Shown here: piece by piece, positions 1 through 64,000 of the stretch | Position numbering within the stretch: position 1 is the stretch's first letter | How the letters are laid out: the number at the start of each line of letters is the position of its first letter | Assembly (NCBI GenBank): GCA_004193285.1 | Contig: SECP01000001.1 | Coordinates: forward strand, 62,001 to 126,000 | DNA length: 64,000 nucleotides | Source: Myxococcales bacterium | Lineage (GTDB): Bacteria; Myxococcota_A; Polyangia; Polyangiales; Polyangiaceae | Direction of reading: 5' to 3' | Notes under the pieces: model-generated | Database searches by the model: none | What the model was told of the DNA's origin: nothing | Seen by the model: only the letters and a program-made list of their open reading frames with translations | Made by a program: the position numbers and the translations under genes

Positions 1-9181: not shown

Positions 9182-10057
9182 ATGTCCCAACTGGAAGCTC
9201 CGTTCGATATCGCATCCGGCGCTCGTGAAACGCCGACCTCACTGCAGCCCCCTGCCGTCACGGCTGCGAAACCGACGAAGGCACGGCCCTCGTTCGTCGG
9301 CTGGATCGTCCCTTCGATCCTGCTGATCACGTGGGCCGTCGCCTCGCACAAAGAGTGGGTGGCGCCGCAGATCCTGCCCGCCCCGGCGGCGGTAGGTCAG
9401 ACCTTGCTCGAGCAAGTGAAGTCGGGCGAGCTGTTCGTCAACTTCGCGATCAGTCTCGGCCGAGTCGCTGGCGGCTTTGCGCTAGGAGGCTTGATCGGAG
9501 TCGTGCTCGGCGTGGCGATGGGCCTTTCCCGGCGCGTCGAGCAGTACCTCTATCCGCTGTTCAACGCCATCAGCCAGGTGCCGGTGCTGGGCTGGCTGCC
9601 GCTGGCGATGATGGTCCTCGGTATCGGAGAGTCACTCAAGGTAGTGATCATCGCGCATGCGGCGCTCGTGCCCATTGCCATCAACACGCTCAAGGGTATT
9701 CGCAACGTGCCGGTCGCCTACTTGGACGTGGCGCGCTCCTTCAAGTTCTCGAGGCGTCAGCTGCTGCGCCAGGTAGTGTTCCCGGCGTCCGTGCCGTCGG
9801 TGTTCGTCGGCATCCGCTACGGGCTCACGCAGGCCTGGCTCTCCCTCGTCACGGTGGAGCTGCTGGCCTCCTCGGAGGGCCTCGGTTTTCTCATCGTCTG
9901 GGGGCGCCAATTGTTCCAGCTGGATTTGGTGCTCTCGGCGATCATCGTGGTTGGTGTCGTGGGGCTGGTCCTGGACAAGGGCATCGAAAAGCTCGAGTCG
10001 CGGCTACTGAAATGGAGGCCTACCGGCTCGTTCGGTTCGGAGGGGCAGGCGTCATGA
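9182..10057 (+). CDS. ABC transporter permease (SsuC-like)
   Basis: BPD_transp_1 pattern GxxxGVxLGxxMG and EAA loop-like region; overlaps next ORF by ATGA. Confidence 0.85.
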   Translation: MSQLEAPFDIASGARETPTSLQPPAVTAAKPTKARPSFVGWIVPSILLITWAVASHKEWVAPQILPAPAAVGQTLLEQVKSGELFVNFAISLGRVAGGFALGGLIGVVLGVAMGLSRRVEQYLYPLFNAISQVPVLGWLPLAMMVLGIGESLKVVIIAHAALVPIAINTLKGIRNVPVAYLDVARSFKFSRRQLLRQVVFPASVPSVFVGIRYGLTQAWLSLVTVELLASSEGLGFLIVWGRQLFQLDLVLSAIIVVGVVGLVLDKGIEKLESRLLKWRPTGSFGSEGQAS

Positions 10058-10839
10058 GCGCGCTCGCCATTTCCGACAAGTCCTTCGTGCCGAGGTGGCT
10101 GCGGGGCTGGGTCGTGCCGCTCGCGCTCCTGTTGGTTTGGGACTTGCTGACTCGCTTCAAGCTCGTCAACACGTTGCTGCTGGCGACACCCGCTTCCGTC
10201 CTGAAGGTGCTCGCGCAGCAGCTGAGGGAAGGGGAGTTGTTTCCCGCGCTGGCTGCAAGCTTGCAGCGGGACCTGACCGGCTTCGCCATCGGCTCCATCG
10301 GGGGCCTCGCGGTCGGCAGCGCGATGGGCCTGTCGCGGCTGGCGGACAAGCTGGTAGGGCCGACCTTTCACGCTGCCAAGCAGGTCGCCATCTTCGCGTG
10401 GATACCGCTCATCTCGGTGTGGTTCACCGGTGAGCCGGCGAAGATCGTGTTCATAGCGCTCTCCGCGTTTTACCCGGTGGTGCTCAACACGTTCGAAGGC
10501 ATCCGCAGCGTGGGCCGCGAGCACGTGGAAGTAGCACGCGTCTTCCGCTTCTCGCCCGTGCAGATCTTTCGCAAGGTGGTGCTCCCGGGAGCGTTGCCTT
10601 CGATCTTCTCGGGCTTGCACTTGGCCCTCGTCTATTCGTGGCTCGGCACGCTGGGCGCAGAGTACCTGCTCGCGCCGGGCCTGGGCATCGGTAACTTGAT
10701 GATTGACGGTCGGGAGCAGTTCAAGATGGATAAGGTGCTGCTCGGCGTGATCATCGCGGGCGCAATCGGCTACGGGCTGAACGCGCTCTCCACCCGCCTG
10801 GAAACCCGTTTGACGCGCTGGCGTGTCCGCGCCGCGTGA
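10054..10839 (+). CDS. Second ABC transporter permease (SsuC-like)
   Basis: ATG at 10054 inside ORF 9331..10839; MSALAISDKSFVPRWLRGWVVPLALLLVWDLLTRF..., ATGA overlap with upstream permease. Confidence 0.85.
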   Translation: MSALAISDKSFVPRWLRGWVVPLALLLVWDLLTRFKLVNTLLLATPASVLKVLAQQLREGELFPALAASLQRDLTGFAIGSIGGLAVGSAMGLSRLADKLVGPTFHAAKQVAIFAWIPLISVWFTGEPAKIVFIALSAFYPVVLNTFEGIRSVGREHVEVARVFRFSPVQIFRKVVLPGALPSIFSGLHLALVYSWLGTLGAEYLLAPGLGIGNLMIDGREQFKMDKVLLGVIIAGAIGYGLNALSTRLETRLTRWRVRAA

Positions 10840-10850
10840 GAGGCACTACC

Positions 10851-11621
10851 ATGAGCACTTCCGCAGTCATCGATATTCAAAAGGTTCGCAAGCAGTTCAA
10901 GGTGAAAAACGAGGTCCTCCCGGTGTTGGAGGACCTGACGCTCACCATCCAACCGGGCGAGTTCCTCGCCATCGTCGGCTCGAGCGGTTGCGGTAAGTCC
11001 ACGTTGCTTCGCCTCCTCGTCGGGCTGGACCGCGACTACCAGGGTGAAATCAAGGTGGGCGGCAACGTGGTCACCGGCACGAGCTTGGACCGAGGCATCG
11101 TGTTCCAGGAGCACCGGCTTTTCCCCTGGCTCACGCTGGAGCAGAACGTCGGCCTGGGCCTCCAGAATTCGGACTGGCCCGAGGAGAAGAAGAAGCGAGC
11201 CATCGCCGAGCACATCGAGCTGGTGGGGCTCCGCGGCTTCGAGAGCGCCTACCCGCATCAGCTCTCGGGCGGCATGGCCCAGCGCGCCGCCATCGCCCGC
11301 GGCCTCGTGAACCAGCCGAGCATTCTGCTGCTGGACGAGCCCTTCGGCGCACTGGACGCGCTTACCCGCTCCCGCCTCCAGAGCGAGCTGCAGAATATCT
11401 GGCAGCGCGAAAAGATCACGATGGTCTTGGTCACCCACGACGTGGACGAAGCCGTGTACCTCGGGGACCGCGTGGTCGTGATGCAGCCACGCCCGGGGCG
11501 CATCAAGAAGGTTTTCCCGATCGACGTCGCGCACCCGCGTGACCGCGCCGACCCGGCGCTCAAGGCCTTGACCGAGCAGGTTCGCGCCCAAATCCTGGAC
11601 GGGGCCTCCGCCAAGAGCTGA
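10851..11621 (+). CDS. ABC transporter ATP-binding protein (SsuB-like)
   Basis: GSSGCGKSTLL Walker A, LSGGMAQR signature, [11 protein letters not shown] Walker B. Confidence 0.95.
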   Translation: MSTSAVIDIQKVRKQFKVKNEVLPVLEDLTLTIQPGEFLAIVGSSGCGKSTLLRLLVGLDRDYQGEIKVGGNVVTGTSLDRGIVFQEHRLFPWLTLEQNVGLGLQNSDWPEEKKKRAIAEHIELVGLRGFESAYPHQLSGGMAQRAAIARGLVNQPSILLLDEPFGALDALTRSRLQSELQNIWQREKITMVLVTHDVDEAVYLGDRVVVMQPRPGRIKKVFPIDVAHPRDRADPALKALTEQVRAQILDGASAKS

Positions 11622-11623
11622 CT

Positions 11624-12457
11624 ATGGATACGCCTCAGCCTCAGCTGGCGGAGCTGCTTCGTCAGCGCTACGCCGGCGTCGTTCCCGGTCGGGTGGCGAG
11701 GGTCGGTGCGCCCGTCACCGAGCTTTTGCTCTCACACCGCTCGGTCCGGCAGTACAGCTCACGGGCTGCGCCGGAGGGGACGGTGGAGCTCTTGGTTGCG
11801 GCGGCCCAGTCAGCGGCCAGTTCGTCCAACCTCCAGCTGTGGAGCGTCGTCTCGGTGGAGGACGCCGAGCTTCGACGCAAGCTCTCCGTCGCTGCCAATA
11901 GCCAAGCGCACGTGAGAGACAGCGCGGTCTTCCTCGTTTGGCTCGCGGACTTGAATAGGGCCACCCGGCTCGCGCGGGCCCACGATATCGAGCCAGAGGG
12001 CCTGGATTACCTCGAGATGTTCCTGATGGCGAGCGTGGACGCGGCGCTCGCGGCGCAGAACGCGGTCGTGGCGGCCGAAGCGGCCGGGCTTAGCACGGTG
12101 TATATCGGCGCGCTGCGGAACCGGCCGGAAGAGGTGGCGGAGGTGCTCGCGCTACCGGAGGGCGTCTTCGCGCTGTTCGGGCTGTGCGTCGGGTACGCAG
12201 ATTCGGCATCAGCTGCGATCAAGCCGCGGCTACCGCAATCGGTCGTGCTCGGGCGCGACCGGTATCAACCGCTGAACGCGGAGCTCGTGCGCGAGTACGA
12301 CGAGCGCATGACCGCCTTTTACGGCGAGCAGCAGATGCAGGTTCCGGCCGGAGGTTGGTCGCTGCATTCGGCGCAGCGAGTGAAGAACGCGGCTTCTCTC
12401 AGCGGCAGGCACCGGCTGGTAGAAGCGCTGAAGGCGCGCGGCTTCGGCTTGCGCTGA
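11624..12457 (+). CDS. Nitroreductase family / NADPH-dependent flavin oxidoreductase
   Basis: HRSVRQYSSRAAPEGTVELLVAAAQSAASSSNLQLWSVVSV nitroreductase signature. Confidence 0.85.
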   Translation: MDTPQPQLAELLRQRYAGVVPGRVARVGAPVTELLLSHRSVRQYSSRAAPEGTVELLVAAAQSAASSSNLQLWSVVSVEDAELRRKLSVAANSQAHVRDSAVFLVWLADLNRATRLARAHDIEPEGLDYLEMFLMASVDAALAAQNAVVAAEAAGLSTVYIGALRNRPEEVAEVLALPEGVFALFGLCVGYADSASAAIKPRLPQSVVLGRDRYQPLNAELVREYDERMTAFYGEQQMQVPAGGWSLHSAQRVKNAASLSGRHRLVEALKARGFGLR

Positions 12458-12482
12458 GCTTTGAAACGAGCGGGAGAAGACG

Positions 12483-13520
12483 ATGAAGTACAATCGATTG
12501 GGTAACAGCGAGCTGCTCGTGTCCGAGATCTGTCTCGGCACGATGACCTTCGGTCAGCAAAACACGGCCCAAGACGCAGAGGAGCAGCTAGATCGCGCCC
12601 TGGAGGTCGGCATCAACTTCGTGGACGCGGCCGAAATGTACCCGGTGCCCGCGAAGCCAGAGACGCAAGGCTGCACGGAGGCGATCGTGGGAGACTGGCT
12701 CTCACGCCGCAACCGCGACCGCGTGATCGTCGCCACCAAGATCGCCGGCCAAGGCCGCCCGATCACCTGGCTACGTAACGGCTCTCTCGCCGTCAATCGA
12801 CAGAACGTGCGCACGGCAGTGGAGGCGAGCCTCAAGCGTCTGAAGACCGACTACATCGACCTTTATCAAATTCACTGGCCGGACCGCTACGTGCCGATGT
12901 TCGGCAAGACCGCGTACGAGCCTGACCAGGAGCGCACCGCCACCCCCATCGCCGAGCAGCTGTCCGCTTTCGCGGACGTCGCGCGCGAGGGGAAGATTCG
13001 CTACGTGGGTCTGAGCAACGAGACCGCGTGGGGCGTCAGCGAATTCACGCGTATCGCGTCGCAAGAGGGGCTGCCGCAGGTGGTGAGCATTCAGAACGCG
13101 TACAGCTTGCTGAATCGCACGTTCGACTCCGCGCTCGCGGAGGCTACGCGTCGGACGAACGTGAGTCTGCTCGCGTACAGCCCTCTCGCGTTCGGCGTCT
13201 TGACCGGTAAGCACCTGGGCGGCCTGGCCGCGGGCTCGCGCCTGGCGTTGTTCGATTCGTTCGGTCAGCGCTACGGGGGCGTCAACGTGGGGGCCGCTAC
13301 GCAGGCTTACGTCTCGCTCGCGCAAGAGTTGCAAATTTCGCCGGCCAAGCTCGCTTTGGCCTTCGTGCGCAGCCGCTGGTTCGTTGCGAGCACCATCATC
13401 GGTGCCACGACGCGCGCGCAGCTGGAGGAAAACCTCGCCAGCCTGGATGTCACGCTGGACTCCGCGGCGCTCGCTCGCATCGACGCGATCCACGCGCGCT
13501 ACCCGAGCCCCGCCCCTTGA
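12483..13520 (+). CDS. Aldo/keto reductase
   Basis: MKYNRLGNSELLVSEICLGTMTFG; DYIDLYQIHWPD. Confidence 0.95.
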   Translation: MKYNRLGNSELLVSEICLGTMTFGQQNTAQDAEEQLDRALEVGINFVDAAEMYPVPAKPETQGCTEAIVGDWLSRRNRDRVIVATKIAGQGRPITWLRNGSLAVNRQNVRTAVEASLKRLKTDYIDLYQIHWPDRYVPMFGKTAYEPDQERTATPIAEQLSAFADVAREGKIRYVGLSNETAWGVSEFTRIASQEGLPQVVSIQNAYSLLNRTFDSALAEATRRTNVSLLAYSPLAFGVLTGKHLGGLAAGSRLALFDSFGQRYGGVNVGAATQAYVSLAQELQISPAKLALAFVRSRWFVASTIIGATTRAQLEENLASLDVTLDSAALARIDAIHARYPSPAP

Positions 13521-14803
13521 CCCTGAGCGGCTCTGCCGAGGCGACGCTCGGCCCGAGGGGGCCGTCTTCACCTTGGGAAGTGCCGGCCTTCCGGCACTAC
13601 TTGGCCGGCGTTGCTGCGGTCACGCTCGCGAACCAGCTGCAAGGCACCGTGGTTGCGTACCAGGTGTACGAGCTGACTCACAGCCCGCTCTCTTTGGGCA
13701 TCATCGGTTTGGCCGAGGCGCTGCCGTTCATCTCCCTCGCGCTCTTGGGCGGCTACTTTGCGGATCGGCACGACCGACGGCGCTTGTCGCTCGTCGTGCT
13801 GGTCGGCTCCACCGCTCTCTCCGTTGGCCTGCTGCTCCTGAGCGCCTTTCCGGGTCGATTGAGCACTAGCGGGCACGCAGCCGCCATTTACGCGCTGGTC
13901 GCCTTGCTCGGGGTTTGTCGGAGCTTTCTCCAGCCCGCGCGCGCGGCGCTCAATGCGGAGGTCCTCCCCGCCTCCCTGTACGCCAAGGCCATTGCGATTC
14001 GGACCAGCTCCTTCCAGCTCGCCATGGTCTCGGGACCCGCGCTCGGTGGTCTGCTCTATGCAGCCGTTGGCCCTCGCGGCGCGTACGCCACCGCCGCACT
14101 GCTGCTGGCGTTCGCCTGGCTACAGACCTACCTGATCCCCCGCGTTCGGAGCACGCCGTTCACCAGAACGGACAAGTCCTTCTGGGCCGGCATCCGGGAA
14201 GGGTTCACCTACTTGGCGGGCGACAAGCTCCTGCTCCCCGCGCTGCTCGTGGACCTGTTGGGCGTGCTGTTCGGCGGCGCCACGGCTCTGCTGCCGGTGT
14301 TCGCGAACGAGATCTTGCACGTGGGCTCGCAGGGGTTTGGCGTGCTGCGGGCCGCGCCTGCGGTGGGAGCGCTGTCCGCCTCGTTGCTGCTCGCCAGCCG
14401 TCCGCCGCTGCAAAAGGCGGGCAAGACGCTACTCTGGGCCGTCGCCGGCTTCGGCATCTTGACCATCGCCTTTGGTTTGTCCCGAACGTTCTCGCTTTCG
14501 GTCGCGCTCCTCGCCGGCGCGGGCGCGTGCGATATGATCAGCGTCGTGGTGCGGAGCACCCTGCTTCAGCTGCGCGTTCCGGGCTACCTGCTTGGCCGCA
14601 TCGCCGCCATCAACCAGATCTTCATTGGCTCTTCGAATGAGATCGGCGCGTTCGAATCCGGCGTCGCGGCGCGGCTACTTGGCACCGTGTCCGCGGTCGT
14701 GCTCGGCGGCGGGGTGACGATCGTGGTTGCTGCCACAGCCGCAATCCGCGCTCCTGCATTGCGAGATCTCGGCGCGCTGGACCAGTTCACGACCAAAAGC
14801 TGA
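13517..14803 (+). CDS. MFS transporter
   Basis: GGYFADRHDRRRLSL motif A; multiple TM segments; TTG start overlapping upstream stop. Confidence 0.8.
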   Translation: MTLSGSAEATLGPRGPSSPWEVPAFRHYLAGVAAVTLANQLQGTVVAYQVYELTHSPLSLGIIGLAEALPFISLALLGGYFADRHDRRRLSLVVLVGSTALSVGLLLLSAFPGRLSTSGHAAAIYALVALLGVCRSFLQPARAALNAEVLPASLYAKAIAIRTSSFQLAMVSGPALGGLLYAAVGPRGAYATAALLLAFAWLQTYLIPRVRSTPFTRTDKSFWAGIREGFTYLAGDKLLLPALLVDLLGVLFGGATALLPVFANEILHVGSQGFGVLRAAPAVGALSASLLLASRPPLQKAGKTLLWAVAGFGILTIAFGLSRTFSLSVALLAGAGACDMISVVVRSTLLQLRVPGYLLGRIAAINQIFIGSSNEIGAFESGVAARLLGTVSAVVLGGGVTIVVAATAAIRAPALRDLGALDQFTTKS

Positions 14804-14828
14804 ACGATCGGCTAGACAGTGGACGCGC

Positions 14829-14846
14829 CGTCTCATATGTTGGACA
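14829..14846. promoter_or_regulatory. Palindromic operator (site D) CGTCTCATATGTTGGACA
   Basis: 5+8+5 variant 20 nt upstream of the TauD-like start. Confidence 0.65.
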
Positions 14847-14866
14847 GCACAACAAGGGAGACGACG

Positions 14867-15799
14867 ATGAGTGACTCGATTGAGATCGTGCCCGTGGCGG
14901 GCCGTATCGGAGCGGAAATCCGCGGCGTTCGCCTGTCCGCTGACCTCGGAACTGGCGTGCGCAGCCAGATTCGCGAGGCCTGGTTGAAGTACAAGGTGCT
15001 GTTCTTCCGCAACCAGCAGCACCTAGACGAGGCTCAGCAAGAGTCGCTCACCACGCTCTTCGGCGCTCCGCCGGTTGGGCACCCCACCGTACCCTCCATC
15101 CACGGCACCAACTACATCACGGAGCTGGACTCGCGTCACGGCGGCCGGGCCAACTCCTGGCACACGGACGTCACGTTCGTAGACGCCTACCCCCGAGCTT
15201 CCATCTTGCGTGCGCTCGTCGTGCCGACCGCGGGGGGAGACACGGTGTGGGCGAACACGGTGGCTGCGTACCAAGAGCTGGCGCCGGAGCTGCGCGAGCT
15301 CGCGGACAAGCTGTGGGCGCTTCACACGAACGAGTACGACTACCAGGCTCGTCGTACGAAGGCTACCGCGGAAGACCTCAAGTACTACGAGGAAGTGTTC
15401 ACTTCCACCGTGTACGAGACCGAGCACCCCGTCGTGCGAGTTCACCCGGAAACGGGCGAGCGGTCGCTCCTCCTCGGCCACTTCGTGAAGAAGCTCATCG
15501 GCCTGTCCTCGCACGACTCGCAGCACTTGTTCGGGGTCTTCCAGGAGCACATCACGCGCCTCGAAAACACCGTTCGCTGGCGCTGGGCGGTGGGAGACGT
15601 GGCGGTCTGGGACAACCGCGCTACCCAGCACTACGCGATCAACGACTACGGGGACCAGCACCGTCTGGTGCGCCGCGTAACCGTGGACGGGGACGTGCCG
15701 GTCGGCGTGGACGGCCGCCGCAGCGTGACACGCAAGCGCACTCCCAAGCAGCGCCTTGAGCGCGTCGCGGCTCGCCCTGAGGTCGTCGCCGCCGAGTAA
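14867..15799 (+). CDS. TauD/AtsK-like 2-oxoglutarate/Fe(II)-dependent sulfonate or sulfate-ester dioxygenase
   Basis: NSWHTDVTF HxD motif, distal RATQHYAINDYG; only 1 Met and no Cys. Confidence 0.9.
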   Translation: MSDSIEIVPVAGRIGAEIRGVRLSADLGTGVRSQIREAWLKYKVLFFRNQQHLDEAQQESLTTLFGAPPVGHPTVPSIHGTNYITELDSRHGGRANSWHTDVTFVDAYPRASILRALVVPTAGGDTVWANTVAAYQELAPELRELADKLWALHTNEYDYQARRTKATAEDLKYYEEVFTSTVYETEHPVVRVHPETGERSLLLGHFVKKLIGLSSHDSQHLFGVFQEHITRLENTVRWRWAVGDVAVWDNRATQHYAINDYGDQHRLVRRVTVDGDVPVGVDGRRSVTRKRTPKQRLERVAARPEVVAAE

Positions 15800-15830
15800 G
15801 CGGCGCGCGCAATTAGGAAAATATCGGAAT

Positions 15831-16442
15831 ATGCCCAAGCTTTACTACACCCCCGGAGCCTGCTCCCTCTCTCCTCACATCGCCCTTCGCGAGGCGGACC
15901 TTCCCTTCGAGCTCGTCCAGGTGGACCTCGCGGAGAAGAAGCTCAAAAATGGCGACAGCTTCTTGTCCGTCAACCCCAAGGGTTATGTGCCGGCGCTGGT
16001 GTTGGACAACGGGCAGCTCCTGACGGAGGGCGCGATCATCGTTCAGTGGATCGCCGACCAAAAGCCGGAGCGCAACCTGGCGCCGCGGCAATCCACGCCG
16101 GAGCGCTACAAGCTGCAGGAATGGCTGCACTTCATCGCGACCGAGCTGCACAAGGGCTTTGGTCCTATCAACAACCCGAAGACCAACGACGAGGCAAAGC
16201 AGTTCTTCAAGAACCGCTTGCTGTCGCGCTTCGAGTTTTTGAACCGCAGTCTGGAGGGCCGCAAGTACCTCGTCGGTGACACCTTCACCGTCGCCGACGG
16301 GTACGCGTACTACACGCTCCGCAACCTGCGAAAGCTGGACGCGAGCGTGATCGAGAAGTCGCCGGACCTCAAGGCCTACTTCGAGCGCCTGGGCGAGCGG
16401 TCCGGCGTCCGCGCCGCGCTTCAAGCCGAGGGCCTGTCTTAA
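15831..16442 (+). CDS. Glutathione S-transferase
   Basis: MPKLYYTPGACSLSPHIALREADLPFELVQVDL N-terminal GST domain with catalytic-type Cys. Confidence 0.9.
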   Translation: MPKLYYTPGACSLSPHIALREADLPFELVQVDLAEKKLKNGDSFLSVNPKGYVPALVLDNGQLLTEGAIIVQWIADQKPERNLAPRQSTPERYKLQEWLHFIATELHKGFGPINNPKTNDEAKQFFKNRLLSRFEFLNRSLEGRKYLVGDTFTVADGYAYYTLRNLRKLDASVIEKSPDLKAYFERLGERSGVRAALQAEGLS

Positions 16443-16515
16443 GGCCGACCGCCCGTCGTGGGGAGGGCGGCCGCGCCCGCCCCGCGCCGGGACCGAGCTC
16501 GAAAGGAGCCAGTCG

Positions 16516-16884
16516 ATGTCGAGCGCTGTAGCCGAGGCGTACGCGCCTAGCGAGGTCGCGGCCGAGAGTGTTCAGTTCGGGAGCATCGCCATCGATCGCG
16601 TGGCCTACTCGGTCACGCTCGGGGGCGCGCCGGTCTCACTGACCGCTCGCGAGTTGAGCCTTTTGGTCTACTTGAGCGGGCGAACGGGCCGGCTCTTGAG
16701 TCGCGAAGAGTTGGTCTCCCAGGTCTGGGGCCCGCGTTACGGCGGAGGCAGCCGTACGGTGGACATTCACGTGAGCCGCTTGCGGCGCAAATTGGGGCAA
16801 GAGCTGCCCTTGGTCACGCTGCGACGCGTCGGCTACCGCCTGGATGCGCCGGTCTCGAAAGCCAACGAAGGTACGGAAAAATGA
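16516..16884 (+). CDS. Stand-alone OmpR/PhoB-type winged-helix DNA-binding protein (no receiver domain)
   Basis: LTARELSLLVYLSGRTGRLLSREELVSQVWGPRYGGGSRTVDIHVSRLRRKLG...LVTLRRVGYRL. Confidence 0.85.
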   Translation: MSSAVAEAYAPSEVAAESVQFGSIAIDRVAYSVTLGGAPVSLTARELSLLVYLSGRTGRLLSREELVSQVWGPRYGGGSRTVDIHVSRLRRKLGQELPLVTLRRVGYRLDAPVSKANEGTEK

Positions 16885-18233
16885 CGAGCCGAAGCGGACA
16901 ATTTCATCTGAACGCATTCCTGATGAGCGTGGGTCACCACGAGGCGGCGTGGCGCTTGCCAGAGAGCGACCCGTTGTCGAACACGTCGCTATCGCACTTC
17001 AAGAACCTCGCGACCATCGCCGAGCGGGGCAAGCTGGATTCGCTGTTCTTCGCCGACAGCCCCGTGCTGTGGAACAAGCTCGGTCGCCGCCCCGGGGGCA
17101 CGCTGGAGCCGACCGTGCTGCTCGCGGCGCTCGTGGGCGCCACGAGCCGTATCGGGCTCATCGCCACGGCGTCCACTACGTACAACGAGCCATTCAACCT
17201 CGCTCGCCGCTTCGCCTCGCTCGACCACCTGAGCGAAGGGCGAGCAGGCTGGAACATCGTGACGACGGCGGGGGTGGACGCGGCCCGGAACTTCAACTTG
17301 GACGAGCTTCCCGCCCACGCGGAGCGCTACGCCCGCGCAGCCGAATTCGTAGAGGTGTCGCAGAAGCTCTGGGACAGCTGGTCAGACGACGTGGCCATCG
17401 CGGACAAAGAGGAGGGCGTGTGGGGCGACGACGACAAGCTCTATCCGCCGCGGCACGTAGGGAAGCACTTCAAGGTCGCGGGCCCGCTCAATGTTCCGCG
17501 GTCGCCGCAGGGCTACCCGCTTCTGGTGCAGGCAGGGTCGTCGGACGACGGCAAACACCTCGCCGCTCGCTTCGCAGAAGCGGTCTTCACCGCCCAGCAG
17601 ACGCTCGAGGACGGGCAAGCCTTCTATCGCGATCTCAAGGAACGCGCCGCGGCCTTGGGGCGCGATCCGAACGGCATCAAGATTCTGCCCGGTTTGGTGC
17701 CGGTCATCGGCGCCACGGAAGCAGAGGCGCTGGAGCGTGAGCAGGAGCTGGAGCGGCTGATCAAGCCCGAGTACGCCAAGCGGCAGCTCGCGGAGACTCT
17801 CCGGCTGAAGCCGGAGGACTTGGAGCTGGACGGCTATTTGCCCGCGGACCTGCCCAGCGAGGACGCGATTCAGGGCGCCAAGAGCCGCTACACTCTGACC
17901 GTGCAGCTCGCCCGGCGGGAGAACCTGACGGTGCGGCAGCTGATCGCGCGCTTGGGTGGTGGTCGTGGACACCGCACGTTCGCGGGAACGCCGGAGCAGG
18001 TGGCGGACGCGATGCAGCAGTGGTGGGAGCAAGGCGCGGCGGACGGCTTCAACGTCATGCCGGCGGTCCTGCCCTCCGGCTTGGAGGCTTTCGTCGACCA
18101 TGTCGTGCCGGTGTTGCAGCGGCGCGGGCTGTTCCGGACCGAATACTCCGGGACGACGCTACGCGACCACTACGGCCTCGCGCGCCCCGCCAATCGGAAC
18201 GAAGCAGCACGCCGTCTTCAAGGCGCGGCCTGA
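16881..18233 (+). CDS. NtaA/SnaA/DszA-family FMNH2-dependent monooxygenase
   Basis: GQFHLNAFLMSVGHHEAAWR, HLSEGRAGWNIVTT; LLM-class. Confidence 0.9.
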   Translation: MTSRSGQFHLNAFLMSVGHHEAAWRLPESDPLSNTSLSHFKNLATIAERGKLDSLFFADSPVLWNKLGRRPGGTLEPTVLLAALVGATSRIGLIATASTTYNEPFNLARRFASLDHLSEGRAGWNIVTTAGVDAARNFNLDELPAHAERYARAAEFVEVSQKLWDSWSDDVAIADKEEGVWGDDDKLYPPRHVGKHFKVAGPLNVPRSPQGYPLLVQAGSSDDGKHLAARFAEAVFTAQQTLEDGQAFYRDLKERAAALGRDPNGIKILPGLVPVIGATEAEALEREQELERLIKPEYAKRQLAETLRLKPEDLELDGYLPADLPSEDAIQGAKSRYTLTVQLARRENLTVRQLIARLGGGRGHRTFAGTPEQVADAMQQWWEQGAADGFNVMPAVLPSGLEAFVDHVVPVLQRRGLFRTEYSGTTLRDHYGLARPANRNEAARRLQGAA

Positions 18234-18268
18234 GCCAGCACGCTGACGTCTGCTAGCATGGTCAACTC

Positions 18269-18934
18269 ATGAGCATCGAACAGTGGACCTTGGTCGACCG
18301 GTACATCACGGACGCGCTGGTGGCACCGGACGCAGCGCTCGACGCGGCGCTCACCGCGAGCGAGGCGGCGGGGCTCCCTGGCATCAACGTGTCGCCCAAC
18401 CAAGGCAAGCTCTTGCACCTGCTGGCTCGCGTCCGGGGTGCCAAGTCGATCTTGGAGGTGGGCACGCTCGGCGGCTACAGCACCATTTGGTTGGCCCGCG
18501 CGCTCAAGCCGGGCGGCAAGCTGGTAACACTGGAGCTGGACCCCAAGCACGCGGAGGTCGCTCGGGAGAACTTACGGCGCGCGGGCCTGGCGGAAACAGT
18601 GGACGTGCGCGTTGGCCGCGCGCTCGAGCTTCTGCCGGCGCTTGCCCAGGAAGAGCGCGCCCCGTTCGACTTCGTGTTCATCGACGCCGACAAGCAGAAC
18701 GTGCCCGGGTATTTCGATTGGGCCGTCAAGCTCAGCGCCAGCGGGAGCGTGATCGTGGTGGACAACACGGTGCGCAAGGGGGCGGTCGCGGACCTGTCCA
18801 CCACGGACGTGAACGTGAAGGGCGTGCAAGGCTTGCACGATAAATTGCGCAGTCATCCGGGCATCGACGCGACCACGATTCAAACCGTCGGCAGCAAGGG
18901 ATATGACGGATTTACGCTGGCCATCGTGGGCTAG
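18269..18934 (+). CDS. O-methyltransferase family 3
   Basis: ILEVGTLGGYSTIWLARAL, FVFIDADKQNVPGYFDWAVKL. Confidence 0.9.
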   Translation: MSIEQWTLVDRYITDALVAPDAALDAALTASEAAGLPGINVSPNQGKLLHLLARVRGAKSILEVGTLGGYSTIWLARALKPGGKLVTLELDPKHAEVARENLRRAGLAETVDVRVGRALELLPALAQEERAPFDFVFIDADKQNVPGYFDWAVKLSASGSVIVVDNTVRKGAVADLSTTDVNVKGVQGLHDKLRSHPGIDATTIQTVGSKGYDGFTLAIVG

Positions 18935-19481
18935 CGGCGGCCTGCTCGCGTGGGGGGTGGCCTGCGCTCCTCCACGCCCCTCACCGTTCACGCCAGCGGA
19001 GACAGACGCCGCGCTCGCGCCGGCTCGGGACCTTTGGTCGCGCTGCTACGCGGGGACCGAGCTCGAGCGCCAAGGTCGGCTGGCCACGCTGGACTACTCG
19101 CTCGACGTGGCGGCGGACGGCTCCGTGACCTCCGTGCCGCGGCGCGTGGAGCCAGACCTTCCGGTGCTGGTCGAGTGCGCCCGGGAGCGTTTGAATCAGC
19201 TCAGGTTTCCGGTTCGCGGCCGGGACCACTTGGACGTGCACTTCGAGCTCGGTCCCCGTGGTGCGGAGGCTGGCATTCCCCGCGCAGCGGAGCCGCGGGC
19301 CGCTGGCACCTGCGAGCCAGCGTGCAGGGACGGCTACTCCTGCCACTACGAGGCGAGCGCGCCGCGCGGTGTGTGCCGCGTCACGTCGGGGCGTTGTCGC
19401 TTTGGGAGAGATTGCGCTCCCTCCCAAGCCTGCCAGCGCCAAACCGAGCTCCTCGGCGTATGCGTGGACCCTCGCCCCTAG
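18903..19481 (+). CDS. Cys-rich putative lipoprotein
   Basis: N-terminal hydrophobic segment with C, 12 Cys in 192 aa, C-terminal GRCRFGRDCAPSQACQ pattern. Confidence 0.55.
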   Translation: MTDLRWPSWASGGLLAWGVACAPPRPSPFTPAETDAALAPARDLWSRCYAGTELERQGRLATLDYSLDVAADGSVTSVPRRVEPDLPVLVECARERLNQLRFPVRGRDHLDVHFELGPRGAEAGIPRAAEPRAAGTCEPACRDGYSCHYEASAPRGVCRVTSGRCRFGRDCAPSQACQRQTELLGVCVDPRP

Positions 19482-19493
19482 ACGATTGGTGAC

Positions 19494-20483
19494 TCAGCGG
19501 TCTGCGTCTCCGCGTCGGTACTCGGTGGTCAGCTCGTCCAATCGCAGCTTGAGCTGGGAGTCTAGCTGAAGCTCGGTGGCTTTGAGCAGATCTGGGAGCT
19601 GGTTCGGCCGGCTGAGGCCGATGATGGGCGCTGTGATGTCCGGGTTTGCCAAGACCCAAGCCAGCGAGAGGGTCGTGAGGGAGTGGCCGGCTTGGTCCGC
19701 CAGGCGCTGGAGCGACTCCACCGTTCGAAACTCGCGCTCGTGCCAGTAGCGGTCTTGGTAGCGCTGGGCTGCGGTACCAAGCGTGAAGCGGGTGCCGGCC
19801 GTCGGGCTCCCGGGCGCGTGCTTACCCGTGAGCAACCCCCCCGCGAGTGGATTGTAGGGGATGACCCCTAAGCCGGATTCTCGCGACAGCGGGAGGAGCT
19901 CACGCTCGATCTCCCGAAACAACAGGTTGTACCGCGGCTGGACGGAGACGAAGCGAGTCCAACGGTTTGCCTCGGCTTTGCCGAGCGCGAGCGCGAGCCG
20001 GTAGGCGAGGAAGTTGGAGACCCCGACGTAGCGCACCTTGCCGGCGCGAACGATGTCGTCCAGAGCCTGTAGCGTTTCTTCCAGCGGGGTGCGTCGGTCG
20101 TCAGAGTGCAGCTGGTAGAGGTCGATGTAGTCGGTCTTCAGCCGGCGGAGCGATGCGTCCACCGCGTCCAGCAAGTGCTTGCGCGATGCGCCTTCGTCCC
20201 ACTCCGCGGGGCCCATCTTCCCCACCGCCTTGGTAGCAAGGATGTAGCGATGACGACGGCCTTCCAACCAGCGGCCGACGATCTCCTCGGTGCGACCCGC
20301 GGTGGCCAAGTCGCCGCCCAGCGGGTAGACGTCCGCCAGATCGAGAAAGTTGATGCCGGCGCCGGTTGCCGCGTCCAGGATTTCGCCGGAGGTGCGCTCG
20401 TCCGTCTGAAGCCCGAATGTCATCGTGCCGAGCACCAGCCGCGACACCGAAAGGCCCGTGTTGCCGAGATTTCTCGTCTGCAT
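19494..20483 (-). CDS. Aldo/keto reductase
   Basis: MQTRNLGNTGLSVSRLVLGTMTFG; DYIDLYQLHSDD. Confidence 0.95.
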   Translation of the reverse strand: MQTRNLGNTGLSVSRLVLGTMTFGLQTDERTSGEILDAATGAGINFLDLADVYPLGGDLATAGRTEEIVGRWLEGRRHRYILATKAVGKMGPAEWDEGASRKHLLDAVDASLRRLKTDYIDLYQLHSDDRRTPLEETLQALDDIVRAGKVRYVGVSNFLAYRLALALGKAEANRWTRFVSVQPRYNLLFREIERELLPLSRESGLGVIPYNPLAGGLLTGKHAPGSPTAGTRFTLGTAAQRYQDRYWHEREFRTVESLQRLADQAGHSLTTLSLAWVLANPDITAPIIGLSRPNQLPDLLKATELQLDSQLKLRLDELTTEYRRGDADR

Positions 20484-20517
20484 CGTACTAATCCTTCCGC
20501 TCCGGCTTGGAGCGCGC

Positions 20518-20535
20518 TGTCTACTATGCTATCTG
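20518..20535. promoter_or_regulatory. Weak/half operator (site E) TGTCTACTATGCTATCTG
   Basis: Left arm and AT centre match, right arm poor; a second weak copy overlaps at 20530-20547; lies between divergent AKR and SDR. Confidence 0.4.
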
Positions 20536-20591
20536 GCTGTCCAGAAAACAAGAGCAAGGCGGCAGCGCCTCGCGTGAAGGAGCAACACTAG

Positions 20592-21350
20592 ATGGATTTG
20601 GAGCTGGCAGGGAAGCGCGCCATCGTCACCGGCGGCAGCCGCGGAATCGGTAAGGTCATCGCTCGCGCCCTCGCTGCGGAGGGGGTGGACGTCGCCATCT
20701 CCGCGCGCACCGAAGGGCCGCTCAGGGATGCGGCGGCGGAGCTTTCGAACGCGACCGGGCGTAAGATCGTGCCGATCGTCGCCAACACCGGCAAGGAGGC
20801 GGACGTGAACCGGCTCGTGGAGACCGCGATCCGCGAGCTCGGAGGGGTGGATATCCTGGTCAACAACGCCGCTCTTCCCGGCGGTATCTCCCCCGCGACC
20901 AAGCTCGAACAGATCGTGGATGAGCAGGTTCTCGAGGACATCAACATCAAGGTCGTTGGCTACTTGCGCACCGCGCGCGCGCTCGCCCCGCATCTCATCT
21001 CCAAAGGCTGGGGTCGCATCATCAACATCGGCGGGCTCGCCATCCATCGCACGGGTCGGCCGGTGGCAACCCTTCGCAATGTCGGCGTTGCCGCCATCAC
21101 CAAGAACTTGGCGGACGAGCTCGGTCCGAAAGGCATCAACGTCACCGCGGTGCACCCGGGAGCGACCCGCACGGAGCGCACCACGGAGCAGGCCGCCAAG
21201 GAGCTCGGCGCAAGCGTCAGCATCGGCCGCATCGTCGACGCCCAAGAGGTTGCCTGGGTCGTCACGTTTTTGGCCTCACCCAAGAGCGTCTCGATCAATG
21301 GTGACGCCATTCCCATCGGTGGCGGCAGCCCGGGTACCATTCACTACTGA
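20592..21350 (+). CDS. Short-chain dehydrogenase/reductase
   Basis: GGSRGIGKVIARALAAEG, NNAALPGG; 1 Met and no Cys in 252 aa. Confidence 0.9.
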   Translation: MDLELAGKRAIVTGGSRGIGKVIARALAAEGVDVAISARTEGPLRDAAAELSNATGRKIVPIVANTGKEADVNRLVETAIRELGGVDILVNNAALPGGISPATKLEQIVDEQVLEDINIKVVGYLRTARALAPHLISKGWGRIINIGGLAIHRTGRPVATLRNVGVAAITKNLADELGPKGINVTAVHPGATRTERTTEQAAKELGASVSIGRIVDAQEVAWVVTFLASPKSVSINGDAIPIGGGSPGTIHY

Positions 21351-21360
21351 GAGCCTAGTC

Positions 21361-21915
21361 ATGACGAAAACCCTGATCATTACCGGTAGCCCCTCCGGCA
21401 CGTCGCGCACCGCCAAGCTCGCTCACCTCGTTGGCCTCCGCTTGGCCCAGAGCGGAATCGACAGCTCGCTCTTGGATGTGCGCAGCTTGCCCGCCGAGGA
21501 CCTGCTGAGCGCCAAGTTCGATGCTCCGGCAATCGTGGCGGCGCTGGCCCAGGTGGAGGGCGCGCGCGGTGTCGTCATCGCCACGCCGGTCTACAAGGCG
21601 GCGTATTCGGGCGTCCTCAAGGCCTTCCTCGATTTGCTGCCGCAGTTCGGGCTGCGCGACAAGGTCGTCCTGCCGCTCGCTACGGGGGGCACGGTGGCTC
21701 ACGTGCTCGCCATCGACTACGCGCTGCGACCGGTCCTGAGCTCGCTCGACCCGCTCCATGTCGTTCCGGGGCTCTTCGTGCTCGATAAGCAGCTCGTCGT
21801 GCGGGAGGATGGAAGCTTGGACCTGGACGCTGACCTCTCCGCCAAGCTCGACGCCACCATCAAGAGCTTCCGCGTCGGCCTCCACCGCGCCGCTCACGAG
21901 GTCTCGCATAGCTGA
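21361..21915 (+). CDS. ssuE: NADPH-dependent FMN reductase (SsuE-like)
   Basis: MTKTLIITGSPSGTSRTAKLAHLV, TPVYKAAYSGVLKAFLDLLPQ. Confidence 0.88.
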   Translation: MTKTLIITGSPSGTSRTAKLAHLVGLRLAQSGIDSSLLDVRSLPAEDLLSAKFDAPAIVAALAQVEGARGVVIATPVYKAAYSGVLKAFLDLLPQFGLRDKVVLPLATGGTVAHVLAIDYALRPVLSSLDPLHVVPGLFVLDKQLVVREDGSLDLDADLSAKLDATIKSFRVGLHRAAHEVSHS

Positions 21916-22525
21916 CTCGCACCGCTCGCTCCCGTCGGTCCTCCTGTGGGACGTGATGGATACGCTCGTGCGGGACCCTTTTCGCGACGTCATGCCGAGC
22001 TTTTTCGGCATGACGCTCAGCGAGATGCTGCAGCTCAAGCAGCCCGAGGCGTGGGGAGAGTTCGAGCGAGGGGAGCTGAGCGAAGCGCAATTTTTGGAGC
22101 GCTTCTTCGCGGATCGACGCCGGTTCGATCACGCTGCCTTTTGCGCGACGATCCGCGGCTCCTACGCGTGGTTGGAGGGCATGGAGCCACTTTTAGCCGA
22201 GCTCAAGGCTCGCGGCCACACCATGCACGTGCTTTCGAACTATCCGGTGTGGTACCGCTGGATCGAGGAGCGGCTCGCGCTCTCTCGCTATGTGAGCTGG
22301 ACCTTCATGTCGTGCCGCCTGGGGCTAAGGAAGCCCGATCCCCGCATCTTCGAACGCGCGGCGGGGGAGCTTGGCGTCGCGCCCAGCGCGTGCCTGTTCA
22401 TCGACGACCGCCCCCAGAATTGCGACGCGGCGCGCGCCGTTGGGATGCGGGCGATTCGATTCGGGGGAGATCCGGCGGCCCTGGCCGAGGAGCTTTTGCC
22501 CTTGCTGCCGGTGCAGCAACGGTAG
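21896..22525 (+). CDS. HAD-superfamily hydrolase (start codon uncertain)
   Basis: DVMDTLVRD motif I, LSNYP motif II, CLFIDDRPQNCDAARAVGM motif IV; no obvious start just upstream of motif I. Confidence 0.7.
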   Translation, partial: TRSRIADSHRSLPSVLLWDVMDTLVRDPFRDVMPSFFGMTLSEMLQLKQPEAWGEFERGELSEAQFLERFFADRRRFDHAAFCATIRGSYAWLEGMEPLLAELKARGHTMHVLSNYPVWYRWIEERLALSRYVSWTFMSCRLGLRKPDPRIFERAAGELGVAPSACLFIDDRPQNCDAARAVGMRAIRFGGDPAALAEELLPLLPVQQR

Positions 22526-22583
22526 CCTCAGGCTGCGACTTGGCGCCCGCGGCGTTGACGAGCACCGTTGTCCTGTTTAAGGA

Positions 22584-24437
22584 ATGCGTGTCTTGCAACA
22601 TATCGCCGACTCAGGACTCGAGCTACGCGCCGATGCGCCGCCGCCCCCGGCAGACGAGCTCCCTCTGCCTAGCGCCGCGGAGCTGCCAATCGGCAGCGCT
22701 GGCTTCATCTTTCGCGTCGTCAGCGGTCGTTTCCGACTTTGGGTCCTCGCCATCTTGTTGAGCGAAGGGTTGCACGCGCTGTGCGGCGCGCTGCTCCCGC
22801 AGGTCCTCGGGCGCATCATCGGCACCATCACGCGGGGGGGCGGGGACGGGCGAGCCCTCTCCACGGTCACGAGCTCGGTGGTGCTGTTCGCGCTACTGTG
22901 CGGCGCGGAGCTGGTATTCGGTCGCATCGGCTCCGCGGTCCAGCTGCGTCTGGCGCCGCGTCAGCGCCAGTACGTGGCGCGCGCGCTGTTTCGCTACTTG
23001 CACCGCCATTCGCACCGCTTTCTTACCGAGAACTTCGCGGGCGCGCTCGCCCACCGGATCAGCGAGACTTCGCACGGCGTCAACCAAGTCTTGTTTGCGA
23101 CGCTGACCGAGTTCTGGCCGATGAGCATCGTCATCACGGTCGCGAACGTGCTCCTTCTGCGGGCAAGTCCCTGGCTGGGCGCGTTCACCACGACTTGGTC
23201 GATTGCGTTCATCGCAGCGTCGCTCTACTTGGCGCGCCGAACGCAGCCCCTCTCTTCTGCCGCTTCTCGAGCGCGCAGCCGCACCGCCGGCGCGGTGGTG
23301 GACTCCGTGACCAACCACGCGACGGTGCGCTTGTTCGCGCGGCTGGACCACGAGCGCGAACGCCTGGCAGACGCGCAGTCGCGCGAGCTGACCACGGTGC
23401 TGCGGGCCAACCTGGCGATGGAGCAGGTCAGGCTCTTTCAGTTTTCGGCTTCTGCCGTCCTCAAGGGGGGCACGGTGGTGCTGGCGGTCTGGCTCTGGCA
23501 ACGCGGTCAGCTGCGGGTGGGAGACTTCGTGATGGCGGTGAGCTTGAGCTTGCTCGTCATCGGCGAGGTCCGCAATTTGAGTCGGCGCTTCTTGGAGCTG
23601 TTCGAAGCGCTAGGGAACGTATCCGAGGGCGTCAGCACCATCTTCAAGCCGCACGAGCTGGCGGACCACAGCGAAGCGCTCGATCACGAGATCGCCCGAG
23701 GGAGCATCGAGTTCGCCAACGTCGACTTCCGCTACGCGGAGGGCGCGAACGTGTTCAGCGGGCTTTCCCTCACGATTCCAGCCGGGCAGCGCGTCGGGCT
23801 CGTGGGCTTGTCCGGCTCCGGGAAGTCGACGTTCGTGAGCTTGCTGCTGCGCTTGTACGACCCGCAGGGCGGTACGATTCGCATCGACGGGCACGACCTC
23901 CGCTCGATGACTCAGGACTCGCTGCATCGCCAGGTGGGGCTCATTCCTCAAGATCCCACGCTTTTTCATCGCTCGCTGCGTGAGAACATCCGCTACGGGC
24001 GCACGGGAGCTAGCGACGAAGAGGTCGAGCAGGCGGCGCGGCGCGCGCACGCCCACGAGTTCATCGCCGCGATGCCGGAGGGGTACGACGCGATGGTCGG
24101 TGAGCGAGGCGTGAAGCTCTCGGGCGGACAACGTCAGCGCATCGCGATTGCGCGGGTGATGTTGAAGGACGCGCCGCTCCTGGTGCTAGACGAAGCGACT
24201 GCCAGCTTGGATTCGCTCACCGAGTTGGCCATTCAGTCAGCGCTCGACGACGCGATGCTGGGCAAGACGGTCGTGGTCATCGCGCACCGGCTATCCACGA
24301 TTGCCCACCTGGACCGTATCTTGGTGTTTTCGCGCGGTCAGGTCATCGAGGACGGCCGCCATCACGAGCTGCTCGCTCGGGGCGGCGCCTACGCGGAGCT
24401 CTGGTCGGCGCAGTCCAAGGTCGGAGACGCGGCTTGA
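22584..24437 (+). CDS. ABC exporter, TM-ATPase fusion (MsbA/lipid-A type)
   Basis: Six-TM-like N-terminus and GLSGSGKSTFVSLLLRLYDPQGG, LSGGQRQRIAIARVMLK, LLVLDEATASLDS. Confidence 0.93.
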   Translation: MRVLQHIADSGLELRADAPPPPADELPLPSAAELPIGSAGFIFRVVSGRFRLWVLAILLSEGLHALCGALLPQVLGRIIGTITRGGGDGRALSTVTSSVVLFALLCGAELVFGRIGSAVQLRLAPRQRQYVARALFRYLHRHSHRFLTENFAGALAHRISETSHGVNQVLFATLTEFWPMSIVITVANVLLLRASPWLGAFTTTWSIAFIAASLYLARRTQPLSSAASRARSRTAGAVVDSVTNHATVRLFARLDHERERLADAQSRELTTVLRANLAMEQVRLFQFSASAVLKGGTVVLAVWLWQRGQLRVGDFVMAVSLSLLVIGEVRNLSRRFLELFEALGNVSEGVSTIFKPHELADHSEALDHEIARGSIEFANVDFRYAEGANVFSGLSLTIPAGQRVGLVGLSGSGKSTFVSLLLRLYDPQGGTIRIDGHDLRSMTQDSLHRQVGLIPQDPTLFHRSLRENIRYGRTGASDEEVEQAARRAHAHEFIAAMPEGYDAMVGERGVKLSGGQRQRIAIARVMLKDAPLLVLDEATASLDSLTELAIQSALDDAMLGKTVVVIAHRLSTIAHLDRILVFSRGQVIEDGRHHELLARGGAYAELWSAQSKVGDAA

Positions 24438-24467
24438 GCTTGTTCGAGGTGAGAGCCCCCGCTTGAG

Positions 24468-25394
24468 CTAGTGGCCGGAAACTCGATCGACGGCGCCAAA
24501 CCTGCGAAGGAGCTCACGGCGGAGCTCGATCGGCAGCTCCGGAGCGCCTAGCGAGACCGCGTTTTGACGGAGGTGGGCCTCGTCGCTGGTGCCCGAGAGC
24601 ACGACGTGCGCGCCCGGCTCGTAGCGACAAAACCGGTACGCCGCCTCCGGAAGGGAGGTTGTCGCGCCGGAATCCAGCAAGAAGCTCAGCCCGTCTCGCG
24701 CGTCGAGGGGCGACAGCTGCCCGCTTTGCTGCAGCTCGCTCAGCACCTCTCGCAGGCGATCGGGCCGGCTCAAGGCGCGGCGCACCGCGAACATGATCAG
24801 CGTTCCGACGTTCTTGGCACGCGTCGCGGCGAAGACTCGCTCCCGCGCCGACTGATTCAGCAGGTTGAATCCGACCATCACGACGTCCCACAGGTCGTCT
24901 TTCAGCGCCTCCTCCAGCATGCGGTGCTGTGGGTCGTCCACGAACTTTTCGGTGATCCCGAGGTGCCGCACCTTGCCCTCCCGTTTGATCTCGAGCAGCG
25001 TCGGCAGGCAGTCGTCTCGAACCTTGGAGTAGAGCTCCGGCGGGACGCCGTGGAGGTGATAAATGTCCACGTAGTCCGTCCCGAGGCGCCGCAGGCTCGC
25101 CTCCAAGGAGGCGCGAATGGTTCGCGGCGTCAGCGGCTCGCCCGCCCAAGTGGTCTTTTTCGTGGAAAGCACGTAGCTCCCCCGCGGCACCTCGCGAAGC
25201 GCGCGGCCGATTGCCGCCTCCGTTCCGTACGCCTCCGCGGTGTCGATGAAGTTGACGCCCAAATCGAGGGCGAGGCGCACGAGCCGCACGCCTCGAGCCT
25301 CATCCTCCTTCACCCCTAGGCGGCTGTCGCCTCCTCCTCCGAGGCCCATCACGCTCACTCGAAGTCCTGTCCTGCCCAGCGTCGTGTATTCCAT
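24468..25394 (-). CDS. Aldo/keto reductase
   Basis: MEYTTLGRTGLRVSVMGLGGGG; DYVDIYHLHGV. Confidence 0.93.
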   Translation of the reverse strand: MEYTTLGRTGLRVSVMGLGGGGDSRLGVKEDEARGVRLVRLALDLGVNFIDTAEAYGTEAAIGRALREVPRGSYVLSTKKTTWAGEPLTPRTIRASLEASLRRLGTDYVDIYHLHGVPPELYSKVRDDCLPTLLEIKREGKVRHLGITEKFVDDPQHRMLEEALKDDLWDVVMVGFNLLNQSARERVFAATRAKNVGTLIMFAVRRALSRPDRLREVLSELQQSGQLSPLDARDGLSFLLDSGATTSLPEAAYRFCRYEPGAHVVLSGTSDEAHLRQNAVSLGAPELPIELRRELLRRFGAVDRVSGH

Positions 25395-25402
25395 AGGTCG
25401 GC

Positions 25403-26719
25403 TCAGAAGAAGCGGTTTGCGGGGCGCGGTAGCCCCAGGTTCTCGCGCAGGGTCGCGCCCTCGTAATCAGCTCGGAAGATTCCACGACGCTGCAGCTCCG
25501 GAATCACTTGGTCGACGAAGTCGTCCAAGCCCGCGGGCAGGAACGGAAACATCACGTTGAAGCCGTCACTGCCGCGTTCGACCAGCCAGCGCTCCATCTC
25601 GTCGGCGATGGTGCGCGCCGTTCCGACGAAGGACAAACCCGCGAAGCCGCCGAGCCGCTGGGCCAGCTGCCTCACGTTCAAGCTCTCACGGGCCGCGAGC
25701 GCAACGACGCGCTGCTGACCGCTCTGGCTCGCGTTCGTCAGCGGGAGCTCCGGGAGTGGTCCGTCCGGATCGAGCTTGGAGACGTCGTGACCGAGCGCCA
25801 CCGAAAGGGAGGCGATCGCGCTTTCGTAGTGCACGAGGCTGTCAAGCTGAGCGCGCTTTTCCCGAGCTTCGTCCACGCTGCGGCCCACGACCACGAAGGC
25901 GCCGGGGAGGATTTTCAAATGCTCCGGATCTCGGCCCAGCTTCGCCATACGGCCTTTGACGTCCGCATAGAACTTTTGGCCGTCCACGAGCGTGGACTGC
26001 GCTCCGAAGACGACCTCGGCCGTCTCGGCCGCGAGCTGCCTTCCGGCTTCGGACGCTCCCGCCTGCACGATGACCGGGTACCCCTGCACGGGCCGCGCAA
26101 TGTTGAGAGGCCCGCGCACTTTGAGGTACTTGCCGTGGTGCTCCAAGACGTGGAGCCGCGCCGGGTCGAAGTAGATGCCGCCCTCCACGTCACGCACGAA
26201 GGCGTCGTCGGCAAAGCTGTCCCACAGGCCCGTGACCACGTCGTAGAACTCGCGGGCGCGCGCGTAGCGCTCGTCGTGGTCCATGTGCTCTTCTCGACCA
26301 AAATTCAGCGCGGCGGTCGGGTTGGAAGTCGTGACGATGTTCCAACCGGCTCGTCCCCCACTCAGGTGATCGAGGGACGCGAAGCGCCGGGCGACGTGAA
26401 AAGGCTCGTCGAAGGTGGTCGACGCCGTCGCCACGAGGCCGATACGCTCGGTCGCGCCGGCGAGCGCGGCGAGCAAGGTGAACGGCTCGAAGGACGTGAC
26501 GGTGTGGCTGCGCTTGAGCGCCTCCAGCGGCATGTTCAGCACCGCGAGGTGGTCCGCCATGAAGAACGCGTCGAATTTGCCGCGCTCCAGTGTGCGCGCG
26601 AACCGGCGAAGGTGCGAAAAGTTGAAGTTGGCGTCTGGGAACGCGCCGGGGTAGCGCCAGGCTCCGGTGTGGATGCTGGCCGGGCGCATGAAGGCGCCAA
26701 GCTTCAACTTTCGGCTCAT
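25403..26719 (-). CDS. NtaA/SnaA/DszA-family FMNH2-dependent monooxygenase
   Basis: MSRKLKLGAFMRPASIHTGAWRYPGAFPDANFNFSH; HLSGGRAGWNIVTTSNP. Confidence 0.92.
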   Translation of the reverse strand: MSRKLKLGAFMRPASIHTGAWRYPGAFPDANFNFSHLRRFARTLERGKFDAFFMADHLAVLNMPLEALKRSHTVTSFEPFTLLAALAGATERIGLVATASTTFDEPFHVARRFASLDHLSGGRAGWNIVTTSNPTAALNFGREEHMDHDERYARAREFYDVVTGLWDSFADDAFVRDVEGGIYFDPARLHVLEHHGKYLKVRGPLNIARPVQGYPVIVQAGASEAGRQLAAETAEVVFGAQSTLVDGQKFYADVKGRMAKLGRDPEHLKILPGAFVVVGRSVDEAREKRAQLDSLVHYESAIASLSVALGHDVSKLDPDGPLPELPLTNASQSGQQRVVALAARESLNVRQLAQRLGGFAGLSFVGTARTIADEMERWLVERGSDGFNVMFPFLPAGLDDFVDQVIPELQRRGIFRADYEGATLRENLGLPRPANRFF

Positions 26720-26729
26720 GGTGCTCGGC

Positions 26730-27536
26730 TCAAGAAACGACAGGCTTTTCGGCGACGGCGAAGATCAGGTAGCGCTCGAGCCGGATACCTTGCGCATCCC
26801 GACGCTTCTCGAGCTCTGCGTCGAACACCCGGTGGACTCGCTCTCGCTCGTCGCTCGAGAGGCCGGCCAGGTGGCTGTTGCCGAACGAGCTCGAGAGACT
26901 GGCGCGGTGGACGTCCTCCGCGCTTTGCTGGTAGTCCACGATGGTGCGAATCAGCACTTGTTTGGCTTGAAAGCCGCCCGCCGCGAACAGCGCACGCACC
27001 TCGTCTGCGCTGACGCGATGGGGGATCCCCGAGCTTACCTGGGCTCGTTCCGAGAGGCCCGTCTGCTCCAAGGCGAGCACGCGGAGCCGCTCGACGTCAT
27101 GCGGCTTTTCCTTGGCGGCGGTCGTGAAACCCAGCTTGCCGCCCGGCTTGAGCACCCGCCAAGCCTCGCTCAAGACCTTCGGCTTGTCGGCGATCCAGTG
27201 GATCACACTGTTCAAGTACACGACGTCGAAGCTGCTCGCCGGATAAGCAGATAGATCCTCCGCTCGTCCGACGTGCGCTTCCACCTCCGACGCCTTCTTG
27301 CCTGCTAGCTCCACGCGTAGCGGTAGCGGATCGATGGCGACGACCTTGCCTTGGGGGCCAACGATGCTCGCGACGTAGGCGGCGAGCAAACCCGTGCCCG
27401 CGCCCACGTCCAACACGCGCTGGCCGTAGCGAACGCCGAGATCTTGAATCAGCAGCTTGCCGTGGGAGAATTGGCGGTGCCCCACCACGTCGTAGGTGGC
27501 AGCGAGCTCGGGGGTGTCCAGGTTGAGGCTGACCAT
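26730..27536 (-). CDS. Class I SAM-dependent methyltransferase
   Basis: VLDVGAGTGLLAAYVASIVGPQGKVVAID; paralogue of 4869..5669; only the initiator Met, no Cys. Confidence 0.87.
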   Translation of the reverse strand: MVSLNLDTPELAATYDVVGHRQFSHGKLLIQDLGVRYGQRVLDVGAGTGLLAAYVASIVGPQGKVVAIDPLPLRVELAGKKASEVEAHVGRAEDLSAYPASSFDVVYLNSVIHWIADKPKVLSEAWRVLKPGGKLGFTTAAKEKPHDVERLRVLALEQTGLSERAQVSSGIPHRVSADEVRALFAAGGFQAKQVLIRTIVDYQQSAEDVHRASLSSSFGNSHLAGLSSDERERVHRVFDAELEKRRDAQGIRLERYLIFAVAEKPVVS

Positions 27537-27545
27537 GGCTACTCC

Positions 27546-29078
27546 TCACTCGGCCGCGACGGCCGCCTCCGACTGAATCTTGCCTTCCACGGCCGTGCCT
27601 TTGAAGAAATCGGCTTTGGCCTCGGTGTAGAGCTTGTGAGGGTTATCGAACGTCCACGCCTTGAAGTCCGCTTCGGTGATGACACCCTCTTCGACCAGCT
27701 GCCAAGACTCGGCCAAGACCTCCGTGAGGTCCGGCACGTCCCAGTGCCCGACGTCCGAGGAATAGATGGCGTTCACCTTCACGCCGAGCGGGTTTGCCTT
27801 GTCGTTGAAGGCATGGGCCACCGTGCGGTCGTCCGCCTCGGAGCCGAAGAAGAAGCTGTCGACCCAGCGTGCCTTGATGTCTTCGACCTTCTCGATGCCT
27901 GCGGCCGCGAAGTCGTTCTGCTGCTCGAGAGAGGGCTGGCGTGCGCCTGCCACGTAGCGGTCACCGAGGGTGTCGCGAATGATCTTCTCGCCGTCCGTCG
28001 GGCGACCTTGGACCAATGCCTCCCCGAACTCGGCGAAGAGAGCCCGCAGCTCGTCGCGATCGGTCGCCTGCGGGTCGTAGTTTTTGAGACCCTCCGGTCC
28101 GCGCTTGAGGAAGCGGTCCACCAAGTGGATGTAGACGCGAGCGCCCCAATCCGCGCCGCCCTCCAGCAACCCCACGCGGAGCTTGGGGAACCGCCGCGTG
28201 ACGCCCCCGAAGAACAGCGCTCGCGCGAACGCCTCAGAGCCATCTGCAAAGTGGCCGATGTGATTGTTCATGTAGCTGCTGATAGAGCTACGTCCGACCC
28301 AGCCCTGGCTACCGTAGTGAGTGAGCACCGGCACGCCCAGCTCCACGACCTTCGCCCAAAACGGGTCGTAGTCGAACTCGCTATCGAGGCCGTAAAAGTC
28401 TTGATACGAGATGTAGCGTTGCAGGTCCGGGTACTTGTCGGCCGGGTACTTGTCGGCGAGGGCGCGAATGGGGCGGCGAACGCTGCCGGCGATGTTGATC
28501 GTCTTGAGGCCGAGCACGTTCACGGCAAATTCCAGCTCTTCGATGCCCTCCTCCGGCGAATTGAGGGGGACGCCGGCGACGACGGTTAGGCGGTCGGCGT
28601 ACTTACGGTAGAGATCGGCGTGGTAGTGATTGACGGCGCGCTGTAGAAGGCGGCGCGACTCTCGGTCTTTCACGCCCAGCGGCGCCAGCACGTTGTTGGG
28701 GAAGAGCACCGAGTAGTCCGAGCCTTGCTCCGCCTGGCGTTGGTAGAGGAGCTCCGGCAGGTGGTAGGTCGCCACGTCCAACGTGTTTTTGGTGACTCGC
28801 GCCCACCAGGGAGCACGAATGGTTCGGTAGTAGTGCCGCTCCTCCGGCGTTTGCTCGTACCAGTTCTTACCGTTGGACACCCCGCCGCGCTCGATGCGGT
28901 CCTGCGAGGCTTTGCGCAGCTCGTCGACCAGCTTGGCGCCGCCGTAGTTCGCTACGTAATCCTCCAGAGCGGGAGTGTAGTCGTTCGTGTGAATGTCCGT
29001 ATCGATGACGGGATGGTCGAGCCGCTCTCGCACCTTGCGGGAGGGGGAAACGCGCGCGGGGACGAAGCTGTGAGTCAT
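27546..29078 (-). CDS. Amidohydrolase_2 family metal-dependent hydrolase
   Basis: Paralogue of 5713..7221 (VIDTDIHTNDYTPALEDYVA...); start MTHSFVPARV at 29078. Confidence 0.75.
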   Translation of the reverse strand: MTHSFVPARVSPSRKVRERLDHPVIDTDIHTNDYTPALEDYVANYGGAKLVDELRKASQDRIERGGVSNGKNWYEQTPEERHYYRTIRAPWWARVTKNTLDVATYHLPELLYQRQAEQGSDYSVLFPNNVLAPLGVKDRESRRLLQRAVNHYHADLYRKYADRLTVVAGVPLNSPEEGIEELEFAVNVLGLKTINIAGSVRRPIRALADKYPADKYPDLQRYISYQDFYGLDSEFDYDPFWAKVVELGVPVLTHYGSQGWVGRSSISSYMNNHIGHFADGSEAFARALFFGGVTRRFPKLRVGLLEGGADWGARVYIHLVDRFLKRGPEGLKNYDPQATDRDELRALFAEFGEALVQGRPTDGEKIIRDTLGDRYVAGARQPSLEQQNDFAAAGIEKVEDIKARWVDSFFFGSEADDRTVAHAFNDKANPLGVKVNAIYSSDVGHWDVPDLTEVLAESWQLVEEGVITEADFKAWTFDNPHKLYTEAKADFFKGTAVEGKIQSEAAVAAE

Positions 29079-29110
29079 GGTTCCGTTCGCTCCTTTGGAG
29101 TCCACAGTGT

Positions 29111-29128
29111 TGTCTCGTAAAGAGGACA
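29111..29128. promoter_or_regulatory. Palindromic operator (site G) TGTCTCGTAAAGAGGACA
   Basis: 5+8+5 box 32 nt upstream of the minus-strand amidohydrolase operon. Confidence 0.8.
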
Positions 29129-29217
29129 TGGCAAGGTGAGGGTTGCTTGCAGAGCAGCAGACCGCCGACTTTCTCGCTGCTTCCCCGGCAGCAGCCGTTC
29201 TGGAGGGGCCGTCGCGC

Positions 29218-29235
29218 TATCTTTTAAACTGGACA
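29218..29235. promoter_or_regulatory. Palindromic operator (site H) TATCTTTTAAACTGGACA
   Basis: 5+8+5 box 30 nt upstream of the 29266 start. Confidence 0.7.
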
Positions 29236-29265
29236 AAAGGTCCCTTGCGGCGCACCAAATCCCAT

Positions 29266-30618
29266 ATGTCCAAGAAACGAGAGCTCAAGCTCGGCGCGTT
29301 CATTCCTGCCGCCGGTCACCACGTCGCCGCCTGGCGCCACCCTCTCGCCCAAGCGGATGCGGGCGTGAACATCAAGCACTACATCCGGCTCGCGCAAACC
29401 GCGGAGAAGGCCAAGCTGGACGCGATCTTCTTGGCCGACGGCCTCGCCGCGAACTTCTTCTCTGGCGCGGAGGGCAAGACGGCGTACGGCGGCACCTTCG
29501 AGCCGGTGACCCTGTTTTCGGCGCTGGCGGCCGTGACGGAGCGTATCGGCTTCATCGCTACCGCTTCGACCACGTACGAGGACCCGTTCTTGCTCGCGCG
29601 CAAGTTCGCCTCGCTCGATCACATCAGCGGCGGCCGCGCGGCGTGGAATATCGTGACCACGGGCAGCCCGCACGCGGCCGGTAACTTCGGCTACGAGGCG
29701 CACCCGGATCATGCCCTGCGCTACGAGCGCGCCAACGAGTTTTATGACGTCGTCACCGGGCTTTGGGATTCGTGGGAGGACGACGCCTTCCAGCGCGACA
29801 AGGCCAGCGGTTTCTTCTACGACCCCGCAAAATCACACCGGCTCGACTTCAACGGCAAGCACCTCAAAGTGCGCGGGCCGCTCAACGTGCCGCGGCCCCC
29901 GCAGGGGTATCCGGTCATCGTTCAAGCGGGCTCTTCCGAGGCGGGGAAGGAGTTCGCGGGCCGAACGGCGGAGGTCATCTTCACCGCGCAGCAGACGCTC
30001 GCGGACGCGCAGGCCTTCTACCGGGACGTGAAGGGGAGGCTCGCCAAGTACGGTCGCCGTCCCGAGCAGCTCAAGATCATGCCCGGCATCTTCCCCGTGC
30101 TCGGAAAAACCGAGAGTGAGGCCAAGGCCAAGTACCAGGAGCTCCAGGACCTCATTCTTCCGGAGGTCGGGCTGGGACTCCTCGGCGGCTTGGCGGGCGA
30201 CTTCGATCTCTCCAAGTACCCGGTGGACGGTCCGCTCCCGCCGCTACCGGAGACGAACAACCAAAAGAGCCGCCAGGCCCTGATGTACGACATCGCGACG
30301 AAGAAGAACTTCACGATCCGGGACCTCTACCTGTGGGTGGCCGGCGCGCGCGGTCACTGGACGCTGGTAGGCACCGCCAGCCAGATCGCAGACGAGCTGC
30401 AGAGCTGGTTCGAAAACGACGCCGCGGACGGCTTCAACCTCATGCCGCCGGTGTTGCCGACGGGGCTCGATGACATCGCTTCCGAGCTGGTGCCGGAGCT
30501 GCGCCGCCGGGGCTTGTTCCGCACCGAGTACAGCGGAACCACCTTGCGCGACCACCTCGGGCTGGAGCGTCCACAGAACCGCTTCACGGAGGAATCCCGA
30601 GCCGTCAGCGCGGAGTAA
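29266..30618 (+). CDS. NtaA/SnaA/DszA-family FMNH2-dependent monooxygenase
   Basis: MSKKRELKLGAFIPAAGHHVAAWRHPLAQADAG; HISGGRAAWNIVTTGSP. Confidence 0.92.
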   Translation: MSKKRELKLGAFIPAAGHHVAAWRHPLAQADAGVNIKHYIRLAQTAEKAKLDAIFLADGLAANFFSGAEGKTAYGGTFEPVTLFSALAAVTERIGFIATASTTYEDPFLLARKFASLDHISGGRAAWNIVTTGSPHAAGNFGYEAHPDHALRYERANEFYDVVTGLWDSWEDDAFQRDKASGFFYDPAKSHRLDFNGKHLKVRGPLNVPRPPQGYPVIVQAGSSEAGKEFAGRTAEVIFTAQQTLADAQAFYRDVKGRLAKYGRRPEQLKIMPGIFPVLGKTESEAKAKYQELQDLILPEVGLGLLGGLAGDFDLSKYPVDGPLPPLPETNNQKSRQALMYDIATKKNFTIRDLYLWVAGARGHWTLVGTASQIADELQSWFENDAADGFNLMPPVLPTGLDDIASELVPELRRRGLFRTEYSGTTLRDHLGLERPQNRFTEESRAVSAE

Positions 30619-30642
30619 TCCCCGGTTGGGGGGGGGTAAAGG

Positions 30643-30674
30643 CCGCGGCCAATTGCGAGCGCGCTTGGCCGCGG
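30643..30674 (+). terminator. Terminator-like hairpin
   Basis: Perfect 10-bp inverted repeat CCGCGGCCAA-N12-TTGGCCGCGG between 29266..30618 and murI; no U-tract. Confidence 0.45.
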
Positions 30675-30707
30675 TCCGATCCTTGGCTACGAAGGGGCTG
30701 CTCGTCC

Positions 30708-31544
30708 ATGATCGGCGTTTACGATTCCGGGTTCGGCGGCCTCTCGGTGCTTCGCGAGCTGCGGGCTCGCCTGCCGGACCGTGATTTTCTCTATCTGGGG
30801 GACTCGGGGCGGGCGCCGTACGGCGGGCGGGACTGCGATACCCTGCTCGACTTTGCAGAGCAGTGCACGGAGCGTTTGTTCGACGAGGGCTGCAGCCTCG
30901 TGGTCGTTGCCTGCCACACGATCTCGTGCGTCGCGCTGCGGCACCTGCAGCGCCGCTATGCGGGCGCCAGCTCGTCCAAGCGCGTTCTCGGTGTCACCAT
31001 TCCAGCCGCGGAGGCCGCGGTCGCCGCCAGCCGCGGGCACATCGGGGTCATCGGCACCAAGCGGACGGTGCTTTCCGGGACCTTCGAAATCGAGATCGGC
31101 AAGCTGGGTCGCCACCGCGTCTCACAGCGAGCGGCGCCCCTGCTCGCGCCCCTCGTCGAGGAGGGCTGGGAGGACACGGACATCGCCCGCCAAATGGTAG
31201 CTCGGTACGTGAGCGAGCTCGCGGGTATAGACACGCTCGTTCTGGCCTGTACCCACTACCCCCTGCTCATGGCCGCCTTTCAGGCGTCGTGCAGCGCGCG
31301 GATCCTGGATCCCGCGCCGTTCGTGGCAAATCGTTTGGCAGATTGGCTCGAGCGGCATCCCGGCTTCGATGCGCCGGGAGCCGGCACCGTGCGGGCGCAG
31401 TGCACGAGCGACCCCGTATTCTTCGAGGCCCACGCGGCGCGTTTTTACGGCGCGCCGTTGGCGGACGTGCAGTCACTCAGCGCCGAGAGCGGCCGGCTCG
31501 TGCCGCGCCGTTACGGCCCCCCCAAGGGCCAAGTCGTTCGCTGA
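30708..31544 (+). CDS. murI: Glutamate racemase
   Basis: MIGVYDSGFGGLSVLRELRARLP, VVACHTISCVAL, VLACTHYPLL. Confidence 0.93.
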   Translation: MIGVYDSGFGGLSVLRELRARLPDRDFLYLGDSGRAPYGGRDCDTLLDFAEQCTERLFDEGCSLVVVACHTISCVALRHLQRRYAGASSSKRVLGVTIPAAEAAVAASRGHIGVIGTKRTVLSGTFEIEIGKLGRHRVSQRAAPLLAPLVEEGWEDTDIARQMVARYVSELAGIDTLVLACTHYPLLMAAFQASCSARILDPAPFVANRLADWLERHPGFDAPGAGTVRAQCTSDPVFFEAHAARFYGAPLADVQSLSAESGRLVPRRYGPPKGQVVR

Positions 31545-31593
31545 CGCCCCGAGGCGTCCCAGGCAGGGGGAGCGCCTCGGGGCTTCGCGTCAC

Positions 31594-33369
31594 TCAGATC
31601 GTCACGCGGCTTCCGTCGAAGCGACTGAAGCTGAAGCCGGCAAAAGACTCCTTGAAGGTCTCCCTTTCGTCGCGCAGGAGCGCGATCGCCACCTCTTCCG
31701 CTTGGGGGAGCGACGCCGCGGCGTCCGAGCGCCAGTGAATGCCAGCCCAGTTCCGGCCCTGCCCCAGATTGGTGGCGAGCTTATTCAGCTCACCGCCGAC
31801 CGTGAGCGGCGGCCCCACGTAGGGGATGAGGCGCGACGGGTCCGAGGGATCCGGCTGCACCGGGTCGGGGATGACGAAGTCCTCGTCGAAGAAGGCCTTC
31901 AAGATCGTGGCGTTCACCGCACCGATGGATGACGCCCCGCCGGGGTAAGAGCCGTGATTCGGTGCCCCCTCCGGGTAGGCGCTGGTCAGGAAATAGCTGC
32001 CGTTTTTCTCGAACGAGCGCGCGACTGCCTCGGCGGTGAGAATGTCCTCGTGGAGCGGGTAGTCCACGTCGTTTGCCAAGAAGTGATGCACGAGGCCACC
32101 GAACGCCTCCGGACGGATGGTGCGGTGCACGAACCACTTCTGCCAATAATTGGCGCGAATCTCGCGAGACGAGGACAGCGGCAGGAAGCCTTGGATGTAG
32201 CCCAGGCCAAACGTGCCGTTGCCGCTGGCCTGCTTGGTGAGGCGGAGGTACGGGTTGTTAGGATGCAGCGGCGCACCGAAGCCTCCGGCGGCGCGCGCGG
32301 TGCCGAGCAGCTGCGCCGCGCCCCAGAATGCCGGTGCGCCGCCGTGCGCATACTCGGCCAGATCGCGTCCGGTGGAAAGGAAGCGTCGGACGGAAGAGAA
32401 GGCGATCGTGCGGGTCGCCGCTTTGCCGTCTTGGTTTGCGAGCCACTCGGCTTGCGTTCCCAGGAAGTCGTTGGCCGAGCCTTGATTCGGGACGCGGAGC
32501 TGGCCGGGAATGCTTTGCACCGCGTAAGGAATGTCGCGCAAGATGAACTGCGAGACGTACGGGCCGACGGCCACGCCCGGCGGAACGACGCTGATCGCGC
32601 GGCGCCAGTGCCGATCCCTCGGATCGCGGTAGCGCGCCGTGCCGCGGAACAGCAGCTCCGGGGTGACGACGCCGCTCGAGTCGCGTGGACCCGTGTAGCC
32701 GCTGAGGCCGCTGAGCTCCGCCGCAGCGGCAAGGATCAGCTCGTTGCTGGTGGCGTTGTTGTACTCCCAGAACGGCACGTCGCGAAGCAGTGACTGCCAA
32801 TAGGCCTCGACGGCCTCCGCCGCACGCTCTGCGCTCGCCAACGTGGGCGCAGGCGGGACGGAGTGCTGAGGCGTCGCCAGTCCGGTCGTATTCACCGCCA
32901 GCGTACCGAGCGGCTGCACCAACTTACGGGTGCCGCCGAGGGTGACACGTTCGAAGTCCTCTTCACGCTGCGAGTCCAGCGCGCGGGTCAGGGTGGCCCA
33001 GGCGGCGAGATCGACCTCGCCACGCTCGTTGTGCGGCAAGCCCCGGGTGTCCGTGCCGATCTTGCTGGGGTAGAGCGCCTCGTCGCCGTTGTTGAGGTGG
33101 GGGGGAATACCGACCGCGTAGTCTTGGTACGCGCGCTCCACGCGCAGTTGCAAGTTGTCCCGAAGCAGCTCGCGGTCGTTGCGGTCCTGCCTGCTCTCGT
33201 CACGCCAAGGCGCGGCTTGCGCGTCGCTCGCCCCGAGCCCCACCGCGGTCGCGGCGGCCCCCGAAGCCGCCAGCTTGGAAGCGACACCTAGAAACGCGCG
33301 CCGATCTACGGCCTTGGCGCTCACGGGCGCAACCGACGGCGCCGAAGCCTCTCGTTCTTTTGACGTCAT
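31594..33369 (-). CDS. Tat-exported vanadium-dependent haloperoxidase-like (PAP2-related) protein
   Basis: Tat motif DRRAFLG; NYWQKWFVHRTIRP, SYPGGASSIGA and GRNWAGIHWRSDA correspond to the VHPO vanadate-site motifs (PSGH motif degenerate). Confidence 0.75.
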   Translation of the reverse strand: MTSKEREASAPSVAPVSAKAVDRRAFLGVASKLAASGAAATAVGLGASDAQAAPWRDESRQDRNDRELLRDNLQLRVERAYQDYAVGIPPHLNNGDEALYPSKIGTDTRGLPHNERGEVDLAAWATLTRALDSQREEDFERVTLGGTRKLVQPLGTLAVNTTGLATPQHSVPPAPTLASAERAAEAVEAYWQSLLRDVPFWEYNNATSNELILAAAAELSGLSGYTGPRDSSGVVTPELLFRGTARYRDPRDRHWRRAISVVPPGVAVGPYVSQFILRDIPYAVQSIPGQLRVPNQGSANDFLGTQAEWLANQDGKAATRTIAFSSVRRFLSTGRDLAEYAHGGAPAFWGAAQLLGTARAAGGFGAPLHPNNPYLRLTKQASGNGTFGLGYIQGFLPLSSSREIRANYWQKWFVHRTIRPEAFGGLVHHFLANDVDYPLHEDILTAEAVARSFEKNGSYFLTSAYPEGAPNHGSYPGGASSIGAVNATILKAFFDEDFVIPDPVQPDPSDPSRLIPYVGPPLTVGGELNKLATNLGQGRNWAGIHWRSDAAASLPQAEEVAIALLRDERETFKESFAGFSFSRFDGSRVTI

Positions 33370-33468
33370 GCTGTTCTCCATTCGCAAACGAGGGAGCCGA
33401 CCCGCCCGCGACGCGGGGCGTGATCGGCTCGCAACAGCGCTCGCGGCAGAGAACGTGAGGCATGCCGC

Positions 33469-33486
33469 TGTCTATAATACAAGACA
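33469..33486. promoter_or_regulatory. Palindromic operator (site I) TGTCTATAATACAAGACA
   Basis: Perfect arms (CTGTCT...AGACAG, 6 bp) upstream of the haloperoxidase-like gene. Confidence 0.88.
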
Positions 33487-33504
33487 GCGATTGGAGGGAA
33501 GGAC

Positions 33505-34521
33505 TTAACTCCAACGGGCGTTCGGGCCAAACGCAGCGTCGTAGAAGGAGACCGTGTGACTACCTGGGGGGCTGATGGAGTCGATGCGCTTCAGCTCTGC
33601 CTCGGTGAAGGTGACGTTCAGGGCGAGCAGGTTGTCCTCCAGCTGCTCGAGCGTGCGTGGCCCGATGATGGGACTCGTGATGCCAGGCTGACGAACCGTC
33701 CAAGCCAGGGCGAGCTGACTTAGCGGGACGTTCTTCTCCTTCGCGACTCCATCGAGCGCCTCCACCGCGTCGAAGGCCCGCGGGTTGTCGAGTAAGGAGG
33801 CCGCGCGGATGTGCGTGCGATCCGAGAAACGCCCCTCGGGCTGCTGCCCCTGACGCCGATACTTTCCCGACAAGAATCCACCTGCGAGCGGGCTCCAGGG
33901 AATGAGACCCAGACCGTAGGTCGTGGCGGCGGGTATGAGCTCGCGCTCGATGCGGCGGTCCAGTAAGTTGTAAGGGGGTTGCTCGGTAACGAAGCGATTC
34001 AGGCCCAGTTCCTTGGACGCCCACAGCGACTCGACCACTTGCCATGCCGCGTACGTGCTGGACCCGATGTAGCGCACTTTCCCCGAGCGCACCAAGTCGT
34101 CCAATGCGCGCAAGGTCTCGTCGATGGCGGTTCCCGGATCCGGGCGGTGGATTTGATAAAGGTCGATGTAGTCCGTCTTCAAACGACGCAGAGAAGCTTC
34201 GGCTTGCTCGATGATCTGACGGCGGCTGTTGCCCGCTTGGTTGGGATCCAAGCCGTCGTCCGGGTGCATGTTGCCGTGCACCTTGGTTGCGAGCACGACA
34301 TGGTGACGATGCCCGTTGCGACGGAGGGCGTCCCCGACGACTTCTTCGCTACGGCCGAGGCTGTACACGTTGGCGGTGTCGATGAAGTTGATGCCTGCCT
34401 CGATTGCGCGATCGATGATGCGCTGCGACTCTTCCGGGCCCGCGCGCCCGCCGAACATCATGGCCCCCAGGGTGAGCGGGCTGACGCGAATTCCGGTGCG
34501 ACCGAGGAGACGGTGGATCAT
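33505..34521 (-). CDS. Aldo/keto reductase
   Basis: MIHRLLGRTGIRVSPLTLGAMMFGG; DYIDLYQIHRPD. Confidence 0.95.
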   Translation of the reverse strand: MIHRLLGRTGIRVSPLTLGAMMFGGRAGPEESQRIIDRAIEAGINFIDTANVYSLGRSEEVVGDALRRNGHRHHVVLATKVHGNMHPDDGLDPNQAGNSRRQIIEQAEASLRRLKTDYIDLYQIHRPDPGTAIDETLRALDDLVRSGKVRYIGSSTYAAWQVVESLWASKELGLNRFVTEQPPYNLLDRRIERELIPAATTYGLGLIPWSPLAGGFLSGKYRRQGQQPEGRFSDRTHIRAASLLDNPRAFDAVEALDGVAKEKNVPLSQLALAWTVRQPGITSPIIGPRTLEQLEDNLLALNVTFTEAELKRIDSISPPGSHTVSFYDAAFGPNARWS

Positions 34522-34527
34522 GCTCCG

Positions 34528-34545
34528 AGTCTATTATAAAAGACT
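34528..34545. promoter_or_regulatory. Palindromic operator (site J) AGTCTATTATAAAAGACT
   Basis: Perfect arms, TATTATAA centre, between divergent AKR and molybdoenzyme genes. Confidence 0.87.
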
Positions 34546-34586
34546 AAGACCGTGACGCGCGCCGTGAGCTGTGCCAGCGTGTAGCG

Positions 34587-36641
34587 GTGCCGTTGCGTCC
34601 CCCGCAGCAATCTGTCTTGCGAACCGTCCGCACGATGTGCCCGATGAACTGTCATCCCACCCACTGCGGCCTCGAGCTCGACCTGATGAGCGATCGAGTG
34701 GTCGCCGTGCGGGGAGATCGGGCTCATCCGGAGAGTCAAGGCTTCACCTGCGTCCGAGGGCAGGCCGCACCCGGAGTCGTGGACAACCCGGCGCGGGTCC
34801 TAGAGCCGCGCGCACGAGCGGCCGACGGTTCCTGGCAGCGAACGTCGTGGGACGCAGCGTTGGACCGCATCGCGAGCGCCATCCGGGACGCGAGCCCGGC
34901 GAAGACGGCCGTGTACACGGGCCACGGCGTGCGTAATCAGCTTTCGGCGCGCTTTGCCCGCATGCTCGGCACCCAATGGTGGGATCCGAGCATCGTGTGT
35001 TGGGGCTTGGGCGGCTTCGGATTTCACCTGACGGGCGTGACCGAGGTCAACACCGCCGAGGACATGGCTGCGCACGCCGAGCTCATCGTGCTGTGGGGCT
35101 CGAATTTGATCAGTCAGCCCACCACGTTCGCCAAGCTGGTTGCGGCCAAGAAGCGCGGCGCTCGCGTCATCGCCATCGATGTGCGCGAGACAGAGACCTT
35201 CGGTCATGCCGATGCAACGTACCTGGTGCGGCCTGGCTCGGACACGGCGCTGGCGCTGGCCCTGCTGCACGTCATCATCGCGGAGGGGCTCTTCGACGAC
35301 GCCTTCGTGCAAGCGCACTGCGTCGGGTTCGAAGAGCTGCGGGAGCACGTTGCTTGCTACCACCCGGCCTGGGCGGCCGCCGAGACCGGGCTCGCGCCGA
35401 CCGCGATCTTGGAGCTTGCGCGGAGTTATGCGGGCATGAAGCGCTCGATGATCCTGGCCGGCGCCTCCTCGATGCACAAGACAGGCAACGGTTACCACGC
35501 CGCGCGCGCCATCTCCTGCCTCCCGGCGCTGACGGGGAGCCTGGGGCACGCGGGCGCCGGCATGGGACCACGTCACGCGGGGAAGAGCCACGGCTTCGGC
35601 GTCGGGAGCATCTTGCCCCCCGACACCAAAGCGCCGGAGGACGTCGTGCCCGCGGAGATGAGCCGGATTTTGGAGGCTCTCGAGACCGGGAAGGTCGAAG
35701 TGCTGCTGCTGCTCGGCACGAACTTTCTGTCGTCCTTCGCGGATGGAGGAAGAGTCTCACGCGCGCTATCGCGCTCGCGTCTGGTGGTGTGTTTCGACCT
35801 ATTCGAGAGTGATACCAGCCGAGAGCTCGCTCACCTCCTGTTGCCCGGCACCTCGTGGTTGGAAGAGGTGGGCGTGAAGCTCACGAACAGCCACGTGTAT
35901 TTGACGGACGCGCTGCTTTCCCCACGAGGTGAGTCGCAGTCGTCGGGGTGGGTGTTGCAGCAGCTCGCGTTGCGACTCGGTAGGCCGGACTTCTTTCCGT
36001 GGGGATCGTTCGAGGAGGTGCTGGACCAAACCTTCGATCATCCGGCGATGGGCCGCGGTAGCGTCGCACAGCTGCGCGCGGCCGGCGGTGTTCGTAAGCT
36101 CGACGTGGGAAGCGTAGGTCACGCCAACCTTCGCTTTGCCACACCTTCCGGCAAGGTCGAGCTGCGGTCCGCGCGTGCCGCCGAGCTGGGCCTGTCGCCA
36201 CTGCCGGAGCCGCCCCCGCGCGGCGAGACCGCCATCGACTCGGACCTCTCGCGGCGCTTCCCGTTGGTGTTCGTTCAGGGCCGCAGCTTGACGCACTTTC
36301 ATAGCTTCTACGATCACGGTCGGGTGTTAGCGCAGCTGCACCGCGCGGATCCCGAGCCCACGCTCTGGCTCAACGTCGCCGACGCGTCGGCCCGCGGGCT
36401 CGCCGAAAGGGACTCGATTCGGATTTGGAACGATCGCGGCGAGATGCAGGCGCGCGCTCACGTCACCACGCGCATCCCGAGCGGCGTCGTATGGATGCAC
36501 GACGGGTGGCGGGGCATCAACCAGCTCACGAGCAGCGCACGACAGGTTTCGGACGCGGTCGCGCGCTCGTTCCCGGCTGGCTCGGCCGCGTACGAGGCGA
36601 GGGTCGAGGTGCAGCGGGACGCGACGCGAGCGGCTCAGTAG
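34587..36641 (+). CDS. Molybdopterin oxidoreductase (MopB/DMSO-reductase superfamily) with N-terminal Fe-S motif
   Basis: CPMNCHPTHCGLELDLMSDRVVAVRGDRAHPESQGFTCVRGQAAP; C-terminal molydopterin-dinucleotide-binding-like region. Confidence 0.9.
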   Translation: MPLRPPQQSVLRTVRTMCPMNCHPTHCGLELDLMSDRVVAVRGDRAHPESQGFTCVRGQAAPGVVDNPARVLEPRARAADGSWQRTSWDAALDRIASAIRDASPAKTAVYTGHGVRNQLSARFARMLGTQWWDPSIVCWGLGGFGFHLTGVTEVNTAEDMAAHAELIVLWGSNLISQPTTFAKLVAAKKRGARVIAIDVRETETFGHADATYLVRPGSDTALALALLHVIIAEGLFDDAFVQAHCVGFEELREHVACYHPAWAAAETGLAPTAILELARSYAGMKRSMILAGASSMHKTGNGYHAARAISCLPALTGSLGHAGAGMGPRHAGKSHGFGVGSILPPDTKAPEDVVPAEMSRILEALETGKVEVLLLLGTNFLSSFADGGRVSRALSRSRLVVCFDLFESDTSRELAHLLLPGTSWLEEVGVKLTNSHVYLTDALLSPRGESQSSGWVLQQLALRLGRPDFFPWGSFEEVLDQTFDHPAMGRGSVAQLRAAGGVRKLDVGSVGHANLRFATPSGKVELRSARAAELGLSPLPEPPPRGETAIDSDLSRRFPLVFVQGRSLTHFHSFYDHGRVLAQLHRADPEPTLWLNVADASARGLAERDSIRIWNDRGEMQARAHVTTRIPSGVVWMHDGWRGINQLTSSARQVSDAVARSFPAGSAAYEARVEVQRDATRAAQ

Positions 36642-36666
36642 CCGCCTCAGGATCCAGTTGCGCTTC

Positions 36667-36684
36667 TGTCTCGCTTAATAGACA
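36667..36684. promoter_or_regulatory. Palindromic operator (site K) TGTCTCGCTTAATAGACA
   Basis: Perfect arms, 9 nt before GTG start of 36694..38295. Confidence 0.87.
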
Positions 36685-36693
36685 CTGCTCCCC

Positions 36694-38295
36694 GTGACCC
36701 TCGAAGCTCCGGAGCAGCGACTCCAGGCCGATGTGCTCGTGATTGGCGGGGGACCGGCCGGCACGTGGGCTGCAGTCACCGCCGCCCGTGAGGGCGCCCG
36801 CGTCGTGCTCGTCGACAAGGGCTACTGTGGAGCGAGCGGAGTCGCGGCAACCGCGGGGGTGGGGCACTGGCTCGTGCCGCCGGACGGCGCGCTGCGCGAG
36901 GAGGCCATGCGCCAGCGAGCGCGAAGCGGCGGCGGGCTCACCGATCGGGATTGGCAAGCGCGCGTCCTGCACGAGACCTGGGAGCGCCTCGGCGAGCTCG
37001 CCTCGCTCGGCTACCCTCAGTCGCAGGATGGGCAAGGGCGGCCGGTGCTGCGGATCGGGCAGGCGCCGCAGTACCTGAAGTTCATGCGCGACTACGCCCG
37101 GCGTCAAGGCGTGCGCATCTTGGATCACGCTCCGGCGCTGGAGCTGTTGACGGGCGGCGCGGAGGTGCGTGGCGCGCGCGGCTACCGCCTTCAGAGCGGG
37201 GATTTCTACGAGGTGCGGTCCGGCGCCGTCGTGCTCGCTTCGGGAGGTTGCACGTGGAAGAGCAAGTCGCTCGGCGGCGACGTGAACACGGGGGACGGCC
37301 ACCTGATGGCAGCCGAGCTAGGCGCGGAGCTGTCCGGGATGGAGTTTTCGTCGTTCTACGGCATCGTCCCCAAGTCCACGACCATGGACAAGAACGGCTA
37401 CTACGGCTTCGCTACGTTCACTCGGGAGGACGGCTCGGTCGTGGAGGGAGCGCTGTTCAGCAGCCGCCTGCCGCTGCTGCAGGCCTCCCTGCAAGGGCCA
37501 CTCTACGCGCAGTTCGATCGCGCCCCGCGCGACAAATGGCAGACCATGCGGGCCGCCATGCCCAACTTCTTCATGGTGATGGACAAGCTGCGGTGTGACC
37601 CTTTCACCCAGCGATTCGCCATCGACTTCGTGCTCGAGGGCACCGTGCGCGGCACGGGCGGCGTGCGCTTGGTGGACGAAGCCTGCGCCACGGGCGTGCC
37701 CGGCCTTTACGCTGCCGGTGACGTGGCGAGTCGAGAAATCGTCGTCGGCGGCGCCACCGGCGCGGGCGCGCCGAACGCAGCGTGGGCGGTCGCTTCTGGC
37801 ATCTGGTCGGGGAGGGCCGCGACGCATCACGCCCGTTCCTCCAAGGGTGGCGCAGGCGCGTTGGGGCGCGGCTCGGGGCAGCTCGGACTACGGCCCTCGG
37901 GCTCGGGGAGCGAGCCGCAGGCCTGGCGCGAGCTGCTGAAGGCCGTGCAGAACGAGATCCTGCCGATCGAGAAGAACGCCCTGCGCTCGCGGCCCGGGCT
38001 CGAGCGTTCCTTGATTGCGCTGCAAACGCTGTACTTGGACGCGAGAGCTCATCTGCACGGCAGTGGCCGGGACCTCGTGCGGGCTCGAGAAACCGCGTCG
38101 ATGCTGATGATGGCGCGCTGGGCGTACGAGAGCGCGCTCGCCCGCAACGAGAGCCGCGGCATGCACGCACGCATCGATTACCCCCGAACCGACCCGCTCC
38201 AGCAACACCGCATCGTGTGCCGCGGATTGGAGCATATTCGGACCTCCGTGGACTCCGTGCGGCCTCGGCCGGCGGAAGGCTGGCTCGCGGCATGA
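36694..38295 (+). CDS. AprA/fumarate-reductase-like FAD flavoprotein
   Basis: ADVLVIGGGPAGTWAAVTAAREGARVVLVDKG; GLYAAGDVASREIVVGGATGAGAPNAAWAVASG; paralogue of 59233..60861. Confidence 0.85.
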   Translation: MTLEAPEQRLQADVLVIGGGPAGTWAAVTAAREGARVVLVDKGYCGASGVAATAGVGHWLVPPDGALREEAMRQRARSGGGLTDRDWQARVLHETWERLGELASLGYPQSQDGQGRPVLRIGQAPQYLKFMRDYARRQGVRILDHAPALELLTGGAEVRGARGYRLQSGDFYEVRSGAVVLASGGCTWKSKSLGGDVNTGDGHLMAAELGAELSGMEFSSFYGIVPKSTTMDKNGYYGFATFTREDGSVVEGALFSSRLPLLQASLQGPLYAQFDRAPRDKWQTMRAAMPNFFMVMDKLRCDPFTQRFAIDFVLEGTVRGTGGVRLVDEACATGVPGLYAAGDVASREIVVGGATGAGAPNAAWAVASGIWSGRAATHHARSSKGGAGALGRGSGQLGLRPSGSGSEPQAWRELLKAVQNEILPIEKNALRSRPGLERSLIALQTLYLDARAHLHGSGRDLVRARETASMLMMARWAYESALARNESRGMHARIDYPRTDPLQQHRIVCRGLEHIRTSVDSVRPRPAEGWLAA

Positions 38296-38657
38296 TCGAG
38301 GTCGTCAGCAAGGACCGCTGCACGGGTTGTAATCTCTGCGTGCGCGTGTGCCCCACCAACGTGTTCGAGGAGAACGAAGGGGAAGCGCCGACCATCGCGC
38401 GCCAGGAGGATTGCCAGACGTGCTTTCAATGCGAGGTCTATTGCCCGTTCGACGCGCTTTTCGTTGCGCCGCTCCGTCACCCGGCTCCCGAGGATTCGGA
38501 GTGGCGCAGCGAGCAGAAGCTGATCGAAACGGGGCAACTCGGCCTCTACCGTCGGCGCGTGGGTTGGAGCGACGAAGAGCGCCCTGCCGTGCCCAGCGAC
38601 GCGGAGTGGTCGGTGCTGCTGCGCGCGATGCAGGGCGGGCCGCCCGCCGCGCGCTGA
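38292..38657 (+). CDS. 4Fe-4S ferredoxin (AprB-like)
   Basis: CTGCNLCVRVCPTNVF and CQTCFQCEVYCP; ATGA overlap with flavoprotein. Confidence 0.9.
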   Translation: MIEVVSKDRCTGCNLCVRVCPTNVFEENEGEAPTIARQEDCQTCFQCEVYCPFDALFVAPLRHPAPEDSEWRSEQKLIETGQLGLYRRRVGWSDEERPAVPSDAEWSVLLRAMQGGPPAAR

Positions 38658-38720
38658 GCGGCTCGTCTGACAGCGCGCTGCCCGCCGCTGCTCTCATCGT
38701 GCCTCACCTCGAGGAGCTTC

Positions 38721-40067
38721 TCAGCTAGCGCGGCTGTGAGCCGACTGCGAGTAGCGGCTCTGGGGGCGGGTCAGCCCGTAGTGCTCGCGCAGAGTGCGGC
38801 CCGTGTACTCGGTTCGAAATAGTCCGCGTTGGCGCAAGATCGGTACGACGTGGTCCACGAAGTCCTCCAGACCCGATGGCAGCAGCGGGGGCATGACGTT
38901 GAAGCCGTCCGCAGCCCCGGACTCGAACCACTCTTGGAGCGTGCTGGCGATCTGCTCGGGTGTGCCGGTGAAGGTGCGGTGCCCGCGGCCGCCGCCTAGG
39001 CGCGTGAGCAGCTGCCGCACGGTGAGCTGGTCACGGCGCGCGAGCTCCGTGATGACTTGGAAGCGGCTCTGGTGCCCTTTGACGGAGCGCACGTCGCCGA
39101 GCTCCGGCAGGGGCTTGTCGAGCAAGTCTTCCCCGATCTCCACGCCCAGCAAGCTAGACAGCTGGCTGAGGCCATAAGCGGGGATCTGGAGGCTGGCGAG
39201 CTCTTCCTCGCGACGCAAGGCTTCCGCTTCCGTACCGCCGAGCACCGGCACGATGCCGGGAAGCACCTTGACCCGCGTTGCGTCGCGGCCGAAGGCGGTG
39301 ATGCGCTGCTTCAAGTCTCGGTAAAACGAGCGTCCATCCTCGAGCGTCTGCTGCGCGGTGAACACGGCCTCCGCGTAGCGAGCGGCGAAATCACGGCCGT
39401 CCTCTGACGAACCAGCTTGCACGAGTAGTGGCTGGCGCTGCGGCGAGGGCGGGACGTTGAGTGGCCCCTTCACTTTGAAAAAGCGGCCGCGATGATCGAT
39501 GCGATGGACTTTGCTCGCGTCCGCGAAGGAGCCCTTCGTCTTGTCCCCGATGAGAAAATCGTCCTCCCAGCTGTCCCAGAGCTTCTGGCACACGTCGACG
39601 AACTCGCTGGCGCGCTCGTAGCGATGGTGGTGCTCGGGGACGTCGTCCAAGCCGAAATTCTCGGCCGCCTCCTTGCCCGCGGTAGTGACGATGTTCCAGC
39701 CCGCGCGGCCTCCGCTCAAGTGATCGATGGACGCGAAGCGGCGCGCCAGATTGTAGGGCTCGTTGTACGTCGTCGAGGCCGTGGCGATCAAGCCGATGTG
39801 CTGGGTGACGAGCGCGAGCGCCGGCAGGAGGGTAGTGGGGTCCAGGCGTCCGACGGGGCGGTACCGGACGTCACCCTGGAGCGCCGGCCCGTCGCCAAAG
39901 AAGATGGAGTCGAAGGTCCCTCGCTCCGCGACCTGCGCGAGCTTCACGTGGTGAGCCAGCTCCCAGCTCGCAGTCAGGCTGCTGCCTGGCGCGCGCCAGG
40001 CGGCCTCATGATGCCCGATGGTCATCAAGAAGGCGTTGAGGTGGAACTGGCGCGTGGTGAGGCCCAT
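38721..40067 (-). CDS. NtaA/SnaA/DszA-family FMNH2-dependent monooxygenase
   Basis: MGLTTRQFHLNAFLMTIGHHEAAWR; HLSGGRAGWNIVTTAGKEAAENFG; paralogue of 16881..18233. Confidence 0.92.
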   Translation of the reverse strand: MGLTTRQFHLNAFLMTIGHHEAAWRAPGSSLTASWELAHHVKLAQVAERGTFDSIFFGDGPALQGDVRYRPVGRLDPTTLLPALALVTQHIGLIATASTTYNEPYNLARRFASIDHLSGGRAGWNIVTTAGKEAAENFGLDDVPEHHHRYERASEFVDVCQKLWDSWEDDFLIGDKTKGSFADASKVHRIDHRGRFFKVKGPLNVPPSPQRQPLLVQAGSSEDGRDFAARYAEAVFTAQQTLEDGRSFYRDLKQRITAFGRDATRVKVLPGIVPVLGGTEAEALRREEELASLQIPAYGLSQLSSLLGVEIGEDLLDKPLPELGDVRSVKGHQSRFQVITELARRDQLTVRQLLTRLGGGRGHRTFTGTPEQIASTLQEWFESGAADGFNVMPPLLPSGLEDFVDHVVPILRQRGLFRTEYTGRTLREHYGLTRPQSRYSQSAHSRAS

Positions 40068-40079
40068 CCGTGCAATGCT

Positions 40080-40097
40080 TGTCTCTTTAGAAAGACA
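40080..40097. promoter_or_regulatory. Palindromic operator (site L) TGTCTCTTTAGAAAGACA
   Basis: Perfect arms (TTGTCT...AGACAA) 12 nt upstream of the minus-strand monooxygenase ATG. Confidence 0.87.
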
Positions 40098-40191
40098 AAG
40101 CAAGCTCTCCCCGCGCTCCGCCCCTCGCTTGCTGCGGGGGCAGCAGCGCCTTTCTCCATCACATCCGCCAAGCTGGTCGCGGTCGATGCCG

Positions 40192-40209
40192 TGTCTAGTA
40201 AAGGGGACG
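40192..40209. promoter_or_regulatory. Palindromic operator (site M) TGTCTAGTAAAGGGGACG
   Basis: 5+8+5 box 38 nt upstream of the 40248 start. Confidence 0.72.
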
Positions 40210-40247
40210 CTGCGGTGCTACGCAGGCCGGGTCATGCAAGGTGCGGT

Positions 40248-41036
40248 GTGAGCAGCGTGCTGCGGTCGGCGCGGGTATTCGGCGGCGCGGCGCGCGCGCA
40301 ATTCCAACTCACGCGACGCAACATCGAAGACTTGCGTCCGCTCTTCGGCATGCCGCTCGTCGCGTTGGTCTCTGTCGGCGTGCTCGTGCAATCCGGTCGC
40401 GCAAATCTCGCCGCGTACGGGCTCGTGGCCGCTACGCTGATGACGATCGGGCAGATGGGCCTGTTCGTCGCCAGCGAGATCGTCTTCCAGGAGCGCAATG
40501 GTCAGACCCTCGAGCTCGTGGTCGCGAGCCCAGCGGATATCGGGCTGGTGCTGGGCGCGCGAGTGACGGTGCTGACGGCTTTCGGCCTGGTGGGAATGCT
40601 CGAGAGTTGGCTGCTGGTGCGCGTGGTGTTCGGTCTCTCCTTGCGCGTGCATCACCCGGGGCTGCTGCTCACGACGCTGGTGCTCACGAGCCTGGCGGCC
40701 GCGGGAACCGCCATGCTCACCGCTGCGTTGTTCTCGTTCGGCAAGCAGGTGCGAACCCTGCAAAACGCGGTCAACGGACCTTTCTACCTGCTGGGAGGGG
40801 TCCTCGTGCCGACGACGTTTCTACCGGGTTGGCTCCAGTCCTTGTCGCCGGGCGTGTACTTCTATTGGGCGGCCAACCTGCTGCGCGCCGCCTTTCGGCC
40901 GGAGTCGCCGCCAGCTCCAGGGCGAGGTTTGGCGATGATCGCGCTCTTGGCCATCGTTGCCGCTGCGCTCGGCGCCCTGATTCTTCGGCGTATGATCCAC
41001 CATCTGCGGCGTGAAGGGACGCTGGGGCTCACATGA
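40248..41036 (+). CDS. ABC-2 type transporter permease
   Basis: GTG at 40248 within ORF 39492..41036; ~6 TM segments, FYLLGGVLVPTTFLPGWLQSLSPGVYFYW. Confidence 0.82.
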   Translation: MSSVLRSARVFGGAARAQFQLTRRNIEDLRPLFGMPLVALVSVGVLVQSGRANLAAYGLVAATLMTIGQMGLFVASEIVFQERNGQTLELVVASPADIGLVLGARVTVLTAFGLVGMLESWLLVRVVFGLSLRVHHPGLLLTTLVLTSLAAAGTAMLTAALFSFGKQVRTLQNAVNGPFYLLGGVLVPTTFLPGWLQSLSPGVYFYWAANLLRAAFRPESPPAPGRGLAMIALLAIVAAALGALILRRMIHHLRREGTLGLT

Positions 41037-41821
41037 GCTGGGGTCGGGCTTATCGTCAGGGGCTCACGGTGGGAGCCGCGGACTTTCGCGATTTTTGGTC
41101 GTGGAAGTCGTGGTCGTTCGGCTGGATGCTGCGAATCCTCACGAACGCGTTTGCTTGGGTGCTGCTCGGAAAAGTGTTGGGCTCGCCCGAGAAGCAGACG
41201 TATTTGCTGGTGGGAAACTCTGTCGCAGTGGGCGCTGCGAGCGCGCTCTGGGCTAGCAACGCCTGCACCTGGTCGCGCTACGACGGCACGCATCCGCTGC
41301 TGGTCATCTCGCCGGCGGGTATGACGGCAGCCGTGATTGGCCGCACTTCGATTTGGCTCTTCAACGGCGTGGCGACCTCTTTCACGACCTTCCTTGTCCT
41401 CGCGTTGGCGTTCGGTTTCTCGCCGCCACCCCTTCCGGCGTTGGCGGCGTTCCCGCTCGTCGTGCTCGTCTGCGCTAGCACTTTCTGCTTCGCGCTCTTC
41501 ATGGGCTGCCTCATCGGAAGGTGGACGCGCCTCCGCAACTTGGCGTTGGACGTCTCCGGTACGCTGCTCTTGGCGTTTTGCGGCGCGACCGTGCCGACGT
41601 CGTTTTGGCCGGCACCCGTGAGCGCCGCCGCTCAGCTTCTACCGATGACGCACGGGCTCTCGGCGATCCGAGCGGTGCTTTCGGGCGCCGGCGTGGGCGA
41701 CATGTGGTGGTCCGCTGCGCTGGAGCTGCTGGTCGGCGCCGGCTGGCTGGCCGCCGCGCTGGGTACCATGCAGCAGCTAGCCGAGCGCGGGCGCGAGGAC
41801 GGATCCATTGAGCTCATTTGA
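41033..41821 (+). CDS. ABC-2 type transporter permease
   Basis: Overlaps upstream permease; multiple TM segments, VPTSFWPAPVSAAAQLLPMTHGLSAIR. Confidence 0.82.
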   Translation: MSWGRAYRQGLTVGAADFRDFWSWKSWSFGWMLRILTNAFAWVLLGKVLGSPEKQTYLLVGNSVAVGAASALWASNACTWSRYDGTHPLLVISPAGMTAAVIGRTSIWLFNGVATSFTTFLVLALAFGFSPPPLPALAAFPLVVLVCASTFCFALFMGCLIGRWTRLRNLALDVSGTLLLAFCGATVPTSFWPAPVSAAAQLLPMTHGLSAIRAVLSGAGVGDMWWSAALELLVGAGWLAAALGTMQQLAERGREDGSIELI

Positions 41822-41832
41822 TCGGAGAGTGA

Positions 41833-42786
41833 ATGATGCTGGCGATTGAGACGGAGCGATTGTCCCGGCGCTACGGGGCGGGTACGGCAGCCAAGGGTCG
41901 GCTCGCGCTGGACCAGGTGTCGCTTCAGGTGGAACCCGGCGAAGTGAGGGGGCTGCTGGGGCCGAACGGCGCCGGCAAGACGACGCTGGTGAAAATTCTC
42001 TCCACCGTTCTCCTGCCGACGAGTGGGCGGGCGCTAGTTTTCGGCCACGACGTAGAAAAAGCGACGCGCGAAGTCCGCTCCCGAATCGGCATCGTCTTCG
42101 GCGGTGACCGGGGCCTCTACAACAACCTGACCGCGCGGGAGAACCTCGAATACTGGGCGGCGCTTTACGATGTTCCGATCAAAGAGGTCAAACCTCGCAT
42201 CGAGCGCTTGCTGGAGCGCGTGGGCCTTGCCGAGCGGGCGACGCAGGCCGTCTCCGGCTACTCGCGCGGCATGAAGCAGCGGCTGCACCTGGCGCGAGGT
42301 TTGGTCGCCGGAGCGAAGGTGCTGTTCCTGGACGAGCCCACGATGGGTATGGACCCCATGGCCGCGCGCGACTTCCGCCAAATCGTCCGCGAGCTCCGCT
42401 CGGAGGGCTGCACGATATTGCTCACCACGCACGATATGCGCGAGGCGGAAGCGCTGTGCGACAAGGTGGCGCTGATCGACCGAGGCAAGGTGCTCGCCGT
42501 GGAAAGGCCGGCGGAGCTTTCGCGCTACGTCGCCAGGTACGAGCGCATCGACGTGGAGGGCGCATCCGACGCGCTCCTCGAGAGCTTGCGTTCCCACGGC
42601 GGGGTGGCGACCGTGAACCGGGCTCCACAAGGACACGGCCATCGCATCGAGCTGGCCGACGGCGACGCTCACCGGAGTGTGCTCGCCCTCTTGGTCCAGA
42701 CGGGCGTCACCTCCATCACCACCTCGCGCCCGAGCTTGGAAGAGGTTTACGTGCACCTCATCGGCGACCGCGGCCTGGAAGTCTGA
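41833..42786 (+). CDS. ABC transporter ATP-binding protein (ABC-2 export type)
   Basis: GPNGAGKTTLVKIL, SGYSRGMKQRLHLARGL, LFLDEPTMGMDP. Confidence 0.95.
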   Translation: MMLAIETERLSRRYGAGTAAKGRLALDQVSLQVEPGEVRGLLGPNGAGKTTLVKILSTVLLPTSGRALVFGHDVEKATREVRSRIGIVFGGDRGLYNNLTARENLEYWAALYDVPIKEVKPRIERLLERVGLAERATQAVSGYSRGMKQRLHLARGLVAGAKVLFLDEPTMGMDPMAARDFRQIVRELRSEGCTILLTTHDMREAEALCDKVALIDRGKVLAVERPAELSRYVARYERIDVEGASDALLESLRSHGGVATVNRAPQGHGHRIELADGDAHRSVLALLVQTGVTSITTSRPSLEEVYVHLIGDRGLEV

Positions 42787-42928
42787 GCTCGAAACGATGT
42801 ACTCAGCGGGGTTTGGTTTCTGCAGGCATTCGCTCAGCCGGCCCTGGTCACGGCGCGGTTTGCTGCTGATGCAGCAGGGTCAGGCGCACTGACCGGGCGC
42901 TGACGCGCACGGTAGTCTGACGCCAGGA

Positions 42929-42946
42929 TGTCTTTTAAGGTGGACG
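42929..42946. promoter_or_regulatory. Palindromic operator (site N) TGTCTTTTAAGGTGGACG
   Basis: 5+8+5 box ending 1 nt before the 42948 ATG. Confidence 0.68.
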
Positions 42947-42947
42947 G

Positions 42948-44285
42948 ATGGCACCTGGCTCGCGTCCGCCTCTTCGAGAGGACCAGCGCACGCCGCTCGA
43001 CTCCCCGCCGCTCACGCGCCGCAATTGGTGGCTCCACGTGCTCGAGGGCACGACGCTGATCGGTGCCGGCGCGGCCATCAATCCGAACACGGTGGGCAGC
43101 GCGCTCGTCGAATCGCTGGGGGGCGCGGCCTGGATGGTGGCGCTGATGCCGATGGCGACCCACGTCGGTTTCTCGCTGGGGCCCATCCTGAGCGCGCACC
43201 ACCTGGACCGCCGCAGCGAGTTCATCCCTGTGCTCCGCGCCATGCTGCCGCTTTCCCGACTGCCCCTCCTGCTCACGGCCGCAGTGCTGTGGTTCTCCGG
43301 CGCTGGGCCGCTTGCGCTCTGGGCCGTGGTCGGCGGAGCGCTCGCCTATGGGGTGGCCGGGGGACTGAGCATCGGCGCCTGGCAGCAGCTGATCGCCAAG
43401 ACGGTGCCGCCCTCCGAGCGGCCTTCGCTGTTCGCATCGCGCTACCTGTTCTCGAACGTTCTGGGCCTGGGCGCGGGGGCACTGGTTGCCGTCGTGCTGA
43501 CGCGCTGCCCGGGAACGCAGGGCTACGCGCTCCTCTACTGCGTCGCTTTCGCCGGCGCGACGCTGGCTTATCACCTGATCACTCGGGTGAGCGAGCCGGC
43601 GTCTCCGCCGCCACCGCCTACGCCGCCGCGCTCGCTGCTTCAGAACCTAGGTGACGTCCCTACGCTGTTCGGCGGCGATCGTCGCCTCAGCCTGTACTTA
43701 CTGACGGCCGTGCTCGTAAACAGCCAGTTCATCTTCATCGGCTTCTTGGCGATTCACGCGCAACGGACGCTCAACGCTCCCGAAGGGTACATCGGGGCGC
43801 TCACCACCGCGCAAATGGCGGGCGCAGTGGCTGGCACCTTCCTCGCCGCGCGTTGGGGGCGACGTGTGGGTAGCCGCAGCCTGCTCTTGGGCTCCCGCGC
43901 GCTCTTCCTGGTCGTGGCGGTGGGCGGGCTGCTCGCGCAGAGCGACTACGCCTTCCGGGCGCTGTTCGCGCTCTACGGCGCTGCCCTCTGGAGCAATCTC
44001 GTCGGTCACAACACCGTCACCCTCGAGCTTCTTCCCAATCAGCGACGAGCGACCATGCTCGCCACGTTCGGCTTGGTGCAGGTACCAAGCATGTTGATCG
44101 CGTCGCAGCTCGGCGCCCTGCTCTGGCGTGGAGGCGGGTTCACGTGGGTGGCGGTGGTGTCGTCGCTGGGGTTGCTTGCCGCGAACGCGACCGCCTGGCG
44201 GTTGCCGCGAGCGCTAGCGATAGCGGAACCGCTGCCGCTCGCCTCGCCGCGGCCCGCCATCACGGAACCGGCACCCGCCGAGTAG
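42948..44285 (+). CDS. MFS transporter
   Basis: 12-TM-like sequence; two-half MFS layout. Confidence 0.78.
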   Translation: MAPGSRPPLREDQRTPLDSPPLTRRNWWLHVLEGTTLIGAGAAINPNTVGSALVESLGGAAWMVALMPMATHVGFSLGPILSAHHLDRRSEFIPVLRAMLPLSRLPLLLTAAVLWFSGAGPLALWAVVGGALAYGVAGGLSIGAWQQLIAKTVPPSERPSLFASRYLFSNVLGLGAGALVAVVLTRCPGTQGYALLYCVAFAGATLAYHLITRVSEPASPPPPPTPPRSLLQNLGDVPTLFGGDRRLSLYLLTAVLVNSQFIFIGFLAIHAQRTLNAPEGYIGALTTAQMAGAVAGTFLAARWGRRVGSRSLLLGSRALFLVVAVGGLLAQSDYAFRALFALYGAALWSNLVGHNTVTLELLPNQRRATMLATFGLVQVPSMLIASQLGALLWRGGGFTWVAVVSSLGLLAANATAWRLPRALAIAEPLPLASPRPAITEPAPAE

Positions 44286-44288
44286 CCC

Positions 44289-44306
44289 TGTCTATTTTAA
44301 TAGACG
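44289..44306. promoter_or_regulatory. Palindromic operator (site O) TGTCTATTTTAATAGACG
   Basis: GTCTATTTTAATAGAC near-perfect palindrome upstream of SBP gene. Confidence 0.86.
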
Positions 44307-44342
44307 GTGCGATGGCAAGCCACTAGCTTGCCATCGCAAGTC

Positions 44343-45389
44343 ATGAAGGCGCGTGCTCGCACCCCGCTCATTTCGCCGTCTGGCGCGCTCCGCGCCGGCA
44401 TTCTCGCCGCGTCGTTGCTACTGGGCTGCTCCCGCGCCGAATCGAAGACGGAGGCGGGTGGGGCGAGCGAAGACCTAGCGACGTTGGAGCTCCGGTATCA
44501 AGGCAACAACGGCACCGTCGTGCCAGCCGAGCTCGCAGACGATCTCGGTTACCTCGCGCCGCTGCGCCTGAAATTCGTGGGCAGCACCGTCAGCGGACCC
44601 GCCAGCATCCAAGCCGTCGTGACCGGGGATACGGACTTCGGTGGAGCCTTCAACGGCGCCGTCATCAAGCTCGTGCTCGCAAACGCGCAAATCGTGAGCG
44701 TCGTCGGGTACTACGGGGTGGACGCCAAGCGCTGGGGCGGGTTTTATGTCTTGAACGAGAGCCCCATCAAGAGCGCGCGCGACCTGGTCGACAAGAAGAT
44801 CGCGATGAACACGCTCGGGGCGCATTCCGAGTTCATGGTCAAGGAGTTCCTCGCTCGCGGCAAGCTGACGAGCGAGGAGGTCAAGCAGGTAATGCTGGTC
44901 GCCATCCCGCCCGTGAACGCGGAGCAGACTCTGCGCCAGCGCCAGGTGGACATGGCATCCCTCGGCGACATTTACCGCGACCGTGCCATCGAAAGCGGCG
45001 GCATTCGCCCCCTCTTTTCCGACCATGAGCTCTTTGGGGAATTTACGGCAGGCTCGTATGTGATGACGAAGAGCTTCATCAGCAAGCACCCGAAAGCGGC
45101 CCGCAAGCTCGTAGAGGCGGTCGGGCGCGCGATCGAATGGTCGCGCACGACACCTCGCGAAGAGGTCATCGCGCGCATGACGGCCATCATCGCCAAGCGG
45201 GGTCGCAACGAGAATGCTTCCGTCATCAAGTACTGGAAGAGCTACGGCGTCGTCGGCGACCATGGCAAATTGACGGACCGCGACTTTCAGCTGTGGATAG
45301 ACTTCATGATCCGAGACGGCTCGCTCAAGCCCGGCCAGCTCAAAGCGCGCGACCTGTACACGAACGCGCTGAATTCGTTCGCGAAGTGA
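44343..45389 (+). CDS. Orphan SsuA/NMT1-like substrate-binding lipoprotein
   Basis: LLLGCS lipobox; paralogue of 57765..58823 (GDTDFGGAFNGAVIKL, TLGAHSEFMVKEFLARG). Confidence 0.85.
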   Translation: MKARARTPLISPSGALRAGILAASLLLGCSRAESKTEAGGASEDLATLELRYQGNNGTVVPAELADDLGYLAPLRLKFVGSTVSGPASIQAVVTGDTDFGGAFNGAVIKLVLANAQIVSVVGYYGVDAKRWGGFYVLNESPIKSARDLVDKKIAMNTLGAHSEFMVKEFLARGKLTSEEVKQVMLVAIPPVNAEQTLRQRQVDMASLGDIYRDRAIESGGIRPLFSDHELFGEFTAGSYVMTKSFISKHPKAARKLVEAVGRAIEWSRTTPREEVIARMTAIIAKRGRNENASVIKYWKSYGVVGDHGKLTDRDFQLWIDFMIRDGSLKPGQLKARDLYTNALNSFAK

Positions 45390-45451
45390 TTCTTTCGGGG
45401 GCGTCGGGGCGCCGTAAAGAGCTTCGTCACACTAACGGGCAAATGGTGCGG

Positions 45452-46804
45452 CTAGGGAGCTGTCGACCAGGCCTCGAGGCGTTTCTGGACCGCCGCCTCC
45501 GCGTCCGGTTGCCGTTGCCCCGGCGGCAGCGCGCGGTAGCCTGCCAGTTGTTCCTCGAGCACTTCGCGGGCCTCCTGGAGCCTGCCCGCTCCTTTGAGTA
45601 AGTCTGCCTTGATACCCAAGAAGCCGACGCGACGCGGTCCGTACGCCTTGGCCAGGGCGCGCTCGATGGCGGCGAGGCCATCTTCCCAGCGCTTGCCGTC
45701 ACGGTAGAGGCGCGCCAAGTAGTGAGGCGGGTTGTAGCTCTGCGGAAGTTGGTTCTCGCGCTCTCGGAGGATCGCTTCCGCCTCCGCGCTGCGGCCGAGG
45801 AAGAGCAGGCTGGAGGTGCGCTCCCAATCGTAAATGGCCTGCTTCTCCGGGTGGCCGCCAGCGCTGCCAGCCGCGATGACCGCGAGCGCCTGCTCGGCCG
45901 CCCATGCGGCGCCTGCATCGTCTTTCAACACCTCACGAACGCGCCGCAAGTTGCCGCACGCGTCGGCCTGATCGTCGACGGCAGCGCCGGGCGCCGCCTC
46001 GCCACAGTCGCGCGCCAGACTCCGCTCGGCGACGGCTCGTAGCTGAGAGGCGTTTTCCGAAGAGGCGGAGCGATCCGCGCAGCCGAGGGACGTCGCGGCG
46101 AAATCCACTGCCGCCACGGACGCCGGAAACAGCGGGAGCTCGCGCAGTGCCAGCTCCAAGCAAGCGTCGTCCTTCTTCTGCTTGGAGAGCGTCGATACCA
46201 GCGAGACGAGCGCAGCGCCGCGCCCTGGCCATGCCTGCGGCGCCGACGCCAGCGCGCCCCGGTAGCGCTCTTCTGCAGCTGCGAGCTCCCGCCGGGCGAC
46301 GAGCGAGTCCGCCTCGCGCAGCTGCTGCTCGTAGCCGGGGCGAGCGGTCGCGCCCTCTTTCAACCACCCGCTCAACTCCGCTGGCGTAGCCGCGCCGAGC
46401 CAGCGCCCGCGCACCTCTTGCGTCTTTGCGTCCAGCAGGTAGAACGTAGGCCAGACACCGACGGGATAGCGCGCCAGAAAAGCTTCGTTGCTGGCCCGCT
46501 CCGTGTCGATGGCGAGCAGCACTACCGACGCTAGCTCGGGAACCTTTTCCAAACGCAGCACCTCCGCTTGCATCGAAAGGCACGTGTGGCACCACGGCGC
46601 CCAAAGATCTGCTAGCACCAGCTTGCCGCTCTGCCGCGCCTTCTCGAACGCTTCGTCCGGTGAGTCCGCAAGCCAGAGTCCGGCGCTGCCCGGCCTGGAC
46701 GCGGCGGGCGCTGGCCGCGTCGGAGGTACCGGAGGTGCGCTCGAGCGACAGCCCCACACCGTCATCGCGAGCCAGGCAGCTAGTGACGCGGAGCGGAGTC
46801 GCAT
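45452..46804 (-). CDS. Thioredoxin-like (WCHTC) lipoprotein with TPR-like repeats
   Basis: VWGC lipobox, ADLWAPWCHTCLSMQAEV, helical repeat region. Confidence 0.75.
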   Translation of the reverse strand: MRLRSASLAAWLAMTVWGCRSSAPPVPPTRPAPAASRPGSAGLWLADSPDEAFEKARQSGKLVLADLWAPWCHTCLSMQAEVLRLEKVPELASVVLLAIDTERASNEAFLARYPVGVWPTFYLLDAKTQEVRGRWLGAATPAELSGWLKEGATARPGYEQQLREADSLVARRELAAAEERYRGALASAPQAWPGRGAALVSLVSTLSKQKKDDACLELALRELPLFPASVAAVDFAATSLGCADRSASSENASQLRAVAERSLARDCGEAAPGAAVDDQADACGNLRRVREVLKDDAGAAWAAEQALAVIAAGSAGGHPEKQAIYDWERTSSLLFLGRSAEAEAILRERENQLPQSYNPPHYLARLYRDGKRWEDGLAAIERALAKAYGPRRVGFLGIKADLLKGAGRLQEAREVLEEQLAGYRALPPGQRQPDAEAAVQKRLEAWSTAP

Positions 46805-46807
46805 TGC

Positions 46808-46825
46808 TGTCTCGTTTTGTAGAGC
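46808..46825. promoter_or_regulatory. Palindromic operator (site P) TGTCTCGTTTTGTAGAGC
   Basis: 5+8+5 variant between divergent thioredoxin-like and RibD-like genes. Confidence 0.6.
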
Positions 46826-46880
46826 CTGCTCCGCGAAATGGGAAGACGCGAGGGCCTTCTCCGGTGCTAATCCATAGCGG

Positions 46881-47444
46881 GTGAGCTCGGACGAAGCATT
46901 CATGCGGCTCGCCGTCGAGCAGGCGGAGCTTGCGCGCGGACAAACCGGCGACAACCCTTGGGTGGGCTGCGCCATCGTGAGCGCGGATGGTCGAGTGCTA
47001 GGGCTCGGCTACACGCGCGGCCCGGGAGAGCACCACGCGGAAATCTCTGCGGCAGCGGACGCCGCATCGCGCGGCCACTCCATCGTGGGCGCAACGTTGT
47101 ACTCCACCCTGGAGCCGTGCTCGTTTCATGGCCGCACGCCTGCTTGCGCGCACGCCATCGTCGCACGCGGGCTACGACGCGTGGTTACCGCCATGCGCGA
47201 CCCCAACCCGCGAGTGGACGGCGCAGGCATCCATATCTTGCGCGAGGGTGGCGTGGAGGTGAGGGAAGGGGTGGGCGAGGCTGATGTCCGCCGTCAGCTC
47301 GGCACCTGGATCGTCCAGCACCACCCGCTCGCAATCTCGCGGGAAGCGTCGTCGCTCGGAGCGCTGACTCCCGCGCAGCGCCTCACCTGGCTGAGCGAGC
47401 GGTACGGCGTCGAGCCGTCGTTGCTCGCGATGGTGCTCGGCTGA
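46881..47444 (+). CDS. RibD-type deaminase domain protein (diaminohydroxyphosphoribosylaminopyrimidine deaminase-like)
   Basis: HHAEISAA, STLEPCSFHGRTPACAHAIV, AMRDPNPRVDGAGI; no reductase domain. Confidence 0.82.
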   Translation: MSSDEAFMRLAVEQAELARGQTGDNPWVGCAIVSADGRVLGLGYTRGPGEHHAEISAAADAASRGHSIVGATLYSTLEPCSFHGRTPACAHAIVARGLRRVVTAMRDPNPRVDGAGIHILREGGVEVREGVGEADVRRQLGTWIVQHHPLAISREASSLGALTPAQRLTWLSERYGVEPSLLAMVLG

Positions 47445-47566
47445 GTCGGCCTCTTCGCCGGTTACCGAGCACGAAGCGCGCTCTCCCCGTCCGCCCAGCC
47501 TGAGCGACGGTTCAGGCGTCTCTTGAAGAGGGGGAAAGCTCCACTTCGCGCCGGAGGTGTTACAAC

Positions 47567-48001
47567 ATGCCCCCCATGCGTTTTCTCCACACCATGCTGC
47601 GCGTGCTCGACCTCGACAAATCGGTCGACTTCTTCACCAACAAGCTCGGGCTTCGGGAGCTCCGCCGACACGAAAACCAAGGCGGCCGCTTCACGTTGGT
47701 GTTCATCGGTAGCGGCGCCGCGGACGACCCCGCGGAGATCGAGCTGACCTACAATTGGGACGAAACCTCGCCGTACCCCACCGGCCGCTTCTTCGGTCAC
47801 CTGGCGTTCGAGGTCGCGGACATTTACGAAACCTGCGGGCGCCTGCAGGCCGCCGGGGTGGACATCCTGCGGCCTCCGCGTGACGGGCGCATGGCTTTCG
47901 TCAAATCTCCCGACGGGCACTCGATCGAGCTCCTGCAGCGGGGGGCCGCGCTAGAGCCGAAAGAGCCGTGGCTCTCCCAGGCGAATCAAGGCAGCTGGTA
48001 A
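47567..48001 (+). CDS. Lactoylglutathione lyase / VOC family
   Basis: [42 protein letters not shown]. Confidence 0.92.
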
Positions 48002-48029
48002 GGGGCGACTGTCTCGCATAACTACGCTT

Positions 48030-48047
48030 GGTCTTGCACAATAGAGC
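48030..48047. promoter_or_regulatory. Palindromic operator (site Q) GGTCTTGCACAATAGAGC
   Basis: Variant 5+8+5 box, preceded by a TGTCT half-site at 48010; upstream of the GST gene. Confidence 0.5.
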
Positions 48048-48080
48048 GGTGTGCCCCATAGCTTGGGGTTGAGCGAGACC

Positions 48081-48806
48081 ATGATCGACCTTCACTATTG
48101 GACGACGCCCAACGGCCACAAGATCACGATTTACCTGGAGGAGGTCGGGCTTCCGTACCGCATCCTGCCGGTGAATATCAGCAAGGGCGACCAGTTCAAG
48201 CCCGAGTTTTTGGCGATTGCTCCGAACAATCGGATCCCGGCCATCGTCGATCACGAGCCCTCGGGTGGTGGAGCACCGATTTCGCTGTTCGAGTCGGGCG
48301 CCATTCTCCTTTACCTCGCGGAAAAGACCGGCAAGCTCATCCCCCAGGACGAGCGGGGGCGGGCGGAGGCGCTGCAGTGGCTGTTTTGGCAGATGGCGGG
48401 GCTAGGGCCCATGGCAGGCCAGAACGGCCATTTCAATCACGCGGCTCCGGAGAAGATTCCGTATGCCATCAGCCGCTACGAGCGCGAGACAGCTCGGCTC
48501 TTCGCCGTGCTCGATAAGCGGCTGCAAGACCGCGACTTCGTGGCGGGGGGCGGACGCGGTGAGTACAGCATCGCCGATATCGCGAGCTATCCGTGGACGA
48601 AGAATTACGTGCGCCTCAACCAGAAGATCGAGGATTTTCCCAACCTTCAGCGCTGGCAGCGGGCCATCGCCGCGCGCGGCGCGACCGAGCGAGCGTACGC
48701 TCTGGTGGAGACGATTAACCCCTCGAAGGCGGCCGCTCCGCTCACTGAAGAAGAACGACAGCTCCTGTACGGGCAGGACGCGAGCACGGTGAAGCGCCGG
48801 AGCTGA
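48081..48806 (+). CDS. Glutathione S-transferase (YghU/YfcG-like)
   Basis: MIDLHYWTTPNGHKITIYLEEVGLPYRILPVNISKGDQFKPEFLAIAPNNRIPAIVD. Confidence 0.92.
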   Translation: MIDLHYWTTPNGHKITIYLEEVGLPYRILPVNISKGDQFKPEFLAIAPNNRIPAIVDHEPSGGGAPISLFESGAILLYLAEKTGKLIPQDERGRAEALQWLFWQMAGLGPMAGQNGHFNHAAPEKIPYAISRYERETARLFAVLDKRLQDRDFVAGGGRGEYSIADIASYPWTKNYVRLNQKIEDFPNLQRWQRAIAARGATERAYALVETINPSKAAAPLTEEERQLLYGQDASTVKRRS

Positions 48807-48844
48807 ACCCGGCGCAATCGGAAGCACGGCCGAGCCAGACGCGA

Positions 48845-49165
48845 TTACAGCGCCGCCGCGAGCTGGTTCGGCGTTTGGACCTCGGCCAAAAGCGCGCGAA
48901 ACCTGGACAACCCCACGCGCCGGGTGAGCACGCAGCGGCGCCCGTGAGCGCGCGCGTAACGCCGAGCGCCGATGACCGCCGAATGGCTGTTCACGTCCGT
49001 CACACAAATCACGATGTCCGAACGCTCGACGAGCGCCTCCAGCGAGCCAGAGCCGCGCCCGGCGGTGTTTCCGCCATGAAATTCGAAGGTGTGGCCCAAG
49101 CTGGCGGCCACCGCCGCAAACCGCTGCTCACCTCGTTCGACGCCGCCGACTATTCCAATGTGCAT
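48845..49165 (-). CDS. DUF2325-like small protein
   Basis: MHIGIVGGVERGEQRFAAVAASLGHTFEFHGGNTAGRGSGSLEALVERSDIVICVTDVNSHSA pattern. Confidence 0.7.
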   Translation of the reverse strand: MHIGIVGGVERGEQRFAAVAASLGHTFEFHGGNTAGRGSGSLEALVERSDIVICVTDVNSHSAVIGARRYARAHGRRCVLTRRVGLSRFRALLAEVQTPNQLAAAL

Positions 49166-49205
49166 GGTTCCGGTACCTCGGTGATCGCCGTTAATGTGTA
49201 CTGAC

Positions 49206-49223
49206 TGTCTAGTATAGGAGACT
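49206..49223. promoter_or_regulatory. Palindromic operator (site R) TGTCTAGTATAGGAGACT
   Basis: 5+8+5 box between divergent 49165 and 49260 starts. Confidence 0.83.
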
Positions 49224-49259
49224 GGGTCGGTCAAGGTGCCGCCGTGGTAGCTTGCTCTC

Positions 49260-50201
49260 GTGGCTGCCGATTCTGGCGGGAACAACTGGCAGCGTGGACG
49301 CCTAGACGAGGCCACCTTCCAGCTCCTGGCGAGGGACCTTTCGGGGCCTGAGCTTCAATCCGCGCTTCTAGGGGTGCTGCGGCAGCGCGCCGCGGACCGG
49401 GCGCCGCGCGAGGTGCTGGAGCAATTTCGCCGCGACCCATTTTCTGCGTCGGGCCTCGTTGATCAACGCACCAGCGTGGCCATCGACCACGAGCTACTGG
49501 CGGCGGCGAGCGAGTTCGAAGCTGTCGAGCTTTCACCGCTCGCTCCGCTGGGCACCACTTCCTCGGTAGCCCTCACGGATCAGAACCGCGTCGTTTCCGC
49601 GCTTCGCTCCACGGAGGTGGTGTCGGACCCTACCAATGTGCTCGCGCTGCAAAGCGCGCTGCGGTTGCGGGCAGCGCCGGGGCAAGCCGTTCACTACGCC
49701 ACGTCGCACCGGGTGGTGCGCGCGCAGCCGGTGCGGAGCTCGCCTCATCATTCGCAGCACTTTCGGCTGTTCGTCCTGACTAGCGCGGGCCGAGAGCAGA
49801 AAGATCACGGCTTCACGCTGCAGGCGCTTCGCCAGCAGGTGGGCGCCGTATTAGCGGGGCTGAACCGCCTCGAGCGCGCGGGGTACGCGTTCGGCGCGCG
49901 CCGTATCGAGGTGCTGACGACTCCCGAGCGCGCGTCCCTCGGAGATCGCCTGGCGGCTGCTTCCGGGCTGCCGTCGCGGCGCTCGCCCTTGGATCATGCG
50001 TACTACTCGGGAGGGCTACGCTACAAAATCTGGCTGACGACGGCCCAGGGTGTGGAGCTCCCCGTCGTCGATGGCGGGGCATTCGACTGGGTCGCCAAGC
50101 TCACCTCGAACCGTCGCACCGTGTTCGTCGCCACCGGACTCGGTTCGCAGCTCCTTCCGTTGCTGTTCCGCCCGACTACAGTGCCCTCAGGCGGCATCTA
50201 G
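49260..50201 (+). CDS. Conserved hypothetical protein, possible class II aminoacyl-tRNA synthetase/HisZ-like paralogue
   Basis: FEAVELSPLAPLGTTSSVALTDQNRVVSALRSTEVVSDPTNVLAL...; 1 Met and no Cys in 313 aa; fold assignment is inference. Confidence 0.45.
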   Translation: MAADSGGNNWQRGRLDEATFQLLARDLSGPELQSALLGVLRQRAADRAPREVLEQFRRDPFSASGLVDQRTSVAIDHELLAAASEFEAVELSPLAPLGTTSSVALTDQNRVVSALRSTEVVSDPTNVLALQSALRLRAAPGQAVHYATSHRVVRAQPVRSSPHHSQHFRLFVLTSAGREQKDHGFTLQALRQQVGAVLAGLNRLERAGYAFGARRIEVLTTPERASLGDRLAAASGLPSRRSPLDHAYYSGGLRYKIWLTTAQGVELPVVDGGAFDWVAKLTSNRRTVFVATGLGSQLLPLLFRPTTVPSGGI

Positions 50202-51134
50202 CCGAGGCAGGGGCGCCAACGCGTCCACCTCGCCGAGCTCCGCCGCGGTCAAGCGCCACGAGCTTGCCTGAACGTTGGCGCGCACTTGTTCGGGACTGGT
50301 CGCGCCCGCGATCACGGAAGCCACCGTCGGGTTGGCGACGAGCCAGGAAAAAGCGAGCTCGAGCAAGGTGTGACGACGGGCCTCTGCAAAATCGGCCAGT
50401 GCGGCTACCACCTTCAGGTTGCGCGGAGTCAGAAAGCGGTTGCCCAGGTTGAAGTCCGGGTTGAGCAGCCGGCCGTCCTTGGGATACGCGCCGGGACGGT
50501 ACTTTCCGCTCAGCAGACCACTCGCGAGAGGGAAGTAGGGCAAGAGCGCCACTCGGTGCTGCGCGAGCTCCGCCAGCACACCTCGCTCGGGGCCGCGCTC
50601 CAGCAAGCTGTATTCGTTCTGCACGCTCACGAAGCGCGCGTGGCCCGGCGCGACCAGGCGAGCTGCCTCACGAACCTGGTCCGCGCTGAAATTCGAGCTG
50701 CCAATCTCCCGCACCTTACCCTGACGCACGAGGTCATTCAGCGCGTCGAGGGTCTCCGCGATGGGCACGGAAGGATCGGGCCGGTGCAGTTGGTACAAAT
50801 CTACGTAGTCCGTACCGAGCCGGCGGAGGCTCTCCTCCAGCGCCCGGCGCAGGTAGGCGGGGGAGGCACCGCCCGGACGTTGCTCGTCGAGCTTGATGCC
50901 GAACTTCGTCGCGATGAGCACGTCTTTGCGGCGTGCGCCGAGGGCCTTCCCCAGCAACTCCTCACTGCGGGTACCCCCGTACACATCCGCCGTATCGAAG
51001 AAGTTGATGCCCGCGTCCAGCGCCGCCTCGACGACCGCGGTCGTGCCCGCTTGATCCAGGCGCTTGCCGAAATTGTTGCAGCCGAGGCCGACGATGGTGA
51101 CCTGAAGCGTGCCGAGCGGACGAGTCTCGAGCAT
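50187..51134 (-). CDS. Aldo/keto reductase
   Basis: MLETRPLGTLQVTIVGLGCNNFGKRLD; DYVDLYQLHRPD. Confidence 0.95.
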   Translation of the reverse strand: MLETRPLGTLQVTIVGLGCNNFGKRLDQAGTTAVVEAALDAGINFFDTADVYGGTRSEELLGKALGARRKDVLIATKFGIKLDEQRPGGASPAYLRRALEESLRRLGTDYVDLYQLHRPDPSVPIAETLDALNDLVRQGKVREIGSSNFSADQVREAARLVAPGHARFVSVQNEYSLLERGPERGVLAELAQHRVALLPYFPLASGLLSGKYRPGAYPKDGRLLNPDFNLGNRFLTPRNLKVVAALADFAEARRHTLLELAFSWLVANPTVASVIAGATSPEQVRANVQASSWRLTAAELGEVDALAPLPRLDAA

Positions 51135-51167
51135 GGATGAGCCTTTCGCAATTGTTGGGAAGACGGC

Positions 51168-51185
51168 TGTCTAGTATACGAGATC
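51168..51185. promoter_or_regulatory. Palindromic operator (site S) TGTCTAGTATACGAGATC
   Basis: 5+8+5 box with weakened right arm between divergent AKR and dienelactone hydrolase. Confidence 0.65.
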
Positions 51186-51186
51186 G

Positions 51187-51951
51187 ATGACGCGCAACCT
51201 CATCACGATAAAAACCAGAGACGGCGAATCGCAGACGTCGGTGTTCCGGCCGGACGTGGGACAAGGCCCGTGGCCCGCCGTGCTCGTGTACCAGGATGGG
51301 CGGGGGGTCCGCCAAGCCTTGTTCGAGCTCGGGCAGCGCATCGCGAGCGCAGGCTACTTCGTGATCTTGCCGGACCTGTTCTACCGGGCCGGGCCATTCA
51401 CTCCACCGGACCCGGTGGCCTTCGCGCAAGACGCGGAGCTTCGCAAGCAGTGGCAAGCCAAGTACATGGCGACCGCCACCAAAGCCAACGTCCGCTCCGA
51501 CACCGAGGCTTTCTTGGCCTACCTCGCCGGCGAGCGGGACGTGAGCTCGCTTTCCATCGGAACGACCGGCTACTGCATGGGAGGCGGTCTCTCCCTATCC
51601 GCGGCCGGAAACTTCCCGGAGCGCGTGATCGCTGCCGCCTCGTACCATGGCGGGAACCTTGCCACTGACGATCCGGAAAGCCCACACTTGCTCGCTTCGA
51701 AAATCAAGGCCCAAGTGTATGTCGCCGGCGCGGTCGAAGACGCCTCCTTCCCTGATTCACAGAAGCGTCTGCTCACGGACACGCTCACCGCCGCCAAGGT
51801 GGACCACGTGGTAGAGACGTACGAGGGCGCCAAGCACGGCTGGGTGCCGACCGACTCGGTCGTGTACGACCGCGCCGCGTCGGACAAGCACTACCAGACG
51901 CTGCTCGCGCTCTTCGAGCGAACGTTGAAGAACGCGCCGAAGAAGAGCTAA
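51187..51951 (+). CDS. Dienelactone hydrolase family protein
   Basis: VLVYQDGRGVRQALFELGQRIASAGYFVILPDLFYR, TGYCMGGG nucleophile Cys motif. Confidence 0.92.
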   Translation: MTRNLITIKTRDGESQTSVFRPDVGQGPWPAVLVYQDGRGVRQALFELGQRIASAGYFVILPDLFYRAGPFTPPDPVAFAQDAELRKQWQAKYMATATKANVRSDTEAFLAYLAGERDVSSLSIGTTGYCMGGGLSLSAAGNFPERVIAAASYHGGNLATDDPESPHLLASKIKAQVYVAGAVEDASFPDSQKRLLTDTLTAAKVDHVVETYEGAKHGWVPTDSVVYDRAASDKHYQTLLALFERTLKNAPKKS

Positions 51952-52325
51952 ACAGCGCTCAGCGGCGCCTGCAGCAGCTCGAGTCGATTGCCGAACGGGT
52001 CCTCTGCGAAATACCGCAGAGGGCCCTCGAGCGGCGCGTCGTCCTCTTTCACGGGGACGCCGGCGGCGCGCAGCCGCTTGACGAGCGCCTCCAGGTCGTC
52101 GATGCGAAACCCAGGGTGAGCCTTCTTTGCGGGGCGAAACTCTTGCTCGACGCCGAGGTGCACCTTCACGATGCCGAGCTCGAACCAGCAGCCGCCGCGC
52201 GCAGCCAGAACGGGTGGCTTTGGCACCTCCGGGAGGCCAAGCAAGCCGGAATAGAAGTCACGGGCCGCCTGCTCTTGACCTGCTGGCATCGCCAGTTGCA
52301 CATGGTCCAGCGCGACGATGGTCAT
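51948..52325 (-). CDS. VOC/glyoxalase family protein
   Basis: MTIVALDHVQLAMPAGQEQAARDFYSGLLGLPEV; DPFGNRLELLQ. Confidence 0.92.
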   Translation of the reverse strand: MTIVALDHVQLAMPAGQEQAARDFYSGLLGLPEVPKPPVLAARGGCWFELGIVKVHLGVEQEFRPAKKAHPGFRIDDLEALVKRLRAAGVPVKEDDAPLEGPLRYFAEDPFGNRLELLQAPLSAV

Positions 52326-52326
52326 G

Positions 52327-53814
52327 TCAGCCTCCCAAGCTGAGCGGTGTTTTTTCCGGCTCGGCAGTGACGCACAAGGCGCCGTCCGCGGGCGGCGCTT
52401 CTGTCCCTTGCACGCGCACGGACCGTTCGCGGCCGAGCGCCGCGGCGCCGGGCACGCGGAAGGTCTTCACGTCCAAGCGCTTGATCGGCTGGGTTTTCGG
52501 CCGCGTGAGCTGGGGCACCCAGTCGTAGGGCGCGCGGTACGCGCGGTAAACGAGGTTGAGGTTCAGCGGACCCTTGCGCCAGTAAGGACTGATGTACTCC
52601 CACACGATCTCGTGGGACGGAGTCACCTCGAAGATGCGTCCATCCGAGCCCTCCGTGATGAGGGTGTTGCCGTTCGGCAGGCGCTGCGCGCTGCTGATGA
52701 ATGGACTGTAGAAGCGGGCGGCGTCCAGCGGGACGACGAAGCCCGCTTCCTTCGGGGTGTATTGCCATTTGACCTCGAGCGTGATCGGATCGATCTCGAG
52801 CACGCGCGAATAGTCGCGCTGCGCCACCTTCAAGCCGGTGGGAGCGGTGGGGGTCGGCGTGCCGTAGCCGGCCCAACCGCCGTTGTCGAAGACGAGCAGG
52901 TTGCCGGCGCCGGGTAGGCCTTGCGGGATGAGGTGTGCGTGGTGCTGACCGATGATCCAGCCTAGTTTCTTTTCCGCGTCGGTTCCGTCGTAGCGCGGCC
53001 CCAACTTCCACACGATCTTGCCGCTCTTCTTGTCGACGATGGCGATGATGTTCGCCTCCCGAGCGTCCCAAATGACGTTGTCGGGGTGGAATCGTTGATC
53101 GCCGCCGTCGTAGAAGCGGTTGGGCCCCAGCGTAGAGAGCGAGTTGATGTGCAGCCAGTCCCCCACGCCTCCGCTCGAGGGACCTCCCAGCGCGCCGGCG
53201 CCGGGGGCGCGGACATTGGGGTCCAATCGTAGGGACGTCTTGGCGGCTTCGTCGAACCCGAGCTCTTCGAAGTGCTCGTGGGGATGCCAGTCCCACACGA
53301 TATTGCCCTTCCAATCCACCTCCACGATGCGGTCGTCGAGCAGCGGCTTGTCCGAGATGCGCTCGTTCCGCACGTTCTCGTGCGCCAAGATGAGCGTGCG
53401 CCCTCCGTCCACGCGCGGCGTGAGGTCCGGCGCGTAGTAGCCGACCGGGCTACCCTCGCGCTGAAAATCATGATGCTGGCGTGCGTACCAACGTGGAGCT
53501 TCGCCCGGGTCCGATAGGTGCTCGAGCCGGTCGAAGCGCCATACCACGTTGCCGTCGAAGTCCACCTGCACCAAGTCCAGCTGGTCTTGAGCGCCGTGGA
53601 CGGGCTTGCGCTCCGCGCTGCTGCCGAAGACCTGACCTCCGGGCAACAGCTTGTTGGGAAAGCCTTGCAGCCCCTCCCACAGCTGCACTTCACGCCCGTT
53701 CATGTCGATGAGCAGCGCGCCTATGCCGGGAGCTTGAAAGAGCGTAAAGCCGCTCCACGCGCGCTCCGGATCGTAGACCGTCACGCCGGTCGGATACACC
53801 GTGGGGTAACCCAT
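52327..53814 (-). CDS. Arylsulfotransferase (ASST)-like protein, no signal peptide seen
   Basis: LLPGGQVFGSS, HHDFQREGSPVGYYAP, VDWKGNIVWDWHPHEHFEELG, LGPNRFYDGGDQRFHPDNVIWDAREAN repeats typical of ASST propellers. Confidence 0.82.
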   Translation of the reverse strand: MGYPTVYPTGVTVYDPERAWSGFTLFQAPGIGALLIDMNGREVQLWEGLQGFPNKLLPGGQVFGSSAERKPVHGAQDQLDLVQVDFDGNVVWRFDRLEHLSDPGEAPRWYARQHHDFQREGSPVGYYAPDLTPRVDGGRTLILAHENVRNERISDKPLLDDRIVEVDWKGNIVWDWHPHEHFEELGFDEAAKTSLRLDPNVRAPGAGALGGPSSGGVGDWLHINSLSTLGPNRFYDGGDQRFHPDNVIWDAREANIIAIVDKKSGKIVWKLGPRYDGTDAEKKLGWIIGQHHAHLIPQGLPGAGNLLVFDNGGWAGYGTPTPTAPTGLKVAQRDYSRVLEIDPITLEVKWQYTPKEAGFVVPLDAARFYSPFISSAQRLPNGNTLITEGSDGRIFEVTPSHEIVWEYISPYWRKGPLNLNLVYRAYRAPYDWVPQLTRPKTQPIKRLDVKTFRVPGAAALGRERSVRVQGTEAPPADGALCVTAEPEKTPLSLGG

Positions 53815-53815
53815 T

Positions 53816-53833
53816 TGTCTACTTTAATGGACC
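53816..53833. promoter_or_regulatory. Palindromic operator (site T) TGTCTACTTTAATGGACC
   Basis: 5+8+5 box ending 1 nt upstream of the ASST-like ATG (minus strand). Confidence 0.75.
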
Positions 53834-53883
53834 GATGGGGTCGTGGCAAGGGAGCGTGCCGAGCGCTCCCTCTGCACGCCGCA

Positions 53884-54966
53884 TCAGTTCACCGGTCGGT
53901 CCGGCCAGTAGCCGACCAGGTTCTCCTCGCGTAGGACCTGTTCGAGCAAGGTGGGGTCGAACCAGCTATCGATGTCGAACTCTTTACGGATGAGGCCGAA
54001 CTTGAGCGCGTCCTTCACGCTCGTTCGGTAGCGCGCGCGGAGGTAGCCGTCGATGCGTGGGCTCACCTTCACCTTGAAGGGGTCGCCGGCCCAGTCCGAC
54101 TTGAAGCTCGCGAAAGGGATGCCGGACTTGGTGAACAGGTTGAACACCTCGGTCGGGTTCGTCTCCTGTTCCGTGACCCACTTGGCAGCGCGGACGTAGG
54201 TGCGGAGCACGCGCTTCACGACGGACGGGTACTTGTTCAAGAACGGCTCTGCCACTACGAGGGTGCTGTTGCACGTGTAGCGCGGGTCTCCTTTCGTCGA
54301 ATAAATGAGCCGCACGGCGCCACGCTCCTTCAGGGCGAGAAGCTCGTTACCGCCGATGGCGGCGTCAACGTCCTTCGTCGTGAGTGCGGCGAGGGTGGAC
54401 ACCGCGTCCATGTTGATGGTGCGGAGGTCTTTCTCGGACAGTCCTTGCGCGGACAGGATTCGGCTCGCCGAAAGATGGAGGCAGGTGCCCTTGAAGACGG
54501 CGAGCTTTTTACCGATCAGGTCTTTGAAGTTTTGAATCGACGAATCCGCCGGGACCGCGATGTACAGGTTGGTCAGGCCCGCGGCCGCGAGCACTTTGGT
54601 CTTCACGCCGCTGGAGCGGGCGATGATCGACGGTAGATCGCCGAGCAGGCTGATGTCGGCCAGGTCGTTGGCGAATTGCTCGTTAACGGCCGGTCCGGCG
54701 CCACGCGCGAACGTCCACTGCACCTTGATGCCATCCTTCTTGAACTCGTCCTCTAACTGCCCCTTGATGTGCAGCAGTGACCAGGCGCCGTAGGCGACCA
54801 CGGGGCGTCCGCCGATACCCACCCCCGGGTTGGCGATGCGAATGACGGCAGGCTTGTCCTCGGCTCGCGCCGAAGGAGCGAGGGCCAGCAAGCAAAGGGC
54901 GGCCAGCACGACTTTCACGACGTGACGCAAGCGGCCCACGCGCGGCGACGACTGTTCGGTTTCCAA
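53884..54966 (-). CDS. ABC transporter substrate-binding protein (sulfonate/taurine/NMT1 type)
   Basis: Signal peptide (VLAALCLLALAPSARA) and SBP core; paralogue of the partial gene at 1..373. Confidence 0.87.
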   Translation of the reverse strand: METEQSSPRVGRLRHVVKVVLAALCLLALAPSARAEDKPAVIRIANPGVGIGGRPVVAYGAWSLLHIKGQLEDEFKKDGIKVQWTFARGAGPAVNEQFANDLADISLLGDLPSIIARSSGVKTKVLAAAGLTNLYIAVPADSSIQNFKDLIGKKLAVFKGTCLHLSASRILSAQGLSEKDLRTINMDAVSTLAALTTKDVDAAIGGNELLALKERGAVRLIYSTKGDPRYTCNSTLVVAEPFLNKYPSVVKRVLRTYVRAAKWVTEQETNPTEVFNLFTKSGIPFASFKSDWAGDPFKVKVSPRIDGYLRARYRTSVKDALKFGLIRKEFDIDSWFDPTLLEQVLREENLVGYWPDRPVN

Positions 54967-55045
54967 AGCTCATCTACTCCTCGAGCCCTGAAAAGAGCCG
55001 GGCTCGGTCAGCTCTGAAAGCGACTGTATCTAGATTCGATACTTA

Positions 55046-55063
55046 CGTCTATTAAAAGAGACG
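55046..55063. promoter_or_regulatory. Palindromic operator (site U) CGTCTATTAAAAGAGACG
   Basis: Perfect arms (ACGTCT...AGACGT) upstream of 53884..54966. Confidence 0.86.
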
Positions 55064-55084
55064 TGCCGCCGACGCGGTCGACGC

Positions 55085-56078
55085 TCAGGGCGGGAGCAAG
55101 GTGGAGTACTGCGCCGGCGTGAGGAACCCCGGCTTCACGTCGACCTTCTTGGGCAGGAACTTCAGCGAATAGTAGAGGTCGGCCACTGCTTGCTGCTTGC
55201 CGATGATTTCCGGAGTGATCGAGAAGACACCGAACGTGTACTTTTGATGCATCTCGAGCAGTGTCGGCACGTCGATCAACAACTCCGAGGTGAGCAGCTC
55301 CGCCATCTCCTTCGGGTGCGACTCCGACCAGCTCTCCGCCTTCTTGAGCTCGGCGAAGAACACCTTCAGGATGTCGCCGCCTTCTTCGTAAAACTTGCGA
55401 TGCGTGGTGTAGAAGTCGCCGCTGTCGCGCAGGCCCTCGCCGTCGAACAAGACCTTGGCGATGCCGCTCTTCACGGCCCGGGTGCCGAAAGGCTCCCAGA
55501 TCAGCCAGGCGTCGACCTTACGCTCGCTGAAGGCGGCCTGGGCGTCCGGCGGGGGAAGGTAGACGGGCTGCACGTCACCAAAGGCGAGCCCCTCCCGCGC
55601 GAGCGCCTTCATGAGCAAGTAGTGACCGATCGAAGCCTTTTGGAAGGTGACGCGCTTGCCTCTGAGATCGGCCACCTTCCGAATATCCGAGTCCGGAGCG
55701 ACGAGGCACGACACGGCCTTCCCGCTCGGCGCGCGATGGGCCAGGTAGACGACGGGGCCATCCGCCGCTTGCGCGAAAGCCGGGGGCGACTCCGCGGTCA
55801 GCGCGAGGTCCAGCTCACCCGCATTCACGGCTTCCATCTGTTGGGGACCCGCCGCGAACTCCAGCCAGCGCACCTCTACTCCGAGCGGTTTGAGCGCCGC
55901 CTCCAGGGCCCGCTGCTTTTCGACCACGGCCAAGGCCGTGAGCTGCTTGGAGCGAACGACGCGGAAGACCTTGGGCGCGGCGGTAGCCGGCGCTCCCGAC
56001 GAGCTGCCTTTCGAGCAACCCAGCAAGGTGACGGCTAGGAGCAAGCACCAAAGGACCTGCAGCGGCCGAGCGAGACTC
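55085..56078 (-). CDS. SsuA-like substrate-binding lipoprotein
   Basis: LLGCSKGSSSG lipobox, SBP core with ADLRGKRVTFQKASIGHYLLMKAL; start within ORF 55085..56452 approximate. Confidence 0.85.
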
Positions 56079-56841
56079 ACTCCTGCGCCGCCGGCTTCCA
56101 CGACGTGAACCGGGCCTCGACGTGCTGCAGCAGCTCGTTGAAGAGCAAGCCGATTCCGGTGATGGTGATGATGCCCAGATACATGTGTGGGATCTGGAAG
56201 TTGTACTGCGAATAGATGATGAGGTAGCCGAGGCCCGCCTTGGCCCCGATCATCTCGGCCGCGACGAGCACGACGAGCGACGTGGCGCCGGCCAGACGTA
56301 TCCCCACGAAGATCGTCGGCACGGCGGCCGGAAGGATGACCTTGCGAAATAGCTGGAATGGCGAGAGGCCCATCGTGCGACCGAACTTGATGAGCAGCGG
56401 GTCCACGTTGCGGACGCCGCTCAGCGTGTTGAGCAAGATTGGCCAAGAGCACGCGTAGACGATGAGCGAGACCTTGGAAGCCTCGCCGATGCCCAGCAGC
56501 AGAATGAAGACCGGCAAGAGCGCCAAAGAGGCGGTATTGCGGAGCGCCTCCAGCAGTGGGCTAACCGTACGCTCGAAGCCCTTGTACCAGCCCATGAGCA
56601 GGCCAAGGGGAATCCCGGAGGCGATTGCGAGCCCGAAGCCCAGCAGCGAGCGCGAAAGGCTCGCCCGCACGTGGCTCAGCAGCTCGCCGGACAGAAGGAG
56701 CTGCCAGCCCGTGGCGAGCACCTCGGATAGAGGAGGCAAGAAGGCCGGCTCCACGAGGTGAAGTCGCGGCAAGACTTCCCAAACCGCGAGGAGCGTGATG
56801 ATGGCGATGGAGCGCGCAAAGGCGCGCCGCACGACCCCCAC
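56077..56841 (-). CDS. ABC transporter permease (SsuC-like)
   Basis: GLAIASGIPLGLLMGWYKGFERTVSPLLEALRNT and EAA-like loop. Confidence 0.92.
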   Translation of the reverse strand: MGVVRRAFARSIAIITLLAVWEVLPRLHLVEPAFLPPLSEVLATGWQLLLSGELLSHVRASLSRSLLGFGLAIASGIPLGLLMGWYKGFERTVSPLLEALRNTASLALLPVFILLLGIGEASKVSLIVYACSWPILLNTLSGVRNVDPLLIKFGRTMGLSPFQLFRKVILPAAVPTIFVGIRLAGATSLVVLVAAEMIGAKAGLGYLIIYSQYNFQIPHMYLGIITITGIGLLFNELLQHVEARFTSWKPAAQE

Positions 56842-56898
56842 GATGGAATCTAGGTACCGCGTCGACTCGTGGGAAGACAGCGGCAGGATTGTTCGATG

Positions 56899-64000: not shown

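Follow-up and report, generated by a model that had tools for sequence, protein, structure and literature searches.

The described systems nearest to the locus reported here are the algal vanadium bromoperoxidases (VBPOs), a few bacterial proteins related to them, and a flavin-dependent pathway for the salvage of organic sulfur. To our knowledge, what bacterial VBPO-type proteins do for the cells that make them has seldom been established. The vanadium haloperoxidase (VHPO) of the cyanobacterium Acaryochloris marina (5LPC, 8Q20, and 8Q21) is a bacterial protein with the VBPO-type fold (TM about 0.7) and was deposited as a haloperoxidase; it is absent from our tree, in which the cyanobacterial relatives that retain PxGH fall outside the clade described below. 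NapH3 (8CXL) is a VHPO homolog with a non-halogenation reaction, but it acts in natural-product biosynthesis and is a poor fold match to our model (TM about 0.2). The VBPO of Ascophyllum oxidizes thioethers via direct oxygen transfer in the active site (PMC11433219). In soil bacteria, the salvage of S-alkylcysteine starts with acetylation and sulfoxidation; CmoJ then cleaves the C-S bond, and deacetylation follows (PMC10863075). Our literature search found no paper linking bacterial haloperoxidases to sulfur starvation; most of the haloperoxidase transcripts listed for Gracilaria decreased under sulfate deprivation, and one PAP2/haloperoxidase-like transcript increased (PMC5402284).

Here we describe a VHPO-like gene from a Myxococcales bacterium, located in a 64,000-nucleotide stretch of DNA that was analyzed as a whole (the window); its features are collected in Table 1. 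The product resembles the algal VBPOs of Ascophyllum (1QI9) and Corallina (1QHB, 1UP8, and 8VH0) in overall fold (TM 0.77 to 0.82, E about 1e-35), but it differs from them in lacking Cys and Met beyond the start, in carrying a Tat signal, and in its setting within a putative bacterial organosulfur regulon.

TABLE 1 Features of the VHPO-like gene, its product, and selected genes of the window
Feature	Coordinates	Strand	Basis or remark
Sulfur-free Tat-signal VBPO-fold protein, 591 aa	31594..33369	-	ORF, composition, PDB sequence match, AlphaFold/Foldseek
Tat-type signal region, DRRAFLG...AQA-A, residues 22-54	33208..33306	-	sequence; most clade members also have an RRxF-type motif
Vanadate-site segment K411...R419 (KWFVHRTIR), matching K341/R349 of 1QI9	32113..32139	-	phmmer alignment; invariant
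H472...G477-G478-A479 (HGSYPGGA)	31933..31956	-	1QI9 alignment: H411 kept, S416 to Gly, H418 to Ala
R539...H545 (RNWAGIH), matching R480 and the axial vanadate ligand H486	31735..31755	-	both invariant
Palindromic operator TGTCTATAATACAAGACA, 99 bp before ATG	33469..33486	.	exact TGTCT-N8-AGACA; genome count; weight matrix
Aldo/keto reductase, next gene upstream, same strand	33505..34521	-	own box at 34528-34545
NtaA/DmoA-family FMN monooxygenase, homolog of DszA and YtnJ	29266..30618	+	boxes at 29111 and 29218
NtaA/DmoA-family FMN monooxygenase	25403..26719	-	73% identical relative adjoins VHPO-like gene in L112 and L113
Amidase	62101..63489	+	relatives directly downstream of VHPO-like gene in L112 and L113
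TauD-family dioxygenase	14819..15799	+	sulfur-free in called form 14867-15799
SsuD-like alkanesulfonate monooxygenase	60959..62104	+	below NCBIfam equivalog cutoff

Fold and active site of the VHPO-like protein

Gene calls were made with a simple caller of our own, and start positions are approximate. The 591-aa open reading frame begins with an ATG preceded by GGAGA, and an alternative form of 597 aa begins with TTG; the interval singled out in the original prediction (31594-33486) comprises this gene together with the box in front of it. The protein contains no Cys and a single Met, which is the initiator. Its N terminus carries the twin-arginine motif DRRAFLG ahead of a hydrophobic stretch and AQA-A, the pattern of a Tat substrate, and the protein is thus predicted to be exported by Tat.

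No family was assigned to the protein in Pfam and NCBIfam searches. A phmmer search against PDB sequences matched the VBPOs of Ascophyllum (1QI9, 1.6e-54) and Corallina (1QHB, 1.6e-48), and among solved structures, the nearest relatives are without exception vanadium haloperoxidases, most of them bromoperoxidases. An AlphaFold model based on the 41-row alignment, the input having left out one row from the plasmid collection, has a mean pLDDT of 90.9. In Foldseek the model groups with VBPOs (best match 1QI9, E 1.4e-35, TM 0.77/0.81), and acid phosphatases are found among its weak matches. The sequence matches and the predicted structure together argue strongly for the algal VBPO fold.

The pocket was judged from aligned residues. 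Residues K341, R349, H411, G417, R480, and H486 of 1QI9 correspond to K411, R419, H472, G478, R539, and H545, and all six are kept, so that the Lys, the two Arg, and the axial His of VBPO-type enzymes are in place. In contrast to the algal enzymes, S416 is replaced by G477 and H418 by A479; the PSGH motif, with its catalytic Ser and His, therefore reads PGGA. The PAP2/class A acid phosphatase signature KX6RP-PSGH-SRX5HX3D is not present in the protein, PSGH being absent, and there is no Pfam PAP2 match. The motif segments read HRTIRPEAFGG, SYPGGAS, and GRNWAGIHWRSD, and K411, R419, R539, H545, and D549 are invariant in the 41-row alignment. A further position, W338 of the Ascophyllum VBPO, which we take to be a halide-pocket residue, is Y408 here. 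Vanadate is also contacted by the PSGH Ser and His, and its binding may therefore be weaker here. The original prediction, made from the window's sequence, of a sulfur-free, Tat-exported protein resembling VHPOs, in which the RP and R...H segments are kept and PSGH is altered, is in agreement with the composition, the signal region, the PDB and Foldseek matches, and the alignment with 1QI9.

Operator and gene content of the island

The box upstream of the gene is an exact copy of the palindrome TGTCT-N8-AGACA. The window contains 26 matches to this pattern at 2 or fewer mismatches (13.5 expected), and exact sites number 6 in the 8.66-Mb genome, every one of them on contig C96 and within about 91 kb; the reversed control gave 0 sites in the genome. 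A weight matrix derived from 15 window sites has the consensus TGTCTATTATAATAGACA, the center of which is TATAAT, and the box may overlap a -10 element. The site at 33469-33486 scores 25.5. Scores of at least 12 are reached by 20 sites in the window and by 11 in three flanking 20-kb stretches outside the training set, and by none in 229 kb of background. The background came from 18 contig stretches, of which one (L023) has no readable GC and is taken to consist of withheld bases. The assignment of this box to a shared operator family, as originally proposed, is supported, and the VHPO-like gene carries a copy of the operator that marks members of the putative sulfur-starvation regulon of this genome. 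We infer that sulfur shortage switches the gene on through this island operator. A search of the Rhizobacter and Moraxellaceae-MAG loci introduced below did not turn up the operator, and the box is not conserved there. Contamination of the contig is disfavored by its tetranucleotide correlation with other contigs (0.985 to 0.994).

In addition to the genes of Table 1, the island encodes several NtaA/DmoA-type or luciferase-like monooxygenases, ABC-type binding proteins and ABC parts, and a DszC/SfnB-like protein, and cysteine synthase (cysK) and serine acetyltransferase (cysE) lie within it. Among proteins with 180 aa or more, 8 of 51 in the window have neither Cys nor Met beyond the start, compared with 2 of 141 in the background (p 4.5e-4); the longer of these two has 273 aa. 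Mean Cys plus Met content is 1.3% in the window and 2.3% in the background.

Several other features were observed. Cys/Met depletion is island-wide and affects many proteins in the window, L041, L042, and L050. A 313-aa protein (49260-50201, +; box at 49206) has no Cys or Met after the start and no Pfam match. An arylsulfotransferase (ASST) family protein is encoded at 52327-53814 (-), with a box at 53816, directly at the gene start. A sigma-54 activator that ends in an NMT1/THI5-like binding domain (2808-4757, +, box at 2749-2766; L041:13584-15515), with related matches in L110 and L111, is possibly a one-protein ligand sensor. AprA/AprB-like pairs of FAD and ferredoxin proteins are encoded at 36694-38657 (+), adjoining a molybdopterin oxidoreductase (34587-36641), and at 58886-60861 (-), and their relatives recur in L003, L113, and L115. 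The cysteine synthase gene of the island, followed by that for serine acetyltransferase, is found at L042:12088-14015, about 12 kb into that stretch.

The PxGA clade and its gene neighborhoods

Relatives were sought in named genomes, in the order and phylum of the window's organism, in the order of Rhizobacter, in a cyanobacterial class, and in plasmids, which gave 49 usable full-length sequences. In 13 of them the His of PSGH has been replaced, by Ala in 12 and by Val in 1, and 12 of these 13 have also lost the Ser; all 36 PxGH relatives keep the His. For the tree, the motif columns were removed and Cys and Met masked, and a branch with SH-aLRT 100 separates the 13 His-less sequences from the rest. 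This PxGA clade spans Myxococcota (the window and two genomes of the same family), Proteobacteria (Rhizobacter, a second genome of the same order, a Moraxellaceae MAG, and a Microvirga plasmid), and Cyanobacteria. An RRxF-type motif is present near the N terminus in 11 of 13 members; RRSLLG is found in L058, and a convincing Tat motif was not found in L057.

After residue 60, 10 of the 13 clade members have no Cys or Met and the other three have 1, 5, and 7, compared with 6 to 33 (mean 13.8) in the PxGH relatives (p 1.4e-7, a guide only, as rows of one clade are non-independent and L112 and L113 are near-copies with 92% identical VHPO-like proteins, so that p-values overstate). Tyr408 is found in 13/13 clade members and in 0/36 PxGH relatives. 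The motif is indeed altered, as first described; the alteration is a trait of the whole clade, not a peculiarity of this locus, and comes with a second change in the halide pocket, W338 to Y408. Because of these two circumstances, reduced halide oxidation would be more likely than a merely altered haloperoxidase. The altered site appears to be maintained and not decaying, because dN/dS is 0.30 and 0.10 in two pairs of close relatives. A clade fragment, L087, has an in-frame stop, and a same-family genome (G164) has a short PxGA-type fragment (L016/L049), 73% identical over the last 77 residues and apparently a remnant; therefore, loss of the gene also occurs.

Sulfur markers of the window (TauD, LLM monooxygenases, AprA/AprB-like proteins, sigma-54 plus NMT1, binding proteins, and amidase) were sought in the flanks of the relatives, usually about 9 kb per side. 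At least two markers were found at 9 of 14 clade loci and at 0 of 31 PxGH loci (p 2.3e-6, likewise a guide only; L116 was placed in the clade by similarity alone, its match ending at a stop before the motif, and the count without it is 8/13). In the cyanobacterial loci L112 and L113, the VHPO-like gene stands between genes for an LLM monooxygenase, which shares 73% identity with that at 25403-26719, and an amidase, all three in the same direction, and the TauD and amidase of these loci are free of Cys and Met in the matched parts. No sulfur neighbors were found in the flanks of L057 and L084, the two full-length members with more than one Cys/Met, and no sulfur markers within about 9 kb of the sulfur-free clade loci L004, L043, and L044. 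Taken together, the association of this VHPO-like family with organosulfur use is strong, and the role in organosulfur use that had been suggested from the window is thereby supported by comparative evidence from other phyla.

Proposed role and alternative explanations

That the VHPO-like protein takes part in sulfur scavenging is, taken separately, highly probable. Its S-oxygenase chemistry, also taken separately, is plausible but falls short of even confidence. As the best explanation of the whole, we tentatively propose, at not quite an even chance, that a clade with the VBPO fold was recruited to organosulfur scavenging as a sulfur-free, Tat-exported S-oxygenase. The gene would be expressed under sulfur shortage via the palindromic operator of the island, and the mature chain, having no sulfur, would cost the cell none. 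The pocket retains the residues that bind oxyanions (Lys, two Arg, Gly, and the axial His) and has lost both features that serve halide oxidation (H418 to Ala, W338 to Tyr). After export by Tat, the protein would bind vanadate and use H2O2 for direct transfer of one oxygen to a thioether sulfur. Once imported, the sulfoxide or sulfone would be a substrate for C-S cleavage by the regulon's own DszA/CmoJ-type flavin monooxygenases, and the amidase would act on acylated substrates. Loss of the PSGH His need not abolish vanadate binding, because the H404A mutant of a fungal chloroperoxidase was crystallized with vanadate (1VNG; PMC8407142). The CmoO/CmoJ pathway follows the same logic of sulfoxidation, flavin-dependent C-S cleavage, and deacylation (PMC10863075), and YtnJ and DszA are homologs of the neighboring NtaA/DmoA monooxygenases of the island. 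CmoO, however, is a flavoenzyme, whereas here an exported VBPO-fold protein would carry out the oxidation. Sulfur control, vanadate binding, and S-oxygenation are inferred. As a counterpoint, the island already encodes a DszC/SfnB-like candidate for sulfoxidation.

The K/R/R/His pocket is related to that of PAP2 acid phosphatases. A hydrolase of sulfate (or phosphate) esters, with H545 attacking an exported ester, H472 replacing the general acid, and sulfate being released, would fit the invariance of the oxyanion-holding residues, the acid phosphatases among the weak fold matches, the arylsulfotransferase-family gene in the same regulon, and a chloroperoxidase crystal with sulfate (1VNS, listed in PMC8407142). 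We consider this unlikely, as the general-acid His is gone throughout the clade and the Ser nearly so, the recurring neighbors are C-S monooxygenases, not sulfatases, and no sulfatase with a VBPO fold is known to us. The clade-wide loss of the catalytic His despite purifying selection could also point to a protein that retained the fold without its peroxidase chemistry, either an enzyme working independently of vanadate or an oxyanion binder, for which the rearrangement catalyst NapH3 provides a precedent as a VHPO homolog with non-peroxidase chemistry (PMC8407142). Retention of the axial His, the Lys, both Arg, and the Gly is unexpected for an abandoned oxyanion site, and NapH3 is itself a weak fold match, making this reading improbable as well.

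A conventional, sulfur-poor haloperoxidase that produces hypohalous acid for defense or for extracellular breakdown of organic matter would agree with the closest solved relatives, all of which are vanadium haloperoxidases; the replacement of H418 and W338 in every full-length clade member, set against the His kept in 36/36 relatives, and the lack of a sulfur-gene neighborhood around the PxGH relatives render it very unlikely. Many proteins of the island are poor in sulfur, and the link to sulfur could be incidental, a matter of island-wide composition bias or hitchhiking; this is highly improbable, since the sulfur-free state and the sulfur neighbors recur in cyanobacteria and in Burkholderiales of different base composition, and since the VHPO-like gene has its own copy of the operator.

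Recruitment of the clade to organosulfur scavenging therefore remains our preferred reading. Its most specific form, in which members of the clade have abandoned halide oxidation and are devoted to sulfur nutrition as peroxovanadate S-oxygenases, sulfur-free and exported, that open thioethers, is possible but rather doubtful; if true, it would mean a nutritional role for a vanadium enzyme of the VBPO family. The clade represents a natural experiment in which the halide-oxidizing residues are replaced and the vanadate-site residues are fixed, and it shows clearly, and in more than one phylum, how a protein can spare sulfur in its own composition. Our results suggest a probable shift of this VHPO family away from halogen chemistry and toward sulfur scavenging, and the PxGA clade gives bacterial VBPO-type proteins a testable role, the acquisition of sulfur.
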